64,000 nucleotides of DNA from Daucus carota subsp. sativus (lineage: Eukaryota > Streptophyta > Magnoliopsida > Apiales > Apiaceae), in NCBI RefSeq assembly GCF_001625215.2, contig NC_030384.2, positions 37,730,390-37,794,389 on the forward strand, read 5' to 3'. This document shows, piece after piece, positions 1-64,000 of this stretch (the first letter of the stretch is position 1; each line of letters begins with the position of its first letter). The notes under the pieces were generated by a model. The model was not told the origin of the DNA and did not search any database. It was given only the letters and a program-made list of their open reading frames with translations. The translations under genes and the position numbers were made by a program.

Positions 1-365
1 TGTGTGTTACATGTATAAGTGAGATCCTTGTATGTTTGGAGGAGCATAGAGCTGCATAAAGTTACAGTATATAGTATATATTTTTATTATTATTTTTACT
101 ACATAGGTGTTTTGCACCCTAGTAATGTTAATCATGTAAAGTTTGGTTATGATTAGTTGTAAGGTATTGTCTGCTTCTCCTTATACTGTATATACTCGTA
201 GTAAGAAGCATACCAACAGAGGATACATGATTGTTTTCAGTGGATTACTAGAATAATGCAGCATTCAAGAGGACTCCGAGTTTAATTTTGTGAGGATGAT
301 GGCTATGTGATTTCTATGTGTCGTTTATTGTCATAATCCCTAATATTGCTGCTCACATTGTTCAG

Positions 366-3300
366 GGGTGGACTTTAAGGTTAAGCATGTTACCCTTGGG
401 GGTAAGAAGTTGAAGCTTGCAATTTGGGATACAGGTAAATTCGACCTTATACTTTAACCTAGAATATCCGTGTCATCATCGATAAATATTGAAGGAACAT
501 TCTGTAGGTTTTTTTGATTCACCTCAACCTGTATAGCACATATTTACCAAGTTTGTTTTATTTTCACCGAATATAATCATTGTACTTTTTATATGTACCC
601 CCACCCCAGCCTTCCCTTGCAATTTAAACTGTTTCTATGTAGGTAGGACTAGGATTTGACTAAAAAAAGGTTTTTGGATGTATTATACAGCTGGTCAGGA
701 ACGATTCAGAACCCTAACCAGCTCATACTACAGAGGAGCCCAGGGAGTGATAATGGGTATGTCTTCTTTTGCTTAAGAAATTTATCAATTATATTATGTT
801 TGCATTGTATACAGCTTGTTCAATGTTTTCTGGCAATCTGCATCGTGGCAAGCTTACGTTTTTTTTACCATCAGATAGATTATATCGTTAATTCATTTTG
901 CAGTATTGTTTATGTTATGTTTATTAAGTGAAAAAGGATTAGTCTCTTATGGATGTCCCTATAGAGAATGGTACGAGTACCTGTCATATACAAGGTTCAC
1001 TTTAGAAGATTCCACTAATGTTCCTGATTTCCCCTTTCTTATAACTTTTAATGGCTGAAAGTTTGAATGCACATTCTGATGTGTTGTTTCTGTCATTAGG
1101 TTGATTACTTGAATTTTGTATTGGTTATGTGGAGATAGTTGAGTATTTTATTGCTAGCATGTGTTCTAACTTAATTACATATGGGTTTGGGGCATTATAA
1201 TTCTTGCTTCCACCTGTTAGCCAGTTCATTCAGCTTTAGCAGTAATTGAAGTGATTGTGCCTTAAATAATATTTCTTCTGTAGCATTTCTGGTGTAAGAC
1301 TTGGTTTACATTTCTAGCTGGAGAGTACTAGAGTAGCTCTGATACTTTTTTTATTTTATTTTATTGCTACTGATTGATAAAGTCATTTAAACATGATTTT
1401 GAGGCCTGTTGGTTGAACAAGTTATGCTTTTTGAGCTCCAGTGAATATTTATTGCACTAGAGTAGCTCCGGACTTTTTTTTTTAACAGAAAAGTAGCTCC
1501 GGACTTGATAAAGTAATTTAACCATGATTTTGAGGAGTGTTTGTTGAACAACTTATTTTTTAGAGTTAATTGAAAATTGCACCTCTACACTTGGGCCCAA
1601 ACACACTTAGTATAGATACTTTTGGAAATTGCATTTCGCATCCCCTTACTATTTGTGCGCTGCAATATACACCCTTTTCACCCATTTCTGTTAAATATCC
1701 ATTAACGTTAATTAAGTCGGGGGTAAAACGGGAAAATCGGTCTTCTTCCCCATATCCGCCCTAATTCAGTGTGTACATTAACCGTAATTAGTTGTTATTT
1801 TCCTCTTAATTTATCTTCTTCAGAAAAGATAGGGGAGTATTGTGTTTTAATTGCCAGCAAGTATAAGATTGGTTTCGGAGCTCTTGGAGCTGAAATTGGG
1901 TGGTGAGAATCTTGGCGATTATAATACAACTTAGAAAAGACACAATTTCTCCTCAAAACATCAGTCTCAGATGATTGCACATGATCTTGCTCTTCTTAAT
2001 CTATTGCTAGTAACTTATCAAGACCCTCCATGTCATCAGCATCTTCATCAGCAGAAGATAATACAGTGAAAAGGAGAGTAAAAGGGTCAGTATTACAGCA
2101 AAGAAGATAAATCTTGAAGTGGGTTTTGGAGTATACATGGAGTTGAAGCTGAATGAAATTTTTGAATGAGATCTGCTAATTATTACTAATAAAAATTATC
2201 AGAAAGTTTTAATAACGGTTGAGTAGAAAAGAAGAAGATCTCAGTCTTAAATTATAAAAATTGTCGGTGAACGTGATGGCAACTTATATTTATCAATCTC
2301 GGGCGGTAATCACTCAGAGTCCAATAAAATCTTTCTACTACTCGAAAAACTATACATATATACATACATACATAATTTTGTATCTAAGTGGATAGAGTTG
2401 AGTGGGTTTCTATTTTAATTTTTTTTTTTTTATGCCTCAATTGCCCTTAATTTCAAACGGCACCGTTAACTTTTGACGGAAAGGGTGCATACTGCAGCGC
2501 ACACACAAAATAGTAAGGGGATGTGAAATGCAATTTCCTAAACTATGTATACTAAAGTGTGTTTGGGCCCAAGTGTAGAGGTGCAATTTGCAATTAACTC
2601 TATTTTTTATCAAGCTCCTGTGAATGTTTATTTCCTGTAACCAGTTCTTGTGAATGCGCATGCATGAATATGTATGCGCATGCATGAATATGTAAGATAT
2701 GCTGACAATACAATTTAAACCTTAAGTATGAAAATTTTGATAAGGAGAGTGGAGACTTGTAGTTCATATTACATACCTAACTATGTCTTTGCACAATGAG
2801 CAGTTTATGATGTAACACGAAGAGACACATTCACAAATTTGTCAGACATATGGTCTAAAGAAATTGACCTGTACTCAACAAATCAAGATTGCATCAAGAT
2901 GCTTGTTGGCAACAAAGTAGATAAGGTATCTCCTTGTAAACTTTGTCAAGATCTTCTGTACCAGTACACTTAGTTGCATCTACCTTAATGCTATTGTGTT
3001 ACTGACTTGTATTTGCGAGAATAATTGTTTTATTACTTTGTCACAAGGCTCTTTACATATTCTGACAATGCAGCAAATTTTTTTTCCCGGAGGGATTCAT
3101 TTACTCTTTACTGAACTTTTTGTCAGGAAAGTGAAAGGGTTGTCACCAAGAAAGAGGGGATTGACTTTGCTCGGGAATATGGATGCCTGTTCATTGAGTG
3201 CAGTGCAAAAACACGGGTCAATGTAGAGCAATGTTTCGAGGAACTGGTATTGAAGGTATATATGATTCCTAACATCTTCTTTTCTTGCAGTTTGTGAATG

Positions 3301-4908
3301 TTATTAAGTTCTTACCCAATTCTCATTCTCTGTTTGAGCATGAAGTTAAAAATTGAATCCATGTAGTCATCTTAAGATATCTGATTATTCATGACTTTTT
3401 AATGTAACAAATTTCACTACTGAAAATGACTGCACAATTTTGCCTTAGATCCTTGATGTTTCCCAATTTATTTTATTTGATGCTTTTCCCGTTCTGAAGT
3501 ATTCCTGTTGGGTTTATCACTTTTGGAATTAAAAAATTTCATGAAATAATAACGAACACAGATGGAGTGCTATTTCTCTCTGTTACACTAAACTTTGTCT
3601 TCAATGTTGTGATTAGCATATAATTGAAAGAAATAAAAAAATGTAATAATATGTCTTAATTTCTACAAATTTGAAGGAGACCTTTTTTAAACGTATCAAA
3701 TGATGAACTTAGTTACTGTTCTGCACTTTATGCATACTTATGGAGGTGTATGCATTGCATTCTTAGCAAAAGCAAATTAGTCTTTTTTTCTACATAATTA
3801 GTTCTTAGCTGTCTTTCTGTTTGGATTTTGGTATGATAATAACTGAAATGTTTACTTAACAGAGGATATGCGCATTAAATATTATCTTCATTTAGCTCGT
3901 TGAATTCTAAAAATGCTACAAAAGGTCCTACATTCGGGAATACATGCATTTTACATACTGTAAATTCTTTCGAGAAATTCCAACTTTGTCTGAATGGTTT
4001 GGGTAATTTCATTATGTTCATGTTTAAGAGGTATTAATCACCAAAATAACAATCTTGGCTCTCTTTGGGGACTTGTTAATACCGGAAATTATTATATTGA
4101 AGTTCGACTTACTATTGGCCCATTTGCTAAAATAAGCTATTATTTTATATTATTCACTTAACATATCGACTAAATTTGAATCACTTGTTTGATCGATTCC
4201 AGGATACTCTAGGAGAAAGTGAGATATAAGCAGTCTTCATCTTAAAATGAATTAGGAAATGATATATTGAGAGGTTTTTTGTCACAGAGATTAAGTAATG
4301 ATAAAATGTAAACAAATTGTGAGTCCTGGAATTATAGTCCCTGCAGCAAACAGGCGTAGCATTCAATTCATCATTGTTTGCCTAGTTTATTATTCAGGTG
4401 AAGATGTTAAAAGTGTAGTATGCTGCAACCCATTAGACAGTGTTGGTCTTTCTTAACAGGAAATAGATTAGAAGGTGCAAGGTGAAAGTATATACCAGGA
4501 CATGCCATTTCGTTGTCAGAGGCCCTAGAAAAAATGGGCCCGAGTTTGTGGAAGCAATGTTCAAAAAACTCTTATGTAGTAGAAACATGATATATGTGTT
4601 AAACTTACATGAATTATTTGTGTTATTTTCCTTTATTAGGTTTATAATCATCTGTGTATTGATAAATTATGGGTATATACTAATTGGGTGGATGTGTTTA
4701 TATATCCAATATGTTTAGAACTTTTCTGATGTTTAACATTTACAAGTATTAGAATTGTGCTTACAAAGTCTGTCTCCTTTTTTTTTTTTTTTTTGATGCA
4801 CAGATATTGGAAACTCCTAGTCTCTTGGCAGATGGGTCTACTGCTGGCAAAAGGAATATATTTAAACAAGCTCCTGCACAAGATGCAGCAGCTAGTGGTT
4901 GTTGCTGA
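366..4908 (+). CDS. RABC1: Rab GTPase of the RABC1/Rab18 type, 5' end outside window
   Basis: Small Ras-like GTPase of the plant RABC (Rab18) subfamily, a membrane-bound GDP/GTP switch in vesicle or lipid-droplet traffic (family knowledge). Five exons are seen: 366-434, 691-756, 2804-2925, 3127-3255 and 4804-4908, all with GT/AG borders and matching phases. They encode the part from the switch I/strand beta2 region (GVDFKV) through WDTAGQERF (G3, switch II), GNKVDK (G4, NKxD) and ECSAK (G5), to a C-terminal SGCC that fits double geranylgeranylation. The P-loop and start codon are missing because the first codon here is split (G|GG) and its exon lies upstream of base 1. The intron 757-2803 is enlarged by a Mutator-like element. 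The protein matches my memory of Arabidopsis RABC1 almost residue for residue in this region, so the family call is strong. Confidence 0.93.
1370..2640 (+). repeat. Local duplication in the Rab intron, second copy split by the MULE
   Basis: A segment starting GATAAAGTCATTTAAACATG near 1375 and running to about 1455 recurs, diverged, from about 1508 to 1561 and resumes after the MULE at 2601-2635 (GCTCCTGTGAATGTTTATT). The duplication therefore predates the MULE insertion. Immediately after it, near 2655-2694, a 20-bp unit containing GCGCATGCATGAATATG is repeated twice. Confidence 0.7.
1563..2600. mobile_element. Non-autonomous Mutator-like element (MULE) with long terminal inverted repeats
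   Basis: The 1038-bp element begins GAGTTAATTG and ends CAATTAACTC. The inverted repeats extend about 170-190 bp inward with scattered mismatches; both ends contain CACTTGGGCCCAAACACAC-like sequence in opposite orientation. It is flanked by a perfect 9-bp direct repeat TATTTTTTA at 1554-1562 and 2601-2609, the length typical of Mutator transposition. No transposase reading frame is visible in the AT-rich interior. It lies in an intron of the Rab gene. Confidence 0.9.
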
Positions 4909-4962
4909 AGTACAACATTTCTTAGTTTACTGTTAACATGTTCAATGTAATGCTTTCATCTA

Positions 4963-5058
4963 TCTTTTTCTGTTGAATAGCATATTTATTCCATATCTGT
5001 GTTTTGAAAATCTTTTTCTGTTGAATAGCATATTTATTCCATATCTGTGTTTTGAAGT
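4963..5058 (+). repeat. Perfect 48-bp tandem duplication in the Rab 3' UTR region
   Basis: The unit beginning TCTTTTTCTGTTGAATAG and ending near GTGTTTTGAAAA is present twice head to tail, 55 bases downstream of the Rab stop codon. It probably lies in the 3' UTR. Confidence 0.85.
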
Positions 5059-5158
5059 GTACTTTTGGCTCGGGGGTAGGCACATGGTGACAATATATCT
5101 TGGCCTCTTGATCCCTTCTTGACATAGACAAACGTTTGTTGACAATTATTCACATATG

Positions 5159-6378
5159 CAGTAAACTGACATGCCTGTGGAAGAAGGTGAATGTAACTAG
5201 TATATTATGTTGTATATTGTTTAATTTTATTGTGAGACTGAATGGAGCTTGGGTCTGGAAATAAAATATTAAACATTAACAAGCAGCCCGTATGTGTGAA
5301 AATTTTAAGGATAAATGTGAATTAACATAGGTAAATGGTATATTGTTTATTGTATATGGGGGTTCGCTTTGTGGTTAACATTGAAGGTCAAAATTCCTGT
5401 CAGCTGTCCCACAATTACATTTTGAGAGAGGATGTGGCCATGACATTGACCTCGACCTCGCAGCTTTGTCGTGGCCAGCGTTGCCTCTAATAGCTCTTCG
5501 CCAATGATGGATATTATTGTGTGCAGACTCATTATGCCCTTGCATCTCGGTGATGATATATATCATTGTTAAAGGTGTTTTGAGGCATAGTTTCAGCCTC
5601 CACCTGATCAAATATTTACACAGTGACATATCATTATTGGTTACATATTATTTTTAGGTTGTTGGATGAATATTTAGAGCCCATATCATTTTTTGGTTGA
5701 TTATAACATCTATACTATACTATAATAAGCCAATATAGGTATAATTTGTAGTCCTAAGTTTTAGTTATATTTTTTGGTTTGGTACTCTCTTTTTGGTACT
5801 ACAAGTCTACAAATGTGGAGTCTATTAATCTTACATTATTACACAGTTTCAAATACTAAAAACACTCATAACAATACCTTATCATATAATATTTCATTAA
5901 AAAATTATAATGATTTTATAAATAACATTATAAATAATAATTTTGAATATCTTCTTTTAACAAAAAGCTTTATATAACTCTTTTTAACTTTAACGTGTTC
6001 TATATCAATATAAACACCAAACATTACATAACCTTTTCTAACTCTAATTTTAAAAAAATCAAGATTACAGAATTATGTTGAAATTCGATTGATTAAATTA
6101 CTGAATCTTTCAAATGTATTACAAGATCGTTTATGTTTGGAAAAGATTTGAATTTTCTGATTTTTTTTTAATTTTAAATCTACATGTACTAAATTCGGAT
6201 TAAAATGTATTATATATATATTTGTTAGGGTTTGTACATTTTCAAGTAATTGGGAGAAAATATAGTCAGTTGAATAATATAATTTAATTAAATTCAATCT
6301 ATTAATATTAAATGCTAATAAAACGATGTTAAATTTAAATTATAAATACAGTTCAATATAATACAATAAACTGAATAA
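5159..6378. other. AT-rich intergenic region with a possible Helitron 5' end
   Basis: No gene is supported here. At 5709 the sequence A|TCTATACTATACTATAATA resembles the 5' terminus of plant Helitrons (TC after an A), but I found no convincing partner hairpin plus CTRR end downstream. It is only a candidate or a truncated remnant. The rest is very AT-rich with short chance reading frames. Confidence 0.3.
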
Positions 6379-6780
6379 AGTATAATGAGAAGGGAGCTGG
6401 GCGGGACATCACTAGGACTAGGACTAGTAGAGTAAGAATGGAGTCACTGGACATCACTGGGACCACTAGGACTAGTAGAGTAAGAATGGAGTCAGTGGAC
6501 ATCACTGGGACCACTAGGACTAGTAGAGTAAGAATGGAGTCTAGTATAATGAGGGAGCTGGGCAATGAACTCCAAAAGGACTAGTAGAGTAAGAATGGAG
6601 TCACTGGACATCACTGGGACCACTAGGACTAGTAGAGTAAGAATGGAGTCACTGGACATCACTGAGACTAGTAGAGTAAGAATGGAGTCTAGTATAATGA
6701 GGGAGCTGGGCAATGAACTCCAAAATGGACCTAGACTGGACATCAGTGGGACTAATAGAGTAAGAATGCAGTCTAGTATG
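6379..6780 (+). repeat. Minisatellite of about 48-bp units with a higher-order pattern
   Basis: The motif AGTAGAGTAAGAATGGAGTC occurs six times, with a seventh variant (AATAGAGTAAGAATGCAGTC), mostly 48 bp apart and separated by ACTGGACATCACTGGGACC. A second module containing ATGAGGGAGCTGGGC plus AATGAACTCC interrupts the array twice, with a partial copy at the left edge. This gives a composite two-module repeat. Open frames across it on both strands are by-products of the unit length being a multiple of three. Confidence 0.9.
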
Positions 6781-7285
6781 ATCATGGTGAATCAAGTTTT
6801 GATTCTTAGAAATTCTCAGAGTGTACGAAATTTTTGGCGAAGATTTTGTCGGTCCGGATGAATTGAGTGGGGTTGAATCCTAGACAAGTGATAACATATT
6901 TGTTCAAAATTACATGCTTGGATATTTGAAAATTTCAGTACTTACTAATATTATTTAGCAAATCAATTTTATTCAATCGGCTTATAAATAAATCTTGAGG
7001 ATTTAATTATAAAACCATCACAAATGGTATTGATTAAATTGAACTCATAATATATTGTATAAAATAAGTTAAATACGGAGGACAAGAATACCTCATTGAA
7101 GCTCAAAATTTTAAAAATAATTTCTATAATTTTTATTTATAATTTTTGTTAATAGTGTGCATTAACTATAGAATTTCCGTAGGGTTTAACATGCTGTCAT
7201 AAAGTATAAATACACAAAACCCTGCATCTCATTCTATTCATTAACCTCTAAAACAATACAAAACTTCTGTATCTATAGCTCTGCA

Positions 7286-9519
7286 ATGGCCCAAAGCTTC
7301 GAGTCATTAGGTCTAGGTCCCAACGTAATCAAAGCAATCAAACGGAGAGGATACAGTGTCCCCACACCACTTCAACAAAAAGCGGTGCGGCTTATACTCT
7401 CGGGAGCAGATGTACTGGCTTTGGCTCGTCCTGGCTCCGGCAAAACGGTGGCGTTTCTGGTGCCCATGCTCGAGAGGCTGCGGGATCATTCGGAACAAGG
7501 CAGCGGGGCTAGGGCTTTGATTTTGTCTCCCACGGTGTCTTCGGCGCTTCGTACTCTTGAATCTGCTCAGAATTTGGGCCGCTATACTGGTACTGATGCT
7601 AAAACAAACCCATGCATGTAATTTTTGTGTTTTATTTTCGTGTCTTGTACCGAATTGTCGGGTATATTTGTAACGGGTCAGTGTTGTTTATGGTTCTGGC
7701 TAAAAGATGGATTTGTGTGTAAATTGAGTTTTTGTATTCAAGATGATTTAACATGTTTATTATGAAATCGGTGAGTAGAAAAAGAAGTAGAGAGCTGAAC
7801 TATATATAATAACCTTCATCTATATATGTATATGCTAAATCATGCTTTGCAAGTAATTCTTGAATTATGACAAAAAAAAAAAAGTAATTCTTGAATTGAC
7901 TTGAGAAATATACTTGTTTATTGCAGATCTTCGAATTGGTTTATTAATTGGAGGGGATAGCAGGCAAAGTCAGTGTGAAGAATTGGCACAGAACCCGGAT
8001 ATTATTATTGCAACCCCTAATAGGATCATGCACCATTTGTTTGAGCTTAAAGATTTGTCGTTGCATGATGTAGAGTATGTGGTTTTTGATGAAGCTGATA
8101 GTATCCTTAACATGGGATTTGAGGAGCAGCTGCATCAAATTATGGCCCATGTTAATGATAATCGGCAGACATTGCTCTTCAGTGCAACTTTACCAAGTGC
8201 CCTTGTCGAATTTGCCAAAGCTGGTTTACGAGATCCCCAGCTTGTGCGAGTTGACTTGATTAGCCCTGACTTGAAGCTTGTCTTTTTCACTTTAAAGCAG
8301 GAAGAAAAACATGCTGCATTGTTGTACTTAATTGAGGAGAAGATTAGACCAGATGAACAGACTTTGATCTTTGTTTCCACAAAATATCACGTTGAGTTTC
8401 TTAATGTTCTCTGTCAAGAAAGGGGTATTCGTCCATCTGTTTGCTATGGTGATATGGAACAAGATGCTCGAAAGATGGCTGTATCCCAATTTAGATCAAG
8501 AAACACTATGCTGCTGATCGTGACTGATCTAGCAGCCAGGGGGATTGACATTCCTCTGCTTGATAATGTCATCAACTGGGATTTTCCTCCTATACCTGAG
8601 ATTTTTTTCCGTCGAGTAGGACGAGCTGCAAGGGCTGGTCGGACTGGTACTGCATTTTCTTTTGTCACAAATGAAGATATGCCCCATGTTTTAGATCTTC
8701 ATCTCTTTCTTTCAAGGCCTATCAGGGCTGCTCCCACCGAGGAAGAGGTTTCACATAATGTGAATAATCTCATGTCTAAAATTGATCAAGCAATTGCCAA
8801 TGGAGAATCCGTTTACGGGCGTTTCCCTCAGACAGTACTTGATCTCTACGCAGATAGGGTTAGGGAGTTACTGGATTCTTCTACCGAATTACATTCATTG
8901 GAGAGGCCGTGTACTCAAGCATTTCGTTTTTATAACAAGACAAAAGCAAAGCCTTCCACGGCGTCTGTCAGAAGATCAAAGAAGTTGCCCCGTGATGGAC
9001 TTCATCCAATATTCAAAAGTTTGCTAGGTGGTGATGAGATAACTGCACTTGCCTATCTTGAGCAGTTAAAAAAATACAGGTACCTTATACATGTTACGGT
9101 TAGGTGTTTAAAATGTAATTCTGTTTTGTGTTGTATTTAGATGAGGTTCTAATTAATAATAAATCATTCTGTTGTATACTAGACCTAAGCGGACCATCTT
9201 GGAAGCTGAAGGTGAAGTTGCTAATTCAAAGAAAGTAAAGGTAAGGTTTACATTTGTTGGCATGAATTCCTTTGTTTTTTTACTACTTTCTAAATGTGTA
9301 ACTGCAATATAGGCTTGTATATAGTCAGTCTATGGTTATATATTAGCGGGTTCTCGATATGCTTCATTACTTTAGTTTCTAGTAAAATTTTGATATTCAT
9401 TAGATATTTAATTAATGCTTTGGCATGGTGTGTGATTGAAGCGGTCTTCAAGTCATTGGGTTGATGTAATGAAAAGGAAAAGAGCTGTTAATGAGGAGAT
9501 CATTATAAAGAACATATGA
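7286..9519 (+). pseudogene. Decayed tandem duplicate of the RH29 DEAD-box helicase gene
   Basis: Paralogue of the intact gene at 13363-27696, with the same exon borders: exon 1 7286-7589, exon 2 7927-9079, exon 3 9183-9240, exon 4 from 9442. In exon 4 the loss of one A relative to the intact copy shifts the frame and creates a TGA at 9517-9519, so the product would be about 530 aa instead of 799. Helicase motifs are damaged: motif Ia PTRDLAL is replaced by PTVSSAL, TPGR by TPNR, and the His of HRVGRAAR by Arg. ARPGSGKT, DEAD, SAT and ARGID remain. The N-terminal basic leader of the intact gene is absent; the frame starts MAQSFESLGL. A truncated expressed protein cannot be excluded, but loss of helicase function is likely. 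Confidence 0.78.
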
Positions 9520-10880
9520 AACACTCAATAGAGTGTGCAGAAGAGGTGAACTTGATGTTATGAACATATCAGTAAACATTTTTGACATCATCAGCATGAT
9601 AGGACTTGGTCACTGATATGTACTGTTGTCCTTGTATTATCATCTTGTTTTGTATCGCTGAAAAATTAGACATTCCTATTTTGTCACTGAATTTTCCAGG
9701 GTGTAATCCTGATTTAGAAGCTAAGATGATCAGTTCAGAAACTTTTGTCTTCCATATAGGTTCGTAGTGTCCATAGTTTGTGCCAGTGCCTGAGCCGACT
9801 CTGATATACTGATATATCTAATGCATTTATTTAATAGTGTAGTACTTGGTAGAGACTAGAGACTGGTTTTGAACTTTTGCCTGAATTTGCTTGATTATTT
9901 GCTTATAGAATCCCTTTCAATATTTAATTTGTCATTAACAATGGAATAAACCCCTTTGAACAATATGCATCTTTTGTGGCTTTTACTTTCTTTTGGTGTT
10001 AGACTGATAGCTCCATATACTTAACTGGATTATTCAGCCAGTGTTTCGAAAAGAAGTTTCAGTGTGGTTTTCCATTGAATTACAGTGCAGTGGGACCTTG
10101 GTATTTTTGTTTCTATGTGGCATCACCATTAAACTGGAAACATGTTCTTGTAGCAGTTAGACATGGCAACATAGTTACGCATTTTATAAACATTCATTTG
10201 CTACTTAAATTTGACAAGATCAATGGTTCAAAAACATATTTAAGTAATGTTGTATCCAGCGAGACAATAAAAACGATATGAAAATCTGCAGAATTCCAGA
10301 TGTGCAAAGCATGTGCTTGGTCATGAATTCATAAAGAGGAAATCATCTTGTGGTTATGCTGCTGCATTTTGATTAATGTACTTGAACTTCTTTGTAAAAC
10401 AAGTGAATAAGTTATTCTTTTTGCCGTTATCAGAATTATAATTCCTAATTAACATTCACATATACTTGTAGCTCATCTTGTATATCGCATTCATTTTTTT
10501 TAATCTTGCCAGTGTGTTAATGAAAATTTTAAATGGGAAAAAATTGTTTAATGGCTTACTAATATCTGGTTCTAAAAGGTAGGCAAAAGGCTTCATAAGT
10601 TCGGTGTCACAAACCAAGAAAGATTTTTTTTAGTCAGGAAATAAGAAGCTTTTCAGTTGAACATGAAACTATATTATGCTATTGGCTTGATAAAAACTTC
10701 TCTTTGCCGGAGCTGAGTAATGTGATTGTGTTCCTCATGCATTCGTACTTGCACTTGGAATGATGGTTGTAAGTTGTAACAATTCCACCTGCTAGAATTT
10801 GTTTTGAGTAAATTATTAACTTCTTTGCTGGTTTTATTTCAGCATTCTGAGGAAGGACTTTCAGAAAAGGGTTAGACAGC
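9520..10880 (+). pseudogene. 3' exon and intron relics of the duplicated RH29 copy
   Basis: Homology to introns and downstream exons of the intact gene continues past the premature stop. At 10563-10618 an exon 6 equivalent has an in-frame TAG, an 18-bp deletion between short CTTC repeats, and a destroyed donor (CCAAGAAAG instead of CCAAGTAAG). At 10843-10875 an exon 7 equivalent ends in GGT TAG. The exon 5 equivalent was not found. The duplication therefore originally covered much more of the gene than the surviving open frame. Confidence 0.7.
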
Positions 10881-11966
10881 GGAATATGAGCTGTAACAGC
10901 ATGGCGTGAATAATGACATCATGTCTATGCTCTGTGAGAGGGATTACGATATAAATTTTTTATTTAATGCAGTATGTGATCACTATACAAAAAGCAATGA
11001 GGATTTAGTATATAGGAATACATCTATTGATTGACTGAATCTAGGGAAATATCTGAGACGTGTTCTTTTATTTATTTATCTACTTTTTGGCTACATAGGA
11101 TGCGTTGGTTTTTTGAGATATGCCTAAATTATTGCAAGTTCGCTGATCCTTGAACCATAACAAGTTTGATAATCGAGCACAGGATACAGCTGCTAAGTTC
11201 TACACCTTTGTTTAGTTTGCTGTTAGCCTGTCTGATAGAATGCTTTCCTTAACTAGTTTTATCAGTACTGGCTTTTTATTTTTCTGATAAAAATCTTTAG
11301 TTTAGGTATGATTTGCATTTGGAAAAGCTAAAGTGAAAAATTTTTGAGTTCAGAAAATTGAATTCAAAATACAAATCCGGTTCATCAAATTTATAGAATA
11401 GATACAAGTTCTTTTTAGTAAAGATATCTTCTTGTTCTTCGACAAGAGAATTTGATAATACAGTAATTAAACTAAAATAATATCAACTTTAAAGTTTGAA
11501 TGTCCGAATTTTTTAAAAGATATATTTGAGTAACTTATAAGTTGATAACACAGTAATTAAAATGTCAATTTTAATGTGTTTTTGTCTTTTTGAGAAGGTG
11601 AGGCTATTACTTAGATAATCAAAAGGAATTTTATGTTTTTAGAAAATATTTTATATCTTTGCCTTTCCGGATCAAATAAAGACATGAAAATATGTTTTAA
11701 ATATCATTTTCTATTTTATGTTGTTTGGAAAATAATTTATCTAAAATAGAAAAATTATGGAAAAATCATAAAAGTACTTTCCAAATGTGTGAAAAGTAAT
11801 GAGAAGTTGAGGACCTTGATGGTCAATGATACGCAAATAAATAAAAAAATTTAGTACATTTTAACGATATTAATTAAAAATGATCGGTTAAATTAGAATT
11901 ATAAAATATAAAATATTATATAAAAGTTTCTTTGATTTAAGAGAATATGATCTGATAAGACACATA
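10881..11966. other. AT-rich intergenic DNA, nothing recognised
   Basis: This stretch has no supported gene, RNA gene or element. It separates the last recognisable relic of the duplicated helicase from the Stowaway element. Confidence 0.6.
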
Positions 11967-12252
11967 CTCCCTCCGTCCCATTTTGTACGAGCTTATTTCA
12001 CTTTTACGGAGATTAAGAAAAAGTTAGTAAATGTAGTTCAAAAGTGGGTAAGGTGGTGGGACCTATCAATATTTAATAATAAATTTGAGACAGTGGAGGA
12101 AAATAATGAGTGTAATAGTGTTTATTTATTAAAAAGGGAGTATAAAATGTAATAGTGAAAAGTAGTGTTCAAAAATAGTAAGTATTATGAGTTCATTCTT
12201 TTTGGGACGTACCAAAAAATAAATGAGGTCACATGAAATGGGACAGAGGGAT
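11967..12252. mobile_element. Stowaway-type MITE (Tc1/mariner)
   Basis: The 286-bp element begins CTCCCTCCGTCCCATTT and ends AAATGGGACAGAGGGAT, the classic plant Stowaway termini. It is flanked by TA dinucleotides at 11965-11966 and 12253-12254. There is no coding capacity. Confidence 0.9.
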
Positions 12253-12552
12253 TACTAGACTATATTTTTATTATAGTTTAAATATAAAAATTTAATGTAA
12301 TTATAATTACAAACATGCTATTACACATTAGATTTTCAGATGTTCTGAAAATCGAACAAAGTTTGTTTTGAATAGGCAGTGATTCAGGTGAGAACAATTC
12401 TGCACCTCGTACCTTCTAGAAAGTGCTGAACAATTGTTTTGAAAAAAATCATTTTAAATCATTTTTCTAATGTTATATTGTTCCGTTCTTCACTGAGCGC
12501 GAACCTAATTATTAGATAAAATTATAATATATTATCTTTAAATAAACTATAA

Positions 12553-13063
12553 CTAGTTGAGAAGCCGCGCGTTGCGGCGGCCTATAAAAATTATATTAAT
12601 GATTCAATATTAGTATTTGTAAAATAAAATAATTTTGTGGTTGTCTATAAAAAATATATTAATATTGTAAAATTAATATTTGTAGGATAAAGTAAATTTA
12701 TATTATAAAAATCTTGATGTAATACTCATACTAATATATAAAATTGCAAAATTGGTCTATAATGAAAATAAATTTGTACACGTAATTAACAATTTAAAGT
12801 TTGATAAAAAAACAATTTAAAGCATGACGAATCTTAATTTCATTTTTTTTTTGAAAAGCAATCATGTTCTTACACTGTCATATAATTTGAATCAAAATCA
12901 GATTCTGAAACTTGCTTCTAATATATATCCGAAATTAATAAAGGTAGTTCTAATTTTTGATATTTTTCATCCAAAAATTCCAGAAAATTAGAAAAATAGA
13001 ACGGAGCGATGTGAGAGGCGCCACCTACACGCCCCTCGCTTCTCCTTTATATAAGTATATTGA
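12553..13063 (-). mobile_element. Short non-autonomous Helitron
   Basis: Read on the minus strand, the element starts TCAATATACTTATATAAAGG after an A and ends with the hairpin GCCGCAACGCGCGGC (5-bp stem GCCGC/GCGGC), six bases (TTCTCA), A, then CTAG followed by T. A 5' TC, a 3' GC hairpin plus CTAG and insertion between A and T are the Helitron hallmarks. At 511 bp there is no room for a Rep/helicase, so it depends on an autonomous partner. It ends about 300 bp upstream of the RH29 start codon, so it may form part of that promoter. Confidence 0.82.
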
Positions 13064-13362
13064 TTGGAACATGGGTTGTTCTCATAAATTCAAATATTCA
13101 AATTCAAATATAATCAAACACTTAATAGGAAGAAGAGGCTGGCCTGAATAAAAAAAAATCGGTTAGAAGTCCAGTAAAGCACAACAAAGGCGGCCCATGT
13201 TCATTAAGGGTTTAAGAAATTAAACAAAACCCTCGACCCGCTCCTATTCTTGCCAGACCTAACCGTCTCTCTCCTCTTTCTTCAACGTCCATCTATACAC
13301 ACAAATCCCTGTATCTATCCTTCACCACTCTCATTCAACCTGTAAAAACCTCCAATTCATCA

Positions 13363-16300
13363 ATGGACTACGAAGCTCCACTCCTTGTAAGCTCCGTAAC
13401 GGAGCTCAAAAAGAAGGAAAAGCTCCAAAAGAAAGCCAAATCAGGCGGATTCGAGTCATTAGGGTTAAGTTTCAATGTGTTTAGAGGCGTTAAACGGAAG
13501 GGATACAAGGTGCCGACGCCGATTCAGCGCAAAACGATGCCGCTTATACTCTCTGGCTGCGATGTTGTGGCCATGGCTCGGACTGGTTCCGGCAAAACGG
13601 CGGCGTTTTTGGTGCCGATGTTCGAGAAGTTGCGGAATCATTTGGATGAGTGCGGTGGGATTCGGGCTTTGATTTTGTCGCCGACGAGGGATTTGGCGCT
13701 TCAGACTCTTAAATTTGCTCAGGAATTGGGTCGATATACCGGTACTGATACGTATTTATTGTATGTGTGTGTGTGTGTATGCTCCTGCGAGTATCTACGG
13801 TCTGAGATTTTTTGATTAAGTAATCGCCGACTATTAATTTGTAGGTTGTTGGTAAAGAATGTGAATTGATAATAGTGTCTGAATTGTTAATAAAAAAAAG
13901 TATGATATTATTAATTATATGAGAGATTGTTTTTAATAAAGAGGTAACAAGGAAGAAGATGGAAAATTGAACAAGTTTAAGGTGAACTTGATATGTAGGA
14001 AGAGAAAGTTGAGAAATAAGCATAAAGGTGGAGAATTTGACTGTAAGATATATAAGATTGCATTCCTCTAGTTGGTGGCTCGGTGCTCATCATTGGTCTT
14101 CTGCTCAATTTTGTATTCATCTATAATAAATTGTTCCTATTGGGGTAACTCTTAAAAGGACTACTTTGTTCTACTAGTGCATCTGACATTCTTTGACACC
14201 GGAAGCAATGGAAACAAGTAGATCAGGGTTTAATACTCGCCACTCTAAGGAATCCACCCTAGAGATAAGAGCAAACTCGCCACCCAAAGGAACCCAACCC
14301 CAGGGATAAGAGTATAAAGATCAATATTCTTTTAACAAAAGAAATATTTAATTTTTGTATTTTCAATTTTAGCTTTTGAGTACTGCCGTCGGTAGGGGAT
14401 AATATGTTTGCAAGATTACACCTCAGCTGTTCGATCTCTTTGTAGAGTCTTCTTTTCCTGTTCCAAATCGAGAACTTTTTTCTCGTAATGTTGTTTTAGA
14501 ACAGATGTGTCAGCACCCGCAAACCGCTTCATTTCAGCCTCCTTTTGTTCAAGTTTTTTGTCCAATTCTTTGAGCTCCATATCCAATTTTTCCTGAATAC
14601 TAGAATGTTCTAGCTCTTTCATATCAACTTCAAATACTTTATTAAAATCTGGTAGTGCGAGAATAGGAGCTTCAGATACCTTTTTTTTTAGGAGTTCAAA
14701 GCTCTTTTGTGCTTCTTCTGTCCAATGAAAGCTCCCACCTTTCAAACATTCAGTGATAGGTGCAATAATAGAGCTGAAATTCCTTATGAATCGCCGATAA
14801 AAAGATGCTAGGCCATGAAAGCTCCGGATGTCATGAAGAGAGGCTGGTGTAGGCCAGCAAGTTATTGCTTCAACTTTATTGTTATCCATCTTTAATCCAT
14901 CAGCTGAGACGACGAATCCAAGGAACACAAGGCTTTCTGCAAGGAAGTGGCACTTCTTCAGATTTGCATATAATTTTTGCTCTCTTAGCACCTGAAAAAT
15001 GGCACGGAGATGTTCCAAATGTTGTTTTTCATCACGACTATAGATCAGAATGTCGTCAAAATAAACTACCACAAATTTTCCGATGAATGGTTTAAATATG
15101 TCATTCATGAGTCTCATGAATGTTGAAGGAGCATTAGACATTCCAAAAGGCATAACCATCCATTCATACAACCCATCTCTTGTCTTGAAAGCCGTCTTCC
15201 ATTCATCTCCGGGCCTTATACGAATTTGGTGATAACCGCTGCGTAGATCGATTTTGCTGTGCACTTTAGAGCCTGAAAGTTGGTCAATCAGGTCATCAAA
15301 ACGCGGAATAGGAAAACGGTATTTGATAGTAATTTTATTGACTGCTCTACTATCAACACACATCCGCCATGAACCGTCTTTCTTGGGTACAAGGAGTGCA
15401 GGGACTGCAAAAGGACTCTTACTTTCTTTAACCATTCCTTTATTCAAGAGATCATCAACTTGCCTCTGTAATTCTTCATGTTGTTGTGGACTCATTCTAT
15501 AGGCTGCTTTGTTAGGCAATGAGGCTCCCGGAACCAGATCAATGCAATGTTGTATATCTCTCATTGGAGGCAGCCCAGGTGGTATTTCTTCAGGAACTAC
15601 ATCTGAAAATTCAAGAAGTAGAGGCTGAACTGGTGCTGGAATATCATATACCTCTTCATTTTCTTTTAAGATAACCAAGGCATAAGTTTCCTCGGACTCA
15701 TGAACAGCCCTGCAAATTTCTGCTCTTGACAGTAGATTGTTTCCTTCCCCTTTACAAGGTTTAGGAATGTTGTTCATTTTTGAAGGGCCCAAAATAACCT
15801 TAACACCATCTTTAACAAAAGTATAGGTATTTTTATAACCATCATGGTGAGTCCTTCTATCATACTGCCAAGGTCTACCAAGAAGTAAATGACATGCATC
15901 CATAGGAACAACATCACATAATACTTCATCTTTATACTTACTACCAATAGAGAATTGTACCAAACATTGTTTATCAACTTTTACCTCATTGCCTTTGCGA
16001 AACCATGATAGCTTATAAGGACGTGGATGCTTCTCCGTCTTCAAATTTAATTTTTGAACCATGTCGTTGGACACCACATTCTCACAGCTTCCTCCATCTA
16101 TGATGACATTGCACACCTTTCCTTGTGAAGTGCATTTTGTATGGAATATGTTACTACGAAGCCAAGAATCTTCTTGAGCTTGCATACTATTCAAACTCCT
16201 TCGAATTACCAAAGATTCTCCCTGATCTTCATAAGTAATCTCCTCATCCTCTTGGCCACTTCCTTCAGCTTCCCATGGAGTCTGTTCTTCAATTTCTTCC

Positions 16301-19300
16301 TCAAAAATGGTTATGACTTTACGGTTTGGACATTCAGAGGCTATGTGTCCATAACCTTGGCATTTAAAACACTTTATTGAAGCTTTGGTGCCACTTCCCC
16401 GACTAGTATTGGCTGTGCTATCATTCTTTTTGGATGATTTCAGATCTGACCCCTTATCAGTAGGAGGAGATTTTCTTACGACACTTGAATGGGTTGTACC
16501 AGAAGCTTGATTTGAGAACCGATTATTGCGTCCCTTTGGCTTTTGTTGTTTCTCCACCTTAAGAGCAAGTTTACATACATCTTGATAAGTCCAGAAAGGT
16601 TGCAGATTAACGACATCACTGATTTCCTCCTTTAGTCCACCAAGAAATCAAGCAATGGTTTGCTCCTCTGGTTCTACCACCTCGCAGCGCATCATGAGAT
16701 TCTCAAATTCTGTCATATAATCTTCCACGGACAGATTTCCTTGTTTAAAATTATGAAATTTGAGAAAAGCATCTTGCTTGTAATTGTCTGGCAAAAACTT
16801 TTTTCGCAGCTCTTTCTTCATCTTTTCCCAAGTGCAAATCTTAGCCTTTCCATCACGAACTCGTTGCTTCTTAAGATGTTCCCACCATAAGGAGGCATAT
16901 TTCTTCAATTTCACCGCCACTAATTTAACCTTTTGTCGATCATGCACATCATTGTATTCAAAAACTCTTTCCACCGTATTAAGCCAATCAATAAATTCAT
17001 CTGGATGGTTTCTTCCTTCAAAATCTGGAATTGTGATTTTCACATTGTAAGCACCTTGAAAATTGTTGAATTCTCTACGAGGTCGTCTAGGAGCAGATGT
17101 ATGACTTGAGTGATCATCTGATTCTTCATGAAAGGGATTGTAGTCCTCATCATCAGGTGTTGATGAGCCATTTTCTGAGTTATGACTGCCTGTGTTATGT
17201 CCTCTGCCTGCTCCACGTGCAAGCTGCTGTTGTAGCTCCCCTACTTGTCTTCTCAACTCCTCTAATTCAATATCACGTACATTCCGTCGACGTGGAGGCA
17301 TGGCTCTGATACCAAATTGACACCGGAAGCAATGGAAACAAGTAGATCAGGGTTTAATACTCGCCACTCTAAGGAATCCACCCTAGAGATGAGAGCAAAC
17401 TCGCCACCCAAAGGAACCCAACCCCAGGGATAAGAGTATAAAGATCAATATTCTTTTAACAAAAGAAATATTTAATTTTTGTATTTTCAATTTCAGCTTC
17501 ACCATCAGTATCTGTAGCTTCTGTGTCCGACTGATCGAACAGGGATTTTTTTGGAGCAGACCCAACAACATCAAATTTAAGGTAACCTGCAAATTCATGG
17601 TGTTCGGAAGTATTCGACTTCTGTATTCGAAGGAATTCACCTTCTAATTCCGTCACATAATTTTTAACCAACCCAATATCTCTCTGGTTCAGATCAGCGT
17701 CAATCTCCTCCCAAGATTTACCACTACGTGCCAATTCAAGTTTCATGATCCGGTTATCCTTTTCTACCTGATCATCAATAGCTCGTTGCCAGAGATGCTT
17801 AGAGCTGATCCGACATTCTTGAAGCTGCCGTTGTAGCTCTGCATTGCTAGCCTCAAGCAAAGAAATCTTCTGCTTTAAAATCAGAAGTTCCTCGAACGGC
17901 CTACCAGATTCTCCATGAATGTAAAGCAACTCAGCCTGCAATTGCTCAATTTGGTTCCGCATTCTTTGCATCTGTGCTGCAGCTGGATCGCGGTTGACCT
18001 TTCCAATGATATATCACACTGCACCCAGAACGTCCTAGATAAAATCAGTTTATTCTTCGAAGTTGACTCAAAATATCCTCAGAATTCTGAATTTTCTGCG
18101 TCATTCTCCCCGGGTTGAAAAGGACTCGTCCTCGAGTCTTTATTGCCGTCATTATCTATGTAAGGTGAGAGATCGGACACATTAAATGTAGCAGACACAC
18201 CATAGTTACCAGGCAGTTCAATCTTGTAAGCATTTTCACCAATTCTTTGAAGTACTTTAAATGGGCCATCAGCTCTAGGACTTAACTTTCCGGATCTTCC
18301 TCTAGGGAAGCGTTCTTTACGCAGATGAATCCATACCAGATCACCCTCTTTGAAGACAACTGGTTTTCAGTACTTGTCTGCTTGCTTCTTATACTTCTCA
18401 TTTTGCTTCGCTATTTTTAATCTGACATGCTCATGTAGCTTCTTGATGTGATCAGCTCTATCAGCTGCATCTCCACTGAAATGACTAGTAGCTGGTAGCG
18501 GAGCTAGGTCCAATGGACTAGAAGGATTCTGACCATAAACAACCTCAAAAGGACTTATTCCCGTTGTCTGGCTTATTGACCGATTGTATGCAAACTCGGA
18601 TTGGGCTAACGTCAGATCCCATTGGCGTGGATTGTTACCAACTAAACTCCTCAATAGATTTCCGAGACTCCTATTAACAACTTCAGTTTGTCCATCCGTT
18701 TGTGGATGATGGGACGAACTAAATTGCAGATGAGTTCCCAGCTTCTTCCATAAGGTACGCCAAAAGTGACCCGTAAACTTTGTGTCACGATCTGAAGTTA
18801 TTGTCTTTGGAACACCATGGAGTTTCACAATCTCTCTGAAATATAAGTCAGCCACATGAGAAGCATCTAATGTTTTAGAACATGGCACAAAGTGAGCCAT
18901 TTTTGAAAATCGATCAACTACTACCATTATAGAATCTTTGCTTCGTTGAGTTCTTGGTAACCCAACTACAAAATCTAAACTCACATCTTCCCAAGGTGCA
19001 AGAGGAACCAGAAGTGGGGTGTATAATCCTGTATTTTGTGAACGACTCTTTGCAATGCGGCAAACTCGACATCCTTCTACATGGCGTTTTACATCACGTT
19101 CCATCCTTGGCCAATAAAAATTTTCTTGCACAAGAGCAAGGGTTTTGTCTCTGCCAAAATGCCCAGCAAGTCCTCCTTCATGAGCTTCAAAGATTATAGC
19201 TTTCCTCAAAGAACAAGCGGGAATGCAAAGACGATTATTTTTGAAAAGAAAACCATCTTGAATAACAAAGTCACGAATTGGCCTATTGGAAGAATGTTCC

Positions 19301-22300
19301 CAAATCTGACAAAAACAAGGATCATCTTTGTACAGCTCCTTTAGAATATCAAATCCCAGCACCTTTACTTGCATAGTGGACATCAATGATCTTCTTCGAC
19401 TTAAAGCATCAGCTACTTTGTTCAGAGCACCAGATTTATGCTTGATAGAAAAGGTAAATGATTGAAGAAATTCCACCCATTTGGCATGTCGAGCACTTAA
19501 CTTCTGCTGAGAGTTGATATACTTCAGCGCCTCATGATCAGAGAAGAGAATGAACTCCTTATGTAAAAGATAATGTTGCCAATGGTCCAATGCTCGAACA
19601 ATAGCATAGAACTCTTTATCATAAGTTGAATAATTTTTACGACCATCGTTCAATTTTTCACTGAAGTAGGCAATAGGTTGTCCTTCTTGGCAGAACAGCA
19701 CCAATTCCCACATTTGAGGATATTTTGAGGATATTTTGAGTCAACTTCGAAGAATAAACTGATTTTATCTAGGACGTTCTGGGTGCAGTGTGATATATCA
19801 TTGGAAAGGTCAACCGCGATCCAGCTGCAGCACAGATGCAAAGAATGCGGAACCAAATTGAGCAATTGCAGGCTGAGTTGCTTTACATTCATGGAGAATC
19901 TGGTAGGCCGTTCGAGGAACTTCTGATTTTAAAGCAGAAGATTTCTTTGCTTGAGGCTAGCAATGCAGAGCTACAACGGCAGCTTCAAGAATGTCGGATC
20001 AGCTCTAAGCATCTCTGGCAACGAGCTATTGATGATCAGGTAGAAAAGGATAACCGGATCATGAAACTTGAATTGGCACGTAGTGGTAAATCTTGGGAGG
20101 AGATTGACGCTGATCTGAACCAGAGAGATATTGGGTTGGTTAAAAATTATGTGACGGAATTAGAAGGTGAATTCCTTCGAATACAGAAGTCGAATACTTC
20201 CGAACACCATGAATTTGCAGGTTACCTTAAATTTGATGTTGTTGGGTCTGCTCCAAAAAAATCCCTGTTCGATCAGTCGGACACAGAAGCTACAGATACT
20301 GATGGTGAAGCTGAAATTGAAAATACAAAAATTAAATATTTCTTTTGTTAAAAGAATATTGATCTTTATACTCTTATCCCTGGGGTTGGGTTCCTTTGGG
20401 TGGCGAGTTTGCTCTTATCTCTAGGGTGGATTCCTTAGAGTGGCGAGTATTAAACCCTGATCTACTTGTTTCCATTGCTTCCGGTGTCATTCTTTCTTAT
20501 GATTGTTAATTTCTATCAAGAGTAGGGCTGTAAAATGATCCGGGTGATCCCGGGTACCCCTCTGCTCAAGTACCGGATCATATTATTTTTAGTTTGTCCA
20601 GATTTGGGTCCGGGATCGTTTTATTCGGATCTAAACCGATCCCGGGTATTTGAGATTCGGATCTGAACCGGATATGATCCAGTATCGTATTTTCTATTTT
20701 TTAACCGGGTAGTTTATGATCCATCGAATATGAGCCGGATATGATCCACTAACACTAAGTATCATTATTATTTCATTTGTTCAAATAACTATCATTAGTC
20801 TAAGTAAACATAATATTATAAAGTATAATAATTTTAAATTAAAACTTATAGTTATATATTGATATATATCATTTATTAAATATATATGAAGATAATAAGT
20901 ATGATCACATTAAATAAATCATATTTTATGAAGATATAAACTTAAATAAGATATTAAAATTTTATAAAATGATAACTATTTACTTGCAAATATGATGGTG
21001 TTAAAATATAATATGTATATAAGTTTGAATCGAATATGAACCGCGGATCATATTCGGTTATTCGGGTAGGATCATATTATGAAAAGTTATATGAGCCCGG
21101 ATCTGAGCGGGTATAGGTGTGCTCGTATCCGGGATCATATATTATACGGGCTTAATTTTTCCGCCAGATTTGGATCGTTTTCAAAACGTATATGAGACAT
21201 GTATCATATTTTCGAGCCGAATATGAGCCGAGACACCGGATAGTCCGTATCGATTTACAGCCCTAATCAAGAGAGAGACATGTAGTTTCTCCTGCATGAT
21301 GCTTGTATATATGATTATGCATTTTGGGAGCATATTCATTGTATTAACATAATATTGATTGCAGATCTTCGAATTAGTTTATTAGTAGGAGGCGATAGTA
21401 TGGAAAGTCAGTTTGAAGAGTTGGCACAGAACCCCGATATCATTATTGCAACCCCTGGTAGACTCATGCACCATTTGTCTGAGGTTGAAGATATGTCACT
21501 GCGTAGTGTGGAGTATGTGGTTTTTGATGAAGCTGACTGTATCTTTAGCATGGGGTTTGCTGAGCAGCTGCATCAAATTCTGTCCAAACTTAGTGACAAT
21601 CGTCAAACCTTGCTCTTCAGTGCAACTTTACCAAGTGCCCTTGCCGAATTTGCCAAAGCTGGTTTACGAGATCCCCAGCGTGTGCGACTTGATTTGGAGA
21701 CTAAGATTAGCCCTGACTTGAAGCTTGTCTTTTTCACTTTAAGGCAGGAAGAAAAACATGCTGCATTGTTGTACTTAATTGAGGAGAGGATTAGACCTGA
21801 TGAACAGACTTTGATCTTTGTTTCCACAAAATATCACGTTGAGTTTCTTAATGTTCTCTGTCAAGAAAGGGGTATTCGTCCATCTGTTTGCTATGGTGAT
21901 ATGGACCAAGATGCTCGCAAGATGGCTGTATCCCAATTTAGATCAAGAAAGACTATGCTGCTGATCGTGACTGATGTAGCAGCCAGGGGGATTGACATTC
22001 CTCTGCTTGATAATGTCATCAACTGGGATTTTCCTCCTAGACCTAAGCTTTTTGTCCATCGAGTAGGACGAGCTGCAAGGGCTGGTCGGACTGGTACTGC
22101 ATTTTCTTTTGTCACAACTGAAGATATGCCCCATGTTTTAGATCTTCATCTCTTTCTTTCAAAGCCTGTCAGGGCTGCTCCCACTGAGGAAGAGGTTTCA
22201 CATAATGTGAATAATCTCATGTCTAAAATTGATCAAGCAATTGCCAACGGAGAAACCGTTTATGGGCGCTTCCCTCAGACAGTTCTTGATCTCTACGCAG

Positions 22301-22803
22301 ATAGGGTTCGGGAGTTACTGGATTCTTCTACCGAATTACATTCATTGGAGAGGCCGTGTACTAAAGCATTTCGTTTATATTACAAGACGAAAGCAAAGCC
22401 TTCTAAGGAGTCTGTTAGAAGAGCAAAGAAGTTGCCCCGTGAAGGACTTCATCCAATATTCAAAAGTTCGCTAGGTGGTGATGAGATAACTGCACTTGCC
22501 TATCTTGAGCAGTTGAAAAAATACAGGTACATTATACATGTTATGGTTAGATGTTTAAAATGTAAGTTTGTTTTGTATAATATTTAGACGAGGCTCTGAT
22601 TAATATTGAATCAATCTGTTGTAAACTAGACCCAAGCAGACTATCTTGGAAGCTGAAGGTGAAGTTGCTAAATCAAAGAAAGTAAAAGTAAGATTTACAT
22701 TTGTTGGCATGAATTTCTTTTGTGATTTATACTTTTCGAATGTGTATGTGCAACATAGTCTTGTCTATAGCCTGTCTATGGTTACAGACACACACATACA
22801 TTA

Positions 22804-22839
<36 letters not shown>

Positions 22840-25800
22840 TTATATTAGTCGGTTGGTTCTCGATATGCTTTATTGTACTTCACTTTCTAGTGAAATTTTT
22901 TAATTATTACATTGATATGTTATGTGATTGAAGGGGTCTGCAAGTCAAGGGGGTGATGTAATGAAAATGAAAAGAGCTGTGCATGAGGAGATCATTAATA
23001 AAGAACATCAGAAACACTCCAGAGAGTGTGCAGAAAAGGTGAACTTGATGTTTTGAACATATGAGTAGACATTTTTGACTTCATCAGCATGATAGGACTT
23101 AGTCACATATATACAGCAACTATCGTACTCGTATTATCATCTTGTTTTGTATTCTTAGAGCAAGTAACAAAATATATCTGTCAAACTGTTAAGCACTTGA
23201 GGGAGCTGCTGAGTGCTGAGACAGGCTTGCAAATGCTGAAAAATTAGACATTTGTTATTTTGTCACCGAGTTTTCCAGGGTGTGATTCTGAAGTTAGAAG
23301 ATAAGATGATAATGTTCAGATACTTGTGTCCTCCGTATAGGTCCTTAGTCATGTGCGATTGCCCGGAGCCAACTCTAATATCTTATGCCTCTTCTCTTAT
23401 TTTATAATTTCTGCCTCGTAGAGATTGGTTTTGTACTTTTGCCTGAATTTTCCTGATCTTCCCTTGTAGGATCCCTTTCAATAATGTAGTGATTGTACAT
23501 TTGTATAATCTGCTCAGGGCATCTTAAAGATTAATGCCCAGTGGCAGCCAATGTTTAAATACCTTACTTTATGGAGCTGATTTTAACTGTGACAACATGT
23601 AAAATGTTATATAATGTTTTTTAGATCTCATATTGTGAGCTAACCTTATTGTATTGTGCACAGAAATATGAAATGGATGATGATATGGATGAAGTTATGG
23701 AAAACGTTCCTACAGCTGGCATTGAAAAGAAAGGTTTGTCCTTGGCTAACTCTTTATCGCATGTTTCGGTCTTGTTTGTTCTATGTTTCTTGTATATTCT
23801 TCATCAGAGTTTTTACATGGTTAACTTTTGCATTGCTAAATCTTTATGAGCCACCATATTAGAGATCATTATATGAGTGGTAGAGGAATCAACTATGAAA
23901 TAAATACCCTTAAGAAGTATCATTTGTCGCTTTTACTTTTGGTGATAGGCTGAAAACTCCATATACTCAATTGGATTATTCAGCCAATGCTATAAAGGAG
24001 TTTTAGTGTGGTTTCCCTTGAATTACAGCCCAGGGGAACCTAATAGCATTTTTGTTTATATGTTGGGCATCAGAAACTGCAAACATGTACATGTTGTAGA
24101 CTTGTAGTAAGCCATCTCACCGACGTAGTATAACAATCATTTGCTACTTTAATGTGACAAGAATAGTAGTCCGCCAGCATATTTAAGTAATATTGTACCC
24201 AGTGTGATGTAAAAAATAATCTGTGGAATTTCAGATGTACAAACCACGTGTTTGGTTATTAACTTATACAGAAATAGATCAGTAATCCTCTTGTGGTTAT
24301 GCTGTTGCATTTTGACTGTGCTTAGACGTTATTGTAATACAAGTGAATAAGTAATGGTTTTTGCTGTTAGGATGTAATTCCTAATTAACATCTCATGTTT
24401 GTGTAATGCTTGCAATGCTTGTGAGACATGCTCGTATACTGTGTTCATTTTTTTATTCTTGGCAGTTTATTAATGAAAAATAAATGGGCAAAATTTGTTC
24501 ATTTTACTAGTTTCTGGTTCTAAAAGGAAGGCAAAGAGCTTCAAGGATGAGGAGTACTTCATAAGTTCCGTGCCAACAAACCAAGTAAGATTATTTTGTC
24601 AGGAAATAAGAAATTTTAGAGTTGAACAGAAAACCATATTATGCTACAGGCTTGACAAAAAACTTGCCCCATCGTCTGTGTTCTGTAAAGTGATTGTGTT
24701 TCTCCTGTATCTTTGCGTGTTTCTGAGAATGATGGTTGTAACAATTCCACCTGCCAGAACACGTTGTTCAGTAAACTATTAACTTCTTTGTGGTTAATCA
24801 TTTCAGCATTATGAGGCAGGACTTTCAGAAAAGGGCAGCAGAGGGTTTGAATCTAATAGGTAAAGCTTTTTTGCCTGTTTATCTACTTTATAAGCATTTA
24901 TTTATTATGTAATTAAACTGTGCTGGCCTTTGAACTGCTATCCTATTCGAGGACTTGGTTGGTTTGAATTTAGTTCCTTTTGCTAGTTGATATTCAATCT
25001 GTATATGATAAGATATGGAACAAATGGAATCGAAATAGGTATCATTGGCGCCAGGTTGTTAAAAGGAGTTACTTAAGATGCTGTCACGAAGTAAATCATT
25101 ATAAATGTAATGAATTGTCGTATTTATTTAAATTTTTGGAAGTTGGGCTTATACTTGATTGTCATGGTATTGAAGTAAATCCATATCCTTTTTTTAGGGA
25201 ATTATGAATATGTCATTTGGATAGTGTAAAATGAAGCCCTGTTCCTAAATATACCATAGGATTATCTTATATGAATGTTCTTTATCTGAATAACCGTTTT
25301 GTTGTATTTCTTTGTTTTTTTACATTTTAATGAATTAGGTATTTTATAAAGGTTACTTGGCAGATTTTATAACTTTAGTTAAAAAGCGTCAATGATTTTA
25401 CGAAGTTTAGAATGAAAAAGGATCATGTAAGATTTCATGGTTATCACATGGGCAGTATTGTGCAAAAATATTTTATTTTAATATAATACAAGCATATAAT
25501 TATTTTTTTACTTCATATTTAAACTAGGAAACAGATGTGTTTATTATGTATTCTATCAAATAAATCTATGTACATTACAGACTTGTCGACTTGTTATAAC
25601 TAGTCTTCTGGAAGGCACTCAAGTGGCTCAAGGGACTTGGCATCGTGATAAGTAATTACCAACAAAACCACACTTATGGTTTTGGTGCATAGCACTCATG
25701 GAAAAATAATTCTTGACACATAGCACTTGTGGAAATGAGTAGGTGCTTTTGTTTTTTTCCCGTTTTAAAATTGGATATCGTCTCTGATTACAAATCTGAA

Positions 25801-27696
25801 ATGGTCTTGCTATCGGTCATTGATCTTGTGTAAGGAGATATATTCCCCACATCTCCTATTTTTGTTTCTTGGAATCAATAATTAGAAACTCTAGGTTGTA
25901 ACCTTTCCTGCATCATTTTGTTGTTGATCAATGATATAGGTTAGATGCTGATGTTCTGGATCTAGCTGCGGATGATAATAGTGGGCTGCAGAAACAAAAG
26001 GCATCATATCACTGGGACAAGGTTTATAACTATATATGTTCATGTATTGATTAGTCAATTTGGTCACTCAATCTCTCCCTTACAAATGATTTAAATTTTA
26101 TGGATGACAGAGAAGTAAGAAATACATCAAGCTAAACAGTGGGGACCGTGTAACAGCTAGTGGAAAGGTAAGTGATATCTCACTTGCATGAGTCCGATGA
26201 TTCAGTTAAGGATAAAGCATCCCCGTTCACATTTGATTGGTAGAAACTTGTATGATACGTTCTTAGCTGAAAGGTTTAGGTGGTGATCTTATAAGGAAGC
26301 AAGAGCCAATTTGGAGTAGATACTGTAAAGTATCATTTTTGGAAAGACCCAAATGGAGTATTTAGTGTCACGCTTGTAACGTTTTCATTATTGGCAACTT
26401 TTAGTACTTACATTAACATGTGCAGGAGTGGTTTTTTCCTGGATTGTAGGTCTAGATTATTTTCCTTTAGTTTTTTGCACAAGTAGAAAGAAGACTTGAT
26501 GAAATCAATTAGCAAGAGCAAAGACTCGAATAATATTTGAATACGTGATGCAAATTATTGATATATATATAGATATAGATAATGTTATACTTTTCTCTGT
26601 GTCTTGTTTAAAACAAAGATAATTCTGATTGAGGTTGTTACTACTCTATATTATTTACCAGGATATTTTTCAAAACTTAAATGTAAATAATGGTGTGCAG
26701 GTGAAGACTGAAAGTGGCGCAAAAGTCAAAGCTAATAAGACTGGGATATACAAAAGATGGAAAGAAAGGTCACACAATACAATATCTTCCCGAGGAACAA
26801 GTCGTGATGGCGGTGCTGAAGAACCTACGAATATTGCAGGTAAATCCTTTTGAATCACCGTGGTGTCTAACTAATATGTCTTTCCTACTATAGATTTTAT
26901 TTCGGTGTTGGTTGTTATTAAGCATATTCCCCATTTCAAGTTGCATGCACTTGGACAAAATGTGTGGCATGACTATAGTTATCAGATCTGATGGTACACT
27001 AGGGTTGCTTAGGCACAGGTGTGCACCTCAACATATATTTCAGTGTCGAAATGACAAAATGTGTGAAATGAATATTTCAGTGTCACATTTATGCGCACAT
27101 TTATGTTGCGTGTGGTTGGAGTGAATGTATTCGGAAGGAATGGAATGAAATTTGAACTATGTTGGGGATAATTGTTAATAAATTCCATTCCTTATCCCCT
27201 ATACTAGATAGCACACCCCCAATTTGGGAAGGAATGCTTCATTCCTCATATACTTGGTTTCTTTTCAAATTTCATCATAACAAACTTGTACTCACTCAAT
27301 TATTTTTCTTCAAAACTTCCCTCCTACCTCTGTTATCTTTATTTATTTTTAGTCATTCCATTCTATTGTCCCTAACCACATTCTATTGTCCCTAACCAAA
27401 CACGACATTAGGATTTGTCTTCAATCATGAGTAAAACAAAATGCAATTGGTCTCTAACATGGATTATTCTGTTAGGTGCTCGGGGGCGTATGGATAGCAG
27501 AAGGTTTAAAGGTGGAAAACAACGGCAGTCTATACCTAATGCTCATGTGCGTTCGGAATTGAAAAACAATGAACAAGTTCGGAAGGAAAGGCAAAAGAAA
27601 GCAACCAAGCTTCAACAATTAAAGAGTAATCCCAAGAGGGGTAAAAAATTTGGTAAAGGGGGGAAAAATGGCAAGAGAGGAGGAAAGTCAAGGTAA
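13363..27696 (+). CDS. RH29: DEAD-box ATP-dependent RNA helicase 29 (Dbp10/DDX54 family)
   Basis: Probable nucleolar RNA helicase; the yeast relative Dbp10 acts in 60S ribosome assembly (family knowledge). Eleven exons: 13363-13741, 21365-22526, 22630-22687, 22934-23038, 23664-23733, 24511-24584, 24807-24859, 25940-26021, 26111-26167, 26701-26839, 27476-27696. They sum to 2400 nt (799 aa), close to Arabidopsis RH29. Q motif near residues 30-55 (GFESLG, PTPIQ), motif I ARTGSGKT 72-79, [16 protein letters not shown] 181-184, SAT 212-214, [13 protein letters not shown], then a DBP10-type C-terminal region and a Lys/Gly-rich tail. The start ATG is followed by a basic leader. Intron 1 is 7.6 kb because of a rearranged gypsy element and a hAT element; intron 10 contains a Tourist MITE. 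All splice sites are GT-AG and no coding damage was seen, so the gene looks functional. Confidence 0.93.
14194..14370 (-). mobile_element. Outer LTR-end segment (R/U5-like), left copy
   Basis: About 177 bp, nearly identical to the ends of the two 764-bp arms. In minus orientation it runs from ATTGAAAATAC to CCGGTGTCA. Here it is preceded by KIN-4C piece 2 instead of piece 1. The abrupt shared boundary in copies with different neighbours suggests it is a natural unit of the LTR, possibly R-U5. Confidence 0.8.
14371..14620 (-). pseudogene. Captured KIN-4C kinesin fragment, piece 2 (coiled-coil region)
   Basis: Directly fused in frame to the RT, this codes for a coiled-coil stretch ([13 protein letters not shown], then [17 protein letters not shown] and [10 protein letters not shown]) that I recognise as the stalk of plant kinesin-4 of the KIN-4C type. 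Near 14430 a 2-nt loss shifts the frame so that translation stops at 14416; the kinesin reading resumes in another frame up to QKLK. It then joins the LTR-end sequence at about 14370. It follows KIN-4C piece 1 in the native protein order. No introns interrupt it, which suggests capture from spliced RNA. Confidence 0.82.
14621..17301 (-). pseudogene. Ty3/gypsy gag-protease-reverse transcriptase, interrupted by a stop
   Basis: Single-frame Gag-Pol part of the retroelement. The frame opens with ATG at 17301-17299, directly after the primer binding site. It contains a retrotransposon gag domain, then an in-frame TGA at 16650-16648, then continues in the same frame with a CCHC zinc knuckle ([14 protein letters not shown]), an aspartic protease-like DGGS site and a reverse transcriptase with YFDDI. 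The RT frame reaches FEVD near 14625 and passes directly into kinesin-derived sequence, with no RNase H or integrase downstream. The internal TGA and the fusion mean it cannot make a normal polyprotein. Confidence 0.9.
17302..17314 (-). other. Primer binding site for initiator tRNA-Met
   Basis: On the minus strand TGGTATCAGAGCC follows the LTR terminus CA by a few bases, the standard plant LTR-retrotransposon PBS complementary to the 3' end of tRNA-iMet. The gag ATG begins immediately after it, so this gag has essentially no leader. It fixes the internal copy at 17318-18081 as a functional-type 5' LTR for gag. Confidence 0.88.
17318..18081 (-). mobile_element. Internal 764-bp LTR containing KIN-4C piece 1
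   Basis: In minus orientation it starts TGAGGATATTTTGAGTC and ends GGTGTCA. It lies between the end of the integrase frame and the PBS, so it serves at once as the 3' LTR of the RNase H-integrase block and the 5' LTR of the gag block. About 500 bp of its middle is kinesin coding sequence. It is an inverted copy, of exactly equal length, of 19726-20489. Confidence 0.85.
17497..17998 (-). pseudogene. Captured KIN-4C kinesin fragment, piece 1 (minus-strand copy)
   Basis: Uninterrupted frame running from [16 protein letters not shown] through [19 protein letters not shown] to DTDGEAE, matching the region after the motor domain of plant KIN-4C kinesin. KIN-4 genes are intron-rich, so the absence of introns over about 165 codons points to capture of processed mRNA. 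After GEAE the frame runs into LTR-end sequence and stops. There is no motor domain and no independent start, so it is not a functional kinesin. Confidence 0.85.
18082..19714 (-). pseudogene. Ty3/gypsy RNase H-integrase block, displaced and broken
   Basis: Second half of pol. RNase H-like sequence begins at the 19.7-kb edge with NVGIGAVL in one frame, then shifts by one base into [15 protein letters not shown], so the start is frameshifted. Then come an HHCC zinc site (H-x-H with CRVC), the DDE core ([15 protein letters not shown], and HPQTDGQTE with the Glu downstream) and a GPF-type C-terminal module. A TGA at 18369-18367 interrupts the frame; the C-terminal part remains open afterwards up to about 18089. 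No chromodomain is seen. It belongs downstream of the RT at 14.6 kb but lies on the other side of the LTR. Confidence 0.88.
19726..20489 (+). mobile_element. Inverted 764-bp LTR arm with KIN-4C piece 1, right end of the insertion
   Basis: Reverse-complement partner of 17318-18081, same length, encoding an identical 171-residue open frame. Its start TGAGGATATTTTGAG is joined to the 5' side of the RNase H block, with an extra 11-bp TGAGGATATTT copy at 19715-19725. Its end CCGGTGTCA is the outer border beside the TTCTT target duplication. With its partner it forms a large inverted repeat around a loop of about 1.6 kb. Confidence 0.87.
19809..20313 (+). pseudogene. Captured KIN-4C kinesin fragment, piece 1 (plus-strand copy)
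   Basis: The predicted protein is identical to the minus-strand copy at 17497-17998, but this one is in the sense direction of the host RH29 gene. It contains the coiled-coil frame from VNRDP to GEAE with no introns and no motor domain. Being in sense orientation inside the RH29 intron, it could in principle be spliced as a cryptic exon, but no proof is visible. Confidence 0.83.
20523..21265. mobile_element. Non-autonomous hAT-type element
   Basis: The 743-bp element has termini TAGGGCTGTAAA and TTTACAGCCCTA and a perfect 8-bp target duplication ATCAAGAG (20515-20522 and 21266-21273), as expected for hAT transposons. The interior is full of GATCCGGGT/GGATCATAT-type short motifs on both strands and has no coding frame. 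It sits 28 bp from the gypsy insertion in RH29 intron 1. Confidence 0.92.
22800..22846. repeat. TA dinucleotide microsatellite
   Basis: An (AT)n run of about 45 bp with two TTT interruptions in RH29 intron 3. A shorter GT run lies at about 13761-13778 in intron 1. Confidence 0.9.
27104..27407. mobile_element. Tourist-like MITE (PIF/Harbinger) in RH29 intron 10
   Basis: 304 bp. Termini TGTTGCGTGTGGTT and AACCAAACACGACA form imperfect inverted repeats. A TTA target triplet is present on both sides (27101-27103 and 27408-27410), the Harbinger signature. Near the right end ATTCTATTGTCCCTAACCA is tandemly repeated. Confidence 0.78.
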
Positions 27697-29505
27697 TTGA
27701 ACACGAGAGACTTGGTTGTTTTGCTCCCTCTGTGCTCCGGGGGTAACAAATTTTTTTTGAAGATGTAACAAGTTACTTGAAAAATATACATTTTTAAACT
27801 GAGAGGTAATTGCATACTATTATAATTATAATTTTAAAATGGACGTATATCAGTACTTCAAAAAATAAAATTAAAATTCGGCGTTTCCATTAAAATGAGG
27901 GAAAACGAGAATTTAACATTTTATTTTCAAAATTTCAAATTACACTAATAATTGAAATTTTTACCACGGTATTGTATCAAGAAGTTTTAAGCTCAGGGGA
28001 CGGCGTCTTATTAAAAAGCTAATATCAAATTCAAAAACAAGTATTTGTTATACTCCCCTGTTAACTAGTATTTGTTACCCCCCTGTTTAGGCCCAGCTAC
28101 TTCACACGCATTTTAATATTTTTATAAAATATATTTTGGTCAAATATTTTAATTTTTTTTTCGAATGAAAATTTAAAACTTTATGTAAAACAAGAAATTT
28201 TTTTTTAAGAAAAGTGAATTTTATATTTTATATGCATTTTGTTTTTGTCATAATTTTATATGCACTTTAAGGGCTCGTTTGGTTGGGAGGTAAGAGGAAT
28301 CTGTATGTGTGTGAAATCACTCAAACCCATATATGGTGTTTGGTTGGATTTTTTTTATCTTCATACCCATACCTGAAACGCTCAGATCTTGACTTTTTGA
28401 AACCCAAGTGGAGGGGTGGGTAGGAGATGTTGGTATTTATATCAGTATTAATATTTTTTTCTTATATTTTGAAAAAATATTAATAATAATAAAAGAATAT
28501 TTATATGTGCAAATAAATGTTATTAATAATAACAAAAATATTTATAATTTTTTATTTAATAAAATATTTTAATTTAATCAATAACATGATAATATATTAA
28601 ATTAAATAGATTCATTCCAACACTCAACCAAACAGAAGATATCAGAAATGATACCTTAACCGCATACCACCCCAAACCGATACTTAATTCCAACCCGATA
28701 CCGTTCCACGAACCAAACGACTCCTAGAATATGTGTCCGTGGTTGAAAAAGAGTGCAAAATCAACAAATATTTTACAATCATGTTAAGTTATGTGAAAAG
28801 ATATTTTACTTTAATGTGCCCGATATGTTAAAAAAATAAGAATTCAAATATGAAAGTTAAAAATACATTGTGGTGTTAATAGCAATGATCAATTAAATTT
28901 ATTTAAATTTATCGACTAATCTAGTAAAATATTTTTTTTAAATATTCTCTATTATACATTCGTAAATTTTATATGATAGGTCCATATATAATTTAATAAA
29001 ATTTATGTTTATTTTATATATATAGAGAGAGAAAGACATAATACTATAATTCAAAGTTTATTTTGTGAAAACGTAACTTATCGAAATTTATTAAATTGAT
29101 ACATGGATGGCAAATAGGCAACACCATCCATAATATATGCAAGTGTCATGGCCCATCCATTAGCCTAATGGGCTACAACCCTACTCACAGGAATCAGGGC
29201 CTGCCATTTTCCAGGACCAGGCCCACAGACAGCACAAAAAGGCAGTGTTCTTGCAAAGTGACAGTTAAAAAACTGTTTCCTCCCGCGGAAAAGTTAAATA
29301 AAAAGCATGTTCACAATATTTATTATCTCCTTCAGAACCTGGAAAGCTAGGTTCATCTCGTGGGTTTTAATCACTTCGCTCTCTTTAACTTTTCATATTT
29401 TTTTTCAAGTTTCTTTTTCTACTTCTTTCTCTCTGTCTTTTGCTGTATATCACACTGTGTGTTCATCAACCATCCGGAGAGAAGCTTCGAGATTTTGGAG
29501 GTACA
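27697..29505. other. Intergenic region between RH29 and the DnaJ gene
   Basis: It contains the RH29 3' UTR, a MITE-like block (28271-28725) and the DnaJ promoter. AT-rich; no gene supported. The stretch 29330-29505 is pyrimidine-rich and probably the DnaJ 5' UTR. Confidence 0.5.
28271..28725. mobile_element. Probable MITE with GGGCTCGTTTGGTT-type ends
   Basis: The left end GGGCTCGTTTGGTTGG faces a right end CGAACCAAACGACTCC. Such ends are common in plant hAT or Harbinger MITEs. I could not define a clean target duplication, so the borders are approximate. Confidence 0.55.
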
Positions 29506-32500
29506 ATGGTGAAGGAAACGGAATACTATGATGTTCTTGGTGTTATTCCGGCTGCTTCGGAGGAGGAGATTAGGAAAGCTTATTATCTCAAGGTCTTGAA
29601 TTTTTATATATTTTTGGTTCATGTTTTTATATCATGCATGTTGTTTGATTGAGTTGCGGCTTTGATTATTAAATTCTGGTATTTGTTATATTAGAGAGAA
29701 ATTAAATTATTGAGACTCGGGTTGGTTTGTCAATTGTCAGTTTCCGTTGAGTAAATTACTGTCTTCCTAAAATCTCAAGATGTTAGGATAATGTATTAAC
29801 AGATGTCACATGACGATGTAACTGATGATTATGTGAGACTATATACATCAAGTGTTGATCTGTCAATCTCATGAGCTTTGAGGCAGTAGTAATGTCTTCC
29901 AAGCATCTTTATTATAAAGATTTTCCTGGATTTAATAAAATTTGTTAGTTAAAAAATATGTAAATTAAAAAGATTAAAAAAAATGAAAATACAATTTAAT
30001 CTAGGGTGGCGCTCATACTTTTGTCATCTAGGTAGATTCATATGGATACAAGAATTTTTTGTATCATTATTTTTTTAAGAGTTGTATAATTACATTTACT
30101 GTTGCAGGCAAGACAGGTTCATCCTGATAAAAATCCAAATGACCCTAGGGCAGCTGAGAGATTTCAGGCAAGTTCATTTCTTCCTTGGACAAATAGTTGA
30201 TAGCAAAAGTAGATTACTATGAGTTGATGTGATTTGGGTTTTTAAGAGGCAACTCAGACGTCTGCAGGTACTAGGTGAAGCTTATCAGGTTTTGAGTGAT
30301 CCAGTGCAAAGGGATGCATATGACCGCAATGGAAAGTATTGCATATCTAAGTAAGCATCTTCTTTATATGCTCATGTTTGACAATGTGAGGTATAATAAG
30401 GCAATTGATTAGGAAATCAGTTTGCTAATAACTAGCAAATGTGATTTCCAAGCACGCTTCACATACATTTGGTCACAATATGGAAACATTTGTGCTAGTG
30501 AACATATTCTACAGTCATACTCTTATGTGATGACTTTGGATCAAAATTTTCTTTAGTGTATTCAATGTGTCTGATAAGATTAGTTACATCTCAGGGACAC
30601 CATGCTTGATCCCACTGCTGTCTTTGCTCTTCTGTTTGGAAGTGAGCTTTTCGAAGACTATATTGGACATCTGGCTGTAGCATCAATGGCATCCTCTGAG
30701 TTAGCTAGTGAAAGTGACAATCCAGAAAGATTGAATGAGAAGTTAAAGGCAAGTATTTTTTGACTTAAAAAATTTAGCGATTTTATGATCAGACACTTTA
30801 ATTAGCTATACGATTGTTGTACATACTCCCATAATCAGATGGCTACGTATACACAAACTCGTAGGTAAATCCATCAAGCTAAAAGATACTCAGGTTTACA
30901 GAAGGAAGGTTTTTTTCCTTCCCAAGCTATGAGGTTGATAGGCAGTATTGAAGCTTTTCTGAAAAGATAGCCAGAATTCTAAATGTCTCGTTATAGTCTG
31001 TATATCAAGTATAAATCAGCTCTGTGTGTTATAATGAGGACTCAGCTGCCATAATATCATGTATGAGTCCAACTGGTCTAGTCCTGTTCTGGTTCCAGAT
31101 AGACATTGAAACTAATAAGCTTTATTAACAAGATTTATAATATATGAAGCATGCCAGCATAATCTAGCAACATTTAAAAATCGTATTAATGTCACACATT
31201 GCTATACCATCTACTGAAGGCGGTCCAGAAAGACAGGGAAGATAAACTTGCTGGGAAACTGAAAAACATTCTTCAACAATATGTTCGAGGTGACAGAGAA
31301 GGATTCCAGCACTTCGCTGAAACTGAAGCAGAACGATTGTCACATACAGGTAAACCAACTAGTTTCATTTTCATCACTTGTAAACTAGTATATGTTGCTA
31401 CTCTTAATATACTTTTTATCCACCAAAATTCAATGTGCCCAAATCAATTTAAGTCTTCAGAAATTCTCAACTATCTCAGACTCAGTAGAGATATGTGAGC
31501 AAGTATATCAATCAGACATAAGATCTGATGTACTGAAGTGTAAAAGTATATGTAGCTCTCCAAAAAATGTATATGCATTAGATTAACCATGTTCACAAAC
31601 TTTACTTATTCGATGAACCATCCAATGCTAAATTCCAGCTTTTGGGGTGAACATTTTACATACAATTGGCTACATATATGAGAGGCAGGCTGCACAAGAG
31701 CTTGGAAAGAAAGCTATTTATCTAGGGGTTCCATTTATGGCTGAGTGGGTACGAAATAAAGGGCACTTCTGGAAATCTCAAATTACTGCAGCAAGAGGTA
31801 TTACAGTATCATATAAAAAAGTCATCCTTCAACTTCATCTGCTTTAAAATTGTCATTTGAAGGAAAATATTAGAACACCTGTGAAATGTGAATTTAATGA
31901 GGGCTTTTTTCAGGTGCATTTCAACTGCTGCAACTTCAGGAAGATATTCGTCGCCAGTTTAAGATGGACGGCAGTGGCCCTGAAAATGATCTGGAGTCAC
32001 ATCTACGATTAAACAAGGACACACTTATGAACTCCCTCTGGAAATTAAATGTGGTTGATATCGAAGTAACCCTTTTACACGTATGCCAAATGGTTAGAAC
32101 TTTATCCCAAATTCTGTTTCAGTCACAATGAATGGGCACAATAACCTCTTTTTAATATCAAATAATATAAAACTACGATCCTTACTTGATGCGCTGGGTT
32201 GATCTATAAAATTGCAATCTGCATCAGCAGCAGCAACAAGTTCTTAATCTTTAAGTGGTCATTTTCAGGTTATACTAGAAACTGGTGTTAAGAAGGAAGA
32301 ACTGAAATTGCGCGCTTCTGCCCTTAAATTACTGGGGAAAATTTTTCAGGTTATAGATAATTACGGGTTTTTTAAGTAAATAAGTCATCAAAATATTTTC
32401 TTTTTATTTCCCAACTGAATTTAGGTTTGTGTTACAGAGGGACAAGTATGCTCAAACTAGTGGGACTTCAAAGAAGAAAGTAGCTGAAACCAGTTCAGAC

Positions 32501-32715
32501 AGTAGTGATGACGAGGATACACCAAGAGCACTCAATTATCGAGCTCCTCTAGTAACACAGGTATACTTTTTGGTTCTTGATGCGCCTGTAAATACTAAGA
32601 ATGGATGTAATGACTTGGATTTTCCATCTCCCAGGGCATTGGGAGACTCTTTAGGTGTCTGTGCAATCCGGCTTTTGATGTGGATGATGAAGAGATTGTG
32701 TATAGAAGCAAATGA
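29506..32715 (+). CDS. DnaJ-domain chaperone (plant J protein with DnaJ-X domain)
   Basis: Type C J-domain protein that would stimulate Hsp70 ATPase. Ten exons: 29506-29592, 30108-30167, 30268-30350, 30595-30748, 31220-31349, 31639-31797, 31914-32092, 32269-32349, 32438-32560, 32635-32715; 378 aa in frame. The J domain is at residues 1-75 (YYDVLGV, the HPD loop, YQVLSDP, RDAYD). A plant-specific DnaJ-X region follows ([10 protein letters not shown], then [20 protein letters not shown] and [10 protein letters not shown]), then an acidic/Ser patch and a conserved tail ending [10 protein letters not shown]. Introns after exons 2 and 4 use GC donors (CAG|GCAAGT and AAG|GCAAGT). The ATG lies in the context GTACAATGGT and opens [12 protein letters not shown], the usual start of this family. 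It resembles Arabidopsis At1g76700/At1g21080-type proteins from memory. The last two exons are the least certain. Confidence 0.9.
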
Positions 32716-33765
32716 TAAATGTTGACGCGTAACACCTGCACAAATGATTCTAATGCATGTCCCATAGAAACAGAAAGGCACAAGGCTTTGACAAATGAAC
32801 TGTATCTTTGTGTATTTTGCACAGAATGTATCACCAATATTTTTTTTTAAATCAGATTGCACATTATATATATATACACCTCTTTCCTCCCAACCAACAC
32901 ATTGCAAATTTTTACTTATGCCAAAGTTTCATATACAGACTACAGTCATTAGTTGCAGCCTGCTGATACTGTGATACTCAGATGTCAGTGGTATACAAGG
33001 TTGAGGGCTGAAGTCTGGAAGTTATTCGTATAACCGCAAAATAGTTAGAGGAATTCCATCTAAACGAATGTAACCATTGCCTTAACCACTTGACTCTGAA
33101 ACTAATATTATTAAGCATCTTTCTACAAGCTGCAAACTCTCTGAAATCCATGGTTCCGACCCTGACAGAAGGAATGTAGTATAAAATTAGTAAACGCTCA
33201 TCGTTACAGGCAATTGCATCCATCAAGAGAGAGGTGTCAGGATATACTGATGTCGAATGGAGTTCATTTTGCACAACTTTTTACAATCATTGCACGTTCA
33301 TTAATTCAATTTATTTGAGTATATAATAATTAATATGACAAATTTATTAAATTCTGTGGAAAGAAATGGCAAATATTTTTGTAAGTGGAAAAGAATGGAA
33401 CATGTCACTTAGAAAAAAGGAAATAGAAAGTGTGGAGTGTGCATAATCTAGTAGGGTAAGCTCCAGAAGAATGAGTGGTAGTTGATGCATTTCAAGATAT
33501 CCCTAGCTCCTTGCAATATCTCTACACCAACATCTCAAAAACAGAACATGAAAATACTTGCAAATAAAATATTTTTAAAATTTGGAACCCTCAGAAGTTT
33601 GCTCACACTGCATCCACACAAACCCACATTCTCTCTTTAAAAATTGTGTCACATAGTAATACACAGAAGATAGACAAGGGAAGTGAAAAACCTGATAATG
33701 GTGGGAGGTTGGTGTTTGAAGAAAAGAAGCTAGAGGGCTCTGGGGAGGATGAGTTTGCTGCTCTT
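32716..33765. other. Intergenic region, DnaJ 3' end and SGRL 5' end
   Basis: No further gene is seen. It holds the DnaJ 3' UTR and the putative SGRL promoter. A frame continuous with SGRL extends upstream to about 33646 but opens with GTG, not ATG, so it is treated as 5' UTR. Confidence 0.5.
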
Positions 33766-34902
33766 ATGCAGTCTTGTATGGCTAGTCATTGTCTTCATTT
33801 TGCTTCGTCTGCGCATAATTATAACAGTACCTTCAAGTCTTGTTGTTCTTCACCCCCCTCAGCAGTCACGTTTTCCGACAGAGGATCCTCTTACAATCCC
33901 CTTGTTTTCCAGGTACTTAAAACTCCATCATGTTCCACTATACAAATTTCTTAGCTATAGGAACAAATTATTGATTCAGACTTCCGGTTTTCATTATAAT
34001 GTATATTTGGCGTGTGGCTATTGTTAGGCTGTCAGACTTTTGGGCCCTCCTGCGCGATTTGAAGCATCAAAACTGAAGGTTGAATTTAAAGGCGAAGAGC
34101 CTCATCGATACACCAGAATTGTGCCAAGAAGCTACACACTCTCACATTGTGACTTTACTGCTAACCTCACATTAACCATTTCAAGACTCGTCCACCTTGA
34201 TCAGGTAACTTACATCTCTACACATAATATTTCTTGGTTCTGTTTTATTTAATTACAATTGAAGTGTTTGAATGGCAGTTGAAAGGATGGTATAATAAGG
34301 ATGATGTGGTTGCTCAGTGGACAGAAGTGAATGGGAATGTCTGTCTCGACGTGCACTGCTACGTGAGTGGACCAAATCAGTTACTAGACCTAGCCGCGGA
34401 GTTCAGATACCACATCTTCTCGAAGGAGTTGCCTCTGGTAAGCCTGATGTATAATCATCTAACAGATTGTCCGCGAATGCTGGATTTATAATAGAAAGGC
34501 TTATGACCTATTGTTTCGATACAGTTCTTGAAATCCAACTCTCTGTTACTTGCTATTCCAGGTTCTCATGGCCGTGCTGCATGGGGACTCAGCATTTTTC
34601 AGTGAGCATCAAGATTTAATGAACGCATCAGTTCGAGTTTACTTCCACTCTAGTTCTAAGAAGTATAACCGCGTCGAGAGCTGGGGGGCACTTAAAGATG
34701 CTGCACAGGTAAATCAAATTAGTATGCATCACAGACAGCATCAATCTAGTAAATTTGATCCAAAGACTTGTTGACGTTTCAGGAAAGACGAGGAGATCAT
34801 CTGAAGCACAGCTTATTAGCCGCAAAAGAGGTTCCTCATCACCAGAAGAACTGTGGAACTCCGAAATCTCTGTTTCAGGCTCTGGTAGCTTTTCTACTAT
34901 AA
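33766..34902 (+). CDS. SGRL: STAY-GREEN-like protein, chloroplast (chlorophyll-degradation family)
   Basis: Member of the STAY-GREEN family of Mg-dechelatases; SGRL acts on chlorophyllide a in chlorophyll turnover (family knowledge). Five exons: 33766-33912, 34028-34204, 34279-34437, 34562-34708, 34783-34902; 249 aa. The first about 48 residues are Ser/Cys-rich and poor in acids, consistent with a transit peptide. The conserved core begins AVRLLGPPARFEASKLKV and includes RSYTLSHCDFTANLTL, LKGWYNKDDVVAQW, VHCYVSG and YHIFSKELPLVL, then VYFHSS and WGALKDAA. AVRLLGPPARF and the short hydrophobic C-terminus (LFQALVAFLL) fit SGRL rather than the senescence-type SGR1/SGR2, whose Cys-rich tail is absent. 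Start: MQSCMASH is the first in-frame ATG, and a second ATG four codons later is equally possible. Confidence 0.92.
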
Positions 34903-35818
34903 CTTACATGTTAAATTGCAATTAACAAGAGTATATAATACTGGTGAGTCTAAGGTTAAAGCTTCAATCAGGCTTTTATAGAGTTGCATAATTGCATTCC
35001 ATTTTTTTGGAGGATCTGAGTATCGACTTCCAGTGATGTGTAGCCAGCAATTCAGTTTCCAGGGTCGTTTTTTCTTTTGTATCTGGACTCATTCATTCAA
35101 TGAAATACTTCACTTACAATTCTTTTGCATTGCCATCTTTAAGAACAAGAGAGAGAAAGAGCGTTTTGCCAGGCTACTCTAAAATGACGGAACTCACTGT
35201 CACAATTTTCAAAAAAAAATGTTCCAAATATCAATGTCAGAGAAAGTGAACACCAATGTCCGAGAAAATAATTCCGACCTAACATTTTACAATCCAAAAC
35301 GTTAGATTATGCAATTTTTATCCTCTTTTGCTTTTCAATACTACTCAAGAGATTTATGAGATCCTAAACGTAGCTTTTCAATACTACTCAAGAGATTTAT
35401 GAGATCCTAAACGCATTTTATGTAGCATATTACTACTAAAACACAACATCAACATTGTGCTACGCTTTTTTTAATGATTTTCAGACTTAAACAACACCTA
35501 CTTAAACACAACATGATCTAGAATTTTATTCATAAATCAGAACACCTCATTATCTGGTATTTTGTACTATTTCTTCAGACTTGACATTTTGGATATTGGT
35601 AGTGAAAATTATGACATATAAAGCCTTTACTCGGTACTCTACCCGAAATAAACAAGAAAAATATACATTCACACTCATAAATCTTTTATATGTCCACTCA
35701 TTCGCTTACTACAAACCAAGCAGTCGGATCCACAGGTCCATAATCATCAAAGTTTATTAAAGGAATCATCTCTTGATAAAATTATCCAATGAAACTAAGA
35801 ATGCAGTTTAAACTACTT
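34903..35818. other. Convergent intergenic region between SGRL and TOL
   Basis: Two genes end towards each other here. It contains a 43-bp tandem duplication at 35330-35413 (unit starting GCTTTTCAATACTACTCAAG). Nothing else was recognised. Confidence 0.55.
35330..35413 (+). repeat. 43-bp tandem duplication
   Basis: Two adjacent copies of a unit starting GCTTTTCAATACTACTCAAG and containing GAGATCCTAAACG lie in the SGRL-TOL intergenic space. Confidence 0.85.
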
Positions 35819-38800
35819 TTAAAAAGCTCTACTAGGTTTCGATGACGACGAAGACTTGGCTTTCGCAAAATCAACCAGATCTTTAAAAAGTGCATCTTCA
35901 GAATTATCTGGCTTCTTCGGGGTTGACGAATTCAGGGAGAGATTATTAGTTTTCCCGACTAAGCTATCATAGGAGGAACCTGAGCCACCGCCTGATGGAG
36001 CGCCTGCACTATGTTGTTTAAAGAACTGTGTTCTCTGACTATGCTTAGAAGGAGGGGGTGGGAGGTACACAGGAGTTTCCAAAGGAATTGAAGCCGACCG
36101 CTCAATAGGTTTGGTTGTTGCAGATTGTTCACCATATGTGGACCGATTCTCAGAGAATATTGAGGCAGTAGGGTTTATAAAATCATCATCGGAGGCAGTT
36201 GGGTTTATAAAATCGTCAGAAGGTGGAGAGAAGGACACTTTTGCTTTTGATGGGGCAGAAGATTTTGTGTTGTTTACATGAGTTGGTACTGGCACAGGGG
36301 TATATCCAGAGGCTCCTGAAGTCCTTTCAGAGCTGTAAACATCACCACTCAGATAATCAATTTGACCATAATCTGAGTTAACCGGCTTTTTAGACGGGTT
36401 TGCACTCGTTTCAATATGACCATTTGCTGGTTTTCGTCCTTGTCCTTGCAGAGTATCCCTTGATGACCTGCAAAATGCATGTTTGATTCAAAGATTAGAT
36501 AATTAATTAAGAACCCAGACTATATATCTGTTAGAAGATAGATAGAACAAAAAAATGGTAAGAAAGTGGTATTTCAAAACTACCTGAGAGCTAGCTGAGA
36601 AAAATCATCTTCAGGCTCCTCATCCTCGTGAGTCACATTGACTAAAGGGACAACTGAAGTTTGTGTTTGTCCTACTCTTGGAGCAGCTGTTCCTTTTGCA
36701 ATGTCATCGTGGCGGCTAAGAACACGCTGAAGTGTATCATTTAATGTCAAACCCTTCATGAGGAGCTCTTCATCTCTGAAAACCAATAAACAATCTGTGA
36801 GCATATATATCAAATTAACAAATGTCACAAGTGAATGTATTAACTTTCTACTCACGATGTATTGTTCACAAGAACCATGACACGCTTTTGGTAGGAACGA
36901 CACTGCTCAACCAAGTCAACAATCACTTCTTCTTTGATACCCTGCCACGAAGAACACAAACAGATTGCAGTCTAGTATGACAACTAACAACTCATCAGAT
37001 CGTAACCAAACTTCATCATAAATTATACCTCGCGATTTTGAGGATCCAACGCACTAAGCATTTCCATCAACACATCTGCTAGTCCTTCAGCAGTGTGAAT
37101 CTCAGTCAAGCTGCATTAATTGGACAAATACATTTATGTTGGTCTAAGGTGCTTAAGGACCAATAGCGGAGAAGATTAGATTTAAAGAAGAAAGAGAAGG
37201 AAGATTAGGTGTTGCAGCCCAATTCGACTAGCTGAGAAAATTAGCAGCAGAACTTTTACATACAGCAATAAAGGCAAATGTGACCACATGATCTGTATAT
37301 AAAAGTCTAAGAGCAATAAGTACGTAGTTCTCTCTAATCTAACAACAAAAAATCTATAAATTTTTCCCTATACTTGGTGAGACTGATATAGAATAAATAA
37401 ATTATTATTTCTACCCAAAAAATCAAATGGAGTACAACTTTAGTTATCAGAAAAAGTGTAAAAAATGATGTTCATTGCTGCCTAGTGCCACTCTTAACAG
37501 GTGTAAACAGGTCAAAGACACACCCAAATGGGAATAGGTGATGATGCATACAAGAAAACACAAGAAATATGTACATTGGTGTTCAAGAGTAAGAATATAG
37601 AGTGATGTTTGGTTTATTAATTTTCCTGATGTGCTCACCCATAAGAATAATGATTATCCCACCTCCGCAACTAATAAATACAGTACTCACAGCAGCAAAT
37701 GTTGAGATTTTATTAAAATGTTGAAATATGTAACTAGCATAAAGGTTTGTGTTGGTCAGTTCTTAAAAAATGTCATAGTTCATTTTTTTTATTTATCAAG
37801 TATATCTTTGTTCTACCTAGGTTTATTGTAAGGATAATACGAGAACCATGCTCTACTAAACAAAACATAAGATATGATGAATATTTAGAGTACATCAAAT
37901 AAAATGATCGAGGCCCATACAAAGTCAATGTATATCATGTTACTGCTCATAAAACTATATTTACACTGGGGTAACATAAAACAACACAGACCGCCAGACC
38001 GGTAATATCCAAAAAGTAGACTTCACATTGTGCAACTGATTGAATAACAACAATGGATGAATGCCTATAATCTTACCTCAGTCCAGGAGCCTCAGACTGG
38101 AGAGATGCCTGAATAGCAGCTTCCTCGTATGTCGAAGCAGGGTGAGCAATTGGTGGTGGGTGCATTAACGGCTGGGTCTGTGGTGGTGTAAACAATGGTA
38201 CACTGTTCTCCTCACGGGGTGGGAATTCTACGCCAATAGACTGAATAAATTAAGGTGTATCAGTTAATTGAGGATGGATATCGATATTGATGTCTAAATT
38301 AAACAAATTATTGTATGAACTAAATTGCATTATATTTTTTACCATATTACATCGATGGAGCTATGATTGTTGTATGAATAATATGATCAATCAAAAGTAT
38401 ACTTGTGAATGAGAGATTCACCAAAATATACTGTTTTGATTGTATATATGTAAAACCTGATCACTGATTACCATGCCAGAAGCAAATACTAGCTTAAGAA
38501 CTCATTTAAAGAAAATGAAATTGTGCTAGCTTAAGAGCTCATTTAAAGATAATGTCATACAAGAGCAATTTCATAGGTACAAAAAAATATAGATTGTATT
38601 AGCCCCCCTTCAAAATAGATCTGCTCACTAAATCATTCTCAAGCTAGGCCAACCAATATTTGTTCGAGCAACTCAGTTTATACCTATTAATCACAAATGG
38701 TCCTGGATGAATAATTTATTTGCTAGCAGAGTAAATACACTGAAAACTACCTTCAATTCATTGTAAGCAGTATAATATTGGGGAAACCGTGCCCCTGATC

Positions 38801-41673
38801 CTCCCAGAGCTTCTTGCCAGGTATCTATTAAAATCAATATTTTCTCCCGCACATTTAAATCGGGCTGCAAAATCATTATACAGTATAAGAATGACAAGAC
38901 ATGAGTACCTTCCAGAAATTAAGAGTATATATCAAAGGAAGAAAGATAACTCACCTTCTTTTTTACAATTTTAACCATTTCGTGTAATATATCCCGCTCA
39001 ACAATATATTGAAAGATATTTTCTCCACAATTTTTGCTAAGAGTCTCCAGTACCTGTTTTAAATGACCCAGTATAAGCCATGATGTCAACCAGTAGGAGG
39101 TCATTGCTAAAAAAGCTGAACATCAATGCAAACAAAATAGGAAGCTAAGAACTTTTCTTATCACTTCATTGTTTACTACAAATTATGGATGTACACCTAA
39201 TATGGAAAGACTTGACTTATTGCAGTTTAAAAAACACAGTCAAATTTGAGAGTACAATGACTTGACCTACTTGACTTTTAAGTCCTTCAGGTGCATGGGG
39301 TCGGATACCAACTGTTTTTAACTAGATGTATATAGAAGGTAGCTAACCTAAATGATAATTCTACGAGCTAACATGTTGGGAACTGCATACGGGTCCAGCT
39401 GAATATCTTTAAAAGTTCATCTGAACCAACACTGACCAAACACATTACAGCACAAGAAAGAAGTAATTTTTTGGTCTTCTCTGCCCTAATACTGTGGTTC
39501 TGATTTGATCCATTTACTAGGATTTAACATTTCCCTGCCCCGATTAGGCACTAAAAAGAGAAGTTAGTGTGTTTTAACTACCGTGTCGGTCAAAGAAGTC
39601 AGAATAGAGAGGGAAGAGAAAGAGAAGCTTAATTATTATTATGCCATCTGTGATATAAAGATTTTGGTATATGTTGGGAGGATACATGGTTGTATAAATA
39701 ATGAGCTAATACAACCAAGGTAACACTCAAGTTACTGCACAAAACTAATAATTCTTTTAGTGTTTCTGTCAAAAGCTCGGGACAGGAAGCAGAAAAGCAC
39801 TGCATACATCCTTTTTTAATGAGGTAATGGTTAGTCATAGGACTTCGGAGACCTAAATGTTTCCAAGCAAATATATGATTAACTTTATAGGAAAAGTTCA
39901 TGATATCTATAGTTCAGCGCATATATAAATGACGTCTCTAGGCCCATAACATTCATCAGTAGAACTATCACAAGCGAAAACATGTAAAACCAAAAGGGAA
40001 GAGTGAGAAAATGTGCAATTACTGACAAAGAGAGTAAGCAGCTGAATTTTTGGATTTTTACTCCCGAGACGCTTCTTCAGTATCTTCAAAGCATCCTTCG
40101 TTTGCCTGAAAGTTTGATGAAAACCAAGATCTCAGCATATTTTTTTTCTTATAAAAACATACAGGTTGAAACAAGAAAACGGGTACTTGACCACCATATT
40201 TAGAAGTTAAACTAATCCATAGCATACCAAACACAACCAAGGTTTCCGTGTAAAGTTATACAGTGAAACAAAACATATCAAATTTTCAGCCAAAAGAATA
40301 AATGTAAAACATATATAACAAATATTATTCCCTTCAAATAAAACTCTTTTTTATTCTAACCCCTATCTGATAAGAAAGTAATAAGAAATTCTTGGCCCCT
40401 TTTCATGACTTACAGATGATATAGCCAAACATAGCTTTCTAGAATCCAGTTTAGTCTTTATGGGTCGATCTCTATTTCTTCATTGTTCTCTACCCCTATA
40501 AATTCACATATTAGATCATTTATCTCGCCCTTTAAAAACACAAAGGGGGCTGCTTTCTCATTTAGCGAAGAGTAAGAAAGTTAAGAAGTCACTATACTAC
40601 AATTTTTACCTATCTTATCTACAAGTTGCATTATATTTTACTTCTTAACTACTTCGAGAACATTGTAGGAATATTATAAATACACTACTAAAGTAACAGA
40701 TCTGGCATTTATTTAGCAACATCCCACACAGGAATGATGGCCTATAATATAGTACAGAGAAATTTTTAGTTCAACAGAGGACACCTAAATCACTCTCTGA
40801 CCTATTCTTTTCTAGATGTTGCTGATGTAAAATTGTAAAACAGCACAACATCTTTACAACTCAATTTGGAACTTGGCATACAAACTCAAAATTCTATTAA
40901 CTAATCTGTTGTCCTGAACTATATAAGCCATCAAGAAATCAACAACATATTATATGATATACTTGAAAATAATGATATCTTTGTTTTCCAATTTACCCCC
41001 ACAGTATCTTTACATGTGGAAGTTAAAACATAGCAAAGCACCTATATAAAATTATTTCCCGAAGGTTACTCTCACGGTATTTGAGAAATCCGAAGGTTAT
41101 CCTAAGTCTCTATGGCATTTCGTTCCTGAAGGTTCACAAAACTATATATATTTTGTTGTATTTCGTAACCCGTTTCATAGGAAGTGGAAATTGGATTATT
41201 TCCTGTAATTTGAGGCAAATTCAAACACCCTCTATATGTACCAACAAACTATGTGAGCTAATCACAAGAAACCGTGGACTCCTGTTGATTGAAAGCAACA
41301 AGAGTACAAGCACCAGAAAAGTAGGTAACTCTAATCTAGCATTACTAGGAACTTGACCCAAAAGAAAAGTAAATCAAATATTTCAACTCACGAGAAAAAT
41401 ACATATTCTATTTGATATTACAGATTAGCATTTCAAATAAATATCATTCAAATGATCAATAACTTGGCAATGTGCAAAGCAAGACATCAGGACAAAAATA
41501 AACAGTGTCAGCTATCAAAGACAAAATGTGGCATACCCTGGATTCGTGTTAATGAGATCGCATAGCTCGATATTAATAGCCCAGTCTGGACCCGTCAGCG
41601 CATCACTGGTTGCTCTTTCAGCACATGCCGCCACATTATTAACTATTTTAATACTATGTATTCCCGAAATCAT
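35819..41673 (-). CDS. TOM1-like protein (VHS-GAT ubiquitin adaptor, TOL3/TOL4 type)
   Basis: ESCRT-0-like adaptor that binds ubiquitinated membrane proteins for vacuolar sorting (family knowledge). Nine exons on the minus strand: 41673-41537, 40105-40027, 39053-38955, 38864-38751, 38240-38077, 37110-37029, 36941-36856, 36775-36584, 36467-35819; 1602 nt, 533 aa. The VHS domain starts at about residue 14 ([19 protein letters not shown]) and runs through [39 protein letters not shown] and [10 protein letters not shown] linker (VEFPPRE) is followed by a GAT domain ([42 protein letters not shown]) and a long Ser/Pro-rich tail ending in an [17 protein letters not shown] motif as in TOL3/TOL4. A near-perfect DDFINPTAS duplication is present in the tail. 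A likely non-coding first exon lies near 42144-42230. Confidence 0.9.
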
Positions 41674-42143
41674 TTTTCCTAAAACCAGAAACCCAAAAAT
41701 CAATACAAAAATCAAAGCACATCATGTTAAGAATCTCGAAGAACAAGAAGATCCAATAAAATTCAGGTTTAGGATACAAAACAAAAGAACAATCATCTAC
41801 AAAACCAAAAAGAAAACCCCCTGTCATACTTAGTAAAGTCAAGTCAACAAAACTATAAGAGCTTCAAAAACCAAACTTTCTCAACTTAATCAAATTCAAA
41901 CCATACAATCACAAACAGTGATCAATGAAATCAAACACTAGCCCATCAAAATCACACCTTTAAAATCAACAAATACAACAAAATCAAGAACTTCAAAGCA
42001 CAAATCATGATCATCCACTACAAATTTACACAAATAGACTAGAAGGGCTAAACAAGCCATCAACAATAATGGATCAAAGAAACATACAGAATCAAATCAA
42101 TAAAAAGTAAGAAGAAAAAGTCAAATATATGAGATGGGGTTAC

Positions 42144-42230
42144 CTTAAAATGAAATAGCTGAGATAATGATCAAGAAATGTAGATGGCTTGATAGGTAGA
42201 GATGAGATTTATTGTATAAAGGGGTTTACA
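42144..42230 (-). other. Possible 5' UTR exon of the TOL gene
   Basis: On the minus strand a pyrimidine-rich leader (TCTCATCTCTACC and similar) ends CATTTTAAG|GTAACC, a good donor. That would make 41674-42143 a leader intron. Inferred from composition and the splice-like site only. Confidence 0.4.
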
Positions 42231-44373
42231 AAAGTAAAGAGAGTTTTATTTATTGAGAATTATAGGAAGAAATAGCATAGTAATTTCGAGAGATATACAT
42301 ACAATACAAGCGTGTATGTGCGTGTTTCTTGTTTTGACTTTTCTAACAAGTAGGAGTACTAGAATCTATCCGTAGTAGTAGATGATAACTGAGATGGGTG
42401 TGACGTTTCTTTAATTTCTTGTGTTTATTTTACATTTGGAACAAAACAATTATGTATGTGGAGGGACGGTGCCTTAATATATTAAATTAAATATATGCAT
42501 ATTTTATTTTCATTTATGCTACTCCGTCCATCCAATTATTGGATATGAGATTTTATTCACATGACATGATAATAAAAAAATGTGATGATATAGTATATTC
42601 TATAAAAATTGGTTATTTTTATTAATATTTTTATTATAAATAAGAATATATCATCTCTTATTTGAGAATTATTTCGGATACTAATTTAAACTATATTTAT
42701 GAATATACAATTGTAATAATTCCGTTAAAAATCTATTGTAAATTTATAAAAGACATTATAAAGAACGAGAAAAATAAATTAATGAAATAAGAGACGAAAC
42801 AAATTCTTATAACTAACTTGTATATATCATATATCATATATAATGATTATAATGTGGATAACTGGATCATGTTCAAGAGAAGAGAGAACCTATACAACCT
42901 TTACCTTATTTCTACTATTAGTTAGGGTTCTGCAGCGGAACTTCACATGCAAAAAATTGTCAATAAATTATTTTTAAACACACCCAACGATGAATAAACA
43001 TGAAAAAACATGTATTTAGATTTAGATCCTAAAAATCTATTTAAAATTTAGGGTTTCGCAGCAGAACCTATGGTTCTATTATTTTAAAGACTGATTCTCT
43101 CTTCAGAGCCACCCCTCAAATTAAATATGAATATACAAAAAATACTCGTATGGATATAGAAAAACAAGGAAACAACTCATGCAAGCAACATGCACTCTTT
43201 TCATGCTTGTTTTTCTCCTCTCTTCCCAACCTCCCATAGCCACTGTATACTGTAACACAATCCCAGGAGATCAAGATATTAAAATATTTTAATTATATAC
43301 AGACATATAAATTTTGGAATAATTAACTGTTTTGTCTACTACTACTAAAAGTCGGCTAGCATTAGCTAATTAAATCAATCAAGTTGCTGTTCTTTCTCAA
43401 TATAATCAATTATGATAATGATGTATTTTTCTTAAGCAAATCCAACCAAGTTGATTTTTCTTAATATTATAATTATCTGAATTAAAATTATTTCAGCACC
43501 TCCTCCCTGCTGGGGTTCATCCACACAATTTACACTTGCCTCTGCTAGTCTGGTTCTTCACTCCTTTACTCAGGTCCCTTGAAAACCCAAAATGACCAAT
43601 AAAATTTGGTGATGAATATGTTTCATCACCTGATGACCAAGTTGAACCTTAAGGTTCCATTATTTTGGTATGAAAGTCACCAGAATAGGAATAGTATTAC
43701 AGCAAGTTGGAATAATTCAAAGTCTACATATTTTGGTTGCATCTACTTTTAACTGAATGTATTGACCCAGCACTACAATGACTGATAATAACCACACACC
43801 AGTCAACCTCCAAATTACATAGTCAACCCCGTTTGTTCAATAACCTAACCACTATTATAACTCTGCTGTAATCCATTTTTTACTCTCAAATATATATACT
43901 ATCATATTTCACTTGACTTTGGAGGGGTGGAGAGGAAATCAAAGATGCAATATTAATTTTCTTGCCCCAACAAGTACTCCTGGAACTTTTCTTTTGATAA
44001 TCCAGTCTAGACTAGCTTCTGTACATCTCACTAAGTTGGAAAACTGCTAGCACACTCGTATCCGTCAACTCTCCCAACTTGGAGGCTCACAGGAATGGAA
44101 TATAAGCTATTACTGTGGCAGGGGCTATGACAATATGCACATTTGATTTACTATATGATTAAAAACACTAAATCACTCCTCGTCTCGTCTTTTATAAGAT
44201 TTGAACTCTCGACCTTCGATAATTGGTAATTGTGATACACCGTCAGCAAATTTTTCGTAATGTGGTAATATTTTTTTTCACTTTGGTCATCAAAAATGTT
44301 TGCACAAACTGGCTATACAACAATTTCTAAAGCTAAATTAAACAATATGAATTGAGAGATGCATATCTACAAT
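42231..44373. other. Intergenic region, TOL promoter side and CCR4 3' side
   Basis: AT-rich and without a supported gene. At about 42523 ACTCCGTCCATCCAATTATTGG resembles one Stowaway end, but no matching opposite end was found. Confidence 0.45.
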
Positions 44374-46689
44374 TTACGATGAAGAATTGGTGGAAGAATG
44401 AGATAATGCTGGTGCTGCAAAACAAGCTAGCAATGCTCTTTCTAAGCTATTTACAATGTCGGACATTGTTGGTCGATCTTGGCTGCCGAGCATTACACAA
44501 TCAGTAGCAAGGTACCCAATGTACGCGATGGCTTCTATCTCCAGTGGCGTCGGAGGGGGCAGTTTGGGGTCTAATACGTGATGAATGTTGTCCTGGACTA
44601 TATATGGAACCATGTAGTCGACTACATTTCGTGGCATTCTCTCCTCATTCAAGTGAATTGCCTTGTAACCTGATAGGAGTTCCAATAACAGAACACCAAA
44701 GCTATAAACATCGCTCTTAGTTGTTAATTGTTGTAATCTGAAGTACTCGGGGTCTATGTAACCAACAGTGCCAGCAGCGTGTAATGAAAGGTGTGACATG
44801 TTTTCTTGAGGCCCCATTAAGGAGAGTCCAAAATCTGATACCTTGGCAGTCCATGTGGAATCGAGGAGTATGTTTGATGACTTGATATCGCGGTGAATGA
44901 TTGGGGGGTCTGCGTACACGTGGAGGTATTGGATTCCCCTGGCTGCATCGAGGGCTACTTGAATACGGGTTGGCCAAGACATGGTAGCATTGGTTTGAGG
45001 ATTGTGTAGATGATCATGGAGACTGCCATTGTTCATGTACTCGTAGATCAGTGCATACTCATTGCAATCTTCACAGAAGCCTAGTAAACGAACAAGGTTT
45101 TTGTGGTTGAGGCGTGACAGGCATTCGAGTTCGTTCACAAATGCATACTCATTCTCATCTTGACGCTTGGTAATATTGTAATTGACACCACCACGAGCAC
45201 CATCCAATGACGGACATTTAGTTAATTGAGCTCGTTTGATAGCTACTTCCCGCCCATCTTGTAATGTAGCTCGGTAAACTGAGCCAAAGCTCCCACTCCC
45301 AATCTTGTGCTCGTCTGAGAAACTATTGGTGGCTCTAACTAGGACGGAGAAACTGAAATCTTCCAAGTTACCCCCATTCTCCATACTAAACATTTGACTC
45401 AGTCTCTTCTCTAGAACTGGGGCACGGGCAGCTTCTTTAGGACTCGTCAGTTGAGGAGGCATTTCAACATCATCCAGCGGTCCTGAATCATGAACTCGAT
45501 GAGAACCCCTAGTTCCCTTTTTATAACGAAAACACAAGACAAACAAAAGTATAACCGATGAACAAGTCCCAACACAACCAACAACCAGCAATGCAACATT
45601 TTTTGTGGTCCAATTAACACCACCATGTTTGCTTTCTGGCTCCGGAACCCACACAGGAACCGGATTTTCAACCGTAGGCACAGGATCACATGGTTTACAA
45701 ACCATTAATCCTTGCCCACAAAACCTCCCAGCCCCAGGGGAAGCACCACAAGGGCATTCCCTTCTACACACACCTGCCATCACATTCTCAAACACCAAAC
45801 CATTAGCATCAAAAACCTCATCCCCCCAACAATACAAACCATAATCCTTTGTCCCAACGCCACAAAAAACACCTCCATTGGCCTCAATTGCCTCAAAACT
45901 AGTCCCCTCAAGACCCCAAGGCAAACGAAACCCACCCTCCCCCCAACAAACCACCCTCCCATCAACTCTAATCCCACAACTCCTCCCATCCCCCAAAGCC
46001 AACCCTTTAAACAAACCCTTAGGCGGATCACCCACCAAATTATCCCCCCAACACTTGATCCTCCCCCTCACAGAAATCGCGCAAAAATGCCCTAAACCAG
46101 CAGCCACACTACTGTAATTCCCCCTAAACACACCACCCCCAACCCCACTCAAATTCCCAAAACACTGAATTTGGCCTAATCCCACCAACCCACAAACGAA
46201 ATCACCCCCAACAGCCAAACCCCCCGAAAATTTCGCACCAGGCCTTTTAAACTTCCTCCACTGCCAGCACTCTAAGCTTCTCCCACCCCCCAAAACCCCA
46301 CAAATCCTCTCCCTCCCAGACGCCAAATCATCAACAACCGGGCCACTATAAATCCTCTTACTCACCACCACACCATCACCACCACCAAACCTCCAGCAAA
46401 TTATATTAGACCTATCCTCATCAAGCCCACAAACATACCCATCACCCCCAACAACCCCAGAAAAAGAAACGCCCTCAAATTCACCTATCTCATCATACTT
46501 ACGATCTTCAACTTGGTGCGCAAAAGTCTTGCAGCTGAGCTGATGGCGCTGTTGCATGACTGAGCAGATTACAATAGAGTTGTCATGAGGAGAGCGAGAG
46601 ATGGAGAAGGTTGGGAGAGAGACGAGAGAGAGGGGGAGAAAGGAGAGAGAGAAGAGAAAAAAGAGAGCACAATGAGAGAGAGTAGTCAT
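44374..46689 (-). CDS. CCR4: Serine/threonine receptor-like kinase CCR4 (CRINKLY4-related)
   Basis: Single-exon plasma-membrane receptor-like kinase, 771 aa. It has a hydrophobic signal peptide (about 1-24), then an extracellular CRINKLY4-type beta-propeller with Gly/Cys-Trp repeats (ICWRF, LECWQW, IQCFGN, IKCWGD, VVCWGE, LYCWGD) to about residue 305, and a Cys-rich ECPCG stretch. The transmembrane helix is at about 364-387. The kinase domain has the P-loop GSGSFGSV (464-471), VAIK (482-485), HRDIKSSN (599 onward), DFG (619-621) and the LTTKSDVYSFGVLLLELLSG region. The insertion after VAIKRA and the FVNELECLSRLNHKNLVRLLG run match CCR4 better than CCR3 in memory. All catalytic residues (Lys, HRD Asp, DFG Asp) are present. 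The upstream ORF-free 5' side fits a minus-strand promoter at 46.7-47.3 kb. Confidence 0.9.
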   Translation of the reverse strand: MTTLSHCALFFLFSLSFLPLSLVSLPTFSISRSPHDNSIVICSVMQQRHQLSCKTFAHQVEDRKYDEIGEFEGVSFSGVVGGDGYVCGLDEDRSNIICWRFGGGDGVVVSKRIYSGPVVDDLASGRERICGVLGGGRSLECWQWRKFKRPGAKFSGGLAVGGDFVCGLVGLGQIQCFGNLSGVGGGVFRGNYSSVAAGLGHFCAISVRGRIKCWGDNLVGDPPKGLFKGLALGDGRSCGIRVDGRVVCWGEGGFRLPWGLEGTSFEAIEANGGVFCGVGTKDYGLYCWGDEVFDANGLVFENVMAGVCRRECPCGASPGAGRFCGQGLMVCKPCDPVPTVENPVPVWVPEPESKHGGVNWTTKNVALLVVGCVGTCSSVILLFVLCFRYKKGTRGSHRVHDSGPLDDVEMPPQLTSPKEAARAPVLEKRLSQMFSMENGGNLEDFSFSVLVRATNSFSDEHKIGSGSFGSVYRATLQDGREVAIKRAQLTKCPSLDGARGGVNYNITKRQDENEYAFVNELECLSRLNHKNLVRLLGFCEDCNEYALIYEYMNNGSLHDHLHNPQTNATMSWPTRIQVALDAARGIQYLHVYADPPIIHRDIKSSNILLDSTWTAKVSDFGLSLMGPQENMSHLSLHAAGTVGYIDPEYFRLQQLTTKSDVYSFGVLLLELLSGYKAIHLNEERMPRNVVDYMVPYIVQDNIHHVLDPKLPPPTPLEIEAIAYIGYLATDCVMLGSQDRPTMSDIVNSLERALLACFAAPALSHSSTNSSS

Positions 46690-47338
46690 TGAGAGTTCAT
46701 GGTGAGCTAGCTCAGGGGAGTATATACGTATAATGTGTTATTGTGTTGTGCGTGTATATATACGTGTGAAAAGGAGAGCATGAAAAAACAAGAATAATAA
46801 AATATGAGTTTGGGCTTGACAGAAGAAAGAGTAAGAGGCAGGAACGAGTCGCGGGAGCGTGTGGGTCAACCTTTTCAAATCACTTTCTTTCTTTTTTTGG
46901 CGTATTTTTTGCATTTTATTATTATTTTTGTTATAAATGAAACACTATAAATTATTGAGCCTGTTTGGTAAGATTTTTTCTTCAACGAACAAATTTATGA
47001 AATAATGTATGGTTTGAAAATAATTTTTTGATAAATGAGAATGATATATTCAGGGTCTAGAATGGTATTAGTATAAATTATAATGTATTTACTTCCATAA
47101 TATTTCAAAATTATTATTATTATATATTTTAACGATTCATAAGTTGGTGATAATATAAGATTATTCAAATGGTCACTAATTTTAACTGCAATTCAAGTAA
47201 TTACCAGAGAACACAACACTACTGACAATTTTGAAGTTAAGAGAGCAAAAGAAATGAGTTCAGTTAATACGCCACACACGGCACGGTTATGCATTTGTCA
47301 TTTCGCATAAGCTTTTGGCGCCACTAGAAAATTTAATA

Positions 47339-47598
47339 CTCCGTCGGTCCTTCCGTCCTATTTTAGTTGTCACATTTTGTATTGTGTCGGTCAAATTGAC
47401 TAAAATTTGACTGAAATTTATTAATATTTTATCAATTGACAAAATAAAAAAAATATGTCACTAAAAACAACTTTTAATCTACTTTAAGATGTGATTTTCA
47501 GTTTTTTAAAATAATGAGTGAGTGACTTATAATCTTTGATCAAAATTTAGTCAATTTGACTAACAAAAATAGAAATGTGACAACTAGGACGGAGGGAG
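47339..47598. mobile_element. Stowaway-type MITE
   Basis: The left end CTCCGTCGGTCCTTCCGTCC is slightly scrambled relative to the consensus; the right end is GGACGGAGGGAG. The subterminal repeat TAGTTGTCACATTTTG at the left pairs with AAATGTGACAACTAG at the right, and TA flanks both sides (47337-47338 and 47599-47600). 260 bp, non-coding. Confidence 0.88.
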
Positions 47599-47749
47599 TA
47601 ATACTATGTAACTCATTTTGTAGTTGCCAGATTACGACATTAGAGTTTATTTTTAACCAAACAGTGAATTTGATTTTCAGGGACACTATATATGTTCTAA
47701 GAAACATATTGCCAGAGAAAAGATGAAAAACTGCACTAAAATATTCGCT

Positions 47750-48010
47750 AATCATGATTATATTAGAATATTATGGACTGATCATAATTATAATTATATT
47801 AGAATGTTGCGGTACTCATTATTGAATTACTTCATACTATCTCGTTGTATTAGGATGTTGTTAGTTACGATTGTATTAGAATGTTAGTTACGATTGTACT
47901 GCAGTATTGCACCAATTGTATTAGAATGTTGTTTGTTGTAATTATACTAAGATATTGCGTTAATTATAATCAAATGTTGTTAGTTATGATTGTATTAGAA
48001 TATTAAGACA
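47750..48010 (+). repeat. Degenerate TTAGAATGTTG-type tandem repeat
   Basis: The phrase TTGTATTAGAATGTTGTTAG and close variants (ATTAGAATATT, ATTAGGATGTTG, ACTAAGATATTG) recur at irregular 25-45 bp spacing over about 260 bp. It looks like an old, decayed minisatellite. Confidence 0.6.
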
Positions 48011-48567
48011 GTAACAATTTTTTCTTTTATGACGGTAACAATTTTTTTTTCTACAGTACTGACATGAGCATCGAATGAAAACCAAACTGCATGGTCCGAC
48101 TATACTAGGATGTGCTAGTCACAGGTGAGATGTCCTCAAACTACAAACTGATGACTATACTAGCATGTTGCAGTGGTCAGCTTGAATTGCACCCAAACTG
48201 GTAAGGGTATCTGGCACTAGCAAAAAGAAAATATGTTACAGAGAGGTAAACAGATGCTATTAACAAGTTTAAAAAGGCTTACTTTACAGTTTGAATATAG
48301 TTTAATTTAGATACATACTTAATGATAAATAATTTAGAATGGGGTTTGACACATGCTTAATGATACATATTATACAAGTTTAAAAAGGCTTAATTTACAA
48401 TTTGATTATAAAACTTCACAACCATGATTTAAACAAACTCAGTTTATTCTAGTTGCCATCATAATGGTACTACAAATTACACACTATACTTGGCTTCTAC
48501 TAGAACTATAGAAATGAGAGGATTTCAAGATCTTTATTCAGGAAGCATTTCCAGCATTAAACCAATA

Positions 48568-51500
48568 CTATATGGAGTCTTTACGATTCATGTTGGTTTT
48601 TCCCACAGGCTTAGCATCGATAAGCATGTTGACCACCTCTCTCATATCGGGCCGCAACCTCGGGAGCTTTGTGGTGCAAAGTGTTGCAATCTTCAGGACC
48701 TTGATCATCCCATTTTGGAGAAAGTCTGATGCCAGCTTGTGATCAAGAACTTCGAAAACATGTTCGGAATTGTCAAGGTGAGTTGAAACCCAAAACACTA
48801 TATCTCTCCCCTCTCCGTATGTCCCCTCCTCTATTGCTCTTCTACCTGTCACAAGTTCTAGTAACACAACTCCGAAACTATAGACGTCACACTTTTCGGT
48901 GATCTTCAGAGTATATGCCAGCTCTACAAAAAATTCAGAATATAAAAAGAATCAGTTACTCATAATAGCACACTGGTCTTAAAGAGACCATTGTCCTTGC
49001 GTGTGCAGGTTTAATAAGCATCATGCTACACAGATAACCTATTTCAAAAGTAAAATGAAGGAGTAAATTTGAGATAAGAACGTATGACAACAAGTGGTAA
49101 AAGTTTCATATACGGAAAAACCAAGAGTTAGTGAAGGTATACTTGTAGTGTTTTATATGCATAGTTACACACTGTTAAGATATATAGTATATCATCCTAT
49201 TAAGCATTTAAGCCTTTTTTCTAAAACATTGAGGTTTTATGAAAGCTTTTTGACATATACTGCCTTTATTTGATGCTGCTGCAAGATGAGCAGAAACACA
49301 TAGTTGATGCAACACAAACATAACATACTGTTTATTTTCCTACTTTAATCTTTATATTTGATTAACAGTTTGATTTGTGTAATTACTATAGTGTGATAAA
49401 AATCAATTCCTGGACAATTAACAATTTCTATGCTTACAAGGTAAACAGAAAAGAACATGATATCTTTAATAGCATTATCTTTTTAAAACTTACCAGGAGC
49501 AATGTAACCATGTGTGCCTGCAAAACAGTTGGATTCTGAATCTGTAATAGAGTCTTCTACAACCTTTGCAACACCAAAATCTGCAATCTTTGGTTCATAA
49601 TCCTCATCAAGTAAAATGTTGGTAGATTTAATATCTCTGTGGATAATTGGTGGTGAACAATCGTGATGCAGATAAGCCAACCCTCTTGCAACTCCTAATG
49701 CAATATTGTACCTCTGATTCCAATCCAATTCTGGTATTCCACCTTTAATAGTGCGGTGCAAAGCTTGAAACAGATTACCGTTCGCCATGAACTCGAACAC
49801 AAGAAAATTTGAACCCCCTTTCATTAGATACGCATACAACTTCAATATATTTTTATGCCTTATCTTTCCAAGAATTCCCATTTCTGCTGTCAACACTTTC
49901 ATTTTGCCTTCCCACAGTTGCTTCACAGCTACCGATCCTCCAACTTTCTTTGTATCAAGTCGATAAACTTTTCCTGTGCTCCCTGTGCCTATTAAATTAT
50001 CTTCATCCAAATCACAGACATCCTCAGCATCAAATTCGACTTGATGGAAAGTCTCAATCATCCACTTGGAATCTGATACCTTCTTATCAAGGTTGTTTTC
50101 AATATAAGCTTCTTTGAGTTTGAAGTTACGATAACTCAATACCAACAGGCCACTTAGCATACAAATCAAAGCAAGTAGTATGATGACAAAGATCACACCT
50201 TTATTTTTGGAAATACTCCTATATTTCTTTTCACAGACATTTAAACCTTGGTTTGAGTGGCTCTTTAATTGCTCATTGATGCAAAGTTCCTTGTTTCCGA
50301 TGAATGCCTGGTCTCCTCCCAATGTCAAAAGATCAGAGGGAAGTTTCCCAGATAGCTGGTTGTTAGACAAATCAATGGAGCTCAGCTTCAAATTTTGGAG
50401 ACCTTCTGGAATGGAGCCGATTAGTTTATTTCTTGAAAGGTTCAGCGAGTTTAATGAGCTCATCCCGGTAAAAGAATCTGGAATACTGTTACTTAAAGAA
50501 TTTGAAGCAAGATTTAACTCAACCAACCTAGAACATTTACTCAAAGCCGCCGGTATAGATCCAGTCAATGAATTTTGTTCCAGATGCAGATAAGATAATT
50601 GGTTCAGAGCGCCGATGGATGAAGGTATATCTCCAGAGAAGTCATTATAGCTCAAATGTAATTTTTGTAGCTGCACAAGTTTGCCAAGTTCATTGGGAAG
50701 ATAACCTGAAAAGTTATTATTCATCAATTCTAATTCACTCAAACGGATTGAAGCCCCGATGCTTGGAGAGATTCCTCCACTAAAATTATTATCACTAAAA
50801 TCTATTATTGTTGCGTAAGGCAATGCCCATAAACCATCAGGAATTTTCCCAGAAAGTTGGTTCTGGTTAATCCTCAACCTCACTAGGGATTTGCATTTAG
50901 CATAATCATCTGACAATTCCCCGTAGAAATTGTTGCCCAGAGCAAGCAAGTACCATAAATTCCCATTTGCACACAAGAACTTCGGGAATTTACCCGTGAA
51001 TTTATTCTCAGAAATGTCTATACTATTTAAAGGTGAAAACTTCCCAAGGTTTTCTGGAAACTCCCCTGAAAATCCATTCTTGTATATGGATAAACCAACC
51101 AGATGGTGCATATCCCCAAATCCACGAGGAAATTCCCCTGAGAAGTTGTTCTTAAAGAGCTGAAAAACTGTTAAATTTTTCATATTTCCAATTTCTGGAG
51201 GCAACGTTCCATACATCTGATTTGTTGAAATATCAAACTCCTTCAAGAGGTTGAGGGTAGCAAACTCCGGTGGTATTTGACCAGTTAAATTGTTACTGAA
51301 CAACTCAATCTTGTTGATGTTTCGTAGTTTCGAAATTTGTTTAGGAAAAATCCCCGTAAGCTTGTTTGTGGAAATGTCCAATGTTTCTAAAGCATGTAGA
51401 TCAAAAATTGATTCAGGGATTTCACCTGTCAGATTAGATCCAGCAAGATACAACCAAGTCAAGTTTCTAAGATTTCCAATACTCTCAGGTATTTCACCCT

Positions 51501-52059
51501 CATCATAATCATTCATACCAAGTCCTAGAGAAACCAAACCAGTCAATTTTCCCACCCAAGTTGGAAACTTTCCAGCAAAGTAATTAGATGATAAATCCAA
51601 AATCTCCAACTTTACGAGCTTCGATAGATCAGGCAAGTCGCCATTCATATTATTGTCACTGACATTCAAAACTCTGAGATTGCTGCAATTCGCCAACTCT
51701 GGTGGAAGAACTCCTGATATTAAATTCGATGGTAGCACAAGAGAGCTTAAACTCTGGAGCACAGAAATCGACGGAGAAATCTGGCCCGACAAAGACTTAT
51801 TGTCAAGCGAGATCTCGACGATTCTCCCCGATTTTTTGTCACAAGTAACTCCAAAGTATTGACAAGGAGGGTTTGAATCTTTCCATGAATCCAGGTAATG
51901 TAAAGGGTCATTGAGCTGTTTTTTGAATGCTAGTAGGGCTTGGCTTTCTAGTGACTGTGTCACATATGGTGTGAAAAGGTTGAAGAAAACAAATAAAGTA
52001 ACTAAAATTTGGAGGGAAAAAGGAGTCATTTTTGAAAACATAGTGGATGGCAATGTCAT
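48568..52059 (-). CDS. CEPR2: LRR receptor-like kinase CEPR2 (CEP peptide receptor, subfamily XI)
   Basis: Plasma-membrane receptor kinase; Arabidopsis CEPR1/CEPR2 perceive CEP peptides in nitrogen-demand signalling (family knowledge). Two exons: 52059-49494 and 48923-48568 (2922 nt, 973 aa), with a GT-AG intron placed after GYIAP in the activation loop, as in subfamily XI. Signal peptide about 1-35; LRR N-terminal cap with PCQYFGVTC; about 20 plant-type LRRs (LxGxIPxx) from about residue 80 to 585; transmembrane segment GVIFVIILLALICMLSGLLV; kinase with GTGSTGKVYR, VAVKQLW, HRDIKSTNILLD, DFGVAK, AGTHGYIAPE, CDVYSFGVVLLELVTG and TLCTTKLPRLRP. All kinase catalytic residues are present. Two other ATGs follow within ten codons of the start (residues 7 and 11), so the exact N-terminus is uncertain. 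Confidence 0.94.
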
Positions 52060-54637
52060 TTCACAAGATAAAGTTAAGGAAATGCTTCTTTATTAGCTCC
52101 ATTATTGCCATAATGTACCCCATGCCATTACAGGACAGCAAAACACAACATTCAATAAGTCACCTGCACAATCATGGGGTCTCCATCAAATCATATTTAA
52201 TTACCAAGTAAAAATACAATTAGTAAAGGTAGGACATCAATTTGGTTTTAGTTGTGGATTTATACATCCACCTCAAAGAAAATTGAAGTGCCTTTTAATT
52301 TAACCATATGGTGACAAAGTTTCTTACAACAACACTATAATATCTACTAAACACATCAAAAGAGAGGATTCAACAGTTAAAAATAATCATTAAAACCCTA
52401 ATCAAGATTGTGTGTATCTATAACTACAAACACGGCAGAAAGATAAAACAAAGATTCATAAACAAAACAAGTGCAAAAGAATCATACAGCCAAAAAAATC
52501 ATTTTTACACATAATAACAGTGTTAATACAAGCTAAATCTTATCAAAACCACTAACTATTTTTTTTGTGTTTTCAGTTCCAGTTTCCTTAAATCTAAGAA
52601 CCCACAAACCACTGTCAATTTTCATGCAAAATCACAAATCTTTGTGCACAAAAAAGAAAAATGAAAGTTACTGTATGAAACTACTCTACACAACATGATA
52701 ACAAGCGCAGAAAATTACCAAGAAAGATATGCTTGTCTGCAACTGTAAAGCACACCACTCCACTTGTTCCTATGAAGAATCCCAGCAAACAGAGGTCAAG
52801 GAAAGCAAGGAAGCAAGAGGTGTAATAAAAACAAGCTAAAATCTGACAAGGGTATGTGCCAAATAAACTTTTGGTAAAGAAAAAAGAGAGAAATAAAAGA
52901 GAAGAGCAAAAGGGAAGTGTTTGGCAGGTAATGAAAAGGATAAAGAGAGATGAGAGAAGCAGAAAAACATGGGAAAAGAGGTGAAGAGTAGGGGGACAAG
53001 GAAGACAACAGAAGATTAAGACGTAAGTTGATGCATTGTTTTTAGTGGAGAGAGAGAGAGAGAGAGAGAGAGTAGTCCAAAAGGGTGATGAAGTAGTATT
53101 GATAATTGGCGGTGTTTTAATAGGAAGCAAGGTCACTCTAGTTAAGCTCTAGAACTTCATCTTTTATCCCAAACAAGAAAAATGAATTTACTTATCATGT
53201 GAAATAGATATGAATTGCATATTTGCCTAGTACTGTACATCATACTACAGCTACAAATGTTAGGACAGAAAACAAAGAGCATGGGAAATTGTGGATATAT
53301 ATGTAAGCATCTATTCTCACACCTACTTGAGTTATTCACCTTGGCCATCTCTTGCCTTCAACGTCCCTAGTGTAATTATTTCCCGAGAGATGTGTATTTC
53401 GTATAGGTTTCGTTATTTTTTTTCGATATTTCTGATTTTTAAAATTTCTGTAAAATTATTTTGTAACGTGAATATCTGTAATATTTCTTGAAATCTACCA
53501 AATTTTATTGATTCTGCGAATTGAGTATATAATTTATATATGAGTTAGAATCATTCATTCGCTAACTTTTGAAAATTTTAAAGCGATCATAAATGATATA
53601 TGTGTGTGTGTGTCTGTGTATATTTGACTTGTTTAGTGTTTATTTTAGGAAAAAACCTCTTTTGCTATTTCACAAAATGATGCATTTTTCTAAATTACCG
53701 AACTTAAACATTTTGTAGTTAAAAATAGCTCGGAGAGCAAAAATCTCATACTCAACACGGTTTTCCCATTTTTGTATCACAAAGCAAAATGTAGATGACA
53801 CTTTTCCAGAGTTGGCAAAAACAAACGCCAGATTTCACTAATTTAGGAGTATATACAACTGGTACGCTTCAGCACTAAAGGATTTAACATTTGAACGTAT
53901 CACAAAGACGATCCTCATAACCCAGATTTCGAAGGACCACGTCAACTGTGGCATATGATAATCTAGATCGAAGTCGAATAACAGAAAATTTCAAACTGTG
54001 GCAACACATTCTGTCCAAGGGCACTTGCATTGTTGACGCACATAACAACAAAATTTGAAAATCTCAAACTACTTAATTATTACGATAATGCATCTTTTAG
54101 GGAAAAGATAACTACAATTTATGAATCAGAACTGATAAACAAATCAACTTTAAAGATATGATTACCTAACACACTTTTAGCTTTGCGCTCACTACTTTGT
54201 AGCAAAAGTTGCTTCTATTCAGCTCATCTACAGACCGAATTAAGTTTTGAAAAAGAGACCACTTACATTTTGCTCACTTTTATAGTATGTTCAGCTTGAA
54301 TCTGAGTGATTTACTACATATTAATACATAATACAGAGTCATTAATGATTAAAATCCACTACTTCCAGATAACTGAAAATGTGCCCAATATCGAAGCAGA
54401 AAACTCAAAAGCAATCCATCTACTAAAGAAGGTCAAGGAGGTTCTACAAATTCTATAAAGCTAACACTTACAAGTAAGTGCAGCTTCTTAACTATGATAA
54501 TAAACCCCGAGCCGTATAGCCATACCTGCTGATCAGATGCAAACTAGACTGGACACTGCAACTTTAATCCCATTTACCCAAGTAACCCTCTCAAAAATGA
54601 TAAAAGGCCATACTGCATATGTATTTACCTAAAACGC
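52060..54637. other. CEPR2 5' region and intergenic DNA to TIC40
   Basis: No protein gene is supported. Minus-strand 53136-52700 is strongly pyrimidine-rich (CTT/TCTC runs) with a (CT)n tract at 53049-53072, typical of a plant promoter or leader, probably of CEPR2. The rest, 53137-54637, is AT-rich and featureless. Confidence 0.5.
53049..53072. repeat. (GA)n microsatellite
   Basis: A run of about 12 GA units within the pyrimidine/purine-rich stretch upstream of CEPR2. GA tracts are common in plant 5' UTRs and bind BBR/BPC factors (general knowledge). Confidence 0.85.
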
Positions 54638-57600
54638 TCAAGGCGAACCTGTAACTCCAGGAAAGAGTTCTGAAATTTTATTGAAAACATCCATAACCTG
54701 AAATGTGAGATGAGAGAATAAAATCACTTTTCCTATTAAACAGTAGCAAGAGAGAGCAACATTCATAGAAAAAACTAAAACTGGAATGCATATGTGTTTT
54801 TCCCCTAGCCATGAAAAGGATCATCGGTAGTAGTTTTTGCAAGGATGGTTGAACTATAGTTGACCTCATAAAGTTATCTTAATGGAATTTTTTTGCGACC
54901 TAGTTTAAGCAGATATAGATATTTACCCAAGCACTGAACTACTACTTTACCCCCACTTTCTTCTGCCGTTTGATGCCTTTTTGCAGCTTCCCAAAGATAA
55001 TCAAAATAAAGCATCCAAATTTCTGAATATATGATTTTTAGCATTTTCTATAACCTAAAAAAAAAATTAGATAAAAGAACCGGAGGTTCGTAGCAAAAGC
55101 CCATCTACTTCTATTGTAAGGTCTGTGTAAATCTCTAATCTCACCCTCCCAAACCATACTCTGAGAGGTATATGTTTGGTTTATTTTGATGGACAAGATG
55201 AAAGTTATAAAGAAAAATCAGACGTGACACTGCAAAAATTTGCTTCTGCTATGCACCCTTTTTTCTTCATTTTCTACAATAAAAAAATCCACATTGTCTA
55301 TTTCTAGCAAAAGCCACATGATATCCAAAGAAGATGATATTTAAAGATTTACCTCCTTGTCATTTTGGTACTTTGCAATACTCAATGGATTTTGAGAACA
55401 CTGCAAAAGTGTTTAATCAATTAGTGGCCAGTTACAAAACTTATAAGCATGTAATGACATATAATGTAACATTAATTGACAAACTACCCAAAACAGAGAA
55501 TATATAAAGGAATTGACAAATCAGATAGGACATACATCCATGATGGCAGCTTGAACTCTAGGGTTCTGGAAGGCCATGGCAACATCAGGATTCGACATTA
55601 TTTTTGAAATAACTTCTTCAGGGGTAAGTCCGATTTGATCTGCGAGAAATTTAAATTAATGTTAAAAAAAGAGAGGGATCGTGAAAGTAAGCAATGAGTT
55701 GACTCAATTTAGGTCGAGAACTCATTTACTCAGTTTAACTTGCCTGAAGGAAATTATATTCAAGACATTCAGTATAATTTAAAACCAAATAATACAAGTT
55801 AAGCCCAACCCCGTGCCGACTGTTTGCTGTTCTGGCAATGAGAGCTCTGGCGGCAAGAATGCCTACCTCCCTAAAGCTAAAGAGGAATATCCCTTTCAAT
55901 TCACTTGATGCAGACTCGTAGTAAGAACCTTTAAAACATTGTTTTTTTTCCATAGTTCTAGTGCAGCAAAGTTCAATGTGGACAAATTCACTGTTTGATG
56001 TAAAAAAAACCCCAGCAAAGTTCAATATCCAAAGGCTAGTAAGAGGTCTGTTTCCAAGGGCGCAATCACAGAAAATTGTAGTTATAAGGGTGCTACACTG
56101 ATACTTCACCACTCTCCTAACACATTGAGGGGAAAACTACAATTCATGCAGAACAGGAGATAATAAAAGTTAAGAATACTTTCTAAACTATTCGGATGTC
56201 CATGTTGACAATAAAATGCTTGTTTCATCACAACTTGGTATTCCGATTTTGTACAAGATGATGTGGAGATCGTAATAAGTGGTATGTCAATGATTCTAAG
56301 TCTCTTCTTGAATCTTGAAGGGACTTGTGTGCCAGTCCACATTTACTTTGGCATTCCAGAATGTTTCAATATAGTCGACTTTTAGTTGTATAAAAAATTA
56401 AAAAAATGGTATATTATATATAACGTATATGCATAATTGTATAGGATATATAACCGCAAAAGCGTTTAAGCTAAGCTTTAGGGCCTTGTGCTTTTTCCAC
56501 TCTTTGCATTTATGGGGTAATAATTAACCTCACTGTCAAAATTAAAGTTTTGGGGAATATTAGGGTTCTGGGGTTCTAACTTCAGACCGCTATGAATACT
56601 TAAGCATTAATACAATGTTAGATGACCTTCTCCTAGAACCTCAAGGTGTTTGGGTAAAACCATTAATTTAATACACTTAAAGTAAATAGCAGACATGGTT
56701 TTACACCGTTAGAAATGTCCATTTTTCAAAAAATTACATTTGAGTATCAAGTTCCAACATGTGTTCTATCGCATTTTTTGGTATATACCCAAACATTATG
56801 TCAATCTTTTCGAAGGACAAGAAGTAATGCAGTACAAACCAGACGACCCTTTAAGATCAAGCCAAATCAAAATCCAGCCAGTGAAACTTAGTAGGTAACA
56901 ATAATTATCATGCAAAAATCTGTCGCTAGTTTATACAATCAGCCAATAGGCAACAGATAGTAAGATGGCATAAAAGGAGTCCTTGCTATTATTTAATTTT
57001 ATGTATTGAGAGCAAAAGAACTGAAGACAGAGTTGATATCCAGATTAATTTTAAATTTTACTTATTACTAATAATGAAGTGTATATTTTCTAAATGCACA
57101 AATCAATTATTTATAAGAAACTCTTATGCATGCATATGGAGTAGCCGACAAGAAGAAAACACATGGGGATAAAGAAACTCACACAAAGAAAGTACTTGGT
57201 TGATAAATCATAAGCTAAATCACAGTAAATTCAATCAAGGTGTATATACTCACCAAACTGCTCCTTGACCTCAGGACTGCTGAGATCAAAATTTTGCAGG
57301 GAGTCCTTCAATCGGTTGTCCCATTCAGGATTACCCCCCATGCTGTTTCTGAAATATGGAGAAACAAAATTAATGGGAAAAAATTAGTCAGCACTCAGCA
57401 GCTTGGTAACAACAGCTATGCAGCGTTGAAGAATTGATACTATAGTAATGCCAAATTAAGCTGCATAGACTCAAGTATGCCAGTGGTCTTTAAGCAAAAA
57501 AATAAATAAATAATCAGTGGTTAAAGATCCAGATTTATGCAGATATTACTGACACAGTAGAGCTAGTACCAATGCAATTATTGTATGATAGATATTTACT

Positions 57601-60600
57601 CGTCATATCTTAATAAAACAAGTAAAGCCAGAAATCATCTTAAGAACTAAAATAAAAAGGGAAAAACATAATTACTATCTACCACAGAAACAAGCATTCC
57701 CTCCATTTGTAAATGGTCATATCTGAAAAGATCTGAAGCAAATAATAAATGTTGGCTCACCTTTAGTCTCCAAATTACAACTTTTATTTTAGTTGCCACA
57801 GGCTTTAGCAGTTTAACATCATATTTCAAAAACAAGAGGGAAGAAGCGCTAACTGTTACATAAACACAATAACACCTTTCTTTAAGAAAACCACGTAGCA
57901 GTGATATTCCTAAGATTAAGGCAAATCGGCAACCAAGACAATATATGTAAGAAAAAAGAAAGAAATACTTACAACATATCTTGCAGTTGTTGACGATGTT
58001 GAGGATTCTGCAGCATCCCTATTGCAATTACATGAAGCAAAATACCGACAATGAGATACATAAAGATGTTGGGCATTCAAAATACTGAGATATGCCGCCA
58101 AACAAAAGATGGCCAAGTAAAAATGATAGAACAAGTGTTTCCATCCCACTTTTTACATATTAAAAACCATCTGACACCTCATGAATACAAATATACGTTA
58201 ATATATTTTAAGATGGACAATATATCGCAAAAAAAGTTCAAAGAAAAGAACAACATCATAAGCGGCCAGAAAAATAATCTGACACAATCTTACCTTCACT
58301 CGGGGATAGGAGGTGCCATGACCTATCCGAAACAGACACAAGAATAAAAGCTGAGAGCACAGACTTACTTTGGAGGGACAATCTCTTAGCAAGGAAAGAT
58401 TGTGGGGGAACAACTCTGCTATTGGCTAATTTTGAAATCCTTTCTGAGCATTACCTTCTTACTACTTAATGCATTAATTTAATGATATACAAATCTAACA
58501 CAAAACAACAAAACAACTGCTGTTACCCAGCCTAAGCCTACCCTACCCTAAACCACTAATCAACTAAAGCCCTACCCTGGACTAATGCCTTGTCAGTGAC
58601 AGGTGGAAGAAAAATATCAACATTGCCTCCGAGCAGAATTTGTGGCTTCTTACTAATTTTCAAATATTAGATTTCCAATAATATGATCACAACAAACAAA
58701 ACAAACAATGTATACTTGCACAAATGCATACACTTTTCAAGGTAAGTAAAATCACAATTATGATCAACTGAAGGGAGTGAAGTATTAAGAAGGTGTAACC
58801 TACATTTAAAAGTAGTAGGATTCCTCATCTCCTCTGGCAGATAGCTGTGAGAGAAAAATATAAAAATTAACAAGTGAAACTATAACTAATTTACTAACTA
58901 AAAATCAGAGGTACCTTGTGATTTAATTATTTAATGTCCAATTGATAAGAAAAGCCAATATCAACAATGTAGTACTGCATACTTTCAACTATTAATTATA
59001 CAAGTGGCACATGGTTTAGAAAAAGGATCATGTGACTATTTAATTATTGACTGACAAAGAGACGTGGTGGCACTCTTAACTTAATATGAGCTACAAGCTT
59101 GATATTGAACAATTATACAATTAGCATATTATAACCATTAGATGGTATAGAGGGGAAAGCTTTCTTACGGATATATCATCTTTTGCATCATTGGATCCTC
59201 CATCATTTTCTCTAATGCTTCTACTGACAAGACAGGATCTGCTTTTTCTGTTCGTTATAATTGATGACATAACAATCAAAAAAACATTGCAATAAAGAAC
59301 ATATAGATATACTTCAAGACAAAGAAGTATGGGTTGCAACCATAGAAATCTTAGGAACAAGATAGGCACATTATATGTTTGAACTGAAATAAGTTTACCA
59401 TGCATGATCATGTCAATTATTATTCATGGTTTTTTGTACTTGTGTATTAATTTATTTCTTCAAAAGACATACTAGAGATCCATACTCCTTTACTTACTGC
59501 TGGATGAGAAATCCCTTGGAGCATCAAAATCTGGCTTAAAAGCAGCTCCATTTTGAAAACCCTTCACGATTAAGTTCAGGTCAGATGGTACAATGTTTAA
59601 ACCCAGTAAATTGTAAAAAATATTAGTAATAATCCCAGGAATTAAGTGATAACTAAAGGTGGCATTCTTACTTGGGTTTGATACTGAGAATCTTTAGATT
59701 CCTCTTTCTCACTTGACTCCTTGAAACTCTCAAAAGGGTTAGATTGCAAAGTTTCTTCAGGAGATACATCAACGAAAGCTAAATAACAATGTTATGTTAT
59801 TTAGTTAGTTAGAAACAACATAAGATATAATAAGTAAATCTGATTAAATAGCCAACCCAAACACTAGATATAGATTAAACCAAATATTGTCCATGCATCT
59901 AAACAGGCAATTGCTCAAATATAAACCACTAAAATAAGAACGAAAAACAAGATTACAAACCAAGAGAAACCACCCCTATATGACATCACCCAACCTCTAC
60001 ATGACATCACCCGCTCCCTTTACAACATCACCCACCAGGCATCCACCCTCAGCGGCAGCCTCACTCAATACACCCCAGGCCCACTAGAGTCTCACCAAGG
60101 CTCCGGACAGGTCGTGGACAAGCTCCAGGACAGCCCAAGAGCCCAAACTTGGCCCCACCCCGGCCCTACTAGCCCCCCCCAGGCCCGTCTAGGTCCATCC
60201 CCGGGCCCACAACCCTTCATATTCTTCTCAATTTCATTGGTTGCTATTTTAGTGTTTTTTATTGGAGTAAGACCCTATGTAAGCTTACTACAGTAGATGA
60301 GGTAACTTACGCAGGTGCATGCATTCTATTTCTTGCGAGTAATTTATTAAATATAAAGATATATGCTTCAACGCCAATAATGAAGCTAAGAAGCATAAAC
60401 CTTCAGCTGTAATTTATTACTGAATAATATGAGAAAACTAGAAAAGGAATATTTCATTGAAACCTATGATTGAAGAGTTCAACCTGAAATGATAGAGAGT
60501 AAGCAAAATTTAACTGTTACATACAGCCTTTGAGAGATAATTTAAGCCTGTTGCTATAGTGTTCATGCAGTACTACAGACAACAAGTTTATCCGGTACCT

Positions 60601-62289
60601 GATTTATTGGATTTCGGCTTTGATTCTCTGTCCTCATTGACCACTGTGGTAGGTGGAGCCTCAACCTTGGTCACAGGTATATCTACAGTTGCATTACGTG
60701 ATGCAACTGGAGAAGATGAAGTGGCTGGACTTGAGGGTTGCGGTGGTGGAAAAGGAAAGTTTGATCCAGCTGGAAAGGAAGGGTTGCCGAATTGGTTGCT
60801 GAATTGGTTATTTTGTGAATCCATCTGTCCCATTAAAGTTTTGAAAGCTTGTTGCATTGCGTATTTCTGAGAAACAAATCAATTAGTATGCATATAGTAA
60901 ATGAATTTACATAGGAGTAGGTGCTTTACTTGAAAAAAGGAGACTGACCTTCATTCTTCCTGCCACCTGCCCAATAATTTAGCTTGTCAGTCAAACATCA
61001 ACTCACAAAATGTACAGAAGCAATTAATGTTATCAAATTTTTAACTTTTTTTACAAGGAAATAATGCAATTGGTATCCATTCTCACCCAAGAAAATAGTG
61101 CTGAGAACCCAACACCAACTCCTATCCAAAAGAGAGGTGATCCACTACAAGCATGACCAGAAAAGAGCAAAAAACGCAATCAGACCAACATTTCAGATTA
61201 CTACTTCTCTATTATACACTATATCATAACCAAAACTACTCTTCTTAGTTTTAACAAGGCATTAAGAATATCGTGTTTATATACACTTGAGAAGGCGGAG
61301 GAGGTGGCACTAGAGGCTGAGGACTGACGGCAATCGATGATGTTTCCTTCCCACCAGAAGAAAATATACTTGCAAAGCATTCATTCCTTCGCTTCTCCTG
61401 AGCTGTACAGAGATTTAGTCAGAAACTTGGGATGAAACCATACTAGAAGTAATAAATTGGATGACTAAAATCACCAGAGAATACATCACGTGAATTTGAA
61501 AGAAAAAAGTGTATATACCATATGTGTGGAAACACATTTTGCCACATTAAGATAAAGTCGAAATACACCATCATAATGCAGAAAAAGAAAATAGCTTCTG
61601 CAAAAGCATAGAATCATATATCTAGAGTAAAAAAGATTGCAAATACATCCACCATCATTCCAGAGTAAGTTATTTAACAAACAAAAAGTGTAACCCTCGT
61701 TTATTCTACATTGCGACATAAATGATAATCCCACAGTTTCTGCAAGAAATTAATAATTCATTAATAGGAAAATGCTAAAATCACTAATAATCACGGGTTG
61801 TCTTAAGAAAATTTATATATAAAAATAACAATTGCCTACAATTATTACTTCCAAAACACAATCATATTCACCTCAAAGGCTCAAACACAAAAACCTAAAA
61901 GTATAAGCTTCTAATAATTAGTTTAGTTAGCTTAAGGGTATGAACTTCATAGTATTCACCATACATAATTGTCCATTACAATTATCAAGAAAACTAACAT
62001 ATCTTAGAACTCAAGATAATCTATAATACACAGTATGATATTGTAAGAAAAGCTTGTAACAAGAGAACCCACCTTGTAATTTGTTGATATTAGAAGAAGC
62101 TGAGCTCTGATACTGACAAACAACTGAAGAATGACTCAAAGCCCTTCTCAATGGTCTAGAAAATCTTGTGGTGATGGGTTTTCTGGTTAAACCAAAAAGA
62201 GATTGATTGGTAACGTTTCCTGGGGAATTAACAGATGACCCACTTAGTACAACCATTTTGGATGAGTAGCCCATGGCAAGATTTTCCAT
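54638..62289 (-). CDS. TIC40: TIC40, chloroplast inner-envelope import co-chaperone
   Basis: Inner-envelope protein that works with Tic110 and Hsp93 in protein import (family knowledge). Fourteen exons on the minus strand: 62289-62073, 61402-61285, 61144-61087, 60966-60949, 60866-60599, 59778-59672, 59561-59498, 59247-59169, 58844-58804, 58018-57973, 57348-57254, 55639-55536, 55400-55353, 54697-54638; 1323 nt, 440 aa (Arabidopsis 447). A Ser/Arg-rich transit peptide opens MENLAMGYSSKM, followed by a Pro-rich stretch, the single membrane helix SPLFWIGVGVGFSALFSW (about 113-130), a Gln/Asn/Pro-rich linker, and C-terminal TPR-like/Sti1 (Hop/Hip) motifs including LEKMMEDPMMQKM, LPEEMRNP, NPQHRQQLQDML and VQAAIMD, ending KISELFPGVTGSP. 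Exon 4 is only 18 nt (VAGRMK). Phases close through all exons. Confidence 0.93.
59955..60240. other. GC-rich, C-rich block inside TIC40 intron 5
   Basis: A sharp compositional island in AT-rich surroundings: repeated TGACATCACCC phrases, then a long run of CCC/GGCCC-rich sequence. It has no exon phase or homology to TIC40. It may be a fragment of an unrecognised transposon. Confidence 0.6.
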
Positions 62290-63415
62290 TACAAAGTGTT
62301 TGAGTGAATTATTGAGTGTTTCAACGAGATACAGAAAGAGATACGGGGAGGAGAAAACGAGGGTGAAGATTTAGGTGAGGTTTCTGGGTTTGAGGTGTTT
62401 TGTTTTGGCCCATTTTCAAGCTTACTTTGCCCTTTATTTATTATGTTTTTCTGTTATTTTTTATTTATTTTATTTTTCAGAAATACTTACCGAAAAGAAA
62501 GTAAATATATATATCAATTTTTTATTCATAAGTTCTTATTTTGTTAAATAATAAATATTGATTTATTCTTTAATATTTAATTCAAAAGAAATTATATAAA
62601 TACAAATTGTTAGTAAAAAATAAGTCACTATTATGATTATGGCTTATTTGTTAAACTAAATAATATTAAAATTAGCTGACATCTAACTCTTTATAGTAAA
62701 TATATCTTATTTATATTTATCTATTTTAACTTTTATTAGTGATTTGTTTATCTTGTAAGTTTTGCTCAAAATGAGTTAAAATCAGTTTATATTTATACAG
62801 ATTGACTTAATGTATAAATTTATTTTAGAAAATAAATTATAATATTTTATTATTGTATTATAAATTTTTATATCTGTGTAGTAGAAAATAAATTATAATA
62901 TTTACATTATTATATTATAATTTTTTATATCTGTGTGATATTATTGTTAAAAAAAATTAAGCTTGAAGTTATAGGCAAAAATTATTTTCCTCTCATAAAT
63001 GAATTATTACTTATAATTATGCAAGTTATCAAAAGACTCGTCAAGAATGTTGAAAACGGTTTATAAAAAATAGTTTTAAAAAAGAGTTAGGAACCGTTAA
63101 CCAATTCAGTTCATACTTTGACATCGTGGTTTTGCTTAATTAGACAAACACGTCCTACGCATTCAGTAAACAATCGAAAAATTGACACCTGCATGCATTA
63201 TATTATCTCAACAATCTTCACTTAATCTCGTGGAATCACGACATGCATGTGAATCTCAAATCACAACATGCATGTAAATGTCCCTCACAAATCACACACA
63301 GCTTTTGCGTAACAACATTTAATTCATCAGATGTTATCATGTAACAAGATTGAATTGGTGATCAAACCATATAGACAATCAAACAAAACTACGTGATCAA
63401 TTATTAAGTCTAAGA
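62290..63415. promoter_or_regulatory. Divergent intergenic promoter region between TIC40 and DGK
   Basis: 1.1 kb between two head-to-head starts. The TIC40 side has a purine-rich leader (GATACAGAAAGAGATACGG on the plus strand). The middle is extremely AT-rich. The DGK side has three RY-type motifs listed separately. Confidence 0.55.
63192..63274. promoter_or_regulatory. Cluster of RY (CATGCA) motifs upstream of DGK
   Basis: CATGCA at 63192-63197 and the palindrome CATGCATG at 63242-63249 and 63267-63274 lie 140-225 bp upstream of the DGK start. RY elements bind B3 factors (ABI3/FUS3/LEC2) in seed genes. Function here is inferred from motif and position only. Confidence 0.45.
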
Positions 63416-63679
63416 ATGGAGTCGATCATGAGCAATTGGATGCGAATCCCGAAAGATGAATTAAAGGAGAAGATCACAATGCCTACATATATTCGTCTTG
63501 GGATACTCCAAGCTATAGAATACAAAGATATTGATGCGGGCAAGTCTAATTTTGAAAGTGCATTGAGGTCGGAGGAACCTCCAGAATCTCCGTTGATTGT
63601 GTTTATCAATTCCCGGAGCGGTGGTCGTCATGGTCCCGAACTTAAAGAGAGGCTTCAAAATCTGATGAGTGAGGAGCAG
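63416..63679 (+). CDS. Diacylglycerol kinase, cluster II type (DGK3/4/7-like), first exon only
   Basis: Enzyme family that phosphorylates diacylglycerol to phosphatidic acid in lipid signalling. Exon 1 codes 88 residues: MESIMSNWMRIPKDELKEK, then ITMPTYIRLG, and the start of the catalytic domain PLIVFINSRSGGRHGPELKER with LQNLMSEEQ at the exon end, followed by a GTGAAC donor. GGRHGP and MSEEQ fit plant DGK cluster II rather than DGK1/2 (no C1 domains or membrane anchor at this end) or cluster III. The glycine-rich GGDGT ATP-binding loop is expected in later exons, which lie beyond the window; the remaining 320 bases look like intron. Confidence 0.85.
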
Positions 63680-64000
63680 GTGAACTCATTTTGATTTGAA
63701 TTAATATGTGTTTCATGAACTTTTAATTTATTTTGTTAACTATATGTTTTTTGAGCACATACTTTTGAAGTCAGAACTGTGAAATCTTTAAGAACTTATA
63801 ATAGTTTAATTTTTTATGTGCTGTTTTATGTCCAAACAATACAACTTACTTTTTATTGTAATTTCCTGCACATATACTTTTAAGATTAGAAGTAGAGATA
63901 TTTTAATTCACACAGTATTTACTTCTTTTAGTCTGCGAAGTTAGACGTCTCAATGTGATATCTCGTTAGATATACTTGAAGGAAGTGAGTATGCTTTAGT

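Follow-up and report, generated by a model that had tools for sequence, protein, structure and literature searches.

A composite LTR retrotransposon insertion in carrot carrying two KIN-4C kinesin pieces, probably captured by misdirected first strand transfer

A single composite insertion in the window (the whole 64,000-nucleotide stretch of carrot DNA analyzed here) contains two KIN-4C kinesin pieces that lack introns and are consecutive in the kinesin; each is joined to the same sequence of an LTR retrotransposon. Judging from the arrangement of the DNA, the explanation that we favor, and consider probable, is misdirected first strand transfer of the retroelement cDNA onto KIN-4C mRNA. A sequence-only reading of the window had proposed this interpretation, which we regard as supported. 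It had named beforehand two observations that would speak against it, namely, the junction sequence already present in native KIN-4C and a boundary lying elsewhere in parent elements; both were looked for, and neither refuted it.

Anatomy of the insertion and its LTR unit

The composite occupies positions 14194 to 20489, within an intron of a DEAD-box helicase gene, and direct sequence shows the 5-bp target duplication TTCTT on both flanks (14189 to 14193 and 20490 to 20494, both plus strand). As the matching 5-bp repeat encloses the whole composite, several separate insertions are ruled out. The extent previously given, 14371 to 20313, omits the outer R-U5 units; the U5 at both outer ends, the inverted duplicate of piece 1, and a second composite on C2 were likewise not part of that reading. 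An empty site was sought in the tandem helicase copy, whose introns were unalignable with these apart from the exon edges.

The left part of the insertion is on the minus strand. R-U5 copy A (14194 to 14369), which repeats copies B and C and equals the 3' part of the intact-element LTR, forms the left insertion end with its U5 end (..CCGGTGTCA). It is followed by kinesin piece 2 (14370 to 14622), a 10-nt crossover between reverse transcriptase (RT) and kinesin (14623 to 14632), and the element gag, protease, and RT (14633 to 17301; Pfam Retrotrans_gag, zf-CCHC, and RVT_1), the pol frame of which continues into kinesin. Still on the minus strand are TGGTATCAGAGCC (17302 to 17314), read directly in the sequence, which we take to be a primer binding site (PBS) of the initiator Met tRNA type; the internal R-U5 copy B (17318 to 17491), recognized by repeat comparison and leading through ATT into the PBS; kinesin piece 1 (17492 to 17998); the first 105 nt of U3 (17999 to 18103), which begin with TGACGCAG and match the LTR start of the related copy L010; AACCCGGGGAGAA (18104 to 18116), directly before the LTR start and presumably the polypurine tract; and RNase H and integrase (18117 to 19716; Pfam RT_RNaseH, Integrase_H2C2, rve, and SH3_Tf2-1). 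Polarity switches at the RNase H/U3 joint (19712 to 19740, plus strand), which has five common nucleotides (CCTCA on the minus strand) and an 11-nt duplication. Part of U3 (19722 to 19808; inverted repeat I1), an inverted copy of piece 1 (19809 to 20315), and R-U5 copy C (20316 to 20489, by repeat comparison), whose U5 end is the right insertion end, then follow on the plus strand. The inverted repeat spans 768 nt, its arms differ by one mismatch, and piece 1 lies in both arms. The outer R-U5 units are therefore inverted relative to each other, and both outer ends are U5 rather than one U3 and one U5 as in a normal LTR insertion. In-frame stops occur in gag (16648 to 16650) and in the RNase H/integrase part (18367 to 18369).

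The order gag, protease, RT, RNase H, and integrase, seen as Pfam domains in the window pieces (with protease matches below the Pfam cut-off), is that of the Ty3/gypsy type, an assignment made at the level of type and not of clade. In intact copies of the element, the gag-to-integrase blocks are continuous. LTRs of intact or solo relatives in the genome are 621 to 625 bp long in 12 of the 13 measured (TGACGCAG..GGTGTCA), the exception being the 889-bp 3' LTR of L014. The unit of about 175 to 177 bp next to the kinesin is the 3' part of these LTRs, and the fusion point lies 31 to 39 nt downstream of the TATA box TATATAAA, a position that fits a TATA-directed RNA start. From this placement, the unit is very probably R-U5, with kinesin replacing U3, much as had been proposed for a 177-bp unit. 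Could it instead be a complete LTR, with kinesin beside the polypurine tract? Its outline, TGAAAATAC..GTGTCA, has TG and CA ends, but the target duplications of other copies lie outside TGACGCAG and GGTGTCA, and these positions refute the idea, to which we give almost no credence. Among the eight loci run, matching 5-bp flanks were CATAG at L010 and L011 (probably one duplicated element), AGATC at L014, GAAAG at L015, AAAAG at L017, and CATAT at the solo LTR L020; L016 and L018 fell outside this test, as one LTR end was not found. LTRs with TG and CA ends, short target duplications, and a PBS behind the 5' LTR are likewise as in the Ty3/gypsy type.

A genome-wide count of R starts with 0 to 1 mismatch (ten sites with 3 mismatches were left out) gave 22, with U3 immediately upstream in 17 and kinesin in 5. 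The TATA region is intact in 15 of the 17, and U3 is broken there in the other 2. All five kinesin joints coincide at one point of the LTR, as far as common nucleotides allow it to be placed. In copies without kinesin the boundary is an LTR-internal point just downstream of the TATA box, as expected if the unit is R-U5, so that the parent elements do not place it elsewhere. Only the C2 composite had kinesin matches among 14 element loci compared.

Captured kinesin and native KIN-4C genes

Piece 1 (VNRDP..GEAE) and piece 2 (KELEHSS..QKL) match the KIN-4C protein P0001 at 84% and 91%, respectively. They are consecutive in KIN-4C, where P0001 has ..GEAEVDVKELEHSS.., and each is fused to (A)ATTGAAAATAC, confirming what had been noticed from the letters alone. 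Two KIN-4C genes, termed A and B, were found in the assembly, and the A gene (C4:49.99 Mb) served as the reference for introns and exons. Piece 1 corresponds to native exons E1 to E4 and the start of E5, and piece 2 to E5 to E7, with a 2-nt deletion relative to the A gene. The pieces span four and two exon-exon joints of that gene, and 0 of these 6 introns are present, in keeping with the expected absence of native introns.

This absence argues against genomic capture or postintegration recombination between adjacent insertions, as do the one target duplication around the whole composite and the R-U5 copies of the window, which show no more than one difference in 173 nt. The presence of three R-U5 units, including an internal one, does recall the recombinant complexes of PMC1950507, but we consider such an origin very unlikely.

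At the two sites, the A gene reads GCTGAA followed by GTTGATGTG and AAGCTA followed by AAGGAAAATTAT, and the B gene reads GCTGAA followed by GTTGGAGTC and AAGCTC followed by AAAGAAAAT. ATTGAAAATAC is absent at either joint from both KIN-4C genes found, and for these two genes a native kinesin already carrying R is ruled out. The search for the cognate gene thus yielded two KIN-4C genes and not the donor itself, which was not found in the assembly; the nearest gene is 87 to 90% for piece-1 exons, and the best protein among the matches listed is at 84%.

Captured piece 1 has a 9-nt deletion (KIQ codons). This gap is internal to native exon E4, which rules out alternative splicing as its source, and among the alignment rows shown it occurs only in the captured sequence, four rows lacking the whole stretch or nearly so. 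Between the captured kinesin and the A gene, dS was 0.277 and dN was 0.049, and the ratio of 0.18 rules out that the divergence arose mainly by neutral decay within the element. The captured branch, with 16 nonsynonymous and 10 synonymous substitutions, is looser than the A branch, with 5 and 21 (11 were unpolarized). In the tree, piece 1 groups with A-type Apiaceae genes, its placement within them being unresolved. Among the 120 matches listed out of 420, none had an RT domain (Pfam) that would indicate a kinesin-RT fusion protein elsewhere, and the top-scoring candidate, P0013, proved to be a kinesin with an internal duplication.

Joints, template switches, and the second composite

The sequence-only reading had also proposed short matches at two priming sites. 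These are real, although their positions are slightly shifted: piece 1 AAGCTGAAGTTGA matches element AAGCTGAAATTGA at 12 of 13 nt, and piece 2 AAGCTAAAG matches element AAGCTGAAA at a modest 7 of 9. When the 13-nt element end was compared with 798 nt of native A exons, the highest score among 786 positions fell at the piece-1 joint; the B gene reaches 10/13 at most. A 13-mer with at most one mismatch to the element joint sequence arose in 5 of 2,000 base-shuffled 777-nt native stretches. In longer comparisons the site is less conspicuous, ranking 1 of 780 (19 nt, tied) and 3 of 770 (29 nt including U3, four tied). The piece-2 joint ranked third at 7/9 (6 tied) and ninth at 8/13 (18 tied). Piece 2 keeps the native A of AAGCTA; barring a later G-to-A change, this strong-stop would have ended about 6 nt deeper than the piece-1 match implies.

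With the A gene and the C2 copy standing in for the donor, the nucleotides common at the four joints number 10 (RT/kinesin), 8 (piece 1/R), 5 (RNase H/U3), and 2 (piece 2/R, an overlap that is part of the 7/9 match). The RT/kinesin crossover TGAAGTTGAT is common to the native A gene, where exon E5 has ..GCTGAAGTTGATGTG.., and to the element RT, where all eight element loci examined have GTATTTGAAGTTGAT. The 8 nt at the piece-1 joint, AAGCTGAA (17492 to 17499), are identical at the element U3/R boundary. Such identity would also suit a correct first transfer onto the 3' R, after which the cDNA left the element at the U3/R boundary through AAGCTGAA microhomology to kinesin mRNA; AAGCT is common to piece 2 as well, and copying through R into U3 crosses exactly the joint point. 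We think this unlikely, since it needs two jumps at one point to different kinesin sites, the second with a weak match, and the joint coincides with the expected RNA start below the TATA box. Moreover, strong-stop DNA has no choice but to jump from its end, which is not the case for an elongating cDNA.

Misdirected first transfer would instead run as follows. In canonical minus-strand strong-stop transfer, as in retroviruses and LTR retrotransposons, the R-U5 cDNA moves to its acceptor by R homology; here the acceptor would be a host coding sequence resembling the R start. The composite would be one integrated cDNA from reverse transcription of a young Ty3/gypsy-type element. Two tRNA-primed minus-strand strong-stop DNAs, the R-U5 copies, would have run to the 5' end of the element RNA, presumably the joint itself, and annealed to spliced KIN-4C-type mRNA at R-start-like places rather than to the 3' R of element RNA. 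After copying kinesin piece 1, the first of them (cDNA-a) would have changed over to the element RNA at U3 and extended across the polypurine tract and the integrase and RNase H regions. The second, cDNA-b, would have copied piece 2 until it collided with the start of cDNA-a, jumped to the RT region by way of the 10-nt match, and carried on as far as the PBS. The two may then have been joined by second-strand transfer via the PBS together with a single switch of polarity from RNase H to U3, which would leave U5 at both outer ends, and integrase would have inserted the product, generating the usual 5-bp duplication. Between the inverted arms, the orientation of the segment is the reverse of that predicted from simple cDNA-a self-priming, so a flip or a third cDNA has to be invoked.

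In the window, the two cDNAs share out the kinesin mRNA and the element RNA with almost no overlap or gap: the kinesin pieces meet within 9 nt, and the RT and RNase H pieces are separated by a 7-nt gap. Two independent breaks would give such a fit with a probability of about 8e-5, a post hoc figure that assumes uniform breaks and uses only 798 nt of kinesin.

The C2 composite has the same kinesin-R joint but different further switches, U5 at both outer ends, the target duplication ATTGT, and 11 common nucleotides at one polarity switch. U5 at both ends of both composites implies two tRNA-primed cDNAs. The piece-1/R joint and the 9-nt deletion are identical at the window and C2, and the C2 arms share the joint despite different kinesin-to-element switch points. 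These identities could reflect one earlier misdirected transfer that produced a kinesin-R chimera, whose R-ending transcripts were reused as acceptors, the joint being shared by descent. Relative to the native A gene, however, the window has one private change and C2 has two, so neither copy is simply derived from the other; no third locus with the joint was found among the 22 R starts or in the piece-1 search, and piece 2 is left unexplained. We hold this descent to be possible but doubtful, a judgment that concerns recurrence, as the idea is compatible with misdirected transfer for the first event.

Relation to known systems and implications

In LTR-mediated retroposition (Tan et al. 2016, as described in PMC5408686), host mRNA copackaged in the particle becomes linked to the element cDNA when the template is switched at sites of microsimilarity. 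The window shares with that account the use of element ends by integrase, intron-free host sequence between element sequences, a target duplication outside, and short similarity at switch points. It differs from what is set out there in that the switch lies at the presumed R start (first strand transfer), at two sites of one mRNA, and in having U5 at both insertion ends. Maize Bs1, in the outline given in PMC5408686, is likewise an LTR retroelement with host coding pieces. The complexes of Sabot and Schulman 2007 (PMC1950507) also have one target duplication around a composite, an internal shared LTR, and two packaged RNAs invoked, but they consist of two elements in one orientation, unlike the inverted outer R-U5 units here, and the paper makes no mention of host mRNA, inverted arms, or U5/U5 ends. 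Among titles and the openings of abstracts, with few subscription papers, we found no report of a retrotransposon whose strong-stop DNA was transferred to a host mRNA, and we do not claim that none has been published.

More tentatively, A-type KIN-4C mRNA, with its chance 12/13-nt copy of the R start, might act as a repeated decoy acceptor at first strand transfer, the misdirected cDNAs joining head to head each time into an integrable molecule with two U5 ends. Kinesin would then be laid down as a long inverted repeat, and the window copy, in its helicase intron, may give a hairpin and small RNAs against KIN-4C. On this reading, the host mRNAs open to capture by a given family would be predictable from their mimicry of R. 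The two natural LTR cDNA insertions by two U5 ends suggest that integrase in the plant needs no U3 plus U5 pair. If misdirected first transfer is the correct explanation, host gene capture would be tied to one normally invisible step of reverse transcription, whose genomic footprint would be that every kinesin joint falls on one and the same nucleotide of the element. Template switching at microsimilarity, a general idea, would become a prediction that R-start-like mRNAs are preferentially captured.

Structure of the insertion and origin of its kinesin

The composite at window positions 14194-20489, with TTCTT on either side, is a single insertion in an intron of a DEAD-box helicase gene, whose flanking exons correspond to the halves of the DEAD domain (profile positions 1-72 and 75-166). 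Read on the minus strand from 20489 down, it comprises R-U5, piece 1 of a KIN-4C kinesin and part of U3, all inverted; RNase H and integrase; a polypurine tract with 105 nt of U3, piece 1 and R-U5; and PBS, gag, protease, reverse transcriptase (RT), piece 2 and R-U5. The helicase gene region is itself tandemly duplicated (7286-10700 and 13363-24700; 75-98% alike across the blocks listed), and the insertion is present in the second copy only. Elsewhere, two features were seen by eye: about 1 kb at 1560-2605, lying between inverted copies of a TTGGGCCCAAACACACTT-like sequence, which looks like a DNA-transposon remnant, and short tandem repeats at 6400-6790, with units containing GTAGAGTAAGAATGGAGTC.

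Compared with the native KIN-4C gene at C4:49.99 Mb (the A gene), piece 1 (17492-17998, minus strand; inverted at 19809-20315, plus strand) covers exons E1-E4 and runs just into E5, whereas piece 2 (14370-14622, minus strand) covers E5-E7. All six native introns within this span are missing from the captured sequence, which bears out the sequence-only reading and indicates that the pieces derive from mRNA. When the 441-Mb assembly, in which the window occupies G000:C4:37730390-37794389, was searched with piece 1, the only matches aside from captured copies were exons of the A gene (87-90%) and of a second native KIN-4C gene, the B gene (77-85%). A protein search with P0002, a sequence named Daucus carota that agrees at 99% with the C4 KIN-4C gene across residues 977-1197, scored 36 of 677 first-look candidates and showed those two KIN-4C genes again, together with kinesins of greater distance. 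The captured kinesin groups among A-type Apiaceae genes, and its divergence is mostly under constraint. On these grounds, and because only the A and B genes were found, the donor would be a third A-type copy that this genome has lost or lacks, or that was left out of its assembly. P0003, also named Daucus carota, is an A-type KIN-4C product shortened to 469 aa, in which a first-exon peptide is joined to a 12-residue stretch; no gene for such a product appeared in the piece-1 and P0002 searches of the assembly, with the same 36 of 677 P0002 candidates scored.

The kinesin joint and the presumed start of R

The LTRs of related elements run from TGACGCAG to GGTGTCA and are 621-625 bp long in 12 of the 13 measured, the remaining one being 889 bp (same genome). 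Flanks of 5 bp agree in six of eight loci, namely those with both outer ends readable; two of the six are probably one duplicated element. Two full elements, at C8:33.13 Mb and C8:3.57 Mb, both have the TSD CATAG and carry identical variants close to the U3/R boundary; they are probably copies made by segmental duplication or by the assembly.

Kinesin is joined to the final ~175 bp of the relatives' LTR. Our survey covered the 22 R starts at 0-1 mismatch, out of a set that also had ten sites with 3 mismatches; a reversed control pattern gave 4 matches. Fifteen of these starts are preceded by U3 with TATATAAAG, two by U3 broken at the TATATAAAG place, four by piece 1, and one by piece 2. The earlier observation that two kinesin pieces are each joined to a common unit is confirmed and extended. 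Counted on these contexts, the kinesin/R joint follows the start of TATATAAA by 31-39 nt, a place at which transcription would be expected to start in a plant. If strong-stop cDNA ran off at the 5' end of the RNA, one fixed joint would result, whereas ordinary internal switching would scatter the joints. We take the kinesin-joined unit to be R-U5, with its beginning as the presumed R start. A tandem element array at G000:C4:26114500-26127000 (L018, L019) contains three R-U5 units, two of which (L034, L035) are preceded by U3 broken at the TATA region.

At the piece-1 joint, the A gene reads AAGCTGAAGTTGA and the element AAGCTGAAATTGA. Across 798 nt of native exons, this position ranks first of 786, and base-shuffling a 777-nt native stretch gave an equally good match in 5 of 2000 cases. 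The joint is tied for the top of 780 when 19 nt are compared, and only third of 770 when 29 nt including U3 are compared. The best place for an R-start match in the B gene has three mismatches. The short matches proposed at both joints are real but placed slightly differently, and the one at the piece-2 site is fair, so that the R-mimic argument depends mainly on piece 1. Misdirected transfer of strong-stop cDNA onto KIN-4C mRNA, as originally proposed, is the best supported of the mechanisms considered.

Two U5 ends and the partition of templates

Both outer ends of the window insertion are U5. In the usual scheme, a strand with a U5 5' end starts at a tRNA-primed cDNA; as both strands here start with U5, two primed cDNAs and an odd number of polarity switches are needed. 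One switch is visible at 19712-19740, where 5 nt are shared and 11 nt duplicated, and the segment between the arms is oriented opposite to the product of simple self-priming.

The end of piece 1 and the start of piece 2 fall inside one 9-nt stretch of kinesin mRNA, GAAGTTGAT. This stretch plus one more T recurs in RT where piece 2 joins (GTATTTGAAGTTGAT, in all eight element loci examined), and 10 nt are common to RT and kinesin at their joint. The RT part stops at GAAGTTGAT, and the RNase H part resumes 7 nt further (CCTCAAATG). Each template is thus used roughly one time, with a single split. This partition would arise if two cDNAs shared one kinesin mRNA and one element RNA as templates and each halted on meeting the other. 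Under independent uniform breaks, both coincidences have a rough probability of 8e-5, computed after seeing the data.

A second composite and its relation to known gene capture

Another composite, at C2:53935207-53940491 (L009:2708-7992), has the TSD ATTGT and U5 at both ends, the left end being a normal LTR with U3 and the right end kinesin-R-U5. Two copies of piece 1 are present, joined to R just as in the window. In this composite, kinesin extends further upstream, into the motor domain, the arms depart from kinesin at differing points, and one polarity switch falls on 11 shared nt. Between the composites, piece 1 has 3 differences in 499 aligned nt, and relative to the A gene there is one private change in the window and two on C2. 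Since each has private changes, neither copy descends simply from the other. These comparisons make recurrence of capture likely, not proven, as a single chimeric RNA could have served twice.

Template switching between LTR element RNA and host mRNA at microsimilarity is already known (PMC5408686), as are template-switched complexes with one TSD (PMC1950507). A review from 2026 on gene capture in plants (PMC13317346) describes switching between unrelated RNAs, and the terms "strong-stop" and "strand transfer" are absent from its main text. Judged by title and start of abstract, no paper listed from a library of partial coverage deals with a retrotransposon whose strong-stop DNA transfers to a host mRNA. 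The mechanism proposed for the carrot composites is of a known kind; it is set apart by a joint fixed at what is presumed to be the start of R, by an mRNA site resembling R, and by U5 at both ends.

Piece 1 forms long inverted repeats in both composites, at 6106-6910 and 7190-7992 of L009 and at 17318-18085 and 19722-20489 of the window, where the arms have one internal difference, junction end aside. Perfect 21-mers of the window arm number 28 in the A KIN-4C exons examined and 0 in those of B. The inverted arms might form a natural hairpin from which small RNAs arise.
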